A stretch of 64,000 nt of DNA from Sphingobium sp. (GTDB lineage Bacteria > Pseudomonadota > Alphaproteobacteria > Sphingomonadales > Sphingomonadaceae). Each line of letters begins with the position of its first letter. The first letter of the stretch is position 1. Shown here piece by piece: positions 1 to 64,000 of the stretch. The position numbers and the translations under genes are program-made. The stretch spans positions 221,993 through 285,992 of the forward strand of contig JAGRES010000003.1 of assembly GCA_020446425.1 (NCBI GenBank), written 5' to 3'. The notes beneath the pieces are model-generated. The model saw only the letters and a list, made by a program, of their open reading frames with translations. It searched no databases and was not told the origin of the DNA.

Positions 1-567
1 GGCACTGGCCAGTGCATCGACATAGCGAAATACAAACGCAGGGCCGCATCCGGTCAACGCGGTGACAAGGTTGAACTGCGCCTCATCATCAATACGCTCG
101 ACCAAACCAAGCGGCTGCAACAGGTCGGCGGCAAAGGCACAGGCTTCATCCGCTCCTTCCCCATCGGCAAACAGCACGCATACACCCTTGCCGAGCGCCA
201 CCGGCGTATTGGGCATGATGCGCACATAGCGCGCAGCCTGCCCTAGCGAAGCGCGCAATGTCGCAACCGTGACGCCAGCGAGCATGGATATGACGATGTT
301 GCCCTCATCAAGCAGAGGGCCAAGCAGCGGCGCCACGTCAGGCAAAAGCTGCGGCTTCACACCAAGAATGATGGTAGCATTATCGGGCAGAGCAGCAGGC
401 AACGCTTTCACGAGAGTAACGCCCGCCGCAACCATTTCCTTACCCGGATCGACCACCGTCACCAGATCGGGGCGCAAGCCGCTGGCCAGCCATCGGTCCA
501 ATATGGCCCCCGCCATATTGCCGCAGCCGATCATGACTATCGGGCGATCTGAACCGGAAATACTCAT
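1..567 (-). CDS. proC: Pyrroline-5-carboxylate reductase, 3' end cut by the window edge
   Basis: Final step of proline synthesis: NAD(P)H-dependent reduction of pyrroline-5-carboxylate, in the cytoplasm. The ATG at 567 opens MSISGSDRPIVMIGCGNMAG, a Rossmann start with GxGNMA. The frame stays open for 189 codons to the window edge and includes VKPQ, SMLAGV, RIMPNTP and the start of the conserved TGCGPAF region. About two thirds of a usual ProC (about 265-275 residues) is present. It lies 7 bp downstream of the YbjN gene and is probably in the same transcript. The identification is firm; only the C-terminal dimerisation domain lies outside. Confidence 0.93.
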   Translation of the reverse strand, partial: MSISGSDRPIVMIGCGNMAGAILDRWLASGLRPDLVTVVDPGKEMVAAGVTLVKALPAALPDNATIILGVKPQLLPDVAPLLGPLLDEGNIVISMLAGVTVATLRASLGQAARYVRIMPNTPVALGKGVCVLFADGEGADEACAFAADLLQPLGLVERIDDEAQFNLVTALTGCGPAFVFRYVDALASA

Positions 568-574
568 CGCGGGC

Positions 575-1081
575 TCACGCTTCGCCGCGGGTTTCGATCA
601 TGCTCGCGACAATGGCTTCGGCTGGCGTCTTGCCGCCCCACAGAACGAACTGGAAAACCGGATAGAAGCGCTCGCACTCATCGAGAGCGGCCTCAACCAG
701 CAATTGCGCCTGATCGAGGCTGAGCATATCGCCCTGCCCTAACAGGGTTCCATGGCGGAACAGGACTACGCCGCTGTTCGACCATAGCTCGAAATGGCCC
801 ATCCAGAGCTGTTCGTTGATCAGGCCGATCGTCTCGTAAATCGCGGCGCGCTTGTCATCGGCGACACGGATATCGGGCAGCGCAAGCAACTGAAGCACCT
901 GGTCTTCCGGCCGCCAGATGGCGCGGATTTCATATTGCGCCCAGCTGCCCTGCATCTTGGCGGCAATTTCGTCCTCGCCATTATGCTGGAATGCCCAGCC
1001 GTTCGCTTCGAAATAGCTGGCCAGCATATCGAGCGGTTCGGCTTCATGGCCGTCTTCTTCGAATTCGTCGTTCCCCATCAT
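575..1081 (-). CDS. YbjN domain-containing protein
   Basis: A 168-residue acidic cytoplasmic protein of the YbjN family, a chaperone-like fold related to type III secretion chaperones. YbjN has been linked to stress and motility phenotypes in enterobacteria; its biochemical role is unclear. Visible family features are the N-terminal MLASYFEANGW segment, the central aromatic strand YEIRAIWRPEDQVLQLLALPD, split here only by wording, and a C-terminal helix with DECERFYPVFQFVLWGGKTP. There is no signal peptide or membrane segment. It precedes proC by 7 bp, so the two are probably cotranscribed. Two ATG codons (1081, 1078) are possible starts. Confidence 0.8.
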   Translation of the reverse strand: MMGNDEFEEDGHEAEPLDMLASYFEANGWAFQHNGEDEIAAKMQGSWAQYEIRAIWRPEDQVLQLLALPDIRVADDKRAAIYETIGLINEQLWMGHFELWSNSGVVLFRHGTLLGQGDMLSLDQAQLLVEAALDECERFYPVFQFVLWGGKTPAEAIVASMIETRGEA

Positions 1082-1196
1082 GCGATATGGTATCTCTCGC
1101 TCCCCGCCAATGCGCGCCTTTTATCACCTCCGCAGGGCCTTTGATACAGCAAAGCGGTGGAAAAATCTGTGGATAAACTGTCTATAACAGGAAAGA

Positions 1197-1490
1197 TCAG
1201 GCCTTCTTTGCTGCCGGAGAAGCGCGCTTGGCTGCGGCTTTGACAGGGGTGCCGCCCTTCTCCAGCGCGTCGAGACGTGCTTTAAGAAGTTCGGCTTCCT
1301 CGCGCGCGGCGGCGGCCATCTGTTTCACGGCCTCGAACTCCTCGCGACTGACGAAATCCTGCCCCGCCATCCACTCGCGCGCCTTTTCACGGGCGTTCGC
1401 CTCGAATTCGCGGCCCATACCCGCAATGGTGCCCGCTGCACCGTTAATGACCTTACTCAGATCGTCGAAAAAGCGGTTTTCGCTCTGCAT
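1197..1490 (-). CDS. UbiK-like accessory factor (BMFP domain)
   Basis: A 97-residue helical protein with the layout of the UbiK/YqiC (BMFP, membrane fusogenic) family. It has an N-terminal amphipathic segment (FFDDLSKVINGAAGTIAGMG), a coiled coil with FVSREEFEAVKQMAAAAREE, and an Ala/Lys-rich basic tail (PVKAAAKRASPAAKKA). In enterobacteria UbiK assists the ubiquinone-synthesis complex; in alphaproteobacteria the family is annotated by similarity only. It starts 12 bp downstream of the tspO stop and is probably cotranscribed with it. Confidence 0.75.
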   Translation of the reverse strand: MQSENRFFDDLSKVINGAAGTIAGMGREFEANAREKAREWMAGQDFVSREEFEAVKQMAAAAREEAELLKARLDALEKGGTPVKAAAKRASPAAKKA

Positions 1491-1502
1491 ACTCGCCTCA
1501 AA

Positions 1503-2063
1503 TTAGTCTGTCGGACTTATATGGGTTTCAAATGAGGGAACCACAAGGTTCGAGGCATTGGGGTTAAGCTGATCGATGGCCTGCGTCAGCATGGCGGCGA
1601 ATATCAGCCACCCGAGATAGGGCAGCATCAGCACCGCAGCGGCCAGCCGGATACGGGCGAACAGAAATGCAGTCAGCGACGCGATAGCGAAGATGAACAG
1701 GATCAGCCAGAACGCCTCCATCACCAGATGCATGCGGAAAAATATGGTCGACCAAGCATAGTTGGCGATCAGCTGCACCAGAAAGAACGCGATAGCGAGG
1801 CCCCGTGACCGCGCGCCACGCGCATGCAGGACGACCGCAAGCGCGAGCCCGAGCAGCACGTAAATAATGCTCCATGCCGTTGGAAACGCCCAGGCGGGCG
1901 GCATGAAATCCGGTTTGTCGAGCGCAGCGAACCAGCGGTTCTGATAGCCGCTATTGGCGACCTGCCCCGACAGAAAACCAAGAAATACGATTGTCGGCAC
2001 AGTGAACAACGCCCATCGCAAATAGGACATGCGTAACTGACTTTGCGAAGCGATTTCGTTCAT
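1503..2063 (-). CDS. tspO: TspO/MBR family tryptophan-rich sensory protein
   Basis: A five-helix membrane protein of the TspO / mitochondrial benzodiazepine receptor family, which binds tetrapyrroles and cholesterol-like ligands. Typical motifs are WFAALDKPDFMPPAWAFP, TAWSIIYVLLGLALAVV, NYAWSTIFF and PYLGWLIFAAML. I chose the ATG at 2063 (186 residues), preceded by a purine-rich CGGA. A GTG at 2087 would add eight residues, including RR, with no better ribosome site. The neighbouring UbiK-like gene follows after 12 bp. Confidence 0.88.
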   Translation of the reverse strand: MNEIASQSQLRMSYLRWALFTVPTIVFLGFLSGQVANSGYQNRWFAALDKPDFMPPAWAFPTAWSIIYVLLGLALAVVLHARGARSRGLAIAFFLVQLIANYAWSTIFFRMHLVMEAFWLILFIFAIASLTAFLFARIRLAAAVLMLPYLGWLIFAAMLTQAIDQLNPNASNLVVPSFETHISPTD

Positions 2064-2227
2064 TCGGGTCCGTCTTTCCGCCTGCACTCACCGATTACAG
2101 CATGGGACGTACGGAGTATCGCCGATCCGAATCCGGTTCTCGCCCACCCGATAACCTTGGGGATTTTTTTGCCGCACCGCAAGATGGTTGTCCCCGGCAA
2201 ATGTCCCGCTATGGGCTGAGCACCCGG

Positions 2228-2971
2228 TTATTTTCGGGCTGCGATCAAGAATTCGACATTGCCTTCCGGGCCGGTGATCGGGCTCTCGGTTATGCCCTCG
2301 ACACTCCATTGCAGGCCGCTCAACCAGTCGCTTACCTCTGCGCAGACCCGCGCATGAATAGCCGTATCGCGCACGACTCCGCCCTTGCCCACTTCTTCCC
2401 GCCCGGCCTCGAACTGCGGTTTGATCAGCGCGAGCAACCGTGCTTTTTCCGACGCGAATTCAAGCGGACGCGCCAATACCTTGGCCAGGGATATGAAGCT
2501 GGCGTCGCATACAATGATATCGACAGGTTCAGGGACATGCTCAGCGGTCAATATCCGCGCGCTGGTGCGCTCATGCACAATGACGCGCGGGTCGTTGCGC
2601 AATTTCCATGCGAGCTGGTTGGTGCCGCTGTCGATGGCATAAACCCGCGCCGCGCCATTGGTCAGCAGCACATCGGTAAAGCCGCCGGTCGAGCTGCCGA
2701 CGTCCATCGCAACCTGCCCGGTCACGTTCCAGCTGAAATGTTCGAGGCCATGCGCCAGCTTGATGCCGCCACGCGATACCCAGGGATGATCGCGCCCTCG
2801 CACCTCCAGCGCGGCGTCAGCGGGCATTGCCTGCCCCGCTTTTTCGATCTTGCGCTCGCCACTATAAACCAGCCCGGCAAGGATAAGGGCCTGCGCACGG
2901 GCGCGGCTTTCCACCAGCCCGCGCTCCACCAGCAATTGATCGGCGCGATGCTTCTTTCCCGCCTTGCTCAT
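2228..2971 (-). CDS. tlyA: TlyA family RNA methyltransferase / hemolysin A family
   Basis: 247 residues. An N-terminal S4 RNA-binding domain (about 7-70, RADQLLVERGLVESRARAQA) is followed by an FtsJ-like Rossmann methyltransferase with the SAM motif VAMDVGSSTGGFTDVLL (about 90-105), then CDASFISL and LIKPQFE. Family members methylate the 2'-hydroxyl of cytidines in rRNA. The start overlaps the stop of the upstream DsbD-like gene in an ATGA, so translation is probably coupled. The 140 bp between its stop and tspO hold no gene that I can support. Confidence 0.88.
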   Translation of the reverse strand: MSKAGKKHRADQLLVERGLVESRARAQALILAGLVYSGERKIEKAGQAMPADAALEVRGRDHPWVSRGGIKLAHGLEHFSWNVTGQVAMDVGSSTGGFTDVLLTNGAARVYAIDSGTNQLAWKLRNDPRVIVHERTSARILTAEHVPEPVDIIVCDASFISLAKVLARPLEFASEKARLLALIKPQFEAGREEVGKGGVVRDTAIHARVCAEVSDWLSGLQWSVEGITESPITGPEGNVEFLIAARK

Positions 2972-5070
2972 GGCACCGCTTTTACCAGCTCCACCAGCAT
3001 GGCGGGGGTCAATATCTGTGGCAGCTCCCTCGCCTCACCGCTTCCCGGCGCATACCAGAGGTAGAGCGGCACGCCGGAGCGGCCATGACGTTCCAAAAAG
3101 CGCGTGATATCCGGGTCGCCATTGGTCCAGTCCCCGGCCATCACCTGTACGCCTGCCTCGCGAAAGGCGGCCTGAACCTCATCTCTTTCGATAGCACCCG
3201 CCTCATTGACCTTGCAGGTGAGGCACCAGTCCGCTGTAAAATAGAGGAATACCGGTTTACCCGCCTGGCGCAATTCCATGAGGCGCGTCTCGGAAAAGGC
3301 ATTGGCAGCATGAGCATTATCGGCTGCCGCCTGAGGATTGAAATAGAGCTGGGCCATTCCGCCCGCCAGCACCAGTGCGCAGGCGGCGATAGCCATCCGT
3401 ATTGCGCCCTGTGCCCCCGCAGCCATAGCGTCATCAGCTTGCCGCCGCCCCATCCACCACAGGCTAAGTCCTGTAATCAGGGCCACGACCGCCCCGACAA
3501 CCAGCCCATTGACGCTTGCCTGCCGCCACAACAGCCAGAGCAATGCCGCAGCGGTCAGGAACATTGGCAGCGAGAGCCAACGCTGCACGCGCTCCATCCA
3601 CGGGCCGGGGCGCGGCAACAGCCTGCGCAATGCTGGAACATAGGCCAGCAACAAAAACGGCAGGGCAATCCCCAGTCCCAGTCCAGCGAATATGGCAAGC
3701 GCGCTGGCAAGCGGTAGCACCAGCGCCGCGCCGAGTGCCGCCGCCATGAAAGGGCCTGTGCAAGGCGTTGCGACAAAAGCAACCAGCACACCGCTCCAGA
3801 AATCACCGGACAGGCCCGGACGCGTCATCGCCGCACCGTCGACAGACATGGGCCTGAGCGCGAATGCGCCTGCAAGGTTGAGCGCAATGGCCACGCATAA
3901 CGCCAGCAACGCCAATATAACGAGCGGGCTTTGCAGCTGAAACGCCCAGCCGACCGTTTCGCCCGCCGCGCGCAGGGCCAACAGCCCGCCACCCAGCAGC
4001 AGGCAGGTAGTGATAATCCCTGTCGCATAGGCCCAGGCCTCAGCCCGCGCATGCGCGGGTGACGCATGGCTGCGCAGCAGGCTCATCGCCTTGACGCTCA
4101 ATATCGGGAACACACACGGCATGATGTTGAGGAGCAGGCCACCCGCTATCGCGCCTGCAAGCGGCAGCACTATAAGGGCCCATATCGAGGGCTCAGTCGC
4201 ACCGCCTGCTTTGGGTGACACCGGCGGCATCGCAACCTCGCCCGGCTGCGCATCAATCCAAATCCCCTGATCCGGGCCGATGCGTAAAATACCGCGCAGT
4301 CCAGTCTCATCGACGCGATAGCCATGAAGCTCGACGAAGAGCCTGTCCCCGTCCCGCACATAGGTTTGGGGCGTGGCGTAACTTTTCGCCTGCGTGCCGA
4401 GCGTAAAGAAATGCGGGTCGCTGAGCGCCGCTTTGGCGGGATAAGGTATCAGGATGGCGATATCGCCATTGGCCTTGGCCTGATAGGTCGCGGTTACGCC
4501 CAATGGCCGGGGCAGCTTGCGCCGATATTCGTCAAATTGCACCCGGTTTTCCAGTCCCGATCCGCCCGCTTCGCCCACGACGAAATCAAACGAAAGCTCC
4601 CCCTGCTCGGGCACACAGATTGTATCGGTACAGGCCAGCCAATTCGCCCTGGCACGCAGAGGCACGCGGGTTCCCGTCTCCAGCCCCTGCGGCAATGTCA
4701 CACTCGTCAGAACGGCGTAGCGCGCTTCATACACATGGTTCATCAACCCGCTGAAAACCAGCGTGTGGGGCACGGGATAGCGCAACTCCCCAATGGAAAC
4801 ACCGTCGGGCAGCGTCCATTCCAGCTCGAGCGGCTTGCCCGCATCGCCTGGGTTCTCCCAATAGCCGTGCCAGCCGGGTTCGGGTTTCATGACAATCGCA
4901 ATCGGCACGGTCTCTCCCGCGCCGGGCCTCAGTGTCTCTGCCTCTATGTGCGGCTGTATATGTGAGGAGGTGCTGCCGTTGCTCAGCGACGGCAATTGCG
5001 CATGTCCCTGCTCCAGCGGCAGGGGCAGTGCCGTCATCAGGAAAATCAAGAGAGTGAATATTATGCGCAT
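2968..5070 (-). CDS. DsbD/ScsB-type protein-disulfide reductase
   Basis: Carries reducing power from cytoplasmic thioredoxin across the inner membrane to periplasmic thiols. The 700-residue protein has a signal peptide (MRIIFTLLIFLMTALPLPLE) and a periplasmic DsbC-like domain containing ACTDTICVPE (cysteines near 147 and 152). A polytopic domain has paired cysteines in NIMPCVFP and ATPCTGPF, and a C-terminal thioredoxin-like domain has ADWCLTC. The N-terminal cysteine pair is closer to ScsB (copper-stress relatives) than to E. coli DsbD. The ATG at 5070 has a GAGG six bases upstream; 17 further in-frame residues would break the signal peptide. The stop overlaps tlyA. Confidence 0.88.
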   Translation of the reverse strand: MRIIFTLLIFLMTALPLPLEQGHAQLPSLSNGSTSSHIQPHIEAETLRPGAGETVPIAIVMKPEPGWHGYWENPGDAGKPLELEWTLPDGVSIGELRYPVPHTLVFSGLMNHVYEARYAVLTSVTLPQGLETGTRVPLRARANWLACTDTICVPEQGELSFDFVVGEAGGSGLENRVQFDEYRRKLPRPLGVTATYQAKANGDIAILIPYPAKAALSDPHFFTLGTQAKSYATPQTYVRDGDRLFVELHGYRVDETGLRGILRIGPDQGIWIDAQPGEVAMPPVSPKAGGATEPSIWALIVLPLAGAIAGGLLLNIMPCVFPILSVKAMSLLRSHASPAHARAEAWAYATGIITTCLLLGGGLLALRAAGETVGWAFQLQSPLVILALLALCVAIALNLAGAFALRPMSVDGAAMTRPGLSGDFWSGVLVAFVATPCTGPFMAAALGAALVLPLASALAIFAGLGLGIALPFLLLAYVPALRRLLPRPGPWMERVQRWLSLPMFLTAAALLWLLWRQASVNGLVVGAVVALITGLSLWWMGRRQADDAMAAGAQGAIRMAIAACALVLAGGMAQLYFNPQAAADNAHAANAFSETRLMELRQAGKPVFLYFTADWCLTCKVNEAGAIERDEVQAAFREAGVQVMAGDWTNGDPDITRFLERHGRSGVPLYLWYAPGSGEARELPQILTPAMLVELVKAVP

Positions 5071-5136
5071 GGTGCCTCGGCAGGATGACACCCGGCTAGG
5101 CCGCGCGCTCCTCTGCGTCAAGCATGACAGGCGGCG

Positions 5137-7329
5137 TCACCCGCGTTGAGCAGGCAGTTCCTGTTGGCCGCTATATAGCTGCGACACGTCCTTGGACTGG
5201 ATGGGTGCACTATAGAGGAAACCCTGTATTTCCTCGCACCCAACGCCGACAAGATAGTCGCGCTGCTCTTGGGTCTCGACGCCCTCGGCTATGACGTGCA
5301 GTTTCAGGGCTCTCGCCAGTTTGACGATGGCCTGCACGACGGCGAGGGATTCGCTCTCGACACCCAGATTGGATATGAAGGAACGGTCGATCTTGATCTT
5401 GTCGATCGGATAACGCTGCAGGTAACTGAGGCTCGAATATCCCGTACCGAAATCATCGAGCGCGATCGAAAAGCCCGTTTCCCGTAATTTCCGGAGCGTG
5501 TCGTGCGTGACCGGATCATCGCCCAGCAACAGCCCTTCGGTAATCTCCAGCTCGAAATCTTCCGGGTTGGCGTGACACTCTTCCAGCAGGGCGCATACCT
5601 TGTCATGGAAATCCGGCATGCGAAGCTGACTGGCGGAGATATTGATCGCCACCTTCAGCTCGTCCCACAGATGAGATGTCATGAACGCCTCACGCAGGGT
5701 GAACATGCCGATTTCATTGATAAGCCCGCATTCTTCGGCAATCTGAATGAATACCGCCGGCGACACCTCTCCCCGCTCGGGGTGCGTCCAGCGCAGCAGC
5801 GCTTCCACGCCTACGATGTTGTTATGCCTGTCGACCTGCGGCTGATAGACCATATACAGCCCGCCCTGTTCCAGCGCCTCGCGAAGGTCCAGCTCGATCT
5901 CACGGCGCATGCGCATCGCCGCATCCATTTCGGGCTCGAAGAAGCAATATTGCGCCCGGCCATTATGCTTCGCGCGATACAGTGCCAGGTCGGCATGGCG
6001 ATGCGCCTCAGCCGCCGAGACCTTGCCTTCGGATACCAGATTGACACCCAGCGAGCAGGACACATGCACGCGCCCGCCGGACAGCTCCATCGGCTGCTGC
6101 ATCGCTTCGACAATACGTTCCGCAAGACGTGCCGCCGCGCGGGGCGTGGCGTCCAGCTGAACAATCGCGAATTCATCGCCGGACAGGCGGGCAAATGTAT
6201 CGGACCGGCGGCACACATCGGCAATGCGCCGTGCAGCAGCGCAGATCAGCTCATCGCCCATCTGATGCCCGAATGTGTCGTTCACTTCCTTGAAGCGGTC
6301 AAGGTCGAGACAATGGATAGCGACAGGCGCGCCATTACGCCTGACCTGATCGAGCGCAACGCCAAGCCTGTCAAAGAACAGAACCCGGTTAGGCAATCCC
6401 GTCAGCGGGTCGTGATAAGCCAGATGCGACGCCCGTGCCTCACTGGCGATCAATGCCTGGGCCGCGCGCCAGCTGCGTCGGTAAAACGCGATCATGACAG
6501 CGAAAAACAGTGCGATGACCCCCAACACCGGCAAGATCAGCTTTTTGATCAGCATAGTACCGGGCTTGCCAGGACTCCATGTTATGGTGGCGACATATTG
6601 GCCTCTGTCATCATTGATATCGACCTGAGCGAGACCGGAAATGTCGTCCATCTGCACCTGACGCAATTGCATATCGGGTTGCAGATAACGCTGCCCGAAA
6701 TTGCTCAGAAATTTGGGGTCGATAGGCGCAGCCGCCACGACCACCGGGGCTCGGTCATACCGCTGTTTCACCGTTCCGAAGTCCGGTTGAACCAGACTGG
6801 CGACGACAATGTAAACAGCCCCGTCAATCTTGACGATATTATGCGCCTGTATGGGATTTTTGAGCGAAGCCGCGCTCTCCTTCCCTTTGATCCGAGCCCA
6901 TTCCTTCGCCCTTACAAGCGTTATCGCATTGTGCATCGGTCGCGCGAAGGGTTGGTAGATATCTGTCGAGCGGTTTACGCCATCCTTTGCGGCGAAGAAC
7001 AGCCGGTTTTCGTGATCGAGTACAAAGCTGTATGCGAAACCGGATGTTTCATACAGGAACTGCCCGACATTGTTGTTGGCCCATTCGGCATCCCGCGATT
7101 GGAGCTCGTCCAGCGCTTCATCCCATACGACCTGCGGTACAAGGCTGCGATATACTTCGACAATCTTGCCGGATATGCCGTTGGAAATTAGCGTCTGCTC
7201 CCTCTTGCGGGCAAGCTCGTCGAACGTCTGTGCTGTCAGGAAACCGCCAACTACAAGCAAAATGGCCGCTATCACCGTAATCGCGGTGAGCGGCCCGAGC
7301 AGGTCGTTGAGTTTAATCTCTTTTCCCAT
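5137..7329 (-). CDS. CHASE4-GGDEF-EAL cyclic-di-GMP signalling protein
   Basis: 730 residues. A membrane helix (about 10-32) leads into a periplasmic CHASE4-type sensor (about 45-230), a second helix (LILPVLGVIALFFAVMIAFY), a GGDEF domain (about 305-465) and an EAL domain (about 480-720). The cyclase motif is SGDEF rather than GGDEF, with an inhibitory-site RxxD (RRSD) five residues upstream. The EAL domain looks active: EALLRW, EITEG, DDFGTGYSSL, KIKIDRSFI, AEGVET. It may therefore be bifunctional or mainly a phosphodiesterase. The external ligand is unknown. It stands alone, with short spacers to both neighbours. Confidence 0.93.
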   Translation of the reverse strand: MGKEIKLNDLLGPLTAITVIAAILLVVGGFLTAQTFDELARKREQTLISNGISGKIVEVYRSLVPQVVWDEALDELQSRDAEWANNNVGQFLYETSGFAYSFVLDHENRLFFAAKDGVNRSTDIYQPFARPMHNAITLVRAKEWARIKGKESAASLKNPIQAHNIVKIDGAVYIVVASLVQPDFGTVKQRYDRAPVVVAAAPIDPKFLSNFGQRYLQPDMQLRQVQMDDISGLAQVDINDDRGQYVATITWSPGKPGTMLIKKLILPVLGVIALFFAVMIAFYRRSWRAAQALIASEARASHLAYHDPLTGLPNRVLFFDRLGVALDQVRRNGAPVAIHCLDLDRFKEVNDTFGHQMGDELICAAARRIADVCRRSDTFARLSGDEFAIVQLDATPRAAARLAERIVEAMQQPMELSGGRVHVSCSLGVNLVSEGKVSAAEAHRHADLALYRAKHNGRAQYCFFEPEMDAAMRMRREIELDLREALEQGGLYMVYQPQVDRHNNIVGVEALLRWTHPERGEVSPAVFIQIAEECGLINEIGMFTLREAFMTSHLWDELKVAINISASQLRMPDFHDKVCALLEECHANPEDFELEITEGLLLGDDPVTHDTLRKLRETGFSIALDDFGTGYSSLSYLQRYPIDKIKIDRSFISNLGVESESLAVVQAIVKLARALKLHVIAEGVETQEQRDYLVGVGCEEIQGFLYSAPIQSKDVSQLYSGQQELPAQRG

Positions 7330-7452
7330 TGCCAGCTTTGCTTCAGCCTTGGCCAGCCAACGCGGATACAGGAAAAGGGTAAATTATCTGTGTAGGAAGA
7401 GCACTGTAGTCACTGAAAAGAAAGCAGATATTCCGTTACTGAGGTCAGGTCC

Positions 7453-7932
7453 TCAATTCACTGGGCCCCATAGTGAAGAGGCGAGGATAAAGCCTCTTTG
7501 CCCCTCGACATCGACCAGGCACCAGCCATCCTTGCATTCGCTGATCTTGCCGACAACGCCTTTTTGCACACGGTATAACATGCTGGATTTATCATCGCGT
7601 TTGGACCGTATCTCGCCATTATTGACGACGACGATGGCTGTTGTTGTATCGCTGAGCAATTGAACATGCATCCAGCCCTGCGTACCTGACGGATCCTCTA
7701 TCTTGCGCCAGTTGCTGTGAACCTGCAGCACTTTCACCGGCAGGTTCCTGCGCCGGTAAACCCAGTTGGCGGGATAATCCTTGCTGGGGCCGACGCGCAT
7801 GCGCGCCTCTCCCGATGAAATGGAAGCCCAATAGGGCGTTTCCTTGACCTGGCCACGGAGGGAGGCAGGCGCCACAATCGCCAACGCAGCCAAAAACATG
7901 CATAACGCCCGCACACCGAATCCTGCCATCAT
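7453..7932 (-). CDS. Secreted SH3-domain protein
   Basis: A short exported protein with two bacterial SH3-like regions. The first is ASISSGEARMRVGPSKDYP followed by NLPVKVLQVHSNWRKIEDP and QGWMHVQLL; the second is GEIRSKRDDKSSMLYRVQKG to GWCLVDVEGQRGFILASSLWG. Such domains usually bind peptidoglycan or peptides in the envelope. I prefer the ATG at 7932, which places a clean signal peptide at the N-terminus (MMAGFGVRALCMFLAALAIV). A GTG at 7977 would add 15 polar residues. No partner is evident from the neighbours. Confidence 0.82.
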   Translation of the reverse strand: MMAGFGVRALCMFLAALAIVAPASLRGQVKETPYWASISSGEARMRVGPSKDYPANWVYRRRNLPVKVLQVHSNWRKIEDPSGTQGWMHVQLLSDTTTAIVVVNNGEIRSKRDDKSSMLYRVQKGVVGKISECKDGWCLVDVEGQRGFILASSLWGPVN

Positions 7933-8022
7933 GGCATTGGCTTTCACATCCCCGGATTTTGACAGTCTATCAGTCACTCTTTCCCGTTACCGGCAATATA
8001 TATGCGGGCACAAGAGTTTTGG

Positions 8023-8037
8023 TTAACAAATCGTTAC
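8023..8037 (+). promoter_or_regulatory. Possible CtrA-like site
   Basis: TTAA-N7-TTAC, one mismatch from the CtrA consensus TTAA-N7-TTAA. It lies in the divergent gap (7933-8109) between the SH3-domain gene and the 2-hydroxyacid dehydrogenase gene. An A+T-rich stretch can give this by chance. Confidence 0.25.
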
Positions 8038-8109
8038 AATGGTCAATTATGACACAATATGCTATCAGGCTTGACCTTGCCCATAGCATCGGACTAGCGC
8101 GATAATCCT

Positions 8110-9108
8110 ATGCCGAAAAAACCGCGTCCCGCCCGTCCTCGTGTCATCGTCACCCGCCGCCTGCCGGCCTCCGTCGAAGAGCGCATGACGCAGTTGTTCG
8201 ATACCGTTCTCAACCCTAACGACGAACCGATGAGCCGCGCGGAGCTGGCGGCGGCCATGGCGGATTGCGACGTATTGGTGCCCACGGTCACGGACCATCT
8301 GGATGCAGAACTGATCGAAGCGGCACCCGAACGTCTGCAAATGATCGCCAGCTTCGGCAGCGGCGTCGATCATATCGACCTGGCGGCAGCGCGCAAAAAG
8401 GGCGTCATCGTCACCAACACACCCGGCGTGCTGACCGATGATACCGCCGACATGGTGATGGCGCTCATCATCGCTGTGCCGCGCCGCCTTGCCGAAGGTG
8501 AAAAGCTTCTCCGTTCGGGCCAGTGGAAAGGGTGGAGCCCGTCGGGCATGCTCGGCCATCGCATCGGGGGCAAGACGCTGGGCATCATCGGCATGGGCCG
8601 TATCGGACAGGCCGTGGCCTTGCGCGCCGCCCCCTTTGGCCTGAGCATCCAATATCATAACCGCCAGCGCCTACCCGAAAGCGTAGAGCGGGCGACCCGC
8701 GCCACATGGGTGGAATCGCTCGACGATCTGATTTCCACCAGCGATTTCGTATCGATCAACTGCCCGCTCAATGACGACAGCCGCAGCATGATCGACGCGC
8801 GGCGCATCGGCCTGCTCAAACCCGACGCCTATCTCATCAATGCATCACGCGCCGAAGTATATGACGAAGAAGCGCTGATCGAGGCGCTGCAGGCCGGACG
8901 CATCGGCGGTGCGGGGCTGGACGTCTTCGCGCATGAACCGGCGGTCGATGAACGCCTGCTCTCACTCTCCAACGTTGTTATCAAGCCGCATATGGGATCG
9001 GCCACTTTCGAGGGGCGCGAAGCGACAGGCGACAAGGTGATCGCCAATATCCGCACCTGGGTCGATGGCCATCGACCGCGCGATCAGGTTCTCGAAGGCC
9101 TGTTCTGA
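8110..9108 (+). CDS. D-isomer 2-hydroxyacid dehydrogenase (glyoxylate/hydroxypyruvate reductase type)
   Basis: NAD(P)H-dependent reduction of a 2-oxoacid, most likely glyoxylate or hydroxypyruvate judging by family shape; the substrate is not proven. The 332-residue protein has the N-terminal catalytic half (FGSGVDHIDLAAARKKGVIV), the nucleotide-binding motif GKTLGIIGMGRIGQAVALRA, and the catalytic Arg (NASRAEVYDEEAL), Glu and His (KPHMGSATFEGREA). The last feature differs slightly from the usual PHIGSAT because Met replaces Ile. The patatin-like gene begins 73 bp after its stop. Confidence 0.88.
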   Translation: MPKKPRPARPRVIVTRRLPASVEERMTQLFDTVLNPNDEPMSRAELAAAMADCDVLVPTVTDHLDAELIEAAPERLQMIASFGSGVDHIDLAAARKKGVIVTNTPGVLTDDTADMVMALIIAVPRRLAEGEKLLRSGQWKGWSPSGMLGHRIGGKTLGIIGMGRIGQAVALRAAPFGLSIQYHNRQRLPESVERATRATWVESLDDLISTSDFVSINCPLNDDSRSMIDARRIGLLKPDAYLINASRAEVYDEEALIEALQAGRIGGAGLDVFAHEPAVDERLLSLSNVVIKPHMGSATFEGREATGDKVIANIRTWVDGHRPRDQVLEGLF

Positions 9109-9181
9109 CGCCTCCATTCCGGCGCTATCGCCAGAAGCAACGATACTCGACAACGCTCCGGTAAAATGCCACTCTCCGTCC

Positions 9182-11533
9182 ATGCGGGAGAAGGAACTGA
9201 GGCTGGCGCTTGTCTGCTACGGCGGCATCAGCCTCGCCGTCTATATGCACGGCATCACAAAGGAAATATGGCACCTCGCCCGCGCAAGCCGCGACTTTCA
9301 TGAAGACTGCCCTGCTGGGGACGAGAGCATATTGGCGGTTTACACCGACCTGCTACGCGAAATGGAAGCAGAGGCGGACCTTCACCTGCGCGTCGTGATC
9401 GACATCGTGGCGGGCGCCAGCGCGGGCGGCATTAACGGCATCTTTCTGGCGCAAGCCATCGAAACCGGCCAGTCGCTGGAACCGCTGACGGATTTGTGGC
9501 TCAGCAACGCCGACATCGAAAAATTGCTCGACCCCGATGCCCGCCCAGCACAGCGGTTCACCAAATTCTGGGCGCAACCGCTGGTGTGGATGGTGGCGCG
9601 CAAGAGAGGCGACGCGGTCGAACGCACCGTATCGCCAGAGACGCGCGAGGAGGTGCGGCACAAGCTGTCCAGCTTCATTCGCTCACGCTGGTTTCAGCCC
9701 CCCTTCGGCGGCAAGATATTCACGCGCATGCTGATGGAGGCTTTCGACAGCATGGCGTCCTCACCGCGCGGCCGCCCGCTGTTACCGCAAGCCTATCCGC
9801 TCGACCTGATGGTGACGGTCACAGATTTCGAGGGTTATCCGGAAATGCTGCGGCTCCATAGCCCGCCGGAAGTGATGGAAATGGAGCATAGGCTGACGCT
9901 GCAATTCCGTACCAGACACCGTATGGGCACGCTGGCGAACCCGGCGGAACTGGTTTTCGCCGCGCGCGCGACGGCCAGCTTCCCCGGCGCCTTCCCGCCC
10001 TTCACTGTCAAGGAACTGGACAAGGTATTGGACCAGATGAAGCGCCCCTGGCCGGGACGCGACCGTTTCCTGCGCCGCGTATTGCCCAAGCACAGCGCGC
10101 TGGGCCGCGCCGAAGACGCCATCCTGATCGACGGCTCGGTGCTAAGCAACGCGCCCTTTGCTCCTGCCATAGCCGCGCTCAAGAACCGCCCTGCCCGGCG
10201 CGAGATCGACCGGCGGTTCGTCTATATCGACCCCAAGCCGACCGGACGCTCCTTTGCGCTCAACCGTGCGGGGGAACAGCGCGACGAAAAGGCCGCGCGA
10301 GAGGCAACGCCCCTGCCCGGCTTTTTCCGCACCATCTTCGGCTCGCTGAGCGACATTCCGCGCGAACAGCCTATCCGCGACAATCTGGAGGAGATAGAGG
10401 CGCGCTCCCGCACGATCCGTCGCATGCTGCACATCACCAATGCGATGCGCGAAGAGATCGAGCGTGAGATTGAATCCACGTTCGGGCGCACCCTGTTTCT
10501 CGACCGGCCCACGCCGGCACGGCTGGCGGCGTGGCGCGCCAAAGCCCAGACACAGGCGGCAATTGCGGCCGGCTTCGCCTATCCCGCCTATGCGCATGTC
10601 AAGCTGTCGTCCGTGGTGGAAGATGTATGCACCCATCTGTACCGGCTGGGCGGCGACGGCAGCCCACGCATGAGAGAAGCCTTCCGCCAAGCGCTATGGT
10701 CGCATATCCGCGCCGCCGGGCTGGACCAGATGCGCGAGGAAAAGAAAGGTGGCGCGCGCCCGGAAATCATCGCCTTCTTCCGCGATCATGATTTGGGCTT
10801 TCGCATCCGCCGCTTGCGCTTCATGGCCCGGCAACTGACCGAGGCAATCAATACGCACAATCCGGAGCTGCAGGATGCAGTAGGCGGCATGCGCAAGGCG
10901 ATCTACGGCGCGCTGGCGCTCTATCAGGAAAGCGAAGCGACCGACTATTATTCCGAGGTCATGATCCAGACCGCCGAAGCCACGGCTATCGACCCGGCCC
11001 GCTCATTGCAGGAGCTGGCGGGTGAGCGCGACCTGAAAGCCAAGGACCTGGAGGTCGAGGAAATGCTGTCGCAGGCCTTGTGGGAACTGCCCAAGGGCGA
11101 GCGGCGGCAGATGCTGCTCACCTATCTCGGCTTCCCCTTCTACGACATCGCGACCCTGCCGATGCTTCAGGGCGAAGGGCTGGACGAATATGACCCGATC
11201 AAGGTCGACCGCATTTCACCTGACGATTGCAACGGCCTGCGCAGCGGTGGTGCGGAAGCAGTGCTGAAGGGTATCGAATTCAACAGTTTTGGAGCATTCT
11301 TTAGTCGCGTTTATCGCGAGAATGATTATCTCTGGGGCCGCCTGCATGGCGCGGAGCGGCTGATCGACATCGTGCTGTCGACCATTCCCGCCGCCGATGC
11401 GGATCATATCGAAGCGCTGTCCGCGCGCTTCAAGAAACGCGCCTTCGCCGCGATATTGGCGGAGGAGGAACCCCGCCTGAAACATGTGAAGGACCTAATC
11501 GCGGAGTTGAAGGAAACCTTGGAACCGAAATAA
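9182..11533 (+). CDS. Large patatin-like phospholipase (DUF3376 type)
   Basis: A 783-residue serine acyl hydrolase of the patatin superfamily. The N-terminal third carries the whole active site: oxyanion loop CYGGISLAVYMHGI, nucleophile elbow GASAGGINGIFLA (GxSxG) and the Asp of DGSVLSNAPF (DGS instead of the commoner DGG). The rest is a long helical domain as in DUF3376-containing proteins. There is no signal peptide. I chose the ATG at 9182 because the catalytic domain starts there; an upstream in-frame ATG at 9065 lies inside the dehydrogenase gene. The lipid substrate is unknown. Confidence 0.85.
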   Translation: MREKELRLALVCYGGISLAVYMHGITKEIWHLARASRDFHEDCPAGDESILAVYTDLLREMEAEADLHLRVVIDIVAGASAGGINGIFLAQAIETGQSLEPLTDLWLSNADIEKLLDPDARPAQRFTKFWAQPLVWMVARKRGDAVERTVSPETREEVRHKLSSFIRSRWFQPPFGGKIFTRMLMEAFDSMASSPRGRPLLPQAYPLDLMVTVTDFEGYPEMLRLHSPPEVMEMEHRLTLQFRTRHRMGTLANPAELVFAARATASFPGAFPPFTVKELDKVLDQMKRPWPGRDRFLRRVLPKHSALGRAEDAILIDGSVLSNAPFAPAIAALKNRPARREIDRRFVYIDPKPTGRSFALNRAGEQRDEKAAREATPLPGFFRTIFGSLSDIPREQPIRDNLEEIEARSRTIRRMLHITNAMREEIEREIESTFGRTLFLDRPTPARLAAWRAKAQTQAAIAAGFAYPAYAHVKLSSVVEDVCTHLYRLGGDGSPRMREAFRQALWSHIRAAGLDQMREEKKGGARPEIIAFFRDHDLGFRIRRLRFMARQLTEAINTHNPELQDAVGGMRKAIYGALALYQESEATDYYSEVMIQTAEATAIDPARSLQELAGERDLKAKDLEVEEMLSQALWELPKGERRQMLLTYLGFPFYDIATLPMLQGEGLDEYDPIKVDRISPDDCNGLRSGGAEAVLKGIEFNSFGAFFSRVYRENDYLWGRLHGAERLIDIVLSTIPAADADHIEALSARFKKRAFAAILAEEEPRLKHVKDLIAELKETLEPK

Positions 11534-11643
11534 TGGCGACAGCCGCCATATGGTTCACGCATGAATGCTCCGCGAGTCATATAGTTGGCATAGTGCACAT
11601 ATAATAACCCCTAAGGTGGGTTCTGGGTCGCGGGCAATAGAGG

Positions 11644-12102
11644 ATGTTTTCTTCGCTTTTCGGGCGGCGAAAAGGATCGTCGCACAATGAGAAATCAGGC
11701 CTAGAGGCCAATGCGGCCCTCAGGCTATTTCTGCATGGCCAAGCGGACTATCCCATCGACGCCGTAGGGCTCTCCCGATATCTTGATGAGATCCGTCACC
11801 TCCTGAGAGCAGCCGGCGCTGTCGGTGCGAGGCATGAATGCATCGCAACTTTGGTTCTCAGCGATGCCAAGCCCCATGAGGGCAATACCGTCGCCGTAAT
11901 AGTCAGTCGCAGGACGATCGGGTTTATGCCCAATCACCTGTCGACGCGATATCGCGAATGGCTTCATGAATGGAAGTTTTCGCATGCGATCGTGCACTGC
12001 AACGCCGCTGTCATAGGCAGTTGGGACGCGGGCGAGGATGAACTGAGGAAAATCGCTGTGAAGCTCGATATCGAACTTCCGTTCAAGGTTACAACGATAT
12101 AG
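11644..12102 (+). CDS. HIRAN-like small protein of unknown function
   Basis: 152 residues. No close family is recognised with certainty. From about residue 40 the order of features resembles HIRAN-type domains: an N-terminal YPIDAVGLSRYLDEIRHL helix, a strand ATLVLSDAKPHEGNTVAVIV, then RRTIGFMPNHLSTRYREWL (the 'xVGYL' step), an AAVIGSWDAG loop and a final KLDIELPF strand. HIRAN domains bind DNA or 3' ends in helicases; here the domain stands alone after a Lys/Arg-rich tail. The neighbours (patatin, dnaJ) give no functional hint. The function is open. Confidence 0.6.
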   Translation: MFSSLFGRRKGSSHNEKSGLEANAALRLFLHGQADYPIDAVGLSRYLDEIRHLLRAAGAVGARHECIATLVLSDAKPHEGNTVAVIVSRRTIGFMPNHLSTRYREWLHEWKFSHAIVHCNAAVIGSWDAGEDELRKIAVKLDIELPFKVTTI

Positions 12103-12120
12103 GCCGGTCAAGCCCGTACC

Positions 12121-13263
12121 TCAGCCCAAATCGTCCCACATATCCTTGAGCTTGCTGAAAAAGCCGCTCGATTGCGGGCATTCCTCACCGGTTTCCGTCG
12201 CGCGGAATTCCTCCAGCAGCTCCTTCTGCTTCGCACTCAACCGCGTGGGCGTCTCGACGTCGATCTGCGCCACCATATCGCCGCGCGCGCCGCGCCCGTT
12301 GAGCGCGGGCATACCCGCACCACGATGGCGCAGTTGCTTGCCGGACTGAATGCCCGCCGGGATCTTGATCTTCACCGGATGCCGGTCGATACCCGGCACC
12401 TCTATTTCACCACCCAGCGCCGCCGTCGTGAAGCTGACCGGCGCACGGCAGAACAGGGTCGTTCCGTCGCGCTCGAAGATGCGGTGCCGCTTCAGATGCA
12501 GGAAAATATAAAGGTCGCCTGCCGGTGCGCCGCGCGCACCCGCCTCGCCCTCGCCGGACAGCCTGATGCGATTGCCCTCATCGACGCCCGCAGGCACATC
12601 GACGGACAGCGTCTTTTTCTTGTCGACGCGCCCTTCGCCACGACAGGTACGGCATGGGTCCTCTATCACCTGACCTGCGCCATGGCAGGCCGGGCATGTA
12701 CGCTCGACAACGAAGAAGCCCTGCTGCGCACGCACCTGACCGTGGCCGCCGCAGGTCGAGCATGACTTTGTGCCCGTGCCCGGCGTCGCACCGGAACCAT
12801 CGCAATCGTCGCACGACGCCGACACTTCGATGGTGATCTCTTCCTTCTTGCCTGTGAAGGCCTCTTCCAGCGAGATTTCCATGTCATAGCGCAGGTCCGC
12901 GCCCCGGCGCTGCTGCTGCCGGCGTCCGCCGCCTGCGCCAAAAGCACCGCTGCCGAAAATCGTCTCGAAAATATCGCCAAGATCGGAAAAACCCGCTCCG
13001 CCGCCAAAGCCGCCGGGGCCACCCGGCCCGCCATTTTCAAAGGCGGCATGGCCGAAGCGGTCATAGGCGGCGCGCTTCTGCTCGTCTTTCAGGCAGTCAT
13101 AGGCTTGGTTGATCGCCTTGAACTTGGCCTCGCTCTCCGCACAACCGGGGTTGCGGTCAGGGTGGCATTGCATGGCGAGCTTGCGATAGGCGGACTTGAT
13201 CGTCGCGCCGTCGGCAGTGCGCTCGACACCCAGCAGCTCATAGAAATCAACTTGCGTACTCAT
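12121..13263 (-). CDS. dnaJ: Chaperone protein DnaJ
   Basis: Hsp40 partner that delivers unfolded proteins to DnaK and stimulates its ATPase. 380 residues in the standard order: J domain (1-70, HPD in QCHPDRNPG), Gly/Phe region (GGPGGPGGFGGGAGF), four CxxCxGxG-type zinc repeats (CDDCDGSG, CSTCGGHG, CPACHGAG, CRTCRGEG at about 145-210) and the C-terminal substrate domain. The ATG at 13263 follows GGGGG at normal spacing. It lies 69 bp downstream of dnaK and should be cotranscribed. Confidence 0.97.
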   Translation of the reverse strand: MSTQVDFYELLGVERTADGATIKSAYRKLAMQCHPDRNPGCAESEAKFKAINQAYDCLKDEQKRAAYDRFGHAAFENGGPGGPGGFGGGAGFSDLGDIFETIFGSGAFGAGGGRRQQQRRGADLRYDMEISLEEAFTGKKEEITIEVSASCDDCDGSGATPGTGTKSCSTCGGHGQVRAQQGFFVVERTCPACHGAGQVIEDPCRTCRGEGRVDKKKTLSVDVPAGVDEGNRIRLSGEGEAGARGAPAGDLYIFLHLKRHRIFERDGTTLFCRAPVSFTTAALGGEIEVPGIDRHPVKIKIPAGIQSGKQLRHRGAGMPALNGRGARGDMVAQIDVETPTRLSAKQKELLEEFRATETGEECPQSSGFFSKLKDMWDDLG

Positions 13264-13332
13264 TGCGACCCCCGAAGCGGTGCGCCGCCAGCTCGCCCTG
13301 TGAGGAGGAGATGACGGCGCAACAGCATGGCA

Positions 13333-15240
<1,908 letters not shown>

Positions 15241-15328
15241 CTATTCCTCTTTAACCCCAAATGTTTCAGCGGTTCAGGCCTTCGCATCGCTACTGACAGA
15301 GCCGGTGCGAACGCCCTTTCGTGATGCG

Positions 15329-15356
15329 ATATAGGAGCGGTTTTTCTTGGCACAAG
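15329..15356 (-). promoter_or_regulatory. RpoH (sigma-32) heat-shock promoter of dnaK
   Basis: On the minus strand CTTG (15356-15353), 17 bp, then CCTATAT (15335-15329). This fits the alphaproteobacterial RpoH pattern CTTG-N17/18-CYTATNT. The expected leader to the dnaK ATG at 15240 is roughly 80 nt. No CIRCE inverted repeat (TTAGCACTC-N9-GAGTGCTAA) is visible here. Confidence 0.65.
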
Positions 15357-15414
15357 GCATTACGGGCATTAGCGTGCCCATCAGACCGGAAATGATACAG
15401 TTTTGAAGGGTGAT

Positions 15415-15882
15415 ATGATGATGTTTTTCCGCCGCTCGGCTCTCGCGATGATCCTTATGGCTCCGCTGGCGCTTGCGGCCTGCGGCGACCCTGCGCCGCT
15501 CTATGTCGATCAGGCCTGGGTGCGCCCCAACCCCAATAGCGAAGGACCGGCAGCGGGATATTTCGTCATTCATGGCGGCGAGCAGCCGGTGCAGTTGCGC
15601 CGCGTGACCACCGAAGGCGCGCTGCGCGTCGAAATGCACGAGAGCATCATGAAGGACGGCATGATGACGATGCAGCCGATCGACAGCGTAGACGTTCCCG
15701 TCAAGACCGAGGTGAAGTTCGCCCCCGGGGGCAAACATGTCATGCTGTTCGGTCTCAACCCGGCGGTGGTAAAAGCGGGCAAGCTGCCCTTCACAATGCT
15801 GTTTTCCAATGGAGACCGCATCATTGTCGACGCCGTCATCCAGCAAGCGCCCGATGATGGCGGCGAAGGCATGAACCACTGA
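15415..15882 (+). CDS. PCu(A)C-type periplasmic copper chaperone lipoprotein
   Basis: Delivers Cu(I) to the CuA site of cytochrome oxidase in family members. A lipoprotein signal (MILMAPLALAAC) leads to a mature 140-residue domain with the family's copper motif: His in VEMHESIMKDGMMTMQPID, then FAPGGKHVMLFGL, giving the H-x(n)-M-x(n)-H-x-M pattern. A His-containing tail (GEGMNH) follows. GAAGGG stands before the ATG cluster at 15415/15418/15421; any of the three gives the same lipoprotein. The HExxH-motif gene follows after 10 bp and is likely cotranscribed. Confidence 0.86.
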   Translation: MMMFFRRSALAMILMAPLALAACGDPAPLYVDQAWVRPNPNSEGPAAGYFVIHGGEQPVQLRRVTTEGALRVEMHESIMKDGMMTMQPIDSVDVPVKTEVKFAPGGKHVMLFGLNPAVVKAGKLPFTMLFSNGDRIIVDAVIQQAPDDGGEGMNH

Positions 15883-15892
15883 TTGCAGGACG

Positions 15893-16354
15893 ATGTCCAG
15901 CCGTAGTTTGACGGCGCAGGAGCGCGCACTGGCCACGACGATGTTTGGCGACGCGATCCGGTATGAAGTGGTGCGGATATATGTCCGCAAATATTTCCCG
16001 TTTCAGCCGCGGCGGGTGACGATGGCGCCGGACGGGCACCTGTGGTTCCATCCGCATGGGAACCTGTATTGCAATGATTTTTGCGACAGTCCGCTCATGC
16101 TTCAGAGCCATTTCATCCACGAAATGACCCATGTGTGGCAGGCGCAGACCAAAGGACGCTGGTATCTTCCGCTGATGCGTCATCCCTGGTGTCGCTATGA
16201 ATATGATCTGGTGGCCGGAAAGCCCTTCGCGCGCTATGGCATCGAACAGCAGGCAGAAATCGTCCGCCATAGCTTCCTTTATCGCAATGGCGTCAGTCCT
16301 AAAGGCGCGGCGCCTCGAGAGGCGCTGGAGGCATTACTGCCTTTCAGCGCATGA
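15893..16354 (+). CDS. HExxH-motif protein ('vgr-related' type), putative metallopeptidase-like
   Basis: 153 residues, cytoplasmic by sequence. The central HFIHEMTHVWQAQ contains HExxH followed by a tryptophan, a zinc-peptidase-like signature seen in small proteins often annotated as Vgr-related in sphingomonads. Downstream, EYDLVAGKPFARYGIEQQAEIVRHSF could supply a third ligand (E in EQQAE). No activity is established. AGGAC precedes the ATG. Its stop lies 34 bp from the convergent glycine-zipper gene. Confidence 0.7.
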   Translation: MSSRSLTAQERALATTMFGDAIRYEVVRIYVRKYFPFQPRRVTMAPDGHLWFHPHGNLYCNDFCDSPLMLQSHFIHEMTHVWQAQTKGRWYLPLMRHPWCRYEYDLVAGKPFARYGIEQQAEIVRHSFLYRNGVSPKGAAPREALEALLPFSA

Positions 16355-16388
16355 ATAGCGCCATCAGCAGTAACGCAAGTCTTTCACC

Positions 16389-16649
16389 TTAACGGTCCGG
16401 ATATCCGTCACGGCCATAGCAGTCGGGATCGAGGCGGCCATCGCGATCATATCCGTCGCATTTACCGTCCTTCTTGATCTGCGACCCGATGACGCCACCG
16501 GCAGCCGCACCAATTGCCGCACCCTCTTCACCGCCCAGCAGAGCACCGCCGGCAGCACCCGCCGCTGCGCCTTCCACCGCATAATTGTCGGCGCACGCCG
16601 CAAGCGTCATGAGAGGCGCAACAGTAGCGGCCAAAACAAGCTTTTTCAT
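16389..16649 (-). CDS. Small glycine-zipper lipoprotein
   Basis: 86 residues. The lipoprotein signal MKKLVLAATVAPLMTLAAC is followed by a glycine-zipper hairpin (GAAAGAAGGALLGGEEGAAI then GAAAGGVIGSQIKKD) and a short Asp/Tyr-rich tail (DGYDRDGRLDPDCYGRDGYP) with two cysteines. Glycine-zipper proteins associate with outer or inner membranes. The start at 16649 is fixed by a perfect AAGGAG eight bases upstream; a longer open frame to 16745 overlaps grpE and is not used. Confidence 0.8.
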   Translation of the reverse strand: MKKLVLAATVAPLMTLAACADNYAVEGAAAGAAGGALLGGEEGAAIGAAAGGVIGSQIKKDGKCDGYDRDGRLDPDCYGRDGYPDR

Positions 16650-16722
16650 GATGTCTCTCCTTGCATATGAAGAGACAATGCATGGGCCTATTCCATGGTT
16701 CCTGCCAAAGCTGCCTGTCGGC

Positions 16723-17283
16723 TTAATCCGGCTTTTTTGCGACACCGACCAGCGCAGGACGCAGCAGGCGCTCCTTGATGCGATAGCCTGCCTGCATTTC
16801 CTGCACGATGGTGCCCGGTTCCGCCTCTCCGTGTGGAATTTCCATCATCGCCTGATGCAGATTGGGGTCGAGCGCTTCACCGAGCGCCTGAACCTTCTCG
16901 ATACCATGGCGGCCGAATACGCTTTCCAGCTCGCGCCCGGTGGCTTCAAGCCCGGCGACCAGTCCCTTGAACTTTTCGTCTTCGCGCAGGTCAGCGGGAA
17001 TGGCTTCGAGCGCGCGTCCCAGATTGTCGGCGACCGAGAGCATGTCGCGCGCAAAGGCTGTCGATGCATAGGCGCGCGCGTCGCTCAGCTCTTTCTCAAG
17101 GCGGCGGCGCACATTCTGCGTTTCAGCGTGGGCATAGAGGATATCCTGCTTCGCCGTTTCCAGCTCCTGCTCCAGCTCGCCCAGACGCGCGTCGAGCGCA
17201 TCGGCGGCATCGGATGCAGTTTCGGCACCCGTTTCCGGCCCGGTCATTTCTTCATTTTCGACTTCAGTCTTCTCGTCACTCAT
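16723..17283 (-). CDS. grpE: Nucleotide exchange factor GrpE
   Basis: Releases ADP from DnaK. 186 residues: acidic disordered N-terminus, long coiled coil (LEQELETAKQDILYAHAETQ, NVRRRLEKEL), then the beta domain ending with MQAGYRIKERLLRPALVGV, the family signature. The ATG overlaps the hrcA stop (ATGA), so it is coupled to the repressor gene. This hrcA-grpE pairing is typical of alphaproteobacteria. Confidence 0.96.
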   Translation of the reverse strand: MSDEKTEVENEEMTGPETGAETASDAADALDARLGELEQELETAKQDILYAHAETQNVRRRLEKELSDARAYASTAFARDMLSVADNLGRALEAIPADLREDEKFKGLVAGLEATGRELESVFGRHGIEKVQALGEALDPNLHQAMMEIPHGEAEPGTIVQEMQAGYRIKERLLRPALVGVAKKPD

Positions 17284-18350
17284 CTCATCAATCTCGAAAG
17301 CGTTTGTGCGGTGAAATCCACCATGGGGATGACACGCGCATAGTTCAAGCGTGTCGGGCCAATTACGCCCACCACGCCGACTATGCGATCGTCGGCATTG
17401 CGATAGGGCGCGGCTATGACCGAAGAACCTGACAAGGAAAAGAGTTTGTTTTCCGATCCGATGAAGATTTTGGTTGCCGAAGCCGCCATTGCGCCCTCCA
17501 TCAGGCGCGAAATTTCCTGCTTTCCTTCCAGATCGTCCAGCAACTGGCGCACCCGGTCGAGGTCCGCCGATGCATGATCATCGACCAGATTCGCCTGGCC
17601 GCGCACGATCAATATGGGCCGGTCCGCCGCGTCGTTGGACCAGATGGCAAGCCCCTTTTCCACCAGACCTTGCGCCGCTTCGTCCAGCGCCGCGCGATCC
17701 TTGGCAAGTTCCTGTACCAGCCTCTCGCGCGCTTCCTGCAGCGTCAGGCCAGCCATACGGTCGGAGATATAATTGCCCGCCTCGACCAGTTGCGAGCCAG
17801 TGATACCAGCGGGCAGATCGACGATACGGTTTTCGACGCTGCCATCCATGCCGACCAGAACCGCCAGCGCCTGCCCATCCTGCGCCGCCGCGCCGCCGCC
17901 CGATTGCGACAACGGCACGAAGCTGAGTTGGCGCAGGCGTACTTCCTGACGCGGCACCAGCACCATGCCCGCACAGGCGGAAAGCCCGGAAAGCGCGGCG
18001 CTGGCCGCAGACAACGCATCCTCAACGGCGCCGCTTTGCTCGACATGCTGCTCGATCAGCCTGCGTTCTTCGGCGGAGGGTTCGGCCACCTGCATCATGC
18101 CGTCCACGAACATGCGCAGCCCCGTTTCGGTGGGCAGGCGGCCAGCCGATACATGGGGGGCAGCGAGCAGGCCGAGTTCCTCCAGATCCTGCATCACATT
18201 GCGGATCGACGCCGATGACAGGTTCAGCCCCGGCAACTGGCTCAATGTCTTGGAGCCCACCGGCGTCCCGGTGCCCAGATATGTCTCGACCACGAGACGG
18301 AATATGTCGCGGGCCCGGTCATTGAGTTCGGCGATAGTCGGTGTTGCCAT
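17280..18350 (-). CDS. hrcA: Heat-inducible transcription repressor HrcA
   Basis: Represses heat-shock genes by binding CIRCE elements. 356 residues with an N-terminal winged helix (SSASIRNVMQDLEELGLLAA, PHVSAGRLPTETGLRMFVD) and a GAF-like core. No CIRCE sequence is seen in this window, neither before hrcA nor before dnaK, so its targets (classically groESL) must lie elsewhere. The start at 18350 is preceded by a GGGGGA ribosome site. The stop overlaps grpE. Confidence 0.95.
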   Translation of the reverse strand: MATPTIAELNDRARDIFRLVVETYLGTGTPVGSKTLSQLPGLNLSSASIRNVMQDLEELGLLAAPHVSAGRLPTETGLRMFVDGMMQVAEPSAEERRLIEQHVEQSGAVEDALSAASAALSGLSACAGMVLVPRQEVRLRQLSFVPLSQSGGGAAAQDGQALAVLVGMDGSVENRIVDLPAGITGSQLVEAGNYISDRMAGLTLQEARERLVQELAKDRAALDEAAQGLVEKGLAIWSNDAADRPILIVRGQANLVDDHASADLDRVRQLLDDLEGKQEISRLMEGAMAASATKIFIGSENKLFSLSGSSVIAAPYRNADDRIVGVVGVIGPTRLNYARVIPMVDFTAQTLSRLMR

Positions 18351-18356
18351 TCCCCC

Positions 18357-18385
18357 TATTTAGGCAGCACGGACGAGAAGCTCAA
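18357..18385 (-). promoter_or_regulatory. Possible sigma-70 promoter of hrcA
   Basis: Minus strand TTGAGC (18385-18380), 17 bp, TAAATA (18362-18357). The predicted start site falls on or next to the hrcA ATG, so the mRNA would be almost leaderless. This is inferred from the pattern only. Confidence 0.3.
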
Positions 18386-18410
18386 TCGCGGGATGAAAAT
18401 GGCGCGAGAT

Positions 18411-18454
18411 GAAAAATAGAAAGCCGGAGCGCCCTCGTCAGAAAGCGCTCCGGC
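18411..18454 (-). terminator. Rho-independent terminator after the Pro/Ala-rich membrane protein gene
   Basis: On the minus strand a perfect 10-bp stem (arms 18445-18454 and 18423-18432, GCCGGAGCGC) with a 12-nt loop runs into a T-rich tract at 18411-18422. Confidence 0.8.
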
Positions 18455-18471
18455 CATGGGGTACTCTTGCG

Positions 18472-19626
18472 TTAGCTGAACTTGGGCCTGAACACCGGCT
18501 TGCGCGGCGCATTGCCACCGAAACGATAGGTCACCTGCGTATCGCGTTGAGCCGAACGAACCGGTTCAATTCCAGCCTGCGGCGCGGCGACGGTGACGCC
18601 CTGTACCGCATCGGCACTCTCCGAGAGGCCTTCCTGGCGCAGCATGAAATTGACGCGGCGCAGGCGGTTCTTGCGGGTCAGGAAAGGATTATCCGCTGTT
18701 TGTGCAGCGGCAATCATGGCCTCGCGACGGCCAATGACATCAGCAGGATCTCCGTCCCAATGCGCAAAGGCGCTCTGGGTCGGCTGCGGCGCAATTTCCG
18801 GCTCTACATAAACCGGCTCATAGGCCTCCGGTTCTTCGTAAGCTTCTGGCGTAATGACATGCTGCCTAGACGTCTCAATCACCGCATCAGTGTTCTGGAC
18901 CGCTGTATCGCGACGGCGGCGGGTTATGGCAAACAGGCCCGCGCCACCGATCAGCGCCAAGGCACCCAATCCCAGTGCCCACTCCGCGCCATCCGAAGAC
19001 CTATTCTCCAGAGCTTGTTCGCGTGCAGTGGCTGATGGCGTCATGACGGCCTGGGGAGCCTCGGCAATTTGCTCTTCGGGAACAGCCATCGCCGGGTCGG
19101 CTGGAACACTCTCATCCGCTTCTTTCATGATCGGAGCAGCGGGGGCCTGCTGCACGGCGGTCTGCTTTTCCGCCACCAGCGCTTTGGGCTGCGATGCGGG
19201 CTTTGCCGCCTGCTGCGTCACTATTTTTTCGGGAGCAGAGGCAGGCGCCGCGACCGAGGTATTGTCGGCCTCAGGCTGAGCGGGCGTCGCGGGAACCGGC
19301 TGCACAACCGGCTGTTGCGGCGCGAACACCGTTGGCGCAACGCCGCTATTAACCGGAGGAACCGCGCTGTTCACGCCAGGCATGCCTCCGACAGGAGCCG
19401 ATGGCTCTGCAATTGTCGGTGACGCTGCGGGAGCAACTGTTGCGGGCGACGCAACAGGTTCGACGGTGGCTGGCTGAGTAGCAGCGGGGGCCTGCGTCGT
19501 CACTGCCGTATCTGGCGGCGTCGCCGCGGGTTCAGCGACCTGCGCCATCGCGGAAATAGGGGCCAATGCCAGAACAGCGGCAATCGCGGCTCCGGCGGGG
19601 TTAGCTGGGGAACATGTGTACCTCAT
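18472..19626 (-). CDS. Pro/Ala-rich membrane-anchored protein of unknown function
   Basis: 384 residues, no known family recognised. The order is a signal sequence (MRYTCSPANPAGAAIAAVLA ending ISAMAQ), a long Pro/Ala/Thr/Val-rich low-complexity stretch (about 35-190), a single membrane segment WALGLGALALIGGAGLFAI followed by RRRR (about 210-233), and a cytoplasmic tail of about 150 residues. The tail includes NPFLTRKNRLRRVNFMLRQ and ends in basic residues. The layout suggests a periplasm-spanning sensor or scaffold. The ATG at 19626 is the one that puts the signal sequence at the N-terminus. Confidence 0.65.
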   Translation of the reverse strand: MRYTCSPANPAGAAIAAVLALAPISAMAQVAEPAATPPDTAVTTQAPAATQPATVEPVASPATVAPAASPTIAEPSAPVGGMPGVNSAVPPVNSGVAPTVFAPQQPVVQPVPATPAQPEADNTSVAAPASAPEKIVTQQAAKPASQPKALVAEKQTAVQQAPAAPIMKEADESVPADPAMAVPEEQIAEAPQAVMTPSATAREQALENRSSDGAEWALGLGALALIGGAGLFAITRRRRDTAVQNTDAVIETSRQHVITPEAYEEPEAYEPVYVEPEIAPQPTQSAFAHWDGDPADVIGRREAMIAAAQTADNPFLTRKNRLRRVNFMLRQEGLSESADAVQGVTVAAPQAGIEPVRSAQRDTQVTYRFGGNAPRKPVFRPKFS

Positions 19627-19839
19627 GAAAGCGTTAACCTTTTTTCCCACGCAGAAGTTCTCTTTCTCCACCTGCACGCAAGACAAACCGATTAATGCTT
19701 TCGGCGAGCTGAAAAACCCGTGCTGCTTCATCGACGAACTGAGCGGCATTTTTTCGATATAGGGGATGATCGGGGTTGTGCCCTCCTCCTCACGCGCATA
19801 AGCGCAGGGCCAACGAGAAATTCTGAAAGGCTATTCTTC

Positions 19840-20556
19840 ATGCGCCATTCCGACCGTACCCCCGACCAGATGCGCTCCATCGTTATGGAGCCGGGTTTCA
19901 CATGCCATGCCGAAGGCAGCTGCCTTGTCAGTTTCGGCGATACCCGCGTGTTGTGCACCGCCAGCATCGAAGAGCGGGTTCCCCCTTTTCTGCGCGGCAA
20001 GGGCGAAGGCTGGGTTACGGCGGAATATGGCATGCTGCCGCGCTCGACGCACACCCGCAGCAACCGTGAGGCGGCCAGGGGCAAGCAATCGGGCCGTACG
20101 CAGGAAATCCAGCGTCTGATCGGCCGTTCGCTGCGCGCCGTGATGGATTTGAAGACGCTCGGTGAGCGCCAGATCACGCTCGATTGTGATGTGATCCAAG
20201 CCGATGGCGGCACACGTACCGCCTCTATTTCCGGCGCATGGGTTGCGCTTCGTATCGCCATTGACAAGCTGATGGCCGACGGCAAGATCGAGAAAGACCC
20301 CGTGCTGGGTCAGGTCGCAGCGATCAGCTGTGGCATTCATGAGGGCACGCCGGTGCTGGACCTCGATTATATCGAGGACAGCGCGGCCGAGGCCGACGCC
20401 AATTTCGTGCTGACCGGCGACGGCAAGCTTGCCGAAGTGCAGGCGACGGCCGAGGGCGCAACCTTCGACGAGGAAGAATTGCTGCGCCTGTTGCGCCTTG
20501 CGCGCATAGGCTGCGGCCAGATTTTCGACGCGCAGCGCAAAGCAACGGGGCGGTGA
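19840..20556 (+). CDS. rph: Ribonuclease PH
   Basis: Phosphorolytic 3'-exonuclease that trims tRNA 3' ends. 238 residues, exactly the usual length when started at the ATG at 19840, which has GAAAGG nine bases upstream. Motifs: [44 protein letters not shown], the phosphate-binding RSLRAVMD and [16 protein letters not shown]. The divergent gap to the membrane-protein gene (19627-19839, 213 bp) must hold promoters for both; I could not pick out clear boxes. The stop overlaps rdgB. Confidence 0.97.
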
Positions 20557-21155
20557 CGCGCAAGCTGACCCCCGGCAAGCTGGTCATCGCCAGCCATAAC
20601 AAGGGCAAGGTGCGCGAAATCGCCGAACTACTCGGCCCCTACGGCATGGATCCGATATCCGCAGGTGCACTCGACCTGCCGGAACCGGAGGAAACCGGAA
20701 CGACTTTCATTGCCAACGCGATATTGAAGGCCGTGCAGGCCGCCGATCTTTCCGGCCTGCCTGCGCTTGCCGACGACAGCGGCCTGTGCGTTGAGGCGCT
20801 GGGCGGCGACCCCGGCATATTCTCGGCGCGCTGGGCAGGCGAGACCAAAGACTTCGGCATCGCCATGCAAAAAGTGCATGACGCGCTGGAGGCAAAAGGC
20901 CCGGATGCAGGCCGCGACGCTCATTTCATATGTGCGCTGGCGCTGGCATGGCCGGACGGTCATGTTGAGAGCTTCGAGGGGCGCGTGGACGGCATGCTCG
21001 TCTGGCCGCCGCGCGGCGACAAGGGGTTCGGCTATGATCCGATCTTTCAGCCGCTGGGCCATGATATCAGCTTCGCGGAGATGGACCCGGCGGCCAAGCA
21101 CGCGATGAGCCACCGCGCGGACGCCTTCCGCCAACTTGTCGAAGCCGTTTTCTAG
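20553..21155 (+). CDS. rdgB: XTP/dITP pyrophosphatase (non-canonical purine NTP pyrophosphatase)
   Basis: Hydrolyses ITP, dITP and XTP to monophosphates, keeping hypoxanthine and xanthine out of nucleic acids. 200 residues: [60 protein letters not shown] and the final [11 protein letters not shown]. The start is GTG at 20553, overlapping the rph stop as GTGA; the pairing with rph is common in proteobacteria. Confidence 0.96.
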
Positions 21156-21161
21156 GAACGC

Positions 21162-21782
21162 TCAGCGCAGGTTGGTGGTTTCGCCGTTACTGGCGAGGCG
21201 TACCCTGCGCTTTTTGGCGGGATCGCCGCCACTGGCCGTCTGGCCCCAGACATTGCCTGCCGGGTCATAGCGGCATACGAGCACGTCGAAATCAGGGCCT
21301 GAGCCCACGCCGCAACCGACGCGCGTCGTGCTGCGCCACACGATCTGGCTGTAATGGCCTGCGTCTTTCCAATATCCCGTCGTGCTGATGTCTGGTACGG
21401 CGCGCTCTGTGAAATAACGCCGCTCGTCCAGGAACATGCCGATCATGTCCTCAACGCTGAAGGCGCCGCGCGTGCCGATCCACAAATTTTCACCGAAGGG
21501 CTTCTGGGACCCGCGCTGGCTGCCATGTTGAAGGATACCCCGCTGCGCCAGGTACGACGCATGCTGGTGCGCACTCGCTGCCAAGTCCTTGTCCCATGCA
21601 AGAGCCGGTACCTTGCGTACCGCTCGCTCCGCATTATGCATGCCGAGCACGACATGCCTGAATTGCCTGTCAGTATCGCTGCCGCTTGAGGCCGGTCTGG
21701 CTGCGGCGCTTACGGGAATGCAAATAGCCAGCAGGGATGCTAGCGCCCAAACACCATAATGTTTAAGAGATACCCCCGTCAT
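21162..21782 (-). CDS. CAP-domain (SCP/PR1) secreted protein
   Basis: 206 residues with a signal peptide (YGVWALASLLAICIPVSAAA) and one CAP domain: VVLGMHNAERAVRKVPALAW, HASYLAQRG, GENLWIG, AGHYSQIVWRSTTRVGCGV and VCRYDPAGNVWGQ. These carry the family's two His and two Glu cavity residues. Bacterial CAP proteins are exported and mostly uncharacterised. The ATG at 21782 overlaps the hemW ATG on the other strand (CATG); a longer frame needs a TTG at 21851. A perfect CtrA-type site lies 24 bp upstream. Confidence 0.85.
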   Translation of the reverse strand: MTGVSLKHYGVWALASLLAICIPVSAAARPASSGSDTDRQFRHVVLGMHNAERAVRKVPALAWDKDLAASAHQHASYLAQRGILQHGSQRGSQKPFGENLWIGTRGAFSVEDMIGMFLDERRYFTERAVPDISTTGYWKDAGHYSQIVWRSTTRVGCGVGSGPDFDVLVCRYDPAGNVWGQTASGGDPAKKRRVRLASNGETTNLR

Positions 21783-22995
21783 GTCCGCAAATTTGAACGA
21801 AAAAGTTAAGAAATCCTTAACGCAGGGGGAAGTTCGTAAAGGAAATTTCAATTTTTCCGACGAAGCGATAGCGCTGTACGTCCACTGGCCGTTCTGCGTC
21901 TCGAAATGCCCCTATTGCGACTTCAACAGCCATGTGCGTGAGACCATTGATATGGACGTCTGGCGTGCCGCGTTGCTGTCCGACATGGCCTATGAAGCGG
22001 AGCTGACGAAGGGCAAACGGCTTACCTCCATTTTCTTCGGCGGCGGTACGCCATCGCTGATGCCGCCCGCGCTTGTCGAGGCCCTGCTGAGGGCAGCGCA
22101 CGACCATTGGGGGTTCGATCCGTCGATAGAAATCACGCTGGAGGCCAACCCCAACAGTGTGGAGGTAGAGCGCTTTGCCGATCTGGCCCGCGCTGGCGTC
22201 AATCGCGTGTCCATCGGCGTGCAGAGTTTCGAGGCGGATGCCCTCGCCTTTCTGGGCCGCGCGCATAATGTTGGCGAAGCGCATAAAGCCATCGACACGG
22301 CGCAGGCCCACTTCAACCGCGTCAGCTTCGACCTGGTCTATGCCCTGCCCGACCAATCGCCGCATCAATGGGAAACGCAGCTTACCCACGCCCTGTCATT
22401 GGGAACCGGCCATCTCTCGCTTTACCAGCTCACCATCGAACCCGGCACACGGTTCGAAACGCTGGTGCGTCAGGGCGATTTTACGCCGCTCGATAACGAT
22501 CAGGCGGCGGAGCTTTATGAACTGACTCAGGCCATCACCGGCGCGGCTGGCATTCCGGCCTATGAGATCAGCAACCATGCCCGACCCGGCGAGGAAAGCC
22601 GCCACAACATGACCTATTGGCGCTATGGCGACTATGCGGGTATCGGCCCCGGCGCACATGGCAGGCGGATGGCCGCCGCCACCCAGCGCCACAGGAAGCC
22701 GGAGAACTGGCTGGCGGCCATCGGTCGTAATGGTCATGGCTGCCAGAGCGAAACGCCGCTCAGCGCACCGGAGCGCGCCTCCGAAGCGCTGATGATGGGA
22801 CTGCGGCTGGCAGAAGGCATCAATATCAATACATTGAGCGACAGGCTTGATATTGCGCCACGCGACATGATCGACGAAGCCGCCGTGATGAGGCTTTCAG
22901 GTCATGGTCTCATAGAGCGCGCAAACGGCCATTTACGCATCACGCCACCCGGTATGTTGCTGCTCGATGCCATCTTGCCGCAAATCATGATATGA
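21781..22995 (+). CDS. hemW: Radical SAM heme chaperone HemW
   Basis: Heme-binding radical SAM protein, formerly taken for an oxygen-independent coproporphyrinogen oxidase. 404 residues: LYVHWPFCVSKCPYCDFNSH carries the CxxxCxxC cluster site, then FFGGGTPSLM, EANPNSVE and RVSIGVQSF; the HemW C-terminal domain follows. The N-terminal 30 residues before ALYVHWPFC are unusual (Lys-rich, A+T-rich DNA), but no other ATG/GTG fits before the cluster. TTG at 21793 is the only alternative. The stop overlaps xerC as ATGA. Confidence 0.93.
   Translation: MSANLNEKVKKSLTQGEVRKGNFNFSDEAIALYVHWPFCVSKCPYCDFNSHVRETIDMDVWRAALLSDMAYEAELTKGKRLTSIFFGGGTPSLMPPALVEALLRAAHDHWGFDPSIEITLEANPNSVEVERFADLARAGVNRVSIGVQSFEADALAFLGRAHNVGEAHKAIDTAQAHFNRVSFDLVYALPDQSPHQWETQLTHALSLGTGHLSLYQLTIEPGTRFETLVRQGDFTPLDNDQAAELYELTQAITGAAGIPAYEISNHARPGEESRHNMTYWRYGDYAGIGPGAHGRRMAAATQRHRKPENWLAAIGRNGHGCQSETPLSAPERASEALMMGLRLAEGININTLSDRLDIAPRDMIDEAAVMRLSGHGLIERANGHLRITPPGMLLLDAILPQIMI
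21806..21821. promoter_or_regulatory. Perfect CtrA-type box TTAA-N7-TTAA-C
   Basis: TTAA (21806-21809), seven bases, TTAA (21817-21820), then C: a full match to the CtrA master-regulator consensus. It lies inside the first codons of hemW and just upstream of the divergent CAP-domain gene. No binding data. Confidence 0.45.
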
Positions 22996-23900
22996 AGCCT
23001 GTCGTGGACGAGGGTCAGCATATTATTGCCCGCTGGCAACAGCATCTCGCGCTGGAGCGGCGGCGTTCGGCGCATACGGTGCGCGCCTATGTCGCGAGTG
23101 CCCAGCGCCTGCTCGATTTCCTGACACGGCATCATGGCGCGCTCCCCTCTCAGCACGTGTTGGCGGACCTTCCCGCCGCCGACCTGCGCGCCTATCTGGC
23201 GCACCGGCGCAACGAAGGGCTGAGCAATGCATCTACAGCGCGGGAACTGTCGGCGCTGCGTGCCTTCCTGAAATTCGCGGGCGGCGAGGATGGCACGGTT
23301 CCGGCGTTGCGCGGACCGCACGTCAAGAAGGGCGTGCCGCGTCCCGTCTCACCCGACGATGTCATGGCGCTGGCCGAAGATGTCGGGGAGAATGCCAGCG
23401 AGCCATGGATCGCCGCGCGCGACTGGGCGATTCTGCTGCTACTCTACGGCGCGGGGCTACGCATTTCCGAAGCTCTGTCGCTGACCGGCAGCGCTGTGCC
23501 CGCAGGCGAAACCATCCGCGTCACCGGCAAGCGCAACAAGACGCGCGTCGTGCCAATGCTGCCGCAATTGCGCGAGGCGCTGAGCGAATATGCCGCGCTG
23601 TGCCCCTATGGCACGGGCAAGGACGAACCGCTGTTTCGCGGCGCACGCGGCGGGCCGCTCGACCCCGGCATCGTGCGCAAGGCAGTGCGGGAAGCGCGAC
23701 GGCGGCTGATGCTGCCCGAACGCACGAGCCCGCATGCCCTGCGCCATAGCTTCGCGACGCATTTGCTGGGGCGCGGCGCGGATTTACGATCATTGCAGGA
23801 ACTGCTCGGTCATGCGAGCCTCAGCTCGACACAGATCTACACGCAGGTTGATGCGGCCCATCTGCTGGATGTCTATCGCCACGCGCATCCGCGCGCCTGA
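22992..23900 (+). CDS. xerC: Tyrosine recombinase XerC
   Basis: Resolves chromosome dimers at dif together with XerD. 302 residues: N-terminal SAM-like DNA-binding domain (about 8-95), then the catalytic domain with Arg in YGAGLRISEAL, Lys in TGKRNKTRVVPM, HALRHSFATHLL (His and Arg), LGHASLSSTQIYT (His and Tyr nucleophile). Length and context (after hemW, chromosomal, no element ends around it) fit housekeeping Xer rather than a phage integrase. XerC rather than XerD is a judgement by similarity. Confidence 0.92.
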   Translation: MKPVVDEGQHIIARWQQHLALERRRSAHTVRAYVASAQRLLDFLTRHHGALPSQHVLADLPAADLRAYLAHRRNEGLSNASTARELSALRAFLKFAGGEDGTVPALRGPHVKKGVPRPVSPDDVMALAEDVGENASEPWIAARDWAILLLLYGAGLRISEALSLTGSAVPAGETIRVTGKRNKTRVVPMLPQLREALSEYAALCPYGTGKDEPLFRGARGGPLDPGIVRKAVREARRRLMLPERTSPHALRHSFATHLLGRGADLRSLQELLGHASLSSTQIYTQVDAAHLLDVYRHAHPRA

Positions 23901-24506
23901 TCATTCCGCCGTGCGCGGCCGCCAGCTGATCAGTCTCCAGACATAATAGACAGCCACTGCGATGATCGTCGCCGTCGCTACCGGTCCCAGATAGTCGTCG
24001 ATCCGTTTGAAATTGGCGCCCAGGAAATATCCTGCGCCCACAAGCATCATGTTCCAGATCAGTGATCCCGCAGCCGTACACAGGATGAAATGCGAGTGCT
24101 TCATGCGAAACAGCCCGGCGGGAAGCGAGATGATGGTTCGGAATGTCGGCAGGAAGCGCACGAAGAAAACGATAAACTCTCCGCGCTTCCGGAAAAGTCC
24201 GCTGAGCTTGTCGACTTCCTGCCAATCCAGTGTCAGCCACCGCCCGAAGCGGGAAACAAAGGCGCGAAGCCGCGCCTCTCCCAATTTGTGGCCCAGCCAG
24301 TACCACGGATAATTGCCGATTACGGTGCCAACCGTCCCCGCGATCAACAAGGGAACCACGTCCATTTGGCCCTGCCCGGCCCGGATACCGCCAATGCCCA
24401 TGATGAGTTCGGAAGGCAGTGGAGGGAAAATATTCTCCAACGCCATCAGCAGGGCAATGCCCCAATATCCGCCCGCGTCGATCAGGTTGACGACCCAATC
24501 GGTCAT
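23901..24506 (-). CDS. DedA family membrane protein
   Basis: 201-residue polytopic inner-membrane protein of the DedA/VTT family, linked to lipid flipping (undecaprenyl phosphate, phosphatidylethanolamine) and proton-motive-force homeostasis. Motifs: ENIFPPLPSELIMGIGG, GNYPWYWLGHKLG and FVRFLPTFRTIISLPAGLFRM with the conserved FxRFxPxxR. The start overlaps the gshB stop as TAATG; the stop abuts the convergent xerC stop. Confidence 0.9.
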   Translation of the reverse strand: MTDWVVNLIDAGGYWGIALLMALENIFPPLPSELIMGIGGIRAGQGQMDVVPLLIAGTVGTVIGNYPWYWLGHKLGEARLRAFVSRFGRWLTLDWQEVDKLSGLFRKRGEFIVFFVRFLPTFRTIISLPAGLFRMKHSHFILCTAAGSLIWNMMLVGAGYFLGANFKRIDDYLGPVATATIIAVAVYYVWRLISWRPRTAE

Positions 24507-25468
24507 TATGACTTCATGTGCTCCGCAACGCGCCGCTCTATCGCATCCCAGATCATGCCGCCGGTGTCGCTGCCGTTGAATTCATCAATGGAAACGATGC
24601 CGGTGGGGGATGTGACATTGATCTCGGTCAGCCACTCACCGCCAATGACGTCGATACCGACAAACAGCAGGCCACGTTTCTTGAGCTCTGGCCCCATCTC
24701 GGCGCATATTTCCATCTCGCGCTCGGTCAGCTCCGTCTTGGCCGCCGAGCCGCCAACCGCGAGATTGGAGCGAATTTCGCCTTTGCCGGGCACCCGGTTC
24801 ACCGCGCCTGCCACCTCGCCATCGACCAGCACGATACGCTTGTCGCCTTCGGAAACTGCGGGGACGAATGCCTGAACCATGAAGGGTTCGACCCATGAGG
24901 CATTGAATAGTTCCACCAGAGCAGAGAGGTTTGCGCCGTCCTGCCCGATACGAAAGACGGCTGTTCCCGCATTGCCGTAAAGCGGCTTCACAACGATGTC
25001 GCCATGTTCGGCGAGAAACGCCTTCACCTCGCCCATATCACGCGTGATCATCGTCGGCGGCATGAAATGCGCATAATCCAGCACGAACAGCTTTTCGGGC
25101 GCGTCACGTACCGAACCGGGCCGATTGACCACCAGCGTTTCATGCTCAATGCGCTCCAGCAGATGCGTGGCCGTGATGTAGCTTAGGTCGAACGGCGGAT
25201 CCTGCCGCATCAGCACGACATCAATGTCGCTGCCAAGATCCAGCGTGGTCCAATCGCCGAATTCGAAATGATCGCCCTCGACTTTCTGCACCGTCACCGG
25301 ACGCGCCTTTGCGAGCAGGCGTCCCTTGCTCCACGTCAGGTCCGGCGCTTCATAGTGCCACAGCGCGTGCCCCCGCGCCTGCGCGCTCAGCATGATGGCG
25401 AAGGTCGAATCCCCGCCGATCTTGATCCCTTCCATCGGGTCCATCTGCACGGCGACTTTGAGCGACAT
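24506..25468 (-). CDS. gshB: Glutathione synthetase
   Basis: ATP-dependent ligation of glycine to gamma-glutamylcysteine. 320 residues, normal length: MSLKVAVQMDPMEGI, the ATP-grasp core VVKPLYGNAGTAVFRIG, QAFVPAVSEGDKRIVLVDGE, GIDVIGGEWLTEINVTSPTG. The ATG at 25468 has GGAG eight bases upstream, which excludes the longer open frame to 25582. It is followed by DedA with a one-base overlap. Upstream lies a strongly structured element (25530-25606). Confidence 0.96.
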   Translation of the reverse strand: MSLKVAVQMDPMEGIKIGGDSTFAIMLSAQARGHALWHYEAPDLTWSKGRLLAKARPVTVQKVEGDHFEFGDWTTLDLGSDIDVVLMRQDPPFDLSYITATHLLERIEHETLVVNRPGSVRDAPEKLFVLDYAHFMPPTMITRDMGEVKAFLAEHGDIVVKPLYGNAGTAVFRIGQDGANLSALVELFNASWVEPFMVQAFVPAVSEGDKRIVLVDGEVAGAVNRVPGKGEIRSNLAVGGSAAKTELTEREMEICAEMGPELKKRGLLFVGIDVIGGEWLTEINVTSPTGIVSIDEFNGSDTGGMIWDAIERRVAEHMKS

Positions 25469-25529
25469 ATCCAAACTCCGTTCGTATTTCATGATGCGGT
25501 GGCTGGAGATTTTGCGCATGGTGCGGCGA

Positions 25530-25606
25530 AAATAGTGGATTTCGAGAACCGGAGCGCAGCGTACTTTAAGGTACGTGAGCACCGGAAGCGCAGAAAACCG
25601 CTATTT
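25530..25606. repeat. Structured intergenic element upstream of gshB
   Basis: In the 160-bp gap between the yraN stop and the gshB start. Outer 9-bp stem 25530-25538 / 25598-25606 (one G-T pair) encloses an inner stem CGTAC 25560-25564 / GTACG 25571-25575. Between them are two copies of GAG-N-ACCGGA(A)GCGCAG (25544-25559, 25577-25593) in direct orientation. Function unknown; it would be transcribed as part of the gshB leader or as a separate small RNA. Confidence 0.5.
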
Positions 25607-25628
25607 GCAGCCCGCCATGGGCGAAATA

Positions 25629-26000
25629 TCAGGCACCGCCATGCCAGACGTTGCTCAAATGGCGTGGCGCACGCCCCGGTGCAAGCAGTATCACGTCGAT
25701 TTGCATATCGTCCCCGGGTTTCATGTAGCGATGCGCGACACTTTCCGCAGCAGCAGCGACGCGCGCAAGGCGGCGCTCGTCGATGGCCATATCCAGATCG
25801 GCGGCACTGCTACGCGCCTTGACCTCAATGAAAATGACCAGGTTTCCGCGACGCGCGATCAGGTCGATCTCACCTGCCCGGGTACGCACACGGCGGTCCA
25901 ATATGCGCCATCCTTTGAGGCGCAACCACCATGCCGCTATGCGCTCGCCCTGCCGCCCGCGCTTTTCCGCCGCCAGCCGCGCGGGTGATTTCGCCGTCAT
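25629..26000 (-). CDS. YraN family (UPF0102) nuclease-fold protein
   Basis: 123 residues. Endonuclease-like fold with RGRQGERIAAWWLRLKGWRI, TRAGEIDLIARRGNLVIFIE and VKARSS, that is, the E-x(n)-GEIDL-x(n)-EVK layout of restriction-like nucleases. Biological role unknown; it is conserved next to rsmI in proteobacteria. The start overlaps the rsmI stop as ATGA. Confidence 0.92.
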   Translation of the reverse strand: MTAKSPARLAAEKRGRQGERIAAWWLRLKGWRILDRRVRTRAGEIDLIARRGNLVIFIEVKARSSAADLDMAIDERRLARVAAAAESVAHRYMKPGDDMQIDVILLAPGRAPRHLSNVWHGGA

Positions 26001-26833
26001 CCGCCTTTGATTTCCAGCGCGCGTGCATACAGGCTGCGCCGGTCGAGACCGGTTGCCTTGGCCACCTCGCTCGCCGCCTTGCCCACGGGCAAACGCTCCA
26101 GCGCGTCGGCCAGCAACGCATCGGCATCCTGCTGGCTGGCGGCGGGCGCTTCACCCGGAGGCGCGACGATCACGACAATCTCGCCCTTGGGCGGCGCATC
26201 GCCATAGGCTCCGGCCAACTCGGTCAGCAGCCCGGCCTTCACCTCTTCATAGGTCTTGCTGATCTCCCGCGTGACGACGGCCTCGCGGTCGCCCAGCGAC
26301 AGCGCCATATCGGTGAGCGAGGCGGCGAGGCGCGGGCCGCTCTCATAAAACACCAGCGTCGCGCGCAGCTCCGCGACTTCGCCCAACGCATCGGCGCGCG
26401 CCTTGGACTTGGCGGGGAGGAAGCCCATGAACAGAAACCGGTCTGTCGGCAGGCCCGAGAGCGTCAGCGCCGCAATCGCCGCGCACGGACCGGGCAGCGT
26501 GGTTATCGCCCTGCCTGCCGCGCGCGCATCGCGCACCAGCTTGTAGCCTGGATCGGAAATCAGCGGCGTACCCGCATCGGACAACAGCGCCACCGCTTCA
26601 CTCGCCATACGCTCAACCAGCCGCTGGCGCACATGCGCGTCGCTGTGGTCATGATAGGGCACCATCGGTCGCTCGGCCCCCGCATGGCGCAACAATTTTG
26701 CGCTCACCCGGCTGTCCTCCACCGCGACGACATCGGCGCGGCATAATATGTCGGCTGCCCTCGGCGTGAGATCAGACAAGTTGCCGATCGGCCCGGCAAC
26801 GATATATAGGCCCGGTGACAGAGCTTCCATCAT
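25997..26833 (-). CDS. rsmI: 16S rRNA (cytidine(1402)-2'-O)-methyltransferase
   Basis: Methylates the ribose of C1402 in the decoding centre with SAM. 278 residues of the tetrapyrrole-methylase fold: GLYIVAGPIGNLSDLTPRAA, VVAVEDSRVSAKLL, LLSDAGTPLISDPGYKLV, TLPGPCAAIAALTLSGLP, RFLFMGFLP. The start at 26833 (second ATG at 26830) is only 11 bp from the divergent lipoprotein gene, so its promoter must overlap that gene. The stop overlaps yraN. Confidence 0.95.
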   Translation of the reverse strand: MMEALSPGLYIVAGPIGNLSDLTPRAADILCRADVVAVEDSRVSAKLLRHAGAERPMVPYHDHSDAHVRQRLVERMASEAVALLSDAGTPLISDPGYKLVRDARAAGRAITTLPGPCAAIAALTLSGLPTDRFLFMGFLPAKSKARADALGEVAELRATLVFYESGPRLAASLTDMALSLGDREAVVTREISKTYEEVKAGLLTELAGAYGDAPPKGEIVVIVAPPGEAPAASQQDADALLADALERLPVGKAASEVAKATGLDRRSLYARALEIKGG

Positions 26834-26844
26834 AAGGAGTCCCC

Positions 26845-28038
26845 ATGGCAGAGACGGGTGCTATTCGGCAAGCAGACATATGGAATATCGTGCGCCGCGC
26901 GGGCCGCGCAGTCATGTTGGGAAGCGCCCTGTTTCTCGCGGCTTGTCAGACTATTGTGCCAAAGAGCACCGGCCCCGGAACCACCGGCCCGGCCCAGCCC
27001 GCACCCGTACAGCCCGGCCTGCCGACCGACGAAACCCGGCACCGAATCGCCCTGCTCGTCCCACTGAGCGGCAGCAACGCCGGGGTGGGCAAATCCATTT
27101 CCAACGCCACCACCATGGCTTTGCTCGATACCGCCGCCACCAATGTGCGCGTCACCACCTATGACACCGGGCGCGGGTCCGCCGCTGCGGCATCCAAGGC
27201 GATAGCCGACGGCAACCGCCTGATCCTCGGCCCACTGACGGGCGATGAGGTGAAGGCCGCAGCCCCCTATGCGCGCAAGGCAGGCGTGCCGATCATCAGC
27301 TTCTCCAACGACGCCAGCGTCGCCGGAAACGGCGTGTACATCATGGGCTATTCGCCCGCGCAATCGGTGGAGCGCGTGGTGTCTTTCGCAAAGTCCAAAG
27401 GTATCAGTAACTTCGCAGCCCTTGTTCCCACCGGTGTGTATGGCGAGCGCACCGGCAATGCGATGCTGCAGGCCGTGCGCAAGTCCGGCGGTACCGTCGT
27501 TTCGATGCAGAATTACGACCGCAATGCACTGTCGATCAAGGCCGCCATCGGCAAGCTGGCCGAAGGGTCGGAATATCAGGCGGTGCTGATCGCCGACGGC
27601 GGGCGCGTCGCGATGCAGGCCGCGCCGATGCTGCGCCAGAATGGCGGCGCGGCCGCGCGCATTCTGGGCACCGAGCTATGGAATACCGAGAGCGAACTGG
27701 CGGGCAGCGCCGCATTGAACGGCGCATGGTTCGCCAGTGTGTCGGACGCCTATTACCGCCAGCTTGCCAGCAAATATCGCAAGCGCTTCGGCACCGCACC
27801 CTATCGCCTGTCCGCGCTGGGCTATGACGCCGTACTGCTGACCGTGAAGATCGCGCAGCAGGACTGGAAGCCGGGACGCGCCTTCCCCACCGGCGCGCTC
27901 ACCGACAAGGGTGGCTTTGCCGGTATCGACGGCGCCTTCCGCTTTGGCCGCGACGGCGTCGCCGAACGCGCTCTCGAAGTGCAGCAGATCGGCAACGGCA
28001 AGTTCAGCGTGATCGACGCAGCGCCGGGAGGATTTTGA
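26845..28038 (+). CDS. Penicillin-binding protein activator (LpoA-like lipoprotein)
   Basis: 397 residues. A lipoprotein signal (VMLGSALFLAAC) and Pro/Gly-rich linker (about 33-62) lead to a type-1 periplasmic-binding fold: RIALLVPLSGSNAGVGKSIS, LILGPLTGDEVKAAAPYARK, VPIISFSNDASVAG, LSALGYDAVLLTVKIA. The family, next to rsmI-yraN, contains LpoA, an outer-membrane activator of PBP1A. Here it is the shorter single-domain form usual in alphaproteobacteria. AAGGAG five bases before the ATG fixes the start. The activator role is inferred from homology and context. Confidence 0.85.
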   Translation: MAETGAIRQADIWNIVRRAGRAVMLGSALFLAACQTIVPKSTGPGTTGPAQPAPVQPGLPTDETRHRIALLVPLSGSNAGVGKSISNATTMALLDTAATNVRVTTYDTGRGSAAAASKAIADGNRLILGPLTGDEVKAAAPYARKAGVPIISFSNDASVAGNGVYIMGYSPAQSVERVVSFAKSKGISNFAALVPTGVYGERTGNAMLQAVRKSGGTVVSMQNYDRNALSIKAAIGKLAEGSEYQAVLIADGGRVAMQAAPMLRQNGGAAARILGTELWNTESELAGSAALNGAWFASVSDAYYRQLASKYRKRFGTAPYRLSALGYDAVLLTVKIAQQDWKPGRAFPTGALTDKGGFAGIDGAFRFGRDGVAERALEVQQIGNGKFSVIDAAPGGF

Positions 28039-28059
28039 GTTAGAAACAAAATCCAATCC

Positions 28060-28099
28060 ACTCAATGTCCATTATGGATCATTTTATTGCAAATTGAGT
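28060..28099. repeat. Nested inverted repeat after the lipoprotein gene
   Basis: ACTCAAT (28060-28066) pairs with ATTGAGT (28093-28099); inside lies TCCAT-T-ATGGA (28068-28078). No T-run follows, so a simple terminator is doubtful. It marks the start of the A+T-rich stretch 28039-28940. Confidence 0.4.
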
Positions 28100-28116
28100 T
28101 TGCTCGCAGCAGAGTA

Positions 28117-28154
28117 CCTATGAATATTATTGCATTTCCAATAATATTCATAGG
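28117..28154. repeat. Perfect 16-bp inverted repeat covering a ribosome-binding site
   Basis: Arms 28117-28132 and 28139-28154 (CCTATGAATATTATTG and its complement) with a 6-nt loop. The right arm ends in ATAGG, the first part of the Shine-Dalgarno TAGGGA (28151-28156) of the gene at 28163. It could be an operator, a translational-control hairpin or an element end. Confidence 0.75.
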
Positions 28155-28162
28155 GATTCGTC

Positions 28163-28921
28163 ATGAAGATTCCAGTCTTGATCCTAGGAATATTTTTATC
28201 TGGGTGCTCACAAGTAAATGCGATGAGAACGGGACTTTCTTCACATCCAGTTATTGATGAAAATCACGAACAAGCTCTTATTATGAATATGAAGAATTCA
28301 TATGATGATAATGGGTATAAAACAGGAGTTAATGAAGATATAGTATTTCCATTTGTAGAAGCCGGGATATCTTTATCAGATTATTATTGCGATAAGTTTT
28401 TTAGAATCGCCAATGCATCGGCTCGCAGGCGCAAATTTACACGCAATGTTACGAATGATGTGGGCGGTGCAATATCAACAATTTTAGGCATTGTGAAAGC
28501 TGGTTCCGGAGTTACTGGGGGGGTAGGAGCCGGTTTTAGCTTCGCAGACAGTAGCTTTCGCAATTATGATGAAAGCTTTATGGTGGATGCCGACTTATCT
28601 AGATTGCGCAGGCTGGTTCTTACCGCGCAGGATCATATGAAAAGAAGTCTATATACACAAAAACCCCAAAGCTATTTTCAGGCTGAATCCGCTATTATCA
28701 GATATGCTGGGCTTTGCTCTTTTTTGGGAATGCAGGATCTGCTCAATGAGTCAGTAGACCAAAAAATCACTCTTATCGAATCTGATAATCCACCTACCGA
28801 GTCAACTCCCTCAATAGAGGGTCGGAATCCAGAGAGCTCCGATAAACAGCTCACCGACAAATCAACTCAGGCCGGAGCTAATCAGAGCATAGCTCCACAA
28901 GCACCGCCAGTGCCCCAATAA
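28163..28921 (+). CDS. A+T-rich orphan lipoprotein of unknown function
   Basis: 252 residues; no family recognised. The start MKIPVLILGIFLSGC is a lipoprotein signal with cleavage before Cys15. The mature part has a helical core (about 60-190) with SLSDYYCDKFFRIANASARR, then a hydrophobic GGAISTILGIVKAGSGVTGG stretch that may insert in a membrane, and a polar Ser/Asn/Pro/Gln-rich tail from about 205. Base composition (about 40 percent G+C by eye) and codon use differ sharply from both neighbours, which suggests transfer. The AGGGA ribosome site lies in the preceding inverted repeat. It is convergent with the transaldolase gene. Confidence 0.7.
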   Translation: MKIPVLILGIFLSGCSQVNAMRTGLSSHPVIDENHEQALIMNMKNSYDDNGYKTGVNEDIVFPFVEAGISLSDYYCDKFFRIANASARRRKFTRNVTNDVGGAISTILGIVKAGSGVTGGVGAGFSFADSSFRNYDESFMVDADLSRLRRLVLTAQDHMKRSLYTQKPQSYFQAESAIIRYAGLCSFLGMQDLLNESVDQKITLIESDNPPTESTPSIEGRNPESSDKQLTDKSTQAGANQSIAPQAPPVPQ

Positions 28922-28939
28922 ACTGGCTATCAAATTGGC

Positions 28940-29593
28940 TCACCCGATATTCTGACCCGTCGCTTCCCAGTCCTTCAGGAACGCGGCGATGCCCTTGTCG
29001 GTCAGCACATGGTTGAACAGCGACAGGATGACGGCGGGTGGCGCGGTCATCACGTCCGCGCCGATTTTCGCGGCCTCCAGGATGTGCATCGAGTGGCGCA
29101 CGCTGGCGACCAGAATCTCGGTCCCGAACCCGTAATTGTCGTAGATCAGGCGGATGTCGTCGATCAACTGCATGCCGTCGAAGCCGTTATCGTCGTGCCG
29201 CCCGACAAACGGCGAGATGAACGTCGCCCCCGCCTTGGCGGCGAGCAGCGCCTGATTGGCGGAAAAGCACAGGGTCACATTCACCTGCGTGCCATCGCTG
29301 CTCAGCGCCTTGCACGTCTTGAGGCCATCGACCGTCAGCGGCACCTTGATGCAGACATTGTCCGCAATCTTGCGCAGGATTTCGGCCTCTTTCATCATTG
29401 TCGGGTGATCTAGCGCGACGACTTCGGCGGACACAGGCCCGTCAGTCAGCGAGCAGATTTCCTTCGTCACCTCCATGATGTCGCGGCCCGATTTCTTGAT
29501 GAGCGACGGATTGGTCGTCACGCCGTCTAGCAGGCCCGTGGCGGCGAGTTCGCGAATGGCGTCGGTATCGGCGGTGTCAGCGAAGAATTTCAT
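28940..29593 (-). CDS. Small transaldolase / fructose-6-phosphate aldolase
   Basis: Transfers or cleaves dihydroxyacetone units of sugar phosphates through a Schiff-base lysine. 217 residues, the short TalC/FSA form: [30 protein letters not shown], the catalytic Lys in [41 protein letters not shown] and AASVRH-like [15 protein letters not shown]. The short form does not separate transaldolase from FSA activity. A hairpin stands in the 104-bp gap to the DUF4197 gene upstream. Confidence 0.93.
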
Positions 29594-29668
29594 GAGATGC
29601 GGTCCCCGGCATTGGTTTGAACGAGTCGGGCTCCGCTATAGCCGCTGGCGACGCGGGCGGTAAGAGCG

Positions 29669-29688
29669 GGGCGGGAAAATTCCCGCCC
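29669..29688. terminator. GC-rich hairpin between the DUF4197 and transaldolase genes
   Basis: GGGCGGG (29669-29675) and CCCGCCC (29682-29688) around AAAATT. There is no T-run after it on either strand, so it could be a weak or factor-dependent terminator after the DUF4197 gene, or an mRNA-stability hairpin. Confidence 0.4.
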
Positions 29689-29697
29689 AGCCTATCC

Positions 29698-30363
29698 TTA
29701 TTTCAATGCCGTCAGCGCGGCGATCAGTACCGGGTCGTTGGTCGATTGCGGATCGGCGCGGATCGCCATTTCCTCCTTGCCCATTTCGGCGAAGATGGCG
29801 TTCGACGCCTTGCGCGTCACATCGTCGCGCAGGCCCGCAAAGTCGATGCCGGTCGCCAGCTTGAGCGCCTGCGTCACGACCTGGCTGTCGGCCAGCTTCA
29901 AGCCCTCATTGACGCCGGGCAGCATATATTGGATCAGCGAACTGCCCATCTGCCGTTGCAGCAGGGCGGTGGCCGCTGGCCCGCTGCCTTTCAGTATCGC
30001 CGCTGCATCTTCCGGCGACACCGCTAGGATCGCATCGGCGATGATCGGCGCAGCGCGCTCTGCCCCTTTTTCGGCGGCACGGTTGATCTGCCGCGTCAGG
30101 CGCGAGCGCATCGCCCCGGCCAGAAACTGGCCCAGGATCGAGCCCGTCGTACTGCCGCCCAGCCTGTCCGGCAGGGCAATACGCGCGACCTGGCTGTCGT
30201 AGAAGCCACCGGGCGCCATCAGCGAGGCAAGCGCGCGCTGTGACGAGAGGGTCAACAACCGCTGGATCGCCTCGATCAGGCTGTAACGCAGCCCGCCCTG
30301 GCAACCGCCCAATGTCACCAGCAGCAACGCCGTGCTGCCACCCAAAAACTGCCTGCGATGCAT
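29698..30363 (-). CDS. DUF4197 lipoprotein
   Basis: 221 residues. Twin-arginine-like N-terminus (MHRRQFLGGSTALLLVTLGGC) that also fits a lipobox at LGGC; the rest is helical DUF4197: ALASLMAPGGFYDSQVARIALP, INRAAEKGAERAAPIIADAI, QYMLPGVNEGLKLADSQVVT. Members are periplasmic and of unknown function. The ATG at 30363 follows GGGAG. Divergent from priA with a 116-bp gap. Confidence 0.87.
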   Translation of the reverse strand: MHRRQFLGGSTALLLVTLGGCQGGLRYSLIEAIQRLLTLSSQRALASLMAPGGFYDSQVARIALPDRLGGSTTGSILGQFLAGAMRSRLTRQINRAAEKGAERAAPIIADAILAVSPEDAAAILKGSGPAATALLQRQMGSSLIQYMLPGVNEGLKLADSQVVTQALKLATGIDFAGLRDDVTRKASNAIFAEMGKEEMAIRADPQSTNDPVLIAALTALK

Positions 30364-30479
30364 ATCCTTCTCCCGATTATAGTCCGGTACTGGCGAACTC
30401 TCCCTCTTTTACGCATGAAAGGGAAGCCGGTTTCGCCAAGCCATTTTTATTAGCGCACAATCACCGCTAGAGGAGAGGC

Positions 30480-32648
30480 ATGACTCGCGTTCGCGTCCTG
30501 CTGCTCAATGCCCGACTCGGCCCGCTCGATTATCGCGTGCCGGTGGGAATCGAGGCTGGGCCGGGAAGCATCGTCGAGGTTCCGCTCGGCCCGCGCCGCG
30601 TGACCGGCGTGGTGTGGGAGGATGCACGTTTCCCCGATGTAGCGACCGTGGACGACAAGCGCCTGCGCCCGCTGCTGGCCCTGTCGCCCGCGCCGCCGCT
30701 GCCCGACGCCATGCGCCGCCTGATCGAATGGGTGGCGGATTATTATATGGCGCCGCTGGCGTCCGTGCTGCGCATGGCGCTGTCGTCCGATGCGGCGACG
30801 GCAGGCGAGAAAACCATCATCGAATATCGCATCGGCGCGGGCTTGCCGGAGCGCATGACGGAGCAGCGCGCCAAGGCGCTGGAGGCCATCGGATCGCGTC
30901 AGGGAACCGCGAGTGAACTGGCCGGGCATGCAGACGTATCCGTCGCGGTCATTCGCGGGCTCATCAAGGCGAGCGCGCTGGAACCCGTCGAAGTGAACGC
31001 GAATGCGCCCTACCCGCTGCCCGACCCCGCCCATGGCGCGCCCACACTCAATGACGAGCAGCAGGAAGCCGCGAGACACCTGACCGCAGCGGTGGATGCG
31101 CACGCATTTCATACTTTCCTGCTCGACGGCGTTACCGGATCGGGCAAGACCGAAGTCTATTTCGAGGCCATCGCCCGCGCCATCGAAAGCGGGCGGCAAT
31201 CGCTGGTGCTGCTGCCCGAAATCGCGCTGACCGAACCCTTCCTCAAACGCTTCGAGGCGCGCTTCGGGGTGCAGCCCGTCGCATGGCATAGCGGCCTGCG
31301 CCAGAGCGAACGGCGGCGCGCATGGATGGCGGCGGCGCGCGGCGAGGCGCAAGTGGTCGTCGGCGCGCGCTCCGCCCTGTTCCTGCCTATGCCCAGCCTC
31401 GGCCTGATCGTCGTCGATGAAGCGCACGAGATCAGCTTCAAGCAGGAAGACGGCGTCCATTATCATGCGCGCGATGTCGCGGTGATGCGCGGCAAGTTCG
31501 AGGAGTGCCCGATCGTCCTTGCCTCCGCCACCCCCGCCATCGAGACCCGGCATCAGGTGGCGCTCGGCCGCTATGAGGAAATAAAGCTGCCCGCGCGCTA
31601 TGGCGGCGCGCAGATGCCGGATATTATCGGGATCGACCTGCTGACCGATCCGCCAGAGCGCCAGCGCTGGATATCGCCCAAACTTGTCAATGCGATAGAC
31701 GAGGTGCTTGAGAGAGGCGAGCAGGCGCTGATGTTCCTCAACCGGCGCGGATATGCGCCGCTGACGCTGTGCCGGCACTGCGGCTACCGCTTTCAGTGCC
31801 CCAACTGCACGGCGTGGATGGTCGAGCACAAGATGACCCGCCGCCTCGCCTGCCACCACTGCGGCCACATGATGCCCACGCCGCGCGAATGCCCGGAATG
31901 TCATGAGGAGGACGCGCTGGTCGCCTGTGGCCCCGGCGTCGAGCGCATTGCCGATGAAGTGAAGATGCTGTTTCCGCAGGCCCGCACCGCCATCGTCACG
32001 TCCGATACATTATGGTCGCCCGAACGCGTGGCGGAATTCGTCGCCGGTGTGGAAAGCGGCGCGACCGATATCATCATCGGCACGCAGCTCGTCACCAAAG
32101 GCTATCATTTCCCCAACCTGACACTGGTGGGCGTAATCGACGCTGATCTGGGCCTAGAAGGCGGAGACCTGCGCGCCGCCGAACGCTGCTTCCAACAGAT
32201 TATGCAGGTCGCCGGGCGCGCCGGGCGCGGCGAGAAGCCCGGGCGGGTTTTCCTGCAAAGCCGGATGATGCATGCGGGTGTCATTCAGGCGCTGCTGTCC
32301 GGCGATGCGGAGCGCTTCTACGCCACCGAAACCAGAAACAGGGAGATCGCGAATGCGCCTCCTTTCGGGCGCTTCGCCGCGATCATCGTATCGAGCGAAA
32401 ATGCAGAAGAAGCGCTGGCCGTCGCGCGTCGCCTTGGCGACGCCGCACCCCGGTCCGAAGGGCTGGATATCTACGGCCCCGCCCCCGCCCCATTGGCGCA
32501 ACTGCGCGGGCGCTATCGCCACAGGCTGCTCGTGCACGCATCCCGCACGCTCAATGTGCAGGAAGCCATCCGTTACTGGCTGGATCAGGTCGCTTGTCCT
32601 GCCTCCGTGCGAATAACGGTCGATATCGACCCGTATAATTTCCTCTGA
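30480..32648 (+). CDS. priA: Primosomal replication protein N' (PriA helicase)
   Basis: Superfamily 2 3'-to-5' helicase that restarts collapsed replication forks. 722 residues: N-terminal fork-binding domain (RVLLLNARLGPLDYRVP), Walker A LLDGVTGSGKTEVYFEA, DEAH in LIVVDEAHEISFKQEDG, SATPAIETR, and the zinc module of eight cysteines in CRHCGYRFQCPNC, CHHCGH and CPECHEED. Then come VTKGYHFPNLTLVGVIDADLG and QVAGRAGRGEKPG. AGGAGAGG precedes the ATG. Confidence 0.97.
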   Translation: MTRVRVLLLNARLGPLDYRVPVGIEAGPGSIVEVPLGPRRVTGVVWEDARFPDVATVDDKRLRPLLALSPAPPLPDAMRRLIEWVADYYMAPLASVLRMALSSDAATAGEKTIIEYRIGAGLPERMTEQRAKALEAIGSRQGTASELAGHADVSVAVIRGLIKASALEPVEVNANAPYPLPDPAHGAPTLNDEQQEAARHLTAAVDAHAFHTFLLDGVTGSGKTEVYFEAIARAIESGRQSLVLLPEIALTEPFLKRFEARFGVQPVAWHSGLRQSERRRAWMAAARGEAQVVVGARSALFLPMPSLGLIVVDEAHEISFKQEDGVHYHARDVAVMRGKFEECPIVLASATPAIETRHQVALGRYEEIKLPARYGGAQMPDIIGIDLLTDPPERQRWISPKLVNAIDEVLERGEQALMFLNRRGYAPLTLCRHCGYRFQCPNCTAWMVEHKMTRRLACHHCGHMMPTPRECPECHEEDALVACGPGVERIADEVKMLFPQARTAIVTSDTLWSPERVAEFVAGVESGATDIIIGTQLVTKGYHFPNLTLVGVIDADLGLEGGDLRAAERCFQQIMQVAGRAGRGEKPGRVFLQSRMMHAGVIQALLSGDAERFYATETRNREIANAPPFGRFAAIIVSSENAEEALAVARRLGDAAPRSEGLDIYGPAPAPLAQLRGRYRHRLLVHASRTLNVQEAIRYWLDQVACPASVRITVDIDPYNFL

Positions 32649-32663
32649 GGCTTCGGTTCAACA

Positions 32664-32693
32664 CAAAATAAAAGGGCGGGAAAACCCGCCCTT
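32664..32693 (-). terminator. Terminator after trcR, convergent with priA
   Basis: Perfect 9-bp stem AAGGGCGGG (32672-32680) / CCCGCCCTT (32685-32693) with an AAAA loop. On the minus strand it is followed by TTTATTTT (32664-32671), so it chiefly stops trcR; on the plus strand the T content is low, but it may also stop priA. Confidence 0.8.
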
Positions 32694-32718
32694 CACATTT
32701 CATGCTGTTACCGTTCGA

Positions 32719-33411
32719 TCAGTTGTCGAACAGGCGCTCCGCCTCTTCGTGGATCGAGGCGGGCGCAGGTGCCACCTCTTGCTCTTCGGATTCTGCTGCC
32801 TCGGGCGCATGCGCATCGTCGCGCTCACGGCGCAGCTCTTCGATCAGCGCAGCCTTGGCGCCGTCTAGCCGTTCGTCGGTCGGCGTTTCGATACCGGCCT
32901 TCTTGGCGGCCTTGGCGACAAATGCATCCAGCTCGCGCTGTGAACACAGGCCCAGCGTCACCGGATCCTTGGGCTGGATGTTGGCGATGTTCCAGTGGGT
33001 GCGGTCGCGAATGGCGCCAATCGTCGTGCGCGTGGTGCCAATCAGGCGGCCGATGGCGCCATCGGAAATTTCCGGATGATTGCGCAATATCCAGGCAATG
33101 CCGTCCGGCTTGTCCTGGCGCTTGGAAACCGGCGTGTAGCGCGGCCCCTTGGTGCGGCGCACCGGCTCATTCGTCTTGCTGATCTTCAGGGCATAATCGG
33201 CGTTTGCCTCGCCCTTCTTGATCTCGTCCTGCGTCAGCTCATGCGCGCGCACCGGATCGCGCGGCGTATATTTTATGCTCGCCGTGTCATCGGCGATCGC
33301 CTGTACTTCCAGCATATGCAGGCCGCAAAATTCGGCGATCTGCGGAAAGGTCAGTCCAGTGTTTTCGATCAGCCAGCAAGCGGTGGCGTGAGGCATAAGA
33401 GGGTGAGACAC
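32719..33411 (-). CDS. trcR: Cell-cycle transcriptional regulator TrcR (DUF1013)
   Basis: DUF1013 protein, typically 200-240 residues and confined to alphaproteobacteria. Visible motifs are MPHATACWLIENTGLTFPQI, AEFCGLHMLEVQAIAD, a second helix-turn-helix-like WILRNHPEISDGAIGRLIG followed by TTRTTIGAIRDRTHW, and an acidic tail. I used GTG at 33411, with GGAG nine bases upstream (230 residues); ATG at 33426 adds five residues but lacks a ribosome site. In Caulobacter the family is CtrA-linked. The regulatory role here is inferred. Confidence 0.88.
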   Translation of the reverse strand: MSHPLMPHATACWLIENTGLTFPQIAEFCGLHMLEVQAIADDTASIKYTPRDPVRAHELTQDEIKKGEANADYALKISKTNEPVRRTKGPRYTPVSKRQDKPDGIAWILRNHPEISDGAIGRLIGTTRTTIGAIRDRTHWNIANIQPKDPVTLGLCSQRELDAFVAKAAKKAGIETPTDERLDGAKAALIEELRRERDDAHAPEAAESEEQEVAPAPASIHEEAERLFDN

Positions 33412-33520
33412 GGCTCGGTGCTCCATAGTTGAAATAATAAGGGCCACCCAAGCAGGGTGGCCGTTTATGTTTTCATATGTAGGACATAGTATGATGCAGG
33501 GCAAGCGAAAGCTTGCGCGG

Positions 33521-34531
33521 TCACTCCGCGACCCTGAGCACAATCTTTCCGATATGATCGCCTGCTTCCATGCGTGCATGCGCCGCCGCTGCTTCCTCAA
33601 GCGGATAGGCCCGGTCTATCAGCGGGCGCAGGTCACCCGACGCGACGAACTGCCATACATGCCGCTCGATCTCATCGGCTACCAGCGATTTGAACATGGC
33701 CGAACGCGGCCTGAGCGTAGACCCCGTCAGCGTCAGGCGCCGCGTCATGATATCGACCATGGAGATTTCCGCCTTCACGCCGCCCTGAACCGCAATCGTC
33801 ACATGCCGCCCATCCTTGGCGAGGCAGCGCATATTACGTGCAACATAGCTGCCGCCGACCATGTCGAGCACAGCCTCGCAGCCTCGCCCATCGGTGATGC
33901 GCAAAACTTCCTCGACGAAATCCTGATTGCGGTAGTTGATCGCGTGATGCGCCCCCCAATCCAGCGCGGCGCGGCATTTATCGTCGCTGCCACAGGTGAC
34001 AATGATCTTGACCCCGAACAGGTTGCAGAGCGTAATCGCCATCGTCCCGATGCCGCTGGTGCCGCCATGCACCAGCACCGTGTCGCCCTCGACCGCATAG
34101 GCGCGCTCGAACAGGTTGCTCCATACCGTGAACAGGGTTTCGGGCAGCGCCGCCGCCTCGGCCATGTCATAGCCGTCTGGCACCGGCAGGCATTGGCCAA
34201 CGGGCACCGCAGCATATTCCGCATAGCCGCCGCCATTGGTGAGCGCACAGATCCGCTGCTCCATCAGGCCAGACGGAACGCCTTCACCCAATTGAACAAT
34301 GGTACCCGACACCTCCAGCCCCGGCAGCGGCGATGCGCCCGGCGGAGGCGGATATTTGCCTGCGCGCTGCAACAGATCAGGCCGGTTGACCCCTGCCGCC
34401 TCGACCTTGATCAGAACTTCATTGGCCGCCGGTTCGGGAATGGGAACGTGCTGGAGCGCCAATACATCCGGCCCGCCGGGTTCGGATATCCCGATGGCAC
34501 GCATGTCTTTCGAAACGACTTCCAGCGTCAT
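33521..34531 (-). CDS. NAD(P)H:quinone oxidoreductase, PIG3-type zinc-free medium-chain dehydrogenase
   Basis: 336 residues. GroES-like N-terminal domain (about 10-130) with GVNRPDLLQRAGKYPPPPG, then a Rossmann domain with VLVHGGTSGIGTMAITL and the family's DMVGGSYVARNMRCLA. No zinc cysteines, as expected for the quinone-reductase branch. The ATG at 34531 is preceded by GAGGGG; an in-frame upstream ATG at 34555 adds eight residues. It is divergent from the small DUF1192 gene (107-bp gap). Confidence 0.9.
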   Translation of the reverse strand: MTLEVVSKDMRAIGISEPGGPDVLALQHVPIPEPAANEVLIKVEAAGVNRPDLLQRAGKYPPPPGASPLPGLEVSGTIVQLGEGVPSGLMEQRICALTNGGGYAEYAAVPVGQCLPVPDGYDMAEAAALPETLFTVWSNLFERAYAVEGDTVLVHGGTSGIGTMAITLCNLFGVKIIVTCGSDDKCRAALDWGAHHAINYRNQDFVEEVLRITDGRGCEAVLDMVGGSYVARNMRCLAKDGRHVTIAVQGGVKAEISMVDIMTRRLTLTGSTLRPRSAMFKSLVADEIERHVWQFVASGDLRPLIDRAYPLEEAAAAHARMEAGDHIGKIVLRVAE

Positions 34532-34638
34532 GGTGTTCGTCCCCTCGCCCTGCAATGGCCTGCCGGTGGCTGGAGCATGCCATCGTTAAATCCGCGCACC
34601 ATATTGACAGCGGCCAGCATAGCGTCAACACTGAACCT

Positions 34639-34836
34639 ATGGATATGGATGATTATCTGCCCAAGAAATCCGGTGATCCCCTGAAAAGCCTCAGTCTTCA
34701 GGATCTTGACCCGCTTTCCGTCGACGAGCTGCAGGAACGGATCGCCTTGCTGGAGGCAGAAATAGTACGAACCCGTAATAAAATCGGGCTAGCCGTTAAC
34801 CATAAGGCAAGCGCCGAGGCCTTATTCAAGAAATGA
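34639..34836 (+). CDS. DUF1192 family small protein
   Basis: 65 residues, cytoplasmic, helical: MDMDDYLPKKSGDPLKSLSL, then QDLDPLSVDELQERIALLEA (a DLDPLSVxEL motif with a coiled coil after it) and a KIGLAVNHKASAEALFKK end. DUF1192 proteins are short alphaproteobacterial proteins of unknown role. A second ATG at 34645 could be the start. It sits 141 bp before clpA. Confidence 0.85.
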   Translation: MDMDDYLPKKSGDPLKSLSLQDLDPLSVDELQERIALLEAEIVRTRNKIGLAVNHKASAEALFKK

Positions 34837-34838
34837 GA

Positions 34839-34965
34839 CCATATTCCCCTCCTCTTCCTCTTGAAGGAAATCGTGAGCGGGAAGGAGAGGAGATATGGAC
34901 CGGACCACTTGACCTATGGGTCGGGCGGACCAACATTGTGGTGAGTGGTATCCCACGCGGATACC
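34839..34965 (+). promoter_or_regulatory. clpA leader region with hairpins and a five-codon ORF
   Basis: An imperfect inverted repeat pairs 34839-34858 with 34879-34898. Within it AAGGAG (34882-34887), seven bases before ATG at 34895, starts a five-codon ORF (MDRTT, stop 34910-34912). Next a perfect 7-bp hairpin GGTATCC / GGATACC (34947-34953, 34959-34965) abuts the clpA ribosome site GGGAG (34966-34970). This may be a post-transcriptional control leader; none is demonstrated. Confidence 0.4.
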
Positions 34966-34977
34966 GGGAGAACTGAT

Positions 34978-37344
<2,367 letters not shown>

Positions 37345-37362
37345 GAATAAGAGAAACGAGGG

Positions 37363-37389
37363 AGGGGTGGAGCGATCCACCCCTTTTTT
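37363..37389 (+). terminator. Rho-independent terminator of clpA
   Basis: Perfect 9-bp stem AGGGGTGGA (37363-37371) / TCCACCCCT (37376-37384), four-base loop GCGA, then TTTTT. Confidence 0.95.
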
Positions 37390-37467
37390 ATCCTGACGCA
37401 GAGTCAAGGCTCGCTCCGTCTTTATGTTTCTGTTATGTTCTCACCGACTCAAGAGTGAGGAAAACAG

Positions 37468-38103
37468 ATGTCCGACCTTATTTTCTACACCAACCCGATG
37501 TCACGGGGGCAGATCGCCCGCTGGATGCTGGAAGAGGTTGGCGCGCCCTATGAACAGCGCCTGCTTGGCTATGGCACGACGATGAAGGGCGACGAGTATG
37601 TCGCCATCAACCCGATGGGCAAAGTACCCGCCATCGTTCACAAGGGCGAAGTCGTGACGGAAGCGGCCGCTATCTGCCTCTATCTGGCCGATGCGTTTCC
37701 AGAAGCTGGACTAAAGCCGAAAGCAGAGGGTCTCGCCAGCTATTATCGGTGGACATTTTTTTGCGCAGGCCCCGTCGAAGCAGTGTTCAGTAATAAAGCT
37801 GCTGGCCTGGAACCGCCTGCGGACAAGCAAGCGACGCTAGGCTATGGCAATTATGACCTTACCATTGATACATTGGAGAAGGCAGTCGCCGGCAAAACCT
37901 ATGTTGCAGGCGACAGTTTCAGCGCTGCTGATGTTTATGTCGGCTCGATGATCGACTTCATGTTGAATTTCAATATGCTCGAACCACGCCCCGCCTTTCT
38001 GGCTTATGTCGAACCGCTGCGAGAGCGCGCCGCCTATAAGCGGGCCAAGGAGATCGACAATGCGCTGATCGCCGAGGCGCAGGCGGCCACCGCCGACGCC
38101 TGA
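37468..38103 (+). CDS. Glutathione S-transferase family protein
   Basis: 211 residues. N-terminal thioredoxin-like GST domain (MSDLIFYTNPMSRGQIARWM, NPMGKVPAIVHKGEVVTEAA with the cis-Pro and TEAAAI glutathione site) and an all-helical C-terminal domain (about 90-205, DSFSAADVYVGSMIDF). Catalytic Ser/Tyr is likely Ser12 of NPMSRGQ. Substrate unknown. GAGG precedes the ATG. It converges with the T2SS prepilin peptidase, the two stops adjoining. Confidence 0.9.
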   Translation: MSDLIFYTNPMSRGQIARWMLEEVGAPYEQRLLGYGTTMKGDEYVAINPMGKVPAIVHKGEVVTEAAAICLYLADAFPEAGLKPKAEGLASYYRWTFFCAGPVEAVFSNKAAGLEPPADKQATLGYGNYDLTIDTLEKAVAGKTYVAGDSFSAADVYVGSMIDFMLNFNMLEPRPAFLAYVEPLRERAAYKRAKEIDNALIAEAQAATADA

Positions 38104-38865
38104 TTACAACGCAAGCAGTCTCTGGCTAACCCACCAGCCAGGCAAGGCGGCGACACACAGGAAAGTACCGAGCGGCAGCATGGATTGCGCGTTCAGCCTG
38201 CCGCCGGAACGCACCGCGCCGGCCAGCGCGGTTACCAGTCCCAGCAATGATGCGGCCAGCAGGATGAACGGCAGCGCCTGCCACCCGAACCATGCACCCA
38301 ATGCGCCCAGCAGCTTTGCATCGCCCAGCCCCAGCCCCTCGCGCCCGCGCAATTTGCGATAGGCGATAGCGATCAGTAGCAGCACACCATAGCCAATAGC
38401 CGCTCCGATGAGCCCGTCGGTCAGGCGCGTGCCCGTTACCCAGGGCGCAACCATCAGGCCCAACCCCGCGAGCGGCAATGTCAACGCATCGGGCAGCCAA
38501 TAATGCCGCGCATCCAGCACGGCGAGCGCCAGCAATATCCAACCTAGCGCCATCCAGCCCAATGCATAAGGCAGCGGTGCAACAAATGCTGCCACGCCGC
38601 CAATCACGGCGCAGCCCAGCTCGATGCGCCAATGAACTGGGTCGATCCACGCGCCGCAGCTCATACAACGGCCGCGCTGCATCAGCGCGCTCAGCAACGG
38701 CACCAGCTCAACCGGCCCAAGCACCCGCCCGCATTGGTCGCAGGCCGAGCGGCCACGCAGTACGCTCTTTCCATCGGGCCAGCGCATCATCAGCGCCGCG
38801 AAAAAACTTCCGAAAATCAGACCGAGGACGACCCCGGCGATCACCGCAAAAGGCTGGGCGATCAC
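38104..38865 (-). CDS. gspO: Type II secretion prepilin peptidase GspO
   Basis: Integral aspartic protease that cuts pseudopilin leaders after the Gly and methylates the new N-terminus. 253 residues: N-terminal zinc-type cytoplasmic loop with CDQC and CMSC, the active Asp residues in LDARHYWLPD and GLGDAKLLGALGAWFGW (GxGD). The start is GTG at 38865, overlapping the gspN stop (GTGA), with GAAGGG five bases upstream. It is the last gene of the operon, so the peptidase and its substrates are coexpressed. Confidence 0.94.
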   Translation of the reverse strand: MIAQPFAVIAGVVLGLIFGSFFAALMMRWPDGKSVLRGRSACDQCGRVLGPVELVPLLSALMQRGRCMSCGAWIDPVHWRIELGCAVIGGVAAFVAPLPYALGWMALGWILLALAVLDARHYWLPDALTLPLAGLGLMVAPWVTGTRLTDGLIGAAIGYGVLLLIAIAYRKLRGREGLGLGDAKLLGALGAWFGWQALPFILLAASLLGLVTALAGAVRSGGRLNAQSMLPLGTFLCVAALPGWWVSQRLLAL

Positions 38866-39587
38866 ATGCGCCCTTCCAGGTTCAGCACATAATCCTGCCC
38901 GCTCTGGCTCAATCCGGCAGCGGCCAGAGCCGCGGCATTGCCTTCCCCAGCTCCCTTGACGGAAAGCTGGGCCGTATAGCGCCCATCCCGCCAGATGCGC
39001 AGCGATACTATCTCCATCCCGCTCTGGCTCATCAGCGGCAGCAGGACAGCCTGCCCGTCACATGTCGCAGCGCCGCTCAGTCCCTGCGACAGGTTCAGCC
39101 CGGCATAGCGCCCGCTGATGCGCGCCCGCACCCGTCCTTCCGCCTTGGCACAGGTATCGCCCGCGAAATGCACGGTCACGTCCTCGAACTCCATTGTGCT
39201 GAGTGGCAGGGGCGCAAATATGCTGCCGACCGGCAGGGAGCCTGTGACATCGTCAATGCCGCGCTGGTTGAAGCCAGCCGTCCACGCTCCGGAAATATCG
39301 CTGGGCAACCCCTCTTTGCGCCACAGGTCAAGTCGAACGCGCCCGACGAACAGTTGCACCGGCGAAACCGCGGCATTCACTGTGCCGAGGCTGACCGGGC
39401 CCAGCATGGCTTCCTCCAGCCTGCCCCACCAGATGCCGCCTCGCACCTGTCGCGCGCTGACCTCGCCATCCCCCACACCGGCAAGCCCGAGAGCAAGGCG
39501 CAGCGGGAATAATGCTATCGCGGCAATGACGCCAACGAGGACGAGCGCGATTTTGCTGCGGCGAGAGAGTTGCGGCCACATGGTCAT
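38862..39587 (-). CDS. gspN: Type II secretion protein GspN
   Basis: Optional T2SS inner-membrane component, found in only some systems. 241 residues: one N-terminal membrane helix (IALVLVGVIAAIALFPLRLA), then a periplasmic beta-rich domain (VRGGIWWGRLEEAMLGPVSL, two cysteines in GDTCAKAEG and AATCDGQAVL that probably pair). It overlaps gspM and gspO by four bases each. Confidence 0.88.
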   Translation of the reverse strand: MTMWPQLSRRSKIALVLVGVIAAIALFPLRLALGLAGVGDGEVSARQVRGGIWWGRLEEAMLGPVSLGTVNAAVSPVQLFVGRVRLDLWRKEGLPSDISGAWTAGFNQRGIDDVTGSLPVGSIFAPLPLSTMEFEDVTVHFAGDTCAKAEGRVRARISGRYAGLNLSQGLSGAATCDGQAVLLPLMSQSGMEIVSLRIWRDGRYTAQLSVKGAGEGNAAALAAAGLSQSGQDYVLNLEGRM

Positions 39588-40063
39588 GATCCCGCGCGTT
39601 TATAGGTGATCTGCGCGCTGACCGTGCCGGTGCCGCCCGAGGGCGAGATCATCGCCTTCTCAACTACCACGCCCTGCGCTTCCAGCGACACGATCCACGC
39701 CATCAATGCGGTCGAGCGCGCACTGGCAATCGCCAGCTCTACCCGGTCATTGCCCTGTGCCTGAACGCGATCCAGCGTAAAACCGGCCTCGCCTGCGCTC
39801 TGCCCGACAATCTGCTCTACCGGCAGGCTGGACGCCGATGCCGCCGATCCGGCCTGCTTGATCAGCTCGACCTTGCGCAAGACAGAGCCATAGCGCTGCG
39901 CCGCATCCATATTGTCGAGCGCGGACTGGCGCAGCGCGCTCTCGACAGGGCGATATACGCACAGCCACAGGATCACGAGCGCAACCAGCACGCCCATGAT
40001 GATGAGCAGCACATGTTCGCGCGCCGTGCGACCGCTCCACCACTGCCGGAAACTTTCCATCAT
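39584..40063 (-). CDS. gspM: Type II secretion protein GspM
   Basis: Inner-membrane platform protein, partner of GspL. 159 residues: cytoplasmic start, one membrane helix (HVLLIIMGVLVALVILWLCV) and a ferredoxin-like periplasmic domain (VELAIASARSTALMAWIVSL, VVEKAMISPSGGTGTVSAQI). Assignment rests on this layout and on its place between gspL and gspN. A second ATG at 40060 is possible. Confidence 0.9.
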   Translation of the reverse strand: MMESFRQWWSGRTAREHVLLIIMGVLVALVILWLCVYRPVESALRQSALDNMDAAQRYGSVLRKVELIKQAGSAASASSLPVEQIVGQSAGEAGFTLDRVQAQGNDRVELAIASARSTALMAWIVSLEAQGVVVEKAMISPSGGTGTVSAQITYKRAGS

Positions 40064-41163
40064 GGCATCACCGTGATCTGGGCGATCACCCGCCCGCCCG
40101 GATCGGCAGAGGATGTCGCGGTAATGGTGTAATCCGCCGCCTGAATATCGAGCAGCACCTTGTTGATGTCGTCCGCTCGCGCCGAAGCCAGCGTGGCATG
40201 GACCAGCCCATCATCGCCCCGGCTGAGTGTGGTCAGGCTGACGCCCGGCGCGCCTTGCATCGCGGTCATCAGGCCCGCTGCCGGGCCGGTAAATCCGAAA
40301 CCGCCCGCGCCACGCTGGCTTAACATGCGATCCAGTTCTTCCTCTGCCAGCTTAGCGTCGTTCGCGGCGGGTAGAACGCTGCGCGCTGCTTCAACCGTCT
40401 TGGCGTCGAGGCGCGATGCGCTCCAGTGATATTTCGCGATCAGTGCCAGGCTAATCAGCAACGTGGCCAGCGCGATGAAGGCTGCCCACATGGCGAGACG
40501 CTTGAGGTAGCTGGCATCGACCCCGCTCTTGCGCGGCTTGGCGAATTCACCCGCGCGCAGGTTGATGGGCGGAGCCGCAAAGGCGCTTAGCACCATATGA
40601 TCGACATCATCCGCATTGAGCGCGTGGACCTGCTCGTCCGCCGTCAGAGGCCCCATCCATGGTTCGGTGGCACTCGCAGCGATGTCCTTACCGCGAATAA
40701 TATCTTCGCCGTTCAATTGAGCCCGTACAAACCCCACTTCGGGTTCGGCGATCAGCGCCCATGCAGGCAACATCACATCCGGATCGACACCTTGCTCGCG
40801 CGCCCATGCGATATAATGCGCGACATCGCTACGCGCCGCCACCGCGACATGGCCACCGTCACGCGCAGGCACGGTATGCAATCCGTCACTATCCTCGATG
40901 CTGGCCTCGCGCGCCATGCGGGCCGCAACCGTGCGCGCTTGGGCGGGCGTCATATCTGCTGGCAGGTCGACACGCCGCATCGTCACGCTGGAGGACGGAA
41001 CCACCAGCATGACCGGCATGTCATCGCTCACGCCCGCCTCCATACCCGCTCTGGCAGCGGCACCGGATCGCGAATCGATCTGCCCATCGATGATCTTCCA
41101 CCATACCGGTACGTGATCCGGCATCGATGGAACAAACAGGACGAAGCCATTTTCCGTGCTCAT
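40060..41163 (-). CDS. gspL: Type II secretion protein GspL
   Basis: Bridges the GspE ATPase to the membrane platform. 367 residues: actin-like cytoplasmic domain (FVLFVPSMPDHVPVWWKIID, VMLVVPSSSVTMRRVDLPAD), a membrane helix near 230-250 (LAMWAAFIALATLLISLALI) and a periplasmic ferredoxin-like domain pairing with GspM. It overlaps both neighbours by four bases. Confidence 0.92.
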   Translation of the reverse strand: MSTENGFVLFVPSMPDHVPVWWKIIDGQIDSRSGAAARAGMEAGVSDDMPVMLVVPSSSVTMRRVDLPADMTPAQARTVAARMAREASIEDSDGLHTVPARDGGHVAVAARSDVAHYIAWAREQGVDPDVMLPAWALIAEPEVGFVRAQLNGEDIIRGKDIAASATEPWMGPLTADEQVHALNADDVDHMVLSAFAAPPINLRAGEFAKPRKSGVDASYLKRLAMWAAFIALATLLISLALIAKYHWSASRLDAKTVEAARSVLPAANDAKLAEEELDRMLSQRGAGGFGFTGPAAGLMTAMQGAPGVSLTTLSRGDDGLVHATLASARADDINKVLLDIQAADYTITATSSADPGGRVIAQITVMP

Positions 41164-42140
41164 GGGCGCTCACCCCATGTCCTGCGCACCAGCCGGACCG
41201 GGCTGGATTGCGCATCATAGAGCGCCCATTGCCGCATTCGGGTTCCCCCAATCTCCACGTTCAGCTCAGCCCCAAACCACCGCGTTTTCAGGCGCACCTG
41301 CTGCGCCACTTCGGCAGGCGGCGTCAAGCCCTGTCGTGCTGAGACCGCCCAGAAATCGACAGTGCTGTCATAGCCTCCCGGAGGGCGAACCGCGAGCAAT
41401 GCACGCGCGCCGTCAAGCGTCAGCTTGCCGGGAATCAGCATGGCGAGCAGCGGCGCTTGCTGCGGCAGCAGCGTATTAACATTGATCGGCGACAAATCTG
41501 TTGAGGGCAGCGCACATATCCAGGGTTTCAGCAGGTTATAAACCGCTGGCGACACCCCTGCCACCGCGCGTAATTCGCTGGCGTCCGCCATCATGCGGTT
41601 GGCCGCGCGATAAGGGTTTTCTCCGCTTAGATAGGCCTCATCTTCCGCACCGCCCGGCTGTGGCACCGCATCACTGTCTATCCAGTCTGCCGCAGCAGCT
41701 GCGATCAGACGGCTATCGGGAACACCAAGCGCATCCATCAGCGCCGCGAACTGGCTGACGGCGATTGGGCGGGCTTTCAGATTGGCATCGCCTACCCCAG
41801 CGACAAGACTGTTGAGGTTAAAGCAATTGCCAGCATCATATGGCGCGATCGACGCTACACCGCCCGGAACCGGCAGCGCTTGCGCATGACCCATCCACCC
41901 GCCTTCCAGCGTCAGCTTACCCGGTTGTGCGTCCATCAACTCGCTCAGGCGCTTCTCGGCAAGCAGGCTGGCGCTGTCAGCATAGGCGCGTGCCTGATCC
42001 CCCGTCGCAGCATTGGCGGAAAGGCGCGAGGCGAGTGTCAGCTTCTCCAGCGATGCAGCGGCGATCACTGCCATTACCGCAACCAGCAGCAACACCGTAA
42101 GCAGCGCGGCTCCGCGTTCCTGTTCCCGAGGATCAGGCAT
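41160..42140 (-). CDS. gspK: Type II secretion minor pseudopilin GspK
   Basis: Large minor pseudopilin capping the pseudopilus tip with GspI and GspJ. 326 residues: short leader REQERG, then the hydrophobic helix AALLTVLLLVAVMAVIAAAS. It lacks the Glu5 of the other pseudopilins, as GspK proteins do. The following globular part contains the family's NLNSLV, LPNSRL-like and SPINVNTLLPQQAPLLAMLI segments. It overlaps gspJ by eight bases. Confidence 0.93.
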   Translation of the reverse strand: MPDPREQERGAALLTVLLLVAVMAVIAAASLEKLTLASRLSANAATGDQARAYADSASLLAEKRLSELMDAQPGKLTLEGGWMGHAQALPVPGGVASIAPYDAGNCFNLNSLVAGVGDANLKARPIAVSQFAALMDALGVPDSRLIAAAAADWIDSDAVPQPGGAEDEAYLSGENPYRAANRMMADASELRAVAGVSPAVYNLLKPWICALPSTDLSPINVNTLLPQQAPLLAMLIPGKLTLDGARALLAVRPPGGYDSTVDFWAVSARQGLTPPAEVAQQVRLKTRWFGAELNVEIGGTRMRQWALYDAQSSPVRLVRRTWGERP

Positions 42141-42861
42141 CGCCGCCCTCCTCTTTCACCGGATCGGCTTTCCCGAGACCCACACGGAATTGCAGGGTCA
42201 GCGGCGCTTCTCCGTTGCGGTTGATCGTCAGGCGCACTGCCGCCGGCAAGGATCGCGGCTCATGCGATTGCCATTGCTCGATCCATGCGCCGCTGCCGTC
42301 CCGAAAACCCATATCGAGCTGCTCGACATCGCCGATCAGCAATGCCGGTTCGCCGCCCGCCGCGCCATCGACCATGGGATAGATACGACGCTCCAGCTTG
42401 CCGCCGCGCAGCCAATATTCCACCTTCTGTATATCGGGCCGCGATGAATCGTCGAGATTGATCCAGCCACCGCGCACAAATTGCAGGAACGGTTCGCTCT
42501 CGCTCGGTGGGCGCGAGAAAAAGGCGGGCGCGAGCAGGCCGCTTTCGGTGCGGCTGATGCGCGGTATCGCCTCGCTCATATCCTGCTCAATCAACGCGAC
42601 AACGCGCAGCATGCCGCTCTGTTCGTCAAGATGCTCCGCCACCTGCCCTTGTGCGGACACCGCATTGCCCAGCAACATCACGCCTGCCGCCGAGAGCATC
42701 GCGAAAATCGTGAGCGCGACAAGCAGCTCGATCAGCGTGAAGCCGCGCTCGTTGGCACTCGATCGCGTCCCCGCGCAGGCGGGGACCCAAGGCCTCAAAC
42801 GCCGTACTCTCGAATCTGGGCTCCTGCCTGCGCAGGAGCACGAGAATCGCCCACACCTCAT
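42133..42861 (-). CDS. gspJ: Type II secretion minor pseudopilin GspJ with an inserted, extended leader
   Basis: 242 residues as encoded. The mature part starts FTLIELLVALTIFAMLSAAG, with a globular beta domain (FFSRPPSESEPFLQFVRGG, MVDGAAGGEPALLIGDVEQL). The leader is about 40 residues instead of about 12: MRCGRF, then the translation of a palindromic repeat (RRLRPWVPACAGTRSS), then NERG|FT. The ATG overlaps the gspI stop (ATGA), which fixes this start. Removing 84 bp would leave the leader MRCGRSSANERG. Since GspO removes the leader, the insert may be harmless, but a 40-residue leader may slow processing. Confidence 0.9.
   Translation of the reverse strand: MRCGRFSCSCAGRSPDSRVRRLRPWVPACAGTRSSANERGFTLIELLVALTIFAMLSAAGVMLLGNAVSAQGQVAEHLDEQSGMLRVVALIEQDMSEAIPRISRTESGLLAPAFFSRPPSESEPFLQFVRGGWINLDDSSRPDIQKVEYWLRGGKLERRIYPMVDGAAGGEPALLIGDVEQLDMGFRDGSGAWIEQWQSHEPRSLPAAVRLTINRNGEAPLTLQFRVGLGKADPVKEEGGDA
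42767..42845. repeat. Double-hairpin palindromic repeat element inside gspJ
   Basis: 79 bp with two hairpins, each with 8-bp perfect arms and 4-nt loops: GTCCCCGC (42767-42774) / GCGGGGAC (42779-42786) and GCTCCTGC (42820-42827) / GCAGGAGC (42832-42839). It is flanked by 5-bp direct repeats ATCGC (42762-42766, 42846-42850). It belongs by look to GC-rich repeats whose frames read WVPACAGT; copies elsewhere in the genome were not searched. Confidence 0.75.
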
Positions 42862-43232
42862 TGCTGCGCTCTCAGGAACGTGAGCACGGCGGGCGAACCG
42901 CCGCCGCCGCGCGCTGTGACCTGTATGTCGACGCGCACAATATCGTCGGCATCGGTAGCCGCCACCTTTTGCTCCCAACGCCATTGCCGCCCGGCGTTTT
43001 CCGCTTCTCCCTTGCTGTCGCCCATGGCCAGCGGGCCGGGCACGGTCTGCGCATCCACCATCAGATTATGCGCGACGATATGCGCGATCTGGCGCTCGCC
43101 AAGATTGGCCGTCGTACCGATGGAAACCGCCTGCAAGCGAATGAGCGCCAGCGCGGCGAGGCTGAACACCGCCAAAGCAACCATCATCTCCAGCAGCGTA
43201 AAGCCGCGCTCCAGATGTGTGCCCTTAGCCAC
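42858..43232 (-). CDS. gspI: Type II secretion minor pseudopilin GspI
   Basis: 124 residues, normal size: leader AKGTHLERG|FTLLEMMVALAVFSLAALAL with Glu5 of the mature form, then AVSIGTTANLGERQIAHIVA, W in QWRWEQKV and a final RVDIQVTARGGGGSP strand. The start is GTG at 43232, with GAAGGG nine bases upstream; it lies inside the 3' end of gspH (TAA 43225-43227). Together with J and K it forms the tip complex. Confidence 0.9.
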   Translation of the reverse strand: MAKGTHLERGFTLLEMMVALAVFSLAALALIRLQAVSIGTTANLGERQIAHIVAHNLMVDAQTVPGPLAMGDSKGEAENAGRQWRWEQKVAATDADDIVRVDIQVTARGGGGSPAVLTFLRAQQ

Positions 43233-43683
43233 CGACACGCACCCTTCCCGCACCATCGAGCGTAACCGGCATAGCCTCGCCATCGCGCTCCAGCACAATG
43301 CGCGCCGCCTGTGTCGGAATGCCGGTACTGTCAAAGCGCAGCATGATCCGGCCTTTTTCACCACCAACCTGCGCGCGCGTACCGCTGCGCCAACTGGTCG
43401 TGCGAAATGGCTTGTCCTCGCTCTGGGTCCACACACCGTCGCGATATCGCTCAAAGCCATAGGCCGAGGGCGACACCCATATGGCGACTGGCTGCGCCTC
43501 TATCACCGCATTGTCGCGCGCGGCGGCAAGACGTGCCGCGAAACGATCCGCATCGTCAACCAGCCGCCCGCGAGGATCGGGGATCGACAGGACCACCGCC
43601 GCCGACGCAAAACCGATAATTGCGATCACGACCATCAGCTCGACCAGCGTGAAGCCGTGCTGGGCGGAATGCCGCGAAGACAT
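43225..43683 (-). CDS. gspH: Type II secretion minor pseudopilin GspH
   Basis: 152 residues: leader MSSRHSAQHG, then FTLVELMVVIAIIGFASAAV, followed by DRFAARLAAARDNAVIEAQP, IWVSPSAYGFERYRDGVW and a C-terminal RMVLERDGEA-like strand (ARIVLERDGEAMPVTLDGAG). The ATG at 43683 gives a typical leader; the ribosome site is poor. A 105-bp palindromic element occupies most of the 142-bp gap to gspG. Confidence 0.9.
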   Translation of the reverse strand: MSSRHSAQHGFTLVELMVVIAIIGFASAAVVLSIPDPRGRLVDDADRFAARLAAARDNAVIEAQPVAIWVSPSAYGFERYRDGVWTQSEDKPFRTTSWRSGTRAQVGGEKGRIMLRFDSTGIPTQAARIVLERDGEAMPVTLDGAGRVRVGG

Positions 43684-43707
43684 AAAGCCATGCTTTTCAA
43701 CCTTAAT

Positions 43708-43812
43708 CCGTTCGGTTCGAGCAAGCTTCGAGCAAAGCCGAGAAGCTGTGTCGAGAACGCCTTTCTCGACTTCGGTTCTCGACGCACTCGAACCTCCGCT
43801 CGAAATGAACGG
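43708..43812. repeat. Palindromic repeat element in the gspG-gspH spacer
   Basis: Ends CCGTTC / GAACGG (43708-43713, 43807-43812). Inside, perfect pairs GGTTCGAG / CTCGAACC (43714-43721, 43787-43794) and GTCGAGAAC / GTTCTCGAC (43750-43758, 43775-43783). In mRNA this makes a long nested hairpin just 3' of gspG. The ends resemble those of the element at 58211-58328. Confidence 0.75.
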
Positions 43813-43825
43813 TGGAAGGAGAGTT

Positions 43826-44305
43826 TTATATCTCGCTGGAATAGATATCCGCATTGTCCGCTTCACCGCCCGGCTGGCCATCGGCTCCCAGCGAATAGAT
43901 ATCGAACGGCCCTGTCCGGCCCGGCGCAGAATATTGATAGGCGCGGCCCCAGGGGTCATCCGGCAGCTTCTTGATATACCCACCGCGACGATAGCGTTCC
44001 GGTTGCGGCAGGCTGGGCGGCGGCGTCATCAGCGCCTGCAACCCTTCCGTCGCATTGGGATAGGTCAGGTTATCGAGGCGATATTGCTCCAGCGCCTGCT
44101 CGATCGTCGCGATATCGGCCTTCGCCTTCTCAACCCGCGCGGTATCCGTGGCGGGAATGACGTTGATGGCGACAATGGTGGCCAGCAAACCGATGATCAC
44201 AATGACGACCATCAGCTCGACCAGCGTAAAGCCGTGTTCGGCGGCACGCCGGGCGGTCATGACGCCCTTCTTGACCAGTTTGCGTTTCTTATATGCGACT
44301 TTCAC
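43826..44305 (-). CDS. gspG: Type II secretion major pseudopilin GspG
   Basis: The main building block of the pseudopilus. Mature start FTLVELMVVIVIIGLLATIV, then the GspG-specific DTARVEKAKADIATIEQALE, YRLDNLTYPNATEGLQALMT, calcium-site and C-terminal PDDPWGRAYQYSAPGRTGPF with DIYSLGADGQPGGEADNADI. I used GTG at 44305 (159 residues, GGAG seven bases before it, 12 bp after gspF). ATG at 44260 would give a shorter leader (TARRAAEHG) and 144 residues and is equally good. Confidence 0.93.
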   Translation of the reverse strand: MKVAYKKRKLVKKGVMTARRAAEHGFTLVELMVVIVIIGLLATIVAINVIPATDTARVEKAKADIATIEQALEQYRLDNLTYPNATEGLQALMTPPPSLPQPERYRRGGYIKKLPDDPWGRAYQYSAPGRTGPFDIYSLGADGQPGGEADNADIYSSEI

Positions 44306-44316
44306 TTTTCTTCTCC

Positions 44317-45537
44317 TCAAAGCCCGGTGAGGCTCTGCAATTGCAATATGGGCAGCAGGATCGACAGGATGATCACCGCCACTATGCCGCCCATCGCAAT
44401 GATGATGATGGGCTCCAGCAAGCTGAGCGCGGCGGAGGTGAAATTGTCAAATTCCTGCTCCAGATAATCGGCTGCGCGTTCGAGCATTTCGTCCAGCCTG
44501 CCCGCGCTTTCACCACTCGCCGCCAGATAGACCAGCAGCGGCGGAAACACGCCCGCACGGCGCAGCGCGGCAGACAGGCTGCCGCCGCCGCGTATCGCCT
44601 CGACAATGCCCAGCGTTGCACGGCGCAGGACGCGGTTATGCACCGTTTGCGCGGTCAGTGCGAGCCCATCCATCAGCGGCAGGCGGCTGGCGACCATCGT
44701 GGCGAGCGTGCGGGCCATGCGCGCGGCATGCAGGTCGCGGATCAGGCGGCCGATGAGCGGCAAGCGCAGCAGCCAACCGTCAAAGCGCTCACGCGGGCCG
44801 TCCTGCTTCAACACCTGCCAGCCGATCAGGCCAGCGAGAATGATTGCGCCCAATATCAGCCACCACCAATTGGCGAGCAGGCCGGATATGCCGATCACGA
44901 TACGCGTGAGCAGCGGCAGGGTCTGGCCCACCGTGTCGAACTGTTCCACCACCTTCGGCACGACAAAAATCATCAGTGCCATAACGACGCACACGGCAAA
45001 CACCGCCAGTACCGCCGGATAGGCGACCGCGGTAATCACCTTGGACCGGATCGCCGCCTGACGCTCCAGCAATATGGACAGGCGGTCGAGAATGGTGCCA
45101 AGGCTGCCGGAACTTTCACCCGCCGATACCATCGCACGAAAGAGCGGCGGAAAGCTGCGCGGCTCGGCACCCATCGCTTCGGCCAGGCGCCGCCCCTCCA
45201 TAACGCCGCCATGGACATGGGAGATAATCGCGCGCGTTTCATCTTTCTCGCTCTGGCGCGAAATGGTGCGCAGCGATTCTTCGAGCGGGCTGACCTGCGA
45301 CAGCGTCGAAAGCTGGCGCGTGAACAGTGTCAGCTCCTTGTGCGACAGCCGGTTACGGCGCAGGGACAGCAGCGAACCTGAGTCTTTCTTCGCGCCTTCG
45401 CGTCCCGCTTCCAGCTTCACGACAAACAGTTTCTTGCCGTCGAGCTGCGCGCGCGCCGCGTCCGCACTATCGGCTTTCACCCGGCCCGCCTTTTCACGGC
45501 CCGCCGGGTCGATCACCACATAGTCGAAATCAGGCAT
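44317..45537 (-). CDS. gspF: Type II secretion inner-membrane platform protein GspF
   Basis: 406 residues with two repeated cytoplasmic helical domains, each followed by membrane helices (VITAVAYPAVLAVFAVCVVM, LLANWWWLILGAIILAGLIG and a C-terminal LLEPIIIIAMGGIVAVIILS). MPDFDYVVIDPAGREKAG and SAGESSGSLGTILDRLSILL, LPLMDGLALTAQTVHNRVLR are typical. GspF couples the ATPase to pseudopilus assembly. It overlaps gspE by eight bases. Confidence 0.95.
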   Translation of the reverse strand: MPDFDYVVIDPAGREKAGRVKADSADAARAQLDGKKLFVVKLEAGREGAKKDSGSLLSLRRNRLSHKELTLFTRQLSTLSQVSPLEESLRTISRQSEKDETRAIISHVHGGVMEGRRLAEAMGAEPRSFPPLFRAMVSAGESSGSLGTILDRLSILLERQAAIRSKVITAVAYPAVLAVFAVCVVMALMIFVVPKVVEQFDTVGQTLPLLTRIVIGISGLLANWWWLILGAIILAGLIGWQVLKQDGPRERFDGWLLRLPLIGRLIRDLHAARMARTLATMVASRLPLMDGLALTAQTVHNRVLRRATLGIVEAIRGGGSLSAALRRAGVFPPLLVYLAASGESAGRLDEMLERAADYLEQEFDNFTSAALSLLEPIIIIAMGGIVAVIILSILLPILQLQSLTGL

Positions 45538-47095
45538 CGACCTGCTCGTCGGCCTGACGGCGCGAGATACGGATCGCTTCCTCGGCGCTCGTTTCGCCGC
45601 TGCGGACCAGTGCTCGTGCGGCGGAACCCAGATTGGGCGCGTTGAGGAACGCCTGCCGCGCGATCAGCACCTCGTCGCAGCCTTCGTTGATCAGGCGGCG
45701 AATAGTGTCATCAATACGGATGAACTCGAACGCGCCGACCCGACCCTTATAGCCGGTGTGGTTGCACTCGGCGCAACCCTTGGCCTGATAAATCACTGTA
45801 CCCAGATCGAGGCCCAGCAGGGCGCAAGCAGATTTGTCCGCCTGTATCGGCTCGCGGCAATTCGGGCACAATCGGCGCACCAACCGCTGGGCGATCACCG
45901 CGCGCAAGGTCGAAGCCAGCAGGAACGGCTCGATCTTCATGTCTCGCAGGCGGGTGATTGCACCCACCGCGTCATTGGTATGCACGGTCGAAAGCACGAG
46001 GTGCCCGGTCAGCGACGCCTGAACGGCGATATCCGCCGTTTCCTTGTCGCGTATTTCACCGACCATCACCACGTCCGGATCCTGGCGCAATATTGCGCGC
46101 AGGCCCGCAGCGAAGGTCAGGCCTACCTTGGCATTGACCTGCGTCTGCCCCACCCCTTCGACCGCATATTCGACCGGGTCCTCGACGGTCAGGATATTGC
46201 GGCTGCCGTCATTAAGTTCACGCAGGCCCGCATAGAGCGTCGTCGTCTTGCCCGATCCGGTCGGACCGGTAACGAGAATGATGCCATTGGGCTCGTGCAG
46301 CGCTTCGCGGAAGATGCGGTCCGCCTCGCCCGACATGCCCAGCACATCGAGCGACATGCCCGCATTTTCCTTGTCCAGGATGCGCAGCACGACACGCTCA
46401 CCCGCGCGACTGGGCAGGGTCGAGACGCGCACGTCGAGCAGCTTGCCGCCCAGTGTCAGGCCGATGCGGCCATCCTGTGGCACGCGCCGCTCGGCAATAT
46501 CAAGCCGCGCCATCACCTTGATACGGCTGACCAGCACCGGCGCGACATGGGCGGGCATGCGCAATGTCTCGCGCAGCACGCCGTCGATGCGCATGCGCAC
46601 GATCAGGCCGGTCTCATAGGGTTCGATATGAATGTCGGAAACGCCCTGCCGCGCGGCCTCGGCGATGATGCCGTTGATCAGGCGGATGGCGGGCGCATCA
46701 TCGGCACTGTCGAGCAGATCCTCTGCCGTTGGAATATCGCCCGCGATCAGGTCCAGCTCATCCTCGCCCACATGCATCGACCCGGCCATGGCAGCGGCGC
46801 TGCCGTCCTGCGCATAATGGGCGGACAGATAGCGATCGAAAGCCGGTCCATCGACAAAATCGACATCGAAGCTCTGCGCCAGATGCCGCCGCACCTCCAG
46901 CAGCGCGACCGGATCTCCGCCTTCGCGAAAGGCTATACGTGCGCGGCCATCTTCGCTCTGCCCGATCAGAACCACGCCATTGGTGCGGGCAAAGGCATAG
47001 GGAATATCCACCGCGCGCGGCGGCGGCAGCGGCGACAGCGGTATGTGCGCTTCGCTTTCCTGCCCGAGCGGATCTGTGTCGCGCTCGTCGCTCAT
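45530..47095 (-). CDS. gspE: Type II secretion ATPase GspE
   Basis: Hexameric secretion ATPase. 521 residues: N-terminal GspL-binding domain, Walker A VTGPTGSGKTTTLYAGL, Asp box (TVEDPVEYAVEGVGQTQVN), Walker B-like RQDPDVVMVGEIRDKETADI and His box (SLTGHLVLSTVHTNDAVGAI). The tetracysteine zinc motif CPNC ... CAEC (about 420-460) is the GspE-type signature. It overlaps gspD by four bases. Confidence 0.97.
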   Translation of the reverse strand: MSDERDTDPLGQESEAHIPLSPLPPPRAVDIPYAFARTNGVVLIGQSEDGRARIAFREGGDPVALLEVRRHLAQSFDVDFVDGPAFDRYLSAHYAQDGSAAAMAGSMHVGEDELDLIAGDIPTAEDLLDSADDAPAIRLINGIIAEAARQGVSDIHIEPYETGLIVRMRIDGVLRETLRMPAHVAPVLVSRIKVMARLDIAERRVPQDGRIGLTLGGKLLDVRVSTLPSRAGERVVLRILDKENAGMSLDVLGMSGEADRIFREALHEPNGIILVTGPTGSGKTTTLYAGLRELNDGSRNILTVEDPVEYAVEGVGQTQVNAKVGLTFAAGLRAILRQDPDVVMVGEIRDKETADIAVQASLTGHLVLSTVHTNDAVGAITRLRDMKIEPFLLASTLRAVIAQRLVRRLCPNCREPIQADKSACALLGLDLGTVIYQAKGCAECNHTGYKGRVGAFEFIRIDDTIRRLINEGCDEVLIARQAFLNAPNLGSAARALVRSGETSAEEAIRISRRQADEQVDA

Positions 47096-49260
47096 TGCCC
47101 TTCGGCCTCGCTCGCCGGTATTTCAACCGGCTGTATCACGGTGGTGGACTGGCGCACCTGCGGCGTTTCGACACCGCCTGCCGCTACTTCGTCGGTCGGC
47201 TGAGCCGGAGCCACATATCCCGGCGGCACCGCACCCATATAGTCGCGCACCAGTTCGTCGATGCTGGGCTCGCTATCGGGATTCTTGAGCAGCTGCTGCC
47301 CGCGAATATAGCCATAGCGCTGCGCGGTCAGGCGCGCGGCGTCCTCTTTGCTGCGCAATATGGTCGGGCGGATGAAGACCATCAGGTTGGTCTTAGTCCG
47401 GCTCTTGCTGCGCGATTTGAACAGCTCGCCAATGCCGGGAATATCCGACAGCAACGGGATGCGTTCAATCGTCTTGCGCTCATTATCGTCCAGCAAGCCG
47501 CCCAGCGCCAATATCTCGCCATCATCGACCGTGACCGACGTTTCGATCTCACGCTTGTTGAGGATCAGCTCGCTGCTGTTATTGGACACCGGCCCCGCGA
47601 TGCTGCTGACCTCCTGCCGCAGGAACAGTTTGATCGCGCCGCCCGCATTAATCTGCGGCCGAACCTCAAGCTGAACACCGACATTCTGGCGCTGCACGGT
47701 GCGGAACTGGTTGTCGAAATTCTGCGACAGCGCCTCACCGGTGGTGATCGGAATTTCCTGGCCGACGAGGATCGACGCCTTCTGGTTGTCCATCGTCATG
47801 ATCGAGGGTGTCGATAGGATATTGCTGTCCGTATCCGATTTCACCGCATTGATGATCGCACCGAAAAAGCCGTTCTTGCCCCAGTTGGTCGCAACTCCGC
47901 CAAAGCCGCCGCGCGCACCGAGCAGCGCATCCGCTGCCGCCTGTTGCAGCGTCGTCTGCAAGGTTCCGTTCTCGGTCTCCTCGGTGGTCGTAATCGTCCC
48001 GTTGGTGTCGACAACCGTCGTTTTTTTGGTACCCAGCTGGGTCGCGGCATAGGCGCCGCCCAGCGTCAGAATATTGGGCTCGGCATTGCTGTAATTGGTC
48101 GCGGCAAATCCGGTCTTGGTATTGCCGAGCAGGAACTGCACACCCAGCTTCTTGGCCGCCGCATCGCTGATCTCCACGATGATCGCCTCGACCAGCACCT
48201 GCTCGCGCCGTGTATCGAGTTGGCGGATCGTCTCGCCCAGCATGCGCTGTACGTCGTTGCTGGCCGCGATGATGATCGCATTGGCGCCCTCATAGCGCGT
48301 AACGACCGCCGGACCGGATCGTGCGATCCCTTTGCCGCCCGATGAGGAAGCCGCCTTGGAGGCCGGCTTCGCCGAGCCATCGGCACCATCACCGCCACTG
48401 CTTGCCACAGAGCTGCTCTGGCCCAATAGCTGTTCCAGCACCGGCATCAGCTTTCCCGCATCGGCATGCTCCAGCCAGTAGACGCGAATTTCTGTGCCGC
48501 TCGCGGCCTGCTGGTCCAGATCCCGCGCCATCTGCGACAGCTTCGCCACGGCGGCGGGCTGGCCACGAATGGCGATGCTGTTATTGGCGTCAATCGGCAC
48601 GACATTGGCTGCTGCAGCCGCGCCGTCGCCGCCCCCCGTCATCAGCGCCTGAAGCGAGGTCGCGACTTCACGCGCGCCAGCGTTTTTGAGCTGCACCATC
48701 TGCGTGGCGGCGCTGTCCTGGTCGATCCGGCCCAATATCTGGCGGATACGGGCGATATTGTCGGCATAGTCGGCCACCACAATACTGTTGCCGCTGCGGT
48801 TGGCGGTGACGGAGCCTTCGCGGCTGACCAGCGGACGCAGCGTATCGAGCGCGGACGCCGCATCAATGGAATGCAGCCGGAATACCTCGGTCACGAACTG
48901 GTTACGATTGGTCGCCCGGCCCACGCTGCTTGGCTGTCCCGCCGCGCCATCGGCAGGCTGAATGCGATACGCACCACCCGGCGCGGGTACGGCGACCAAG
49001 CCATTGGCACGCAGAGTTGAGAGGAAAATCTCGAAATATTCGGATTTCGACAGCGGCCTGTCCGTCACGACGGAAACCTTGCCCTGCACACGGTTGTCGA
49101 TGATGAAGGTGCGGCCCGTCACCCGCGCCGCATCCTGAATGAAGGCGCGGATGTCCGCATCGCGCACATTGAGCGTCTGCTGCGCCGCGACCGGCATGCT
49201 GGTGACCGAAACCGCGCATAAAGCCAGCGCCGAAGTGATTTGGAGAATTGCTTTTTTCAT
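47092..49260 (-). CDS. gspD: Type II secretion outer-membrane secretin GspD
   Basis: 722 residues: signal peptide (MKKAILQITSALALCAVSVT), N0 domain (NVRDADIRAFIQDAARVTGR), N1-N3 repeats, a Ser/Gly-rich loop inside N3 (SSGGDGADGSAKPASKAASS), and the secretin domain with ILSTPSIMTMDNQKASILVG, QEIPITTGEA, VGVQLEVRPQINAGGAIKLF and LLSDIPGIGELFKSRSKSRT. A C-terminal S-domain-like stretch follows, ending Pro/Val/Glu-rich. It is not a lipoprotein, so a pilotin may act on the tail. Confidence 0.96.
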   Translation of the reverse strand: MKKAILQITSALALCAVSVTSMPVAAQQTLNVRDADIRAFIQDAARVTGRTFIIDNRVQGKVSVVTDRPLSKSEYFEIFLSTLRANGLVAVPAPGGAYRIQPADGAAGQPSSVGRATNRNQFVTEVFRLHSIDAASALDTLRPLVSREGSVTANRSGNSIVVADYADNIARIRQILGRIDQDSAATQMVQLKNAGAREVATSLQALMTGGGDGAAAAANVVPIDANNSIAIRGQPAAVAKLSQMARDLDQQAASGTEIRVYWLEHADAGKLMPVLEQLLGQSSSVASSGGDGADGSAKPASKAASSSGGKGIARSGPAVVTRYEGANAIIIAASNDVQRMLGETIRQLDTRREQVLVEAIIVEISDAAAKKLGVQFLLGNTKTGFAATNYSNAEPNILTLGGAYAATQLGTKKTTVVDTNGTITTTEETENGTLQTTLQQAAADALLGARGGFGGVATNWGKNGFFGAIINAVKSDTDSNILSTPSIMTMDNQKASILVGQEIPITTGEALSQNFDNQFRTVQRQNVGVQLEVRPQINAGGAIKLFLRQEVSSIAGPVSNNSSELILNKREIETSVTVDDGEILALGGLLDDNERKTIERIPLLSDIPGIGELFKSRSKSRTKTNLMVFIRPTILRSKEDAARLTAQRYGYIRGQQLLKNPDSEPSIDELVRDYMGAVPPGYVAPAQPTDEVAAGGVETPQVRQSTTVIQPVEIPASEAEGQ

Positions 49261-50066
49261 TATTTCTGGACCGTTATGACTATGGGCACCACATCGGCGC
49301 CGCGTTCCACCATCAGCGATATGCGCGCACCCGGAGTCAATGCCTGCTGCAAAATCGACGCATCGCCCGCCGAAGCAATGGACTTGCCGTTCACCTGAGT
49401 AATCACATCGCCCTCACGGAACCCGGCCTGCTGAAAACCCGGTCCCTTTGGCGTCACCAGCAAGCCGGTAATCCGCCCATCGCTCATGCGCGCGCCAAAG
49501 CCGACGCCAGCCTTGATCACATCCACGCTCACACCCTCCCGCGGACCAGATGATGCGGAGGCATCCTGTGATGGCGCGACATTGGGAGCTGGTGGTGCAA
49601 CGGGCGTCACCGGCTCGGATTGATCGAGAAAGATGCTCTCCTCCACACCGCTCCGGTCAATTACGACATGATCAAATGCAACCGACTTCAACGTCACACC
49701 CGGCTGAATCTCGTCACCTACGGCATAGCTGCCCTGTTCGCCATCCGCTCCGCCGATAATCGCCGAACCCAGACCCGACCCTTCGTTGATGCGAACGCCG
49801 TATAGGGTCAGCGCCAGCGACGTCACATTCTGCGGCCCGCCAGATTGTACCGGCGCCGGGAAAAACGCGTCGAAGCTCTGGAACAGCTGCGCACGGGCGG
49901 ACGCAGGCAGCAGCTCGGCCTGCCTCCCGCGCCATTCGCCCATCGGGCCCAGCGGCGTGACAATCGTCCAGGCCAGGCGCACAAGCTGCACAACCAGCAA
50001 TGCGATCATCGCCAGTTCCAACAGCCGGGGCCACGCAATCGTGCGCGGCCAGCCAAAGCCTTTCAT
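49260..50066 (-). CDS. gspC: Type II secretion protein GspC
   Basis: Inner-membrane clamp linking the platform to GspD. 268 residues from ATG 50066: membrane helix (LLELAMIALLVVQLVRLAWT), homology region (LTLYGVRINEGSGLGSAIIG, YAVGDEIQPGVTLKSVAFDH), and a C-terminal PDZ domain (GLLVTPKGPGFQQAGFREGD, VITQVNGKSI). TTG at 50093 would add nine residues and has a G-rich stretch upstream. First gene of the operon; the stop overlaps gspD as TAATG. A PhoB-type site stands 71 bp before the ATG. Confidence 0.93.
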   Translation of the reverse strand: MKGFGWPRTIAWPRLLELAMIALLVVQLVRLAWTIVTPLGPMGEWRGRQAELLPASARAQLFQSFDAFFPAPVQSGGPQNVTSLALTLYGVRINEGSGLGSAIIGGADGEQGSYAVGDEIQPGVTLKSVAFDHVVIDRSGVEESIFLDQSEPVTPVAPPAPNVAPSQDASASSGPREGVSVDVIKAGVGFGARMSDGRITGLLVTPKGPGFQQAGFREGDVITQVNGKSIASAGDASILQQALTPGARISLMVERGADVVPIVITVQK

Positions 50067-50136
50067 ATCATCTATCAATCGAGCAAATTTCAAAGCCGAT
50101 CACCCCCGGGCAGAGTCAGCGCGCTAGTGCCGGATC

Positions 50137-50165
50137 ATTACCGCTGAATGACAGGTTTATGACGG
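50137..50165 (-). promoter_or_regulatory. PhoB (Pho) box upstream of the T2SS operon
   Basis: Reading toward gspC: CCGTCAT (50165-50159), 4 bp, CTGTCAT (50154-50148), 4 bp, CGGTAAT (50143-50137). The exact 11-bp period and 7/7, 6/7 and 5/7 matches to CTGTCAT fit PhoB direct repeats. A good -10 box downstream is not obvious. It also lies 68 bp from the divergent oxygenase gene. Confidence 0.7.
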
Positions 50166-50232
50166 AAATATTTCGCTTTGCAATCGCCAGCTAAGCGCTT
50201 GAATATCCCGCTTCGGTGCATAAAAAGCGCAT

Positions 50233-50883
50233 ATGCATGACTGGATCATAGAACCGCCAGCGCCCGACGCCGATCCCGCACGGATCGCACGGCACGACCA
50301 TGTCCAGCGTTTTCCAAAACCGGCGCTTGATCTGTTTCAGCAGAAATCCTTCCTGTCTCCCGAGGAATGCGCGCAAATTATCGAGCGCATCGACCAGAAA
50401 CGCCGTCCCTCCACAGTGGCAGATTATAATGGGGATGACGTCTTTCGCACCAGCGAGACCTGTGATCTCGACATGGCCGATTCGTTTGTAATCGGAATCA
50501 ATAATCGTATCGCGGCATATCTCGGCATAGACCCCAATTACGGCGAACCTATTCAGGGGCAACGCTATGCCGTGGGTCAGGAATTCAAATCGCACACCGA
50601 TTATTTTGAGCCCGACGGGCCGGATTTCGCCAAGTTTTGCTCGATCTCGGGCAATCGTACCTGGACAGCGATGATCTATCTGAATGAACCGGGAGCAGGA
50701 GGCGCCACCCGCTTCACGAAAATCGGCAAGACGATCCAGCCGATGACCGGCAAGATGCTGTTATGGAATAACCGCCGCGCCGACGGCACGCCCAATCCCG
50801 CGACCGAGCATCACGGCATGAAAGTGCGCAGCGGCACCAAATATGTGATCACGAAATGGTTCAGAGAACGTCCCTGGGCATAA
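50233..50883 (+). CDS. 2OG-Fe(II) oxygenase, prolyl-4-hydroxylase type
   Basis: 216 residues. The P4H-type catalytic core shows the iron ligands in KSHTDYFEP (HxD) and TEHHGMKVRSGTKYVITKWF (distal His and the 2-oxoglutarate-binding Lys), plus MIYLNEPGAGGATRFTKIG and the closing RERPW typical of bacterial P4H homologues. Likely hydroxylates a peptidyl proline or small molecule; substrate unknown. It is divergent from gspC across a 166-bp gap (50067-50232). Confidence 0.85.
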   Translation: MHDWIIEPPAPDADPARIARHDHVQRFPKPALDLFQQKSFLSPEECAQIIERIDQKRRPSTVADYNGDDVFRTSETCDLDMADSFVIGINNRIAAYLGIDPNYGEPIQGQRYAVGQEFKSHTDYFEPDGPDFAKFCSISGNRTWTAMIYLNEPGAGGATRFTKIGKTIQPMTGKMLLWNNRRADGTPNPATEHHGMKVRSGTKYVITKWFRERPWA

Positions 50884-50917
50884 CCCGGTCTCTCTCTCAT
50901 TTATTGGCCTGCTGGTA

Positions 50918-52426
50918 TCACTTCACCAATCGGCGCATATCATGATAGCCGCGCGGCGACGGCGAATAGCCATTGACGCGCCGTCCCGCCAATGACCAGC
51001 GCACCGGGGTGGCGAGCGGAATGAAGCCATTATGTGCCTGCACCAGCGGTTCAGCTTGCGCCAGTAACTCGGCACGCCCTGCCATATCTTCCGCCGCCAC
51101 AGATTGCTCCAGCAACTCTTCCGCTTCCTTGCTGCAATGCACCTTCCGCTTGCAGCTGACCCGGCCCAGATACCAGGACACGCTGGGATAAGGCGCGACC
51201 TCATCGACCAGCGTCAGATCGGCATTCCTGTCTGTCCGCTTCAGATCAACATCAATAGCCCTGAGTTGCGCGCGCAGGGCAATGAACAGCAGCTCCATGC
51301 CCGGGCCTTTGGGCAAAGCGATGGACAGCGTGACCGGCTTTCCGTCGTGCTGCGCCCGCCAGCGCGTGATGGTGCCTATGGCCAGGTTCCGCCGCTCCGT
51401 AATGGGTTGCCGTGCCCAATCGGGCGGTGCCGGCATCTGCGGCAGCTCAAGCTGCTGCGGCACAATCTGCATCGCAATGCGCCAGCGGTTGATATCGAAA
51501 TAGCCGATCAGGGCTTCCCGCTCGATCGCCATATTGATCGCCTCGCGCACATTGGGATCATCGAACAGCTTGGTGCGCGGCGACAGGGCGAGTCCGAAAA
51601 GACCAACAACTGGATCGAACCGTACCGTCCCGGCATTGACTTCCGCCAGACCAAGAAAGGGCAGATCGGCCAATGTGCCGCCCAGCACCAGATCGCTCTG
51701 ACCATTTTGAAAGCGCATGATCGCCCTTGCGCTTCGTTCCGCCCAGATAATCCGCGTTTCGATGTCTTCCGGCTGCTCCTCAGGTGCCATAAAATCGGCG
51801 ACAGGCGTCAACAGCATGTCGCCGGGCTGCCCCTTTTCCTGCAATATCTTGCGATAGGGCCCCGAACCGCCGTCAGACATGGCGATGCCCATTTGAGGCA
51901 GGGCAAGCGCCATCAGGAAATTGGGACGCGGGTTCTTGAGCCTGATCTCGATGACGTCCGCGGTCATCGCAAGAATATCCGAAATCGTGGCGACAGGACC
52001 ATAAGGGTCCTCTGCGACGACAGCGCGTTTCCGCGCGAGCAAGATGCGCCTCACATCTCGTGCGTCGACGCGCTTGCCGTTGGCCCAACGCGCGCGCCGC
52101 AACCGGAAGATATAACTTTTCCCGTCGTCCACTACGATCCAGCGTTGCGCAAGACCGGGGATGACGTTCCCGGCGTCGTCATAGCTGACCAGTCCTTGCG
52201 CGGTCGCTGCAAAAGAAATCGCACCGGCAAGGCTATCAATATGAGTGAGCGGTGCGCGAAACTCGTCCTGTGCGCCGATGACGCTGACACCTATGGGGCC
52301 ATTCGCGGACCTGTCGCCGCACGAGGCAACAAGCGTGAGCATCGCGGTAATCAATGCGGCCTTGGCCATGCGCCGGGACGGTTCGCGCGCTTTCCGCCAT
52401 AATCGCAAAGGTCCCTGGGCGAGCAT
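50918..52426 (-). CDS. ABC transporter substrate-binding lipoprotein, family 5 (peptide type)
   Basis: 502 residues, family 5 (DppA/OppA-like) extracytoplasmic binding protein with a lipobox (MLTLVASC near residue 36) after a long basic N-region. Core segments: LAQRWIVVDDGKSYIFRLRR, ARWANGKRVDARDVRRILLA, FDDPNVREAINMAIEREALI. GGGAG six bases before the ATG at 52426 supports this start. No permease or ATPase genes lie beside it, so its transporter, if any, is elsewhere. tRNA-Leu follows upstream. Confidence 0.85.
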   Translation of the reverse strand: MLAQGPLRLWRKAREPSRRMAKAALITAMLTLVASCGDRSANGPIGVSVIGAQDEFRAPLTHIDSLAGAISFAATAQGLVSYDDAGNVIPGLAQRWIVVDDGKSYIFRLRRARWANGKRVDARDVRRILLARKRAVVAEDPYGPVATISDILAMTADVIEIRLKNPRPNFLMALALPQMGIAMSDGGSGPYRKILQEKGQPGDMLLTPVADFMAPEEQPEDIETRIIWAERSARAIMRFQNGQSDLVLGGTLADLPFLGLAEVNAGTVRFDPVVGLFGLALSPRTKLFDDPNVREAINMAIEREALIGYFDINRWRIAMQIVPQQLELPQMPAPPDWARQPITERRNLAIGTITRWRAQHDGKPVTLSIALPKGPGMELLFIALRAQLRAIDVDLKRTDRNADLTLVDEVAPYPSVSWYLGRVSCKRKVHCSKEAEELLEQSVAAEDMAGRAELLAQAEPLVQAHNGFIPLATPVRWSLAGRRVNGYSPSPRGYHDMRRLVK

Positions 52427-52508
52427 GGCATCTCCCTACCCTGCCGGCGCTGTCACGCCAAGCCATATTGCCACGCCGGCTTAGCGTCAGCCCATTAGCC
52501 TGCAAAAA

Positions 52509-52595
52509 TGGTGCGGACGGCGGGACTCGAACCCGCACTCCCAAACGGGAAGCGGATTTTAAGTCCGCTGCGTCTACCGGTTTCGCCACGTCCGC
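52509..52595 (-). tRNA. tRNA-Leu (anticodon TAA)
   Basis: Full cloverleaf on the minus strand: acceptor GCGGACG (52595-52589) pairing with CGTCCGC (52519-52513), D arm, anticodon stem GCGGA / TCCGC around CT-TAA-AA (anticodon 52561-52559), long variable arm of class II tRNA, and T arm GCGGGTTCGAGTCCCGC. CCA is encoded (52511-52509). Reads UUA/UUG leucine codons. Confidence 0.96.
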
Positions 52596-52673
52596 TCCCC
52601 ACCCGCACAGAAGCAGGTATGAGGAGGCTGTGCACTGCTATGCCATGCACGGTGCGTCAAGTCCGGAGTATAT

Positions 52674-52701
52674 AAAATTATAGGCGGCCAAGCTGGCCGC
52701 C
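52674..52701 (-). terminator. Terminator of ihfB
   Basis: Perfect 8-bp stem GGCGGCCA / TGGCCGCC (52683-52690, 52694-52701), 3-nt loop. On the minus strand it is followed by TATAATTTTATA. Confidence 0.8.
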
Positions 52702-52756
52702 CATAGATCATGATAAAATATATATCCGGCACATCATCGCCGAATATGCGAATGGC

Positions 52757-53038
52757 TTACTTTGCGTTGAGCCGCTCGCGGATTTCCTTACCCGGCTTGA
52801 AGAAGGGAACCTTCTTGGCGTCTATCGACACCGCTTCCCCCGTTCGCGGGTTGCGGCCAGTGCGCGCATCGCGCGACCGCGTCGTGAATGCGCCAAAGCC
52901 ACGCAATTCAACCCGCCCCCCATTGGCCAGTTGGGACGTTATCTCGGTAAAGAAAATATCGACTATTCTTTCGATTTCGAGCGGAGTCAGGTCGCTATTC
53001 TCATCCGCTAGACGTTGAACCAGTTCGGAACGGATCAT
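52757..53038 (-). CDS. ihfB: Integration host factor subunit beta
   Basis: DNA-bending nucleoid protein. 93 residues: [40 protein letters not shown], the arm [20 protein letters not shown] and [17 protein letters not shown]. Beta rather than alpha is inferred from the start MIRSELVQ and its place next to rpsA, where ihfB is found in proteobacteria. The upstream gap (53039-53193) is A+T-rich and must hold its promoter. Confidence 0.93.
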
Positions 53039-53193
53039 TTATCCTCCTCATCCCGGCATGCCCACCTTGTTGCCGGTAGGATCCTATTAAGCAATTTACA
53101 GAAAAATGACAATAACGCCGCAGCTGATACGTCTTGTTATATTTCAACACACTACAGTGTTCATCTTCGTAAAATATAGAACAGCCAATATAG

Positions 53194-53226
53194 AAATCCC
53201 GCCATGGCCGGGCCATGACGGGATTT
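53194..53226 (-). terminator. Terminator of rpsA
   Basis: Long near-perfect hairpin: AAATCCCG (53194-53201), one mismatch, CATGGCC / GGCCATG, closing CGGGATTT (53219-53226). On the minus strand it runs into TTTCTATATT. Confidence 0.75.
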
Positions 53227-53250
53227 TACAATGAAACGACTGGGCCGAGA

Positions 53251-54960
53251 TCAGCCGTCGTTTTTGGCTTTCAGCGCTTCGCCAAGAATATCGCCCAGCG
53301 ATGCGCCGCTGTCGGAAGATCCGTACTGCGCAACCGCCTGCTTTTCTTCGGCGATCTGCAGGGCCTTGACCGAGAAGTTCGGCTTCTTGCTGCGGTCGAA
53401 ACCGATGACCATCGCATCGAACTTCTGACCCGGCTGGAAGCGTTCGGTACGCTGCTCGTCACGGTCGCGGCCAAGATCGCCACGCTTGATAAAGCCGGTC
53501 GCGCCGTCTTCACCCGCCTGAACCTCAAGACCGTTGTCGCGCACTTCAAGCACGCTGACGGTAACGATCTGGTTCTTGGACAGGCCCGAGCCTGCGCTCG
53601 CGCCGCCAGCGGCGGGAGCGCCTTTTTCGAGCTGCTTCATGCCCAGGCTGATGCGTTCCTTCTCGACGTCGATATCGAGAACGATGGCTTTGACGACCTC
53701 GCCCTTGCGGTGCAGGTTGAGTGCGTCCTCGCCCGAGATGCCCCAGGCGATATCGGACATGTGAACCATGCCGTCCACGTCGCCTTCCAGGCCGATGAAC
53801 AGACCGAATTCGGTGGCGTTCTTGACTTCGCCCTCGACCGTGCTGCCAACCGGGTGCGTCTCGGCGAAGCTATCCCACGGATTGCTCTGGGCCTGCTTGA
53901 GGCCGAGCGAGATGCGACGCTTCTCGCTGTCGACTTCCAGTACGACGACGTCGACTTCCTGGCTGGTCGATACAATCTTGCCCGGATGGACATTCTTCTT
54001 GGTCCAGCTCATTTCAGACACATGGACCAGGCCTTCAATGCCCGGCTCCAGTTCGACGAAGGCGCCATATTCGGTGATATTGGTGACGCGACCGGCAAGC
54101 TTCGCACCGATCGGATATTTCGCATCCGCGCCTTCCCACGGATCGCTTTCGAGCTGCTTCATGCCCAGGCTGATGCGCTGGGTGTCGCGGTTGATGCGGA
54201 TGATCTGCACCTTCACCGTGTCGCCGATATTGATCATCTCATTGGGATGGTTGATGCGCTTGTAGCTGAGGTCGGTGACGTGCAGCAGACCGTCAATACC
54301 GCCAAGATCAACGAATGCACCATAATCGGTGATGTTCTTGACGACGCCCTCGATGATCTGACCTTCGCTCAGGGTCTGGATCAGGCCGCTGCGCTGTTCG
54401 GCGCGGGTTTCTTCCAATATGGCGCGGCGCGAAACGACAATATTGCCGCGGCGGCGATCCATTTTCAGGATCTGGAAAGGCTGGACAATGTCCATCAGCG
54501 GCGTCACGTCGCGGACCGGACGGATATCGACCTGGCTACCGGGCAGGAACGCCACGGCGCCGTCGAGATCAACCGTGAAGCCGCCCTTGACGCGGCCGAA
54601 GATCACGCCGTCGACACGTGCGCTCTCGGTGAATTCTGCTTCCAGCTTGTCCCATGCGGCTTCGCGGCGCGCACGGTCACGCGAGAGCATCGCCTCGCCA
54701 TGCGCATTTTCAACGCGGTCCACATAGACTTCGACTTCATCGCCAACCGTCAGCTCGGCCTTCTGGCCGGGCGCAGCGAATTCGCGCAACGGAACGCGGC
54801 CTTCGCTTTTCAGGCCAACGTCGATAACAGCGAGGTCGTTTTCGATAGCGGTGACGGTGCCTTTTACAACGCGGCCTTCAAAACCGCCATCTTCACCGCC
54901 CAGGGATTCATTCAATAGCGCCGCGAAATCGTCGCGGCTCGGAAATGCCGTAGAGGCCAT
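53251..54960 (-). CDS. rpsA: 30S ribosomal protein S1
   Basis: mRNA-binding ribosomal protein of 569 residues with six S1 domains (for instance GVVKNITDYGAFVDLGGIDG, RVTNITEYGAFVELEPGIEG). The start MASTAFPSRDDF at 54960 follows AAGGA ten bases upstream; an upstream in-frame ATG at 54993 is less likely. cmk lies upstream but is separated by a terminator, so rpsA probably has its own promoter in the 224-bp gap (54961-55184). Confidence 0.97.
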   Translation of the reverse strand: MASTAFPSRDDFAALLNESLGGEDGGFEGRVVKGTVTAIENDLAVIDVGLKSEGRVPLREFAAPGQKAELTVGDEVEVYVDRVENAHGEAMLSRDRARREAAWDKLEAEFTESARVDGVIFGRVKGGFTVDLDGAVAFLPGSQVDIRPVRDVTPLMDIVQPFQILKMDRRRGNIVVSRRAILEETRAEQRSGLIQTLSEGQIIEGVVKNITDYGAFVDLGGIDGLLHVTDLSYKRINHPNEMINIGDTVKVQIIRINRDTQRISLGMKQLESDPWEGADAKYPIGAKLAGRVTNITEYGAFVELEPGIEGLVHVSEMSWTKKNVHPGKIVSTSQEVDVVVLEVDSEKRRISLGLKQAQSNPWDSFAETHPVGSTVEGEVKNATEFGLFIGLEGDVDGMVHMSDIAWGISGEDALNLHRKGEVVKAIVLDIDVEKERISLGMKQLEKGAPAAGGASAGSGLSKNQIVTVSVLEVRDNGLEVQAGEDGATGFIKRGDLGRDRDEQRTERFQPGQKFDAMVIGFDRSKKPNFSVKALQIAEEKQAVAQYGSSDSGASLGDILGEALKAKNDG

Positions 54961-55141
54961 AGGGTTTAGTCCTTTTACATCTTTTCTGGCCATCCGGTTG
55001 TCTCCGGAGGTCTTTTCAAACTGGACCCCGATTACGTTTCGCCAGTGGCGAACAGGCGATCAAGGTCTCTGGCCAAACTGCCCACGCCGCCCCATGCGAA
55101 CGCAGACATCCGGAAAACGATGATTTGGCAATGCAGTTCGG

Positions 55142-55176
55142 AAAAGCGAAAAGGGCGCGCGGAAAACCCGTGCGCC
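55142..55176 (-). terminator. Terminator of the aroA-cmk operon
   Basis: GGCGCACGG / CCGCGCGCC stem on the minus strand (55168-55176 with 55154-55162, one G-T pair), loop GTTTT, then CTTTTCGCTTTTC. Confidence 0.7.
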
Positions 55177-55184
55177 TTGCCCTG

Positions 55185-55820
55185 CTACCCTTTCGGATAG
55201 CCTTCCAGCCGTGCATCCACCAGAGCAATCGCCCTCTGGATGGCGGCGTCTATAGTCAATTCACTCGTATCAAGCAAGTCCGCATCGTCGGCCTGAGCCA
55301 GCGGCGCGTTGTCGCGCCCCATATCGCGGGCGTCGCGCGCGGCGATCTCGCTTTCCATCACGTCGATATCCGCTTTCTGTCCTTGGCCTGTCATCTCGGT
55401 GGCGCGGCGCTCCGCACGCACTCTGGGCGATGCGATAACATAGAGTTTGGCGTCCGCTTCGGGCGCTATCACCGTGCCGATATCGCGCCCATCCAGCACC
55501 GCGCCCCCCTGCTGGTGCGCGAAATCGCGCTGCCGCTTCAGCAGCGCGGCGCGTACGGCGGGATAGGCAGACAGGCGGGACGCGAGAACCCCGGTTTCCT
55601 CCGCTCGCAGCTCAGGATCGGCAAGCAGTCCGTCAGGAAATCCCGTGGCGGCCAGCGCATCGCCTTCATTATCGGGATCGCCTCCGGCTCGCCTCAGCGA
55701 GAGCGCAACGGCGCGATAAAGACCGCCGGTATCAAGATGAGGAATGCCATAATGCGCCGCAAGCGCGCGGGCGATGGTCCCCTTCCCCGATGCCGCAGGT
55801 CCATCGACGGCGATTATCAT
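55185..55820 (-). CDS. cmk: Cytidylate kinase
   Basis: Phosphorylates (d)CMP to (d)CDP. 211 residues from ATG 55820: P-loop MIIAVDGPAASGKGTIARAL, LDTGGLYRAVALSLRRAG, LDGRDIGTVIAPEADAKLYV with the substrate-binding DGRDIGT. It overlaps the upstream small membrane-protein gene (ATGA) and forms one unit with it and aroA. Confidence 0.96.
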   Translation of the reverse strand: MIIAVDGPAASGKGTIARALAAHYGIPHLDTGGLYRAVALSLRRAGGDPDNEGDALAATGFPDGLLADPELRAEETGVLASRLSAYPAVRAALLKRQRDFAHQQGGAVLDGRDIGTVIAPEADAKLYVIASPRVRAERRATEMTGQGQKADIDVMESEIAARDARDMGRDNAPLAQADDADLLDTSELTIDAAIQRAIALVDARLEGYPKG

Positions 55821-56068
55821 GCCTGCCTCTTCAGCCGGATCGCCTTGACGATCCCGTAGATGGCGACCGCGCTCCAGACGAATTCGAGCAGCATTGACGC
55901 CAGATTGAAATGTACGGTCAGCGAAAGGCACAGAAGGATGGCGCCGAGCAGGTTCACGACATTATAAGCAAGCGCGTTCACGCTACGCGCCATATTGTTA
56001 TACGCATAGGCACCGACGATGCAGGCGCTGCCGATCAGGCCGACGATGTTCGCCAATAACGGGCTCAA
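55817..56068 (-). CDS. Small membrane protein (CBU_0592-like)
   Basis: 83 residues, three predicted helices: LLANIVGLIGSACIVGAYAY, NALAYNVVNLLGAILLCLSL and SMLLEFVWSAVAIYGIVKAI, then KRQA. It fits a CBU_0592-like domain of unknown function, related in shape to half of a PnuC-like transporter. The start is TTG at 56068, overlapping the aroA stop (TTGA) with GGGAG seven bases upstream; the stop overlaps cmk. It is a tightly coupled middle gene of the aroA-cmk unit. Confidence 0.8.
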   Translation of the reverse strand: MSPLLANIVGLIGSACIVGAYAYNNMARSVNALAYNVVNLLGAILLCLSLTVHFNLASMLLEFVWSAVAIYGIVKAIRLKRQA

Positions 56069-57423
56069 GACTCCGCTCCCAATGAGTGTAGCATGGCCTC
56101 GAAACCCGGGAAGCTGGTCGCAACCGGCCGCATATCGTCCACCGTGACCCCGCTCGCCGAAGCGCCGCCCGCCACGGCAAAGCTCATGGCGATGCGATGG
56201 TCGAGATTGGCGGCGATGACAGGGGTCTGGTTACCACCTTTAAGAGGCTCTCCACCGCTGCCGGTGATAGTGAGGCCATCCGTCTGCTCCTCGACCCGCG
56301 CGCCAGTCCGCGCCAGCCCCTGCGCCATCAGTGCCAGCCGGTCGCTTTCCTTGACGCGTAATTCCTCAAGGCCGGTCGTGCGGGTCGTGCCCTCGGCCAT
56401 GCTCGCCGCGACAAAGAAGATCGGGAATTCATCAATCATGCTCGGCGCAATATCCGGGGGAACGTCGATCCCTGTCAACCTGCTGGCCCGCGCACGAATA
56501 TCGGCCACGGGCTCGCCACCCACTTCGCGCTCATTATGATAGGTCAGGTCGGCGCCCATCGCCTCCAGCATGCGGAACAGGCCGGTGCGGGTGGGGTTCA
56601 TCCCGACATTGGTCACGGTAACATCCGAACCCGGCGTGATGAGCGCCGCAACAACCGGAAACGCAGCCGAAGACGGATCGCCGGGTACGATAATTTTCTG
56701 CGGCTTGAGTTCCGCCTCGCCCCTGATCGAGATGATGCGCGCGCCGGAAGCATCCTGCTCTACCGTGAGATCGGCTCCGAATCCCTTCAGCATGCGCTCG
56801 CTATGATCCCGTGTCGCTTCCGGTTCGATAACGCGCGTAATACCCGGTGCATTGAGTCCAGCCAGCAGCACCGCCGACTTCACCTGAGCAGAAGCGACCG
56901 GCAGGCGGTATTCAATCGGCACAGCGGGTACGAGCCCCCGCATCGTCAGCGGCAGGCACCCTCCCGGGCGGGCAGTGAAGTCAGCGCCCATCAGCGAAAG
57001 AGGGTCGATCACCCGGCCCATCGGGCGCTTGCTGAGCGAAGCGTCGCCGATAAAGGTCGCCGTCAGGTCATGGCTGGCGAGCAGCCCCATCAGCAGCCGC
57101 GTCGATGTGCCGCTATTGCCCATGTCGAGCGCGGTTTCCGGCTGTAACAAACCGCCGACGCCCACGCCGTCTATATGCCAGACCCCGCTGTCATCCCGCT
57201 CGATACGCGCGCCCATCGCGCGCAGGGCCGCAGCCGTGGCAAGGACATCCTCGCCCTCCAGCAGCCCCTCGACCGTGCTGTGCCCCACCGCCAGCGCCGA
57301 GAACATCAGCGCGCGATGCGATATACTCTTGTCGCCCGGCACCGTGACACTGCCGGTCAGCCCTTCGGCAGGCGCGCGGAATGTCGCAGGTTGCGGTTGG
57401 CTGGCGGCGGCATGCGCGGTCAT
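56065..57423 (-). CDS. aroA: 3-phosphoshikimate 1-carboxyvinyltransferase (EPSP synthase)
   Basis: Sixth step of the shikimate pathway, joining PEP to shikimate 3-phosphate. 452 residues: GSVTVPGDKSISHRALMFSA, DMGNSGTSTRLLMGLLASHD, LPVASAQVKSAVLLAGL, IDEFPIFFVAASMAEG, ELRVKESDRLALMA. LASHD-type Ala at the usual Gly site (GNSGTSTRL) resembles class II enzymes of alphaproteobacteria (CP4-like). The ATG at 57423 is the first good start. Divergent from the TIGR02300 gene. Confidence 0.96.
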   Translation of the reverse strand: MTAHAAASQPQPATFRAPAEGLTGSVTVPGDKSISHRALMFSALAVGHSTVEGLLEGEDVLATAAALRAMGARIERDDSGVWHIDGVGVGGLLQPETALDMGNSGTSTRLLMGLLASHDLTATFIGDASLSKRPMGRVIDPLSLMGADFTARPGGCLPLTMRGLVPAVPIEYRLPVASAQVKSAVLLAGLNAPGITRVIEPEATRDHSERMLKGFGADLTVEQDASGARIISIRGEAELKPQKIIVPGDPSSAAFPVVAALITPGSDVTVTNVGMNPTRTGLFRMLEAMGADLTYHNEREVGGEPVADIRARASRLTGIDVPPDIAPSMIDEFPIFFVAASMAEGTTRTTGLEELRVKESDRLALMAQGLARTGARVEEQTDGLTITGSGGEPLKGGNQTPVIAANLDHRIAMSFAVAGGASASGVTVDDMRPVATSFPGFEAMLHSLGAES

Positions 57424-57582
57424 CAATTCGGGCTTTCTTCAATAAACTGCAACAAAATGCGTTCCGGCTTTTGACAGCGCGACGATGCTATGGCAAGGCG
57501 CGCGTCACTTCGCATGGCGGCGCATGCTGTCACGCACTATCGCATACATATTGCTTGTTGGAAAAAGGATGGAAGGCGGCAC

Positions 57583-57915
57583 ATGGTGAAGCCTGAATGG
57601 GGCACGAAACGGACCTGCCCGAAATGCGCAACGCGCTTTTACGATCTCGGCAATGAAACGCCGGTAACCTGCATTTCCTGCGGTGTTTCGTGGGATCCTG
57701 AACCCGTGCTCAAGTCCAAGCAGCCACTTCCATACGAAGAAGTGGCGCCCGACAAGAAAAATGAAAAGGCCGATAGCGATCTTGCCGAGGTCGATAACGA
57801 TCTCGACATAGATATCGACGAAGACGATGATTCGCCAGACAATGACGTCGATCTGGGTGGCGACGACGATCTCGGTGTCGAGGCCGGTAACGACGACGAC
57901 AACGACGATAATTGA
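57583..57915 (+). CDS. TIGR02300 (FYDLN acid) family protein
   Basis: 110 residues: N-terminal zinc-ribbon-like module WGTKRTCPKCATRFYDLGNE and TCISCGVSWDPEP (four cysteines), then an extremely acidic Asp-rich tail (DDDSPDNDVDLGGDDD etc.). Restricted to alphaproteobacteria, function unknown. The ATG at 57583 has GGAAGG seven bases upstream; longer readings back to 57490 are not supported. It lies 159 bp from aroA on the other strand. Confidence 0.9.
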   Translation: MVKPEWGTKRTCPKCATRFYDLGNETPVTCISCGVSWDPEPVLKSKQPLPYEEVAPDKKNEKADSDLAEVDNDLDIDIDEDDDSPDNDVDLGGDDDLGVEAGNDDDNDDN

Positions 57916-58024
57916 GAATTAACCACTTGCATTTAGAGGTGCTGCTCGCCTAAAGGCAGCGCCTCCCCATGGCAATTTATGGGGAACCATCTTCGCCGAT
58001 AAACCAGACCGGCGGAACAGGGAT

Positions 58025-58100
58025 GGGGCCGTAGCTCAGCTGGGAGAGCGCTACACTGGCAGTGTAGAGGTCAGGGGTTCGATCCCCCTCGGCTCCACCA
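58025..58100 (+). tRNA. tRNA-Ala (anticodon GGC)
   Basis: 76-nt cloverleaf: acceptor GGGGCCG / CGGCTCC with the G3-U70 pair that marks alanine, D arm GTAGCTCAGCTGGGAGAGC-type, anticodon stem CTACA / TGTAG around CT-GGC-AG, T arm and encoded CCA (58098-58100). Reads GCC/GCU. Confidence 0.97.
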
Positions 58101-58192
58101 AATCCAACGCTTCATGCGAACCCCTGGGTTTTTGGTTGCCGGATGTTCAAGTCCATCCGGCATGGTTCGATCCCCCTCGGCTCCACCAAATC
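58076..58192. repeat. Direct duplication of the tRNA-Ala 3' end (possible att remnant)
   Basis: 29-bp perfect direct repeat (58076-58104 and 58164-58192) comprising the T arm, acceptor and CCA of tRNA-Ala plus AAATC; the copies are 88 bp apart. Between them lies a 9-bp stem hairpin TGCCGGATG / CATCCGGCA (58137-58145, 58154-58162). The pattern fits tRNA-targeted integration followed by loss of the element. Confidence 0.65.
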
Positions 58193-58210
58193 TCCTAAAC
58201 ACAAATAACA

Positions 58211-58328
58211 CCGTTCGTGCTGAGGAGGGTCTGAGGCCCTGAGCTTGTCGAAGGGCAAGACCCGTCTCGAAGCACATGCCCTTCGAGACGCCGCTTCGCC
58301 ACGCTCAGCGGCTCCTCAGGGCAAACGG
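58211..58328. repeat. Palindromic intergenic repeat element
   Basis: 118 bp with 16-bp imperfect terminal inverted repeats (CCGTT-x-G-xx-CTGAGGA type) and inner GTCTCGAAG / CTTCGAGAC pairing. It contains CCTGAGCTTGTCGAAGG, familiar from sphingomonad intergenic repeats. It lies 20 bp from the end of the RNase T2 gene. Confidence 0.7.
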
Positions 58329-58347
58329 ATCAAAGCGGTATATCGCC

Positions 58348-59085
58348 CTAATATCCCGTCCTGACACGGATCCGCGAATTCAGTGACAAACCGCGCCTTC
58401 CCGCCGGGCAGCGCGTAGGGTTGAACGCCGTATCGAGGCAAATCCACAGGTCGCTCAACATACCATAACGGTTGGAGCCGACGCGGATCATGTCGATCCG
58501 CATGCCGGGATTGGCGCGCGCAAAGGCCCCAGCCAGCTGTCCCGCTGTCAGGCGCGACTGACGCGCCATCAACGCCATATCGGGAAACCGCAGCCCCAGG
58601 TAAAGCGCGCGCGCCTTGTCGAAATAGGCATCCGGTTTCTTCGCCATGCACGTGCCGTGCTTGGCCCATTCGCGCTGCATCAACTGCACCGAGGGCGTAA
58701 CACACAGATTTTCTGCCAGAACCTCACGGGGCAGCACCGATGCGAGCGAGCACCATTGCGGCCAACTGCGCCCCTTTCCGTCCGGCCACAAGCCATGCAG
58801 AATGAAACCGAAGCGGCCTATGCTCTTGTCGCACTGCATCGACCGCGCTGCCGTGCTTGCGCAATATTGCGGCGTCCAGCTAAGCGCTAGGGTGTAGCCG
58901 CCAATCGCCATACGCCGCACGTCACGCTCGTTTATGGGATTTTCCACCCGCGGCGTGGGAATGCGATTGGGTAACCGGCATTGCGCCGTGCCCGGCTGTC
59001 CCTGCGCTTCGACAGGCATCAGCGCCATCAACAGCGCCAGGCCCGCCGCGAGCGAATCAGGCACTGGCAAAATCAAGCCCGACAT
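58348..59085 (-). CDS. Ribonuclease T2 family protein, secreted
   Basis: 245 residues. Signal peptide (LAAGLALLMALMPVEAQG), then a T2 RNase with both catalytic sites: CAS I FGFILHGLWPDGKGRSWP (His) and CAS II REWAKHGTCM (Glu/Lys/His). Several cysteines suggest disulfides in the periplasm or outside. The start at 59085 overlaps the nadC stop by 29 bp; a GTG at 59064 would trim the overlap. T2 RNases cleave RNA through 2',3'-cyclic phosphates. Confidence 0.9.
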   Translation of the reverse strand: MSGLILPVPDSLAAGLALLMALMPVEAQGQPGTAQCRLPNRIPTPRVENPINERDVRRMAIGGYTLALSWTPQYCASTAARSMQCDKSIGRFGFILHGLWPDGKGRSWPQWCSLASVLPREVLAENLCVTPSVQLMQREWAKHGTCMAKKPDAYFDKARALYLGLRFPDMALMARQSRLTAGQLAGAFARANPGMRIDMIRVGSNRYGMLSDLWICLDTAFNPTRCPAGRRGLSLNSRIRVRTGY

Positions 59086-59917
59086 CGGCGGCGGGCGCGG
59101 ACTGGGTCAGACGCCCGACGCTGATATAGTCCACACCCGTTTCCGCTATCGCGCGAATGGTATCGAGCCGAACGCCACCCGACGCTTCGGTCGGCACACG
59201 CCCGCCTATCAGCGTGACGGCCCCGCGCAGCGTCGGCGGGTCCATATTATCGAGTAGCAAATGCGTCGCGCCTGCTGTCAGAGCCGGTTCAATCTGGTCG
59301 ACCCGGTCCACCTCGACGATGATGCTCTCGACGCCTGCATCGACCGCACGGCGGACCGCCTCGCCCACTGATCCGGCCACCGCGATATGATTGTCCTTGA
59401 TCATCGCTGCGTCCCACAAGCCCATGCGGTGGTTGGTCGCACCGCCCATGCGCGTCGCATATTTCTCCAGCACGCGCAGGCCGGGGATGGTCTTGCGCGT
59501 ATCGAGCAAGGTCGCGCCCGTACCGGCTATCTTGTCCACATAAGTACGGGTCATCGTCGCGATACCGGTCAGGTGCTGCACTGTATTGAGCGCGGATCGC
59601 TCGGCGGTAAGCAGCGCGCGAGCATTCCCTTTCATACGCATCAGGTCAGCGCCGGCGGCAATGCTCTCTCCCTCGCCCACCAGAATTTCGATTTCGACAT
59701 CGGGATCGAGCACCCGGAAAAAAGCCTCGGCTATCGGCAGCCCCGCCACCGTCACGGCGTCGCGGCTGTCCATCATGCCTGTAAAGCGCGCATCCGCCGG
59801 GATTACATTCTCGGACGTGACGTCGCGGCCACCGCCGCCCAATGGCCCGCCCAAATCCTCGGCCAATGTGGAAGCAATGAAGGCGGGCAAGTCAAAGTCG
59901 GGCAGCGAGAATGTCAT
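59057..59917 (-). CDS. nadC: Nicotinate-nucleotide pyrophosphorylase (QPRTase)
   Basis: Converts quinolinate and PRPP to nicotinate mononucleotide. 286 residues from ATG 59917: LAEDLGGPLGGGGRDVTSEN, NTVQHLTGIATMTRTYVDKI, LLDTRKTIPGLRVLEKYATR, GGATNHRMGLWDAAMIKDNH, EASGGVRLDTIRAIAETGVD, YISVGRLTQSA. nadA lies 1 kb upstream but is separated by unrelated genes; nadB is not in the window. Confidence 0.95.
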   Translation of the reverse strand: MTFSLPDFDLPAFIASTLAEDLGGPLGGGGRDVTSENVIPADARFTGMMDSRDAVTVAGLPIAEAFFRVLDPDVEIEILVGEGESIAAGADLMRMKGNARALLTAERSALNTVQHLTGIATMTRTYVDKIAGTGATLLDTRKTIPGLRVLEKYATRMGGATNHRMGLWDAAMIKDNHIAVAGSVGEAVRRAVDAGVESIIVEVDRVDQIEPALTAGATHLLLDNMDPPTLRGAVTLIGGRVPTEASGGVRLDTIRAIAETGVDYISVGRLTQSAPAADVGLDFASA

Positions 59918-60014
59918 CGGGTCATGACTAGCGGATTTTTCGGTCAACACAATGACAAGCAAAGCGCATGACGTGTGTCTTGCAACCGGGTGCGGGTCAC
60001 CCCATGTCCATGGC

Positions 60015-60437
60015 ATGCCGATCAATCAGGACCAGTTCGACCAGTTCGCCGCCCAGATGCCCGGCATGGGCCGTGACCCTCAGTCTGTCCGTATGCGCGT
60101 GGAGGCGCTGGAAGCGGTGCTGGAGCGCATGTTCGTCGTGCCGGGGATCAACCGCCCTATCGGCCTTGATTCTATCGTCGGCCTGATCCCAGTAGTGGGC
60201 GACCTCGCCACCGCTGCCATGGGCGCCTATCTGGTGTGGGAAGCGCGCAATCTGGGTCTGCCCAAATGGAAGCTGGCGCGCATGGCCGCCAATGTCGGTT
60301 TCGATACCGCGCTGGGCGCTATTCCGTTTATTGGCGATGCGTTCGACTTTTTCTGGCGGTCCAACACCCGCAACCTGCGCATCATCCGCAAGCACCTCGA
60401 CAAGCATCACCCGGAAACGGTGATTATTGAGGGTTAG
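60015..60437 (+). CDS. DUF4112 family protein
   Basis: 140 residues from ATG 60015 (in-frame upstream starts, including 59952, are possible; no clear ribosome site). A DUF4112 core: VPGINRPIGLDSIVGLIPVV, GDLATAAMGAYLVWEARNLG, NVGFDTALGAIPFIGDAFDF, FFWRSNTRNLRIIRKHL. Two glycine/proline-rich amphipathic segments suggest membrane association. Function unknown. Its stop overlaps that of the convergent orphan gene by three bases. Confidence 0.85.
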   Translation: MPINQDQFDQFAAQMPGMGRDPQSVRMRVEALEAVLERMFVVPGINRPIGLDSIVGLIPVVGDLATAAMGAYLVWEARNLGLPKWKLARMAANVGFDTALGAIPFIGDAFDFFWRSNTRNLRIIRKHLDKHHPETVIIEG

Positions 60438-60934
60438 CCTAGTTTCATTTCGCCGAACAGATCGGGTAAATTACGAAAGCTTTCGCTAATTGCATCGAGT
60501 GCCTCCCTCTCCTTTTCCGGATTTCCCTTACCATAATGGCCTTCACGATCGAAAGTACTCTTCATTATCCGGGTAAGCATGAAAAATCCTATCGCTTGCT
60601 TCCAAATTTGATCCAATCCTTCATGAACACCGGAATCGAATAAGAATCGGGCTTCGCCCTTTGCGATCAAGAAATTTCTTTCAGTTTCAGCGTCTGGGCG
60701 ATCCGCCTCCCTTAAAATATGGGCCAAGAAAGCTTCAGATCTCTCAAATACTTTATATCGCTTGTCGAACAATTCGTTCTTCAAAGATCGATCCTGCAGA
60801 TCGACTTGACGGCTCAAAATCTTGCTTTGGCGTATCGCTATCACGATCGCACCTATCACGGCAGCTAGGCCCGTAACTAGAGTTGCAAAAGCTTCCCAGC
60901 TAAAATCAAACCAAGCAATAACCCCGGAGCACAT
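60434..60934 (-). CDS. Orphan single-helix membrane protein coupled to nadA
   Basis: 166 residues, no family recognised. Near the N-terminus is one membrane helix (FATLVTGLAAVIGAIVIAIR), then a cytoplasmic helical domain with KNELFDKRYKVFERSEAFLA and FLIAKGEARFLFDSGVHEGL, a layout seen in many uncharacterised one-helix proteins. The ATG shares one base with the nadA stop (TGATG), with GGGAG seven bases before it, so it is translated by coupling. The gene is visibly lower in G+C than nadA and may be a late addition. Confidence 0.65.
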   Translation of the reverse strand: MCSGVIAWFDFSWEAFATLVTGLAAVIGAIVIAIRQSKILSRQVDLQDRSLKNELFDKRYKVFERSEAFLAHILREADRPDAETERNFLIAKGEARFLFDSGVHEGLDQIWKQAIGFFMLTRIMKSTFDREGHYGKGNPEKEREALDAISESFRNLPDLFGEMKLG

Positions 60935-61923
60935 CACCGCGCTCCCAGATCCCCCTGCCCCACGGTGCCCGCCGCCATTTCCATCATCCGGTCGAGGCTC
61001 TTCTTCGCTTCGATGCGCAAGCCTTCCTCTATCTCGACGCGCGGCTCCAGATCGCGCAGGCACAGATACAGCTTCTCCAGCGTGTTGAGCGCCATATAGG
61101 GGCAGATGTTGCAGTTGCAGTTGCCGTCCGCGCCGGGTGCGCCGATGAAGGTCTTTTCCGGCACCGCCTTTTCCATCTGGTGAATGATGTGCGGCTCGGT
61201 CGCGACGATCAGCGTATCGCCCTCCATATCCTTCGCATATTGCAGGATACCGCTGGTCGATCCGACATAATCGGCATGGTCGATGATATGCGCGGGGCAT
61301 TCCGGGTGCGCGGCAACCGGCGCATCGGGATGTTCGGCCTTGAGCTTGAGGATTTCCTTTTCGCTGAACGCCTCATGCACGATGCACACGCCCGGCCACA
61401 GCAGCATGTCACGCCCGGTCTTGCGCGCCAGATAGCCGCCCAGGTGCTTGTCCGGGCCGAAAATGATCTTCTGGTCGAGCGGGATCTGGTCCAGGATTTT
61501 CTCCGCCGAAGAACTGGTGACAATCACATCGGAAAGCGCCTTCACCTCGGTTGAGCAGTTGATATAGGTGAGCGCGATATGATCCGGATGCGCTTCGCGA
61601 AACGCCCTGAACTGATCGGGCGGGCAGGAATCCTCAAGGCTGCACCCTGCATCCATATCCGGTAGCACGACAATCTTTTCGGGTGAGAGAATTTTCGCCG
61701 TCTCCGCCATGAAGCGTACACCGCAAAAAGCGATGACATCCGCATCAGTCGCCGCCGCCTTTTTCGACAGCTCCAGCGAATCGCCGACAAAATCGGCCAG
61801 ATCCTGAATCTCCGGCTTCTGGTAATAATGGGCGAGGATGATCGCGTTGCGCTCTTTCCTCAGCCGGTTGATCTCGGCCAGCAAATCCAGCCCGGCAAGG
61901 GATTCAACCGGTTGCACGCTCAT
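60934..61923 (-). CDS. nadA: Quinolinate synthase A
   Basis: [4Fe-4S] enzyme condensing iminoaspartate and DHAP to quinolinate. 329 residues: AIILAHYYQKPEIQDLADFV, GVRFMAETAKILSPEKIVVL, PDMDAGCSLEDSCPP (first cluster Cys), KHLGGYLARKTG, HPECP and GNCNCNICPYMALNTLEKLY with the further cysteines. ATG at 61923 has GGAG seven bases upstream; the ATG at 61929 is too close to it. A 185-bp gap upstream (61924-62114) shows no clear promoter. Confidence 0.96.
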   Translation of the reverse strand: MSVQPVESLAGLDLLAEINRLRKERNAIILAHYYQKPEIQDLADFVGDSLELSKKAAATDADVIAFCGVRFMAETAKILSPEKIVVLPDMDAGCSLEDSCPPDQFRAFREAHPDHIALTYINCSTEVKALSDVIVTSSSAEKILDQIPLDQKIIFGPDKHLGGYLARKTGRDMLLWPGVCIVHEAFSEKEILKLKAEHPDAPVAAHPECPAHIIDHADYVGSTSGILQYAKDMEGDTLIVATEPHIIHQMEKAVPEKTFIGAPGADGNCNCNICPYMALNTLEKLYLCLRDLEPRVEIEEGLRIEAKKSLDRMMEMAAGTVGQGDLGAR

Positions 61924-62114
61924 CTTCATTCTCCACCATATGATTGCGCCAATGGGGCGCCCTGCATGAATTGGTCACCACTGACGCGCCTGATATGATA
62001 ACTCAGTTCACAGCGCCCGGTTGCCGATGCCTCGACATATGGGCCCCGGTCCATATTTTCAACGCGCATCGCGGATATTCCAGTGCGGAACAGAAACTAT
62101 CCCGAAGGGCGGCG

Positions 62115-62840
62115 TTACTCGTCTTCGCCTTCCGCCTCGTCCTCGAACCGTGCATTGACGGTGGCATGCATGCCTGACGTGCGAAGCGGTATGGAGAATG
62201 TGCGCTCAATAGCCCGGCGAGCGGTATCGCGCGCCGCTTTCATCTCTGCGTCCGAGCGTGCCTGACGCATGATATTGACCATGGCGACATCGCGATTGGC
62301 CTTGTCCAGCCGTTTTTCGGCGTTGGCCAGCTTGGCTGCATTGCCATTGGCCGCATATTCGATGACATTGGCGAAATCGAGATCCGGCCCAGCCAGCGCC
62401 AGCGGCGGCAATTTGATGCTGAGCGTTTCCTCTTCCTCGTCCCAGACGACATCCTTGCTCTTGATCGCCTTGACATCCAGTTCGTAACGCACCGTGCCGG
62501 GAATGGAAACCAGACTGCGCCTGCTGCCTGCTGCCTCCTGTGGTTTGGCTTCGGCTGCTTCCGCACTCTTGGCGTCACCCTCGCTTTCGTTGGCCTTGTT
62601 TTCCTCCTTGGCAACCGGGACGACAACAGGAGCAAGGTCGGTCGAAATCACGGAGACATAGTGCCCCAGATAAACGGGCAAGCGCTTTTCGCCGTGCAAT
62701 ATGTCCAGGCCCTCCGAGATGGCTTCCTGGACATTCTCCTCATTTTGCGCCTGGCTGCTATTGTAGAAATAAAAGGCTCCGCCAAAGGCCAGTGCAAACA
62801 TCACCACGCCCAGAGCGATCGGCACGATCAGCTTCTTCAT
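62115..62840 (-). CDS. DUF4230 membrane-anchored protein
   Basis: 241 residues: N-terminal helix (LIVPIALGVVMFALAFGGAF), Glu/Ala/Lys-rich linker (about 75-105), then a DUF4230 domain with SLVSIPGTVRYELDVKAIKS, DEEEETLSIKLPPLALAGPD, LDFANVIEYAANGNAAKLAN and a helix (RQARSDAEMKAARDTARRAI). The acidic tail ends EDEAEGEDE. Function unknown. The ATG overlaps the stop of the metallo-beta-lactamase-fold gene (ATGA). Confidence 0.85.
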   Translation of the reverse strand: MKKLIVPIALGVVMFALAFGGAFYFYNSSQAQNEENVQEAISEGLDILHGEKRLPVYLGHYVSVISTDLAPVVVPVAKEENKANESEGDAKSAEAAEAKPQEAAGSRRSLVSIPGTVRYELDVKAIKSKDVVWDEEEETLSIKLPPLALAGPDLDFANVIEYAANGNAAKLANAEKRLDKANRDVAMVNIMRQARSDAEMKAARDTARRAIERTFSIPLRTSGMHATVNARFEDEAEGEDE

Positions 62841-63724
62841 GGATTGGAGACCCTCCAGATATCGTCCGAAATATGTTCTGCCAGCCCGCGCTGCCCCAGG
62901 TCAAGCAGATGTGCAAGCACGGACCGGGCGGCGGCCGGGTGCAGCCTCTTGTCCACGCCCTTGTACATTTCGGGCACTATGGCGGCGATGCTTACGCCGC
63001 CCTCATGCATCTCCAGATGCCGCAGTATCTGGCCCTCGCGATGCTTTCTATGCCCCATCATGCCGCGCACCAGGCGCTGCGGCGTTTCCACCGCTTCGCC
63101 ATGGGCCGGAAAATAGATCCGGTCGTCCCGCTCCATCAGCTTCTGCATGGAACGCATATAGTCCGCCATGTCGCCATCGGGGGGCGATACGATGCTGGTG
63201 GACCAGCCCATTACATGGTCGCCGGTGAACAGCGCCTGCTCCTCCCGCAAGGCAAAGCAGAGGTGATTGGATGTATGGCCCGGCGTCGCCACCGCCTCGA
63301 TGGTCCAGCCATCACCGCTGATCGCTGCGGTATCGCTCATAAGCTCGTCCGGCCGGTATTCGGCATCGAAGGCAGCGTCGGCGCGCGGCCCATCATCCTC
63401 CAGCGTCAGCGGCGCGCAACCGATGATCGGCGCGCGCACCTTCTCCGCCAGTAGCCCAGCTGCCGGACTATGGTCGCGATGCGTGTGCGTGCACATGATG
63501 GCGCGCACCTTCCTGCCGCCTACCGCCGCGATCAGAGCATCCATATGCGCGTCGTCCGCTGGCCCGGGGTCTATGACCGCAACATCGCCACCACCAACGA
63601 CATAGCTCTGCGTGCCAGTATAGGTGAAGGGCGAGGGATTGGGCGCCAGCACGCGGCTGACCAGCGGAGAAAGGCGCATCGCCTCTCCGGTTGGCAGGTC
63701 ATCCCTATCAAATGGCGCGTTCAT
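62837..63724 (-). CDS. Metallo-beta-lactamase-fold hydrolase
   Basis: 295 residues: binuclear zinc motif CTHTHRDHSPAAGLL (HxHxDH), TPGHTSNHLCFALREE, FTGDHVMGWSTSIVSPPDGD, FPAHGEAVETPQRLVRGMMG, and a C-terminal winged-helix-like domain as in LACTB2-type endoribonucleases and other RNase-like members. Probably cytoplasmic. It starts a two-gene unit with the DUF4230 gene. Confidence 0.88.
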   Translation of the reverse strand: MNAPFDRDDLPTGEAMRLSPLVSRVLAPNPSPFTYTGTQSYVVGGGDVAVIDPGPADDAHMDALIAAVGGRKVRAIMCTHTHRDHSPAAGLLAEKVRAPIIGCAPLTLEDDGPRADAAFDAEYRPDELMSDTAAISGDGWTIEAVATPGHTSNHLCFALREEQALFTGDHVMGWSTSIVSPPDGDMADYMRSMQKLMERDDRIYFPAHGEAVETPQRLVRGMMGHRKHREGQILRHLEMHEGGVSIAAIVPEMYKGVDKRLHPAAARSVLAHLLDLGQRGLAEHISDDIWRVSNP

Positions 63725-64000
63725 GGAATTTGGCCTGTCGCTTCCGCCCGATCAAACAGTTTGCACGATGCTGCTACAGGAAAAATGCGAAATTTGTCGG
63801 ATTTTTTTACAAACCCGGAAGAGCCGCAAAAATCGTTAACCATTATAACCCGCAGAAAAGCGCGGTGGAGCAGAATTGGCACGGGCCATGCACATATATT
63901 GGCATCTACCCCGCTTGACCCCCCGGGGGATGTCGGCGCCAAGTCTCCGGCTCCGCATCCCCCACCGGGAACCTCCCGAAAACCTGCTCAGTCCGCGCGC
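63725..64000. other. Region upstream of the hydrolase gene, no supported gene
   Basis: 276 bp to the window end. The first half is A+T-rich and should contain the promoter for the hydrolase unit. A frame opening ATG 63930 (MSAPSLRLRIPH...) is open to the edge for 23 codons and could be the start of a truncated plus-strand gene, but there is no ribosome site and no recognisable family. Confidence 0.3.

Follow-up and report, generated by a model that had tools for sequence, protein, structure and literature searches.

The gsp operon and the leader of GspJ

The window, a stretch of 64,000 nucleotides of a Sphingobium sp. contig (JAGRES010000003.1), comes from a genome of 2.73 Mb in which the genes gspD-E-F-G-H-I-J-K-L-M-N-O run along the minus strand (Table 1). 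The identity of gspJ is established by the score of 106.2 against a cut-off of 64.85 for TIGR01711, by 32.1 against 16.3 for TIGR02532, and by the motif GFTLIE. Four prepilin-type N-terminal motifs are recognised by TIGR02532 in this genome, all at the coordinates of gspG-gspJ, and the product of gspO is the expected remover of the pseudopilin leaders. An earlier note on this DNA had described a coupled gspJ ATG at 42861, a leader of 40 codons up to the G|F motif and an ATCGC at two places, all of which are borne out, the ATG overlapping the gspI stop. At the gathering threshold, the Rfam matches in the window are two tRNA genes (52512-52595 and 58025-58097) and no others.

Table 1. Coordinates of the gsp genes, leaders and repeat elements in the window.
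Feature	Position	Strand	Remarks
gspO, prepilin peptidase	38104..38865	-	Pfam Peptidase_A24 and A24_N_bact
gspK	41160..42140	-	NF037980, 261.6 bits; short leader, the exception in the genus
gspJ	42133..42861	-	Stop included; T2SS minor pseudopilin; TIGR01711, 106.2 bits; Pfam T2SSJ
GspJ leader	42742..42861	-	40 codons; last residue is the G before the F of GFTLIE
Hairpin h3	42745..42766	-	Directly after h2; codes RSSANER directly before the cleavage-site Gly
ATCGC, copy 2 of the reported direct repeat	42762..42766	+	Within an arm of h3 (alignment)
Hairpin h2	42767..42786	-	Perfect 8-bp stem, 4-nt loop; orientation opposite to h1
Hairpin h1	42820..42839	-	Perfect 8-bp stem, 4-nt loop
ATCGC, copy 1 of the reported direct repeat	42846..42850	+	
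GspI leader	43203..43232	-	VAKGTHLERG; short, without repeat
gspH	43225..43854	-	Start taken at the conserved ATG, 29 nt inside gspG; Pfam GspH and N_methyl
GspH leader	43654..43854	-	67 codons from the conserved ATG; no in-frame stop
Second repeat type, in frame in the GspH leader	43708..43812	-	TTTCGAGCG...GCTCGAA
33-nt-unit core at the GspG cleavage site	44229..44249	-	One mismatch; ...RRAAEHG|FTLVEL

The leader of GspJ contains three hairpins, of which h1 and h2 have the geometry of CGTC-tagged REPs (stem of 8-9 bp, loop of 4-5 nt), while h3 has one mismatch in this genome and covaries in relatives. The fold of the 100 nt beats 200/200 shuffles as DNA (z -3.1) and is beaten by 1/200 as RNA (z -2.8). 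Covariation was evaluated on 26 of 31 related leader segments, four of another length and one duplicate being omitted. In this set h2 and h3 are paired in 91.0% of the cells (h2 96.2%, h3 85.2%), against 29.5-50.3% for slid controls, and 51 cells are changed on both sides, a number reached by 0/500 shuffles. Two of the five covariation measures for h2/h3 were no better than shuffles in the 26 segments; pairs with a change on both sides number 7, which 44/500 shuffles reach, and further pair types number 11, which 492/500 reach. When the whole arrangement of h1, spacer, h2 and h3 is aligned without gaps to ten leader segments selected from other species, identity amounts to 51-77% over 105 nt (shuffles 28-31%), the best partners being one GspG and one GspH leader; the spacer alone gives 18-54%. 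The DNA of h3 has 15 matches in 11/94 genomes, every one at gsp-operon coordinates. Tails of the RSSANERG type recur behind the leader hairpin in GspG, GspH and GspI of other species. The GspJ leader here holds one three-hairpin composite, relatives of which occupy GspG, GspH, GspI and GspJ leaders elsewhere.

In its own genome, the composite has no second copy of the whole 100 nt at E <= 0.001. Related hairpins nevertheless give 14 pattern matches, two of them the gspJ element itself, against 2 in the reversed control, and several of the other copies read GTCATCCCC. Of the copies foreseen by the earlier note, the genome offers related hairpins at roughly five further doublet sites, where some of the partners were identified by eye, but no close copy. 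The palindromic element which the note had placed in the gspJ leader is retained as hairpin-forming, in-frame, repeat-related DNA, but with neither the 79-bp borders nor the target duplication.

The assumption that the GspJ leader would be the sole tolerant place does not hold, as the leaders of GspG, GspH and GspI are also affected, that of GspH in this very genome included. Since an in-frame GspH ATG at -29 is conserved, the GspH leader here must be counted as 67 codons long and repeat-bearing; the borders of its repeat are approximate, and the family resemblance was assessed by eye against relatives. Beside this second repeat type, the same leader (43654-43854) also has stretches resembling the 33-nt unit described below (HGFMSSRHSAQHG).

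Length, phase and start codons in Sphingobium

GspJ was found in 88/94 Sphingobium genomes at E <= 1e-30. Genes were placed by tblastn in 89 gsp regions (every gene in all 89 except D, in 86, E, in 87, and F, in 88), and each junction was measured from the upstream stop to the anchor of the next gene. The statistics refer to 78 loci of standard order: 11/89 (L217-L227) were excluded because the positions of H and I come out reversed, and L198 was dropped at H-I for an aberrant value. The reversed positions suggest a gene order G-I-H-J in these 11 loci.

The distance from the upstream stop to the cleavage site ranges over 10-292 nt at G-H (78 loci), 13-271 nt at H-I (77 loci) and 11-290 nt at I-J (78 loci). 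The J-K junction is 25 nt in 65/78 loci (range 22-58), E-F is -8 in 75/76, L-M is -4 in 75/78, and K-L is -4 in 67/78 with a range of -10 to 88, the last value in one locus. The D-E junction, which is without a cleavable leader, extends from -52 to 160 (75 loci), a variation put down to loose C-termini of GspD and N-termini of GspE. At F-G the range is 68-267 nt (77 loci); its 3621 in-frame codons contain 6 stops, where the other frames have 115 and 143, but this variation is not counted as support because the start of GspG is uncertain.

Over these ranges of length the phase hardly moves. It is constant in 77/77 loci at H-I, with 0 stops in 1937 in-frame codons against 49 and 29 in the other frames, in 77/78 at I-J (0 in 2202 against 58 and 37), and in 73/78 at G-H (3 in 2501 against 41 and 58). 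Phase and open frame across the 78 loci thus place the variable DNA in frame within protein-coding genes, the position that defines the Rickettsia palindromic elements (RPE) considered below. The GspJ start codon lies at -4 in 77/78 loci; many of these starts read GTGATG, so that translation may in fact begin at the ATG directly after the GTG, and in L160 no in-frame ATG, GTG or TTG occurs within the stretch examined. For GspH, the in-frame ATG at -29 is present in 71/78 loci. By these comparative signs the extra leader DNA is, to all appearances, coding. A leader of 12 residues, which had been called typical for GspJ, does not characterise the genus, where GspJ leaders span 5-98 residues by the chosen starts.

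Amino-acid constraint on the leaders

Substitutions were compared in 20 disjoint close pairs with 94.5-99.8% identity in concatenated proteins; leader changes were counted in conservatively aligned blocks, and the mature counts come from a separate, earlier alignment. At codon positions 1/2/3 the leaders show 27/19/28 changes for J, 24/23/37 for I and 28/32/38 for H, and mature GspJ shows 131/67/675. The GspK leader, with 9/12/40, retains a third-position excess that is slightly weaker than in mature GspK (p = 0.03). Leader length differs in 15 of the 20 pairs for J, 14 for H, 10 for I and 1 for K. The codons of the H, I and J leaders appear nearly free of amino-acid constraint, while their frame is kept.

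Repeat units, dispersed doublets and copying between leaders

Another leader-borne repeat is a 33-nt unit that codes RSAEHGFTSLR-like repeats. Its core has 163 matches in 65/94 genomes, 162 of them in frame; 155 lie in gsp regions, all on the sense strand, with 154 in frame before the cleavage site, and the remaining 8 lead into the G|FTLIE motifs found in pseudopilin-like genes of three genomes (G032, G090 and G100). In the whole order, 47 matches occur in 22/396 genomes and 5/84 genera, and 47/47 run in frame into a prepilin motif. The hairpin of the unit alternates between GCC-G-AACA-C-GGC and GCC-C-AACA-G-GGC, so that both stem partners are exchanged, with counts of 162 for G-C, 66 for C-G and 25 for other pairs (10 of them G-T).

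The unit-bearing genes of G090, G032 and G100 (L229-L231) are not part of the main gsp operon; in G032 the unit stands four times in tandem, and in G090 the genes fall, by eye, within a second T2SS-like cluster. The sole core match in a GspK leader, in L192 at about 7618-7638 (gsp sense), is out of frame; that leader has 22 residues against the usual 11.

Dispersed repeats are found in the same position. The GspJ leader of L177 holds an in-frame doublet of 78 nt that is missing from L173, although mature GspJ is 98.0% identical in amino acids between the two, and no target duplication was seen by eye in the aligned pair. The insert is a dispersed inverted doublet: each of four genomes gives 77-81 matches, many sites being matched on both strands and scoring being limited to 40 candidates per genome. 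The 33-nt unit is similarly present in L186 and L174 and absent from L179, L181 and L161. These pairs show in-frame insertion or loss; change counts on a tree come from a quick FastTree tree of 87 loci, 75-76 of them labelled, and are no proof of independence.

Leader DNA is in some cases common to different genes of one genome. In G080 the GspH and GspJ leaders have 78 identical nt in common, and exact common stretches of 30 nt or more are found in 5/205 within-genome leader pairs against 2/1640 between genomes. The overall excess of sharing within genomes is slight (205 against 1640 pairs, p = 0.03), with few strong cases.

A probably disposable leader open to repeats

In Sphingobium and some relatives, the leaders of four pseudopilins seem to be a parking place for repetitive DNA. 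We consider it likely that a leader cleaved by GspO tolerates in-frame palindromic DNA, and that this DNA also spreads between pseudopilin leaders. The leaders of GspG, GspH, GspI and GspJ would be translated but disposable segments, with starts overlapping the preceding gene at constant positions (the gspI stop for GspJ, 29 nt into gspG for GspH) and with cleavage by the prepilin peptidase at G|FT, so that any in-frame DNA between start and cut would be read and then discarded. Phase, open frame and fixed start codons of the leaders are observed; we infer that leaders of 40-98 residues are translated and cleaved. If the leader is read and then discarded, selection would preserve the frame and the cleavage site and hardly the leader sequence. 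The proposal of the earlier note that the discarded leader can bear such insertions is strengthened by the in-frame expansion of the same leader position across the genus, by its nearly unconstrained codons, and by the near-clean presence or absence of the dispersed repeat and the 33-nt unit among relatives.

Three routes may have filled the leaders. Dispersed REP-type doublets may have inserted there, the 33-nt hairpin unit, which ends in the cleavage-site DNA GGCTTCACG, may have grown in tandem, and pieces of leader may have been copied from one pseudopilin gene to another. Tolerance alone leaves the sparing of GspK unexplained. We infer that the common cleavage-site DNA, GGCTTCACG, serves as a copying anchor, and GspK would be spared because its different cleavage-site DNA offers none. 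A more tentative extension, which we hold possible but doubtful, is that the Sphingomonadaceae harbour a leader-only palindromic cassette, namely the 33-nt unit, whose 3' end is the cleavage-site DNA and which would multiply in tandem and pass copies from one pseudopilin gene to another, even outside the main operon. Together with captured REP doublets, it would make the leader a hypervariable array under selection for frame only.

It can alternatively be hypothesised, with little likelihood in our view, that selection acts on the hairpins as mRNA elements, which would set the relative amounts of the pseudopilins, translational coupling remaining intact. The element types examined are palindromic, and both stem partners have changed in h2/h3 and in the unit hairpin; the covariation of the latter means that the hairpins could matter in themselves. 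Such covariation could, however, be inherited from mobile REP families, and the unit alone has a weak predicted DNA fold (z -1.3). The products of the gsp operon are required in unequal amounts and the hairpins stand at its gene boundaries, but their presence, number and type differ between close relatives, and the I-J gap is shorter than 60 nt in 30/78 loci.

Marginally less probable again is the view that the repeats are untranslated spacer, or ordinary intergenic repeats, and that the pseudopilins start just before the cleavage site. The available text of PMC3733652 warns that many N-terminal REPs may be extragenic if translation starts downstream, and gspJ of the present genome does have an in-frame TTG 19 codons upstream of the cut. 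Start-like codons are found in some units, and 14/48 long GspJ leaders have a start-like codon within 20 codons of the cut, but the other 34/48 have no ATG, GTG or TTG at that distance. An untranslated spacer would also be difficult to reconcile with the constant phase, with in-frame stops that are near-absent at H, I and J and number dozens in the other frames, and with overlapping start codons kept at fixed offsets.

It is quite improbable that the recurrence of RSAEHG before the cut reflects convergence, with the peptide itself under selection as an effective signal for the prepilin peptidase. The peptide stands at the cut in many genes of several genera; nevertheless 104/134 RSAEHG units have one common 18-nt spelling against codon bias, the R codon being CGT in 121/134 against a background of 8%, which argues for copying rather than convergence. 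RSAQQG, the other common form, alters both stem partners and the peptide together, and many GspJ leaders are without RSAEHG. Convergence of the peptide is thus disfavoured by the codon spelling.

Scarcely credible is a single clean transposition, as put forward in the earlier note, in which a 79-bp element would have entered a native GspJ leader of 12 residues (MRCGRSSANERG) and duplicated the 5 bp ATCGC. In its favour, ATCGC does occur twice and 84 bp is divisible by three, but the restoration of that leader is purely arithmetic, and a chance 5-bp repeat in two short flanks has a probability of a few percent (rough estimate). Target duplication and native leader are both rejected: the second ATCGC lies inside h3, which covaries in the 26 related segments, and the RSSANERG tail accompanies the hairpin in leaders of GspG, GspH and GspI from other species. 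The comparison of gspJ leaders in relatives yielded no empty site; that of the nearest relative, MKRAEAG (7 aa), is unusable as such because its GspJ, 61%-65% identical, is too distant.

Known systems and significance

When palindromic repeats occur in coding sequence, the usual explanation is that the finished protein tolerates them. Under the reading preferred here, of a leader that is translated and then cut off, Sphingobium would offer a genus-wide natural experiment with a segment that is probably translated, in frame, almost unconstrained and discarded, in which repeat insertion, tandem growth and between-gene copying could be measured in coding DNA. The same reading predicts that pseudopilin leaders of up to about 98 residues are acceptable both to the prepilin peptidase and to the export route, and it carries a warning for annotation, namely that the starts of these pseudopilins should not be trimmed.

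The presence of repeats in coding DNA is already known, as the available parts of two papers attest (PMC3733652; PMC10969869). A description of repeats in pseudopilin leaders was not found in titles and abstract openings among the matches listed, and the strings "pilin" and "leader" are absent from the main text of PMC3733652 as available. The closest likeness by position is to the RPE, which are in-frame palindromic insertions in protein-coding genes according to the accessible text of PMC10969869. As described there, RPE lie in unrelated genes and are retained in the protein, whereas the Sphingobium repeats lie in pseudopilin leaders expected to be cut off; the latter also comprise several repeat types plus a leader-only unit. 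Prepilin leaders are known to vary in length and some are very long, as in type IVb prepilins and Streptococcus sanguinis (PMC10191384, available part), and the GspJ leaders of up to 98 residues (by chosen start) vary likewise; that part of PMC10191384 describes neither repeat-built leaders nor changes between sister species.

The hairpins themselves resemble the CGTC-tagged REP superfamily in the 8-bp stem, the 4-nt loop and the inverted doublets, and the available text of PMC3733652 reports CGTC-tagged families in S. chlorophenolicum and S. wittichii as well as intragenic CGTC REPs. They differ from these in that h1 is without a clear CGTC tag and h3 comes after the doublet; by eye, a CGTC is present at h2 but overlaps the stem, and h1 has a CGTG. 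The GspJ-leader insert of L177, an inverted doublet with many dispersed copies, is REPIN-like, but it is in frame in a leader. REPINs are inverted REP doublets that are mobilised by a RAYT transposase. In the GspJ leader of L183, a doublet of the L177 type holds a further in-frame insert, a repeat within a repeat.
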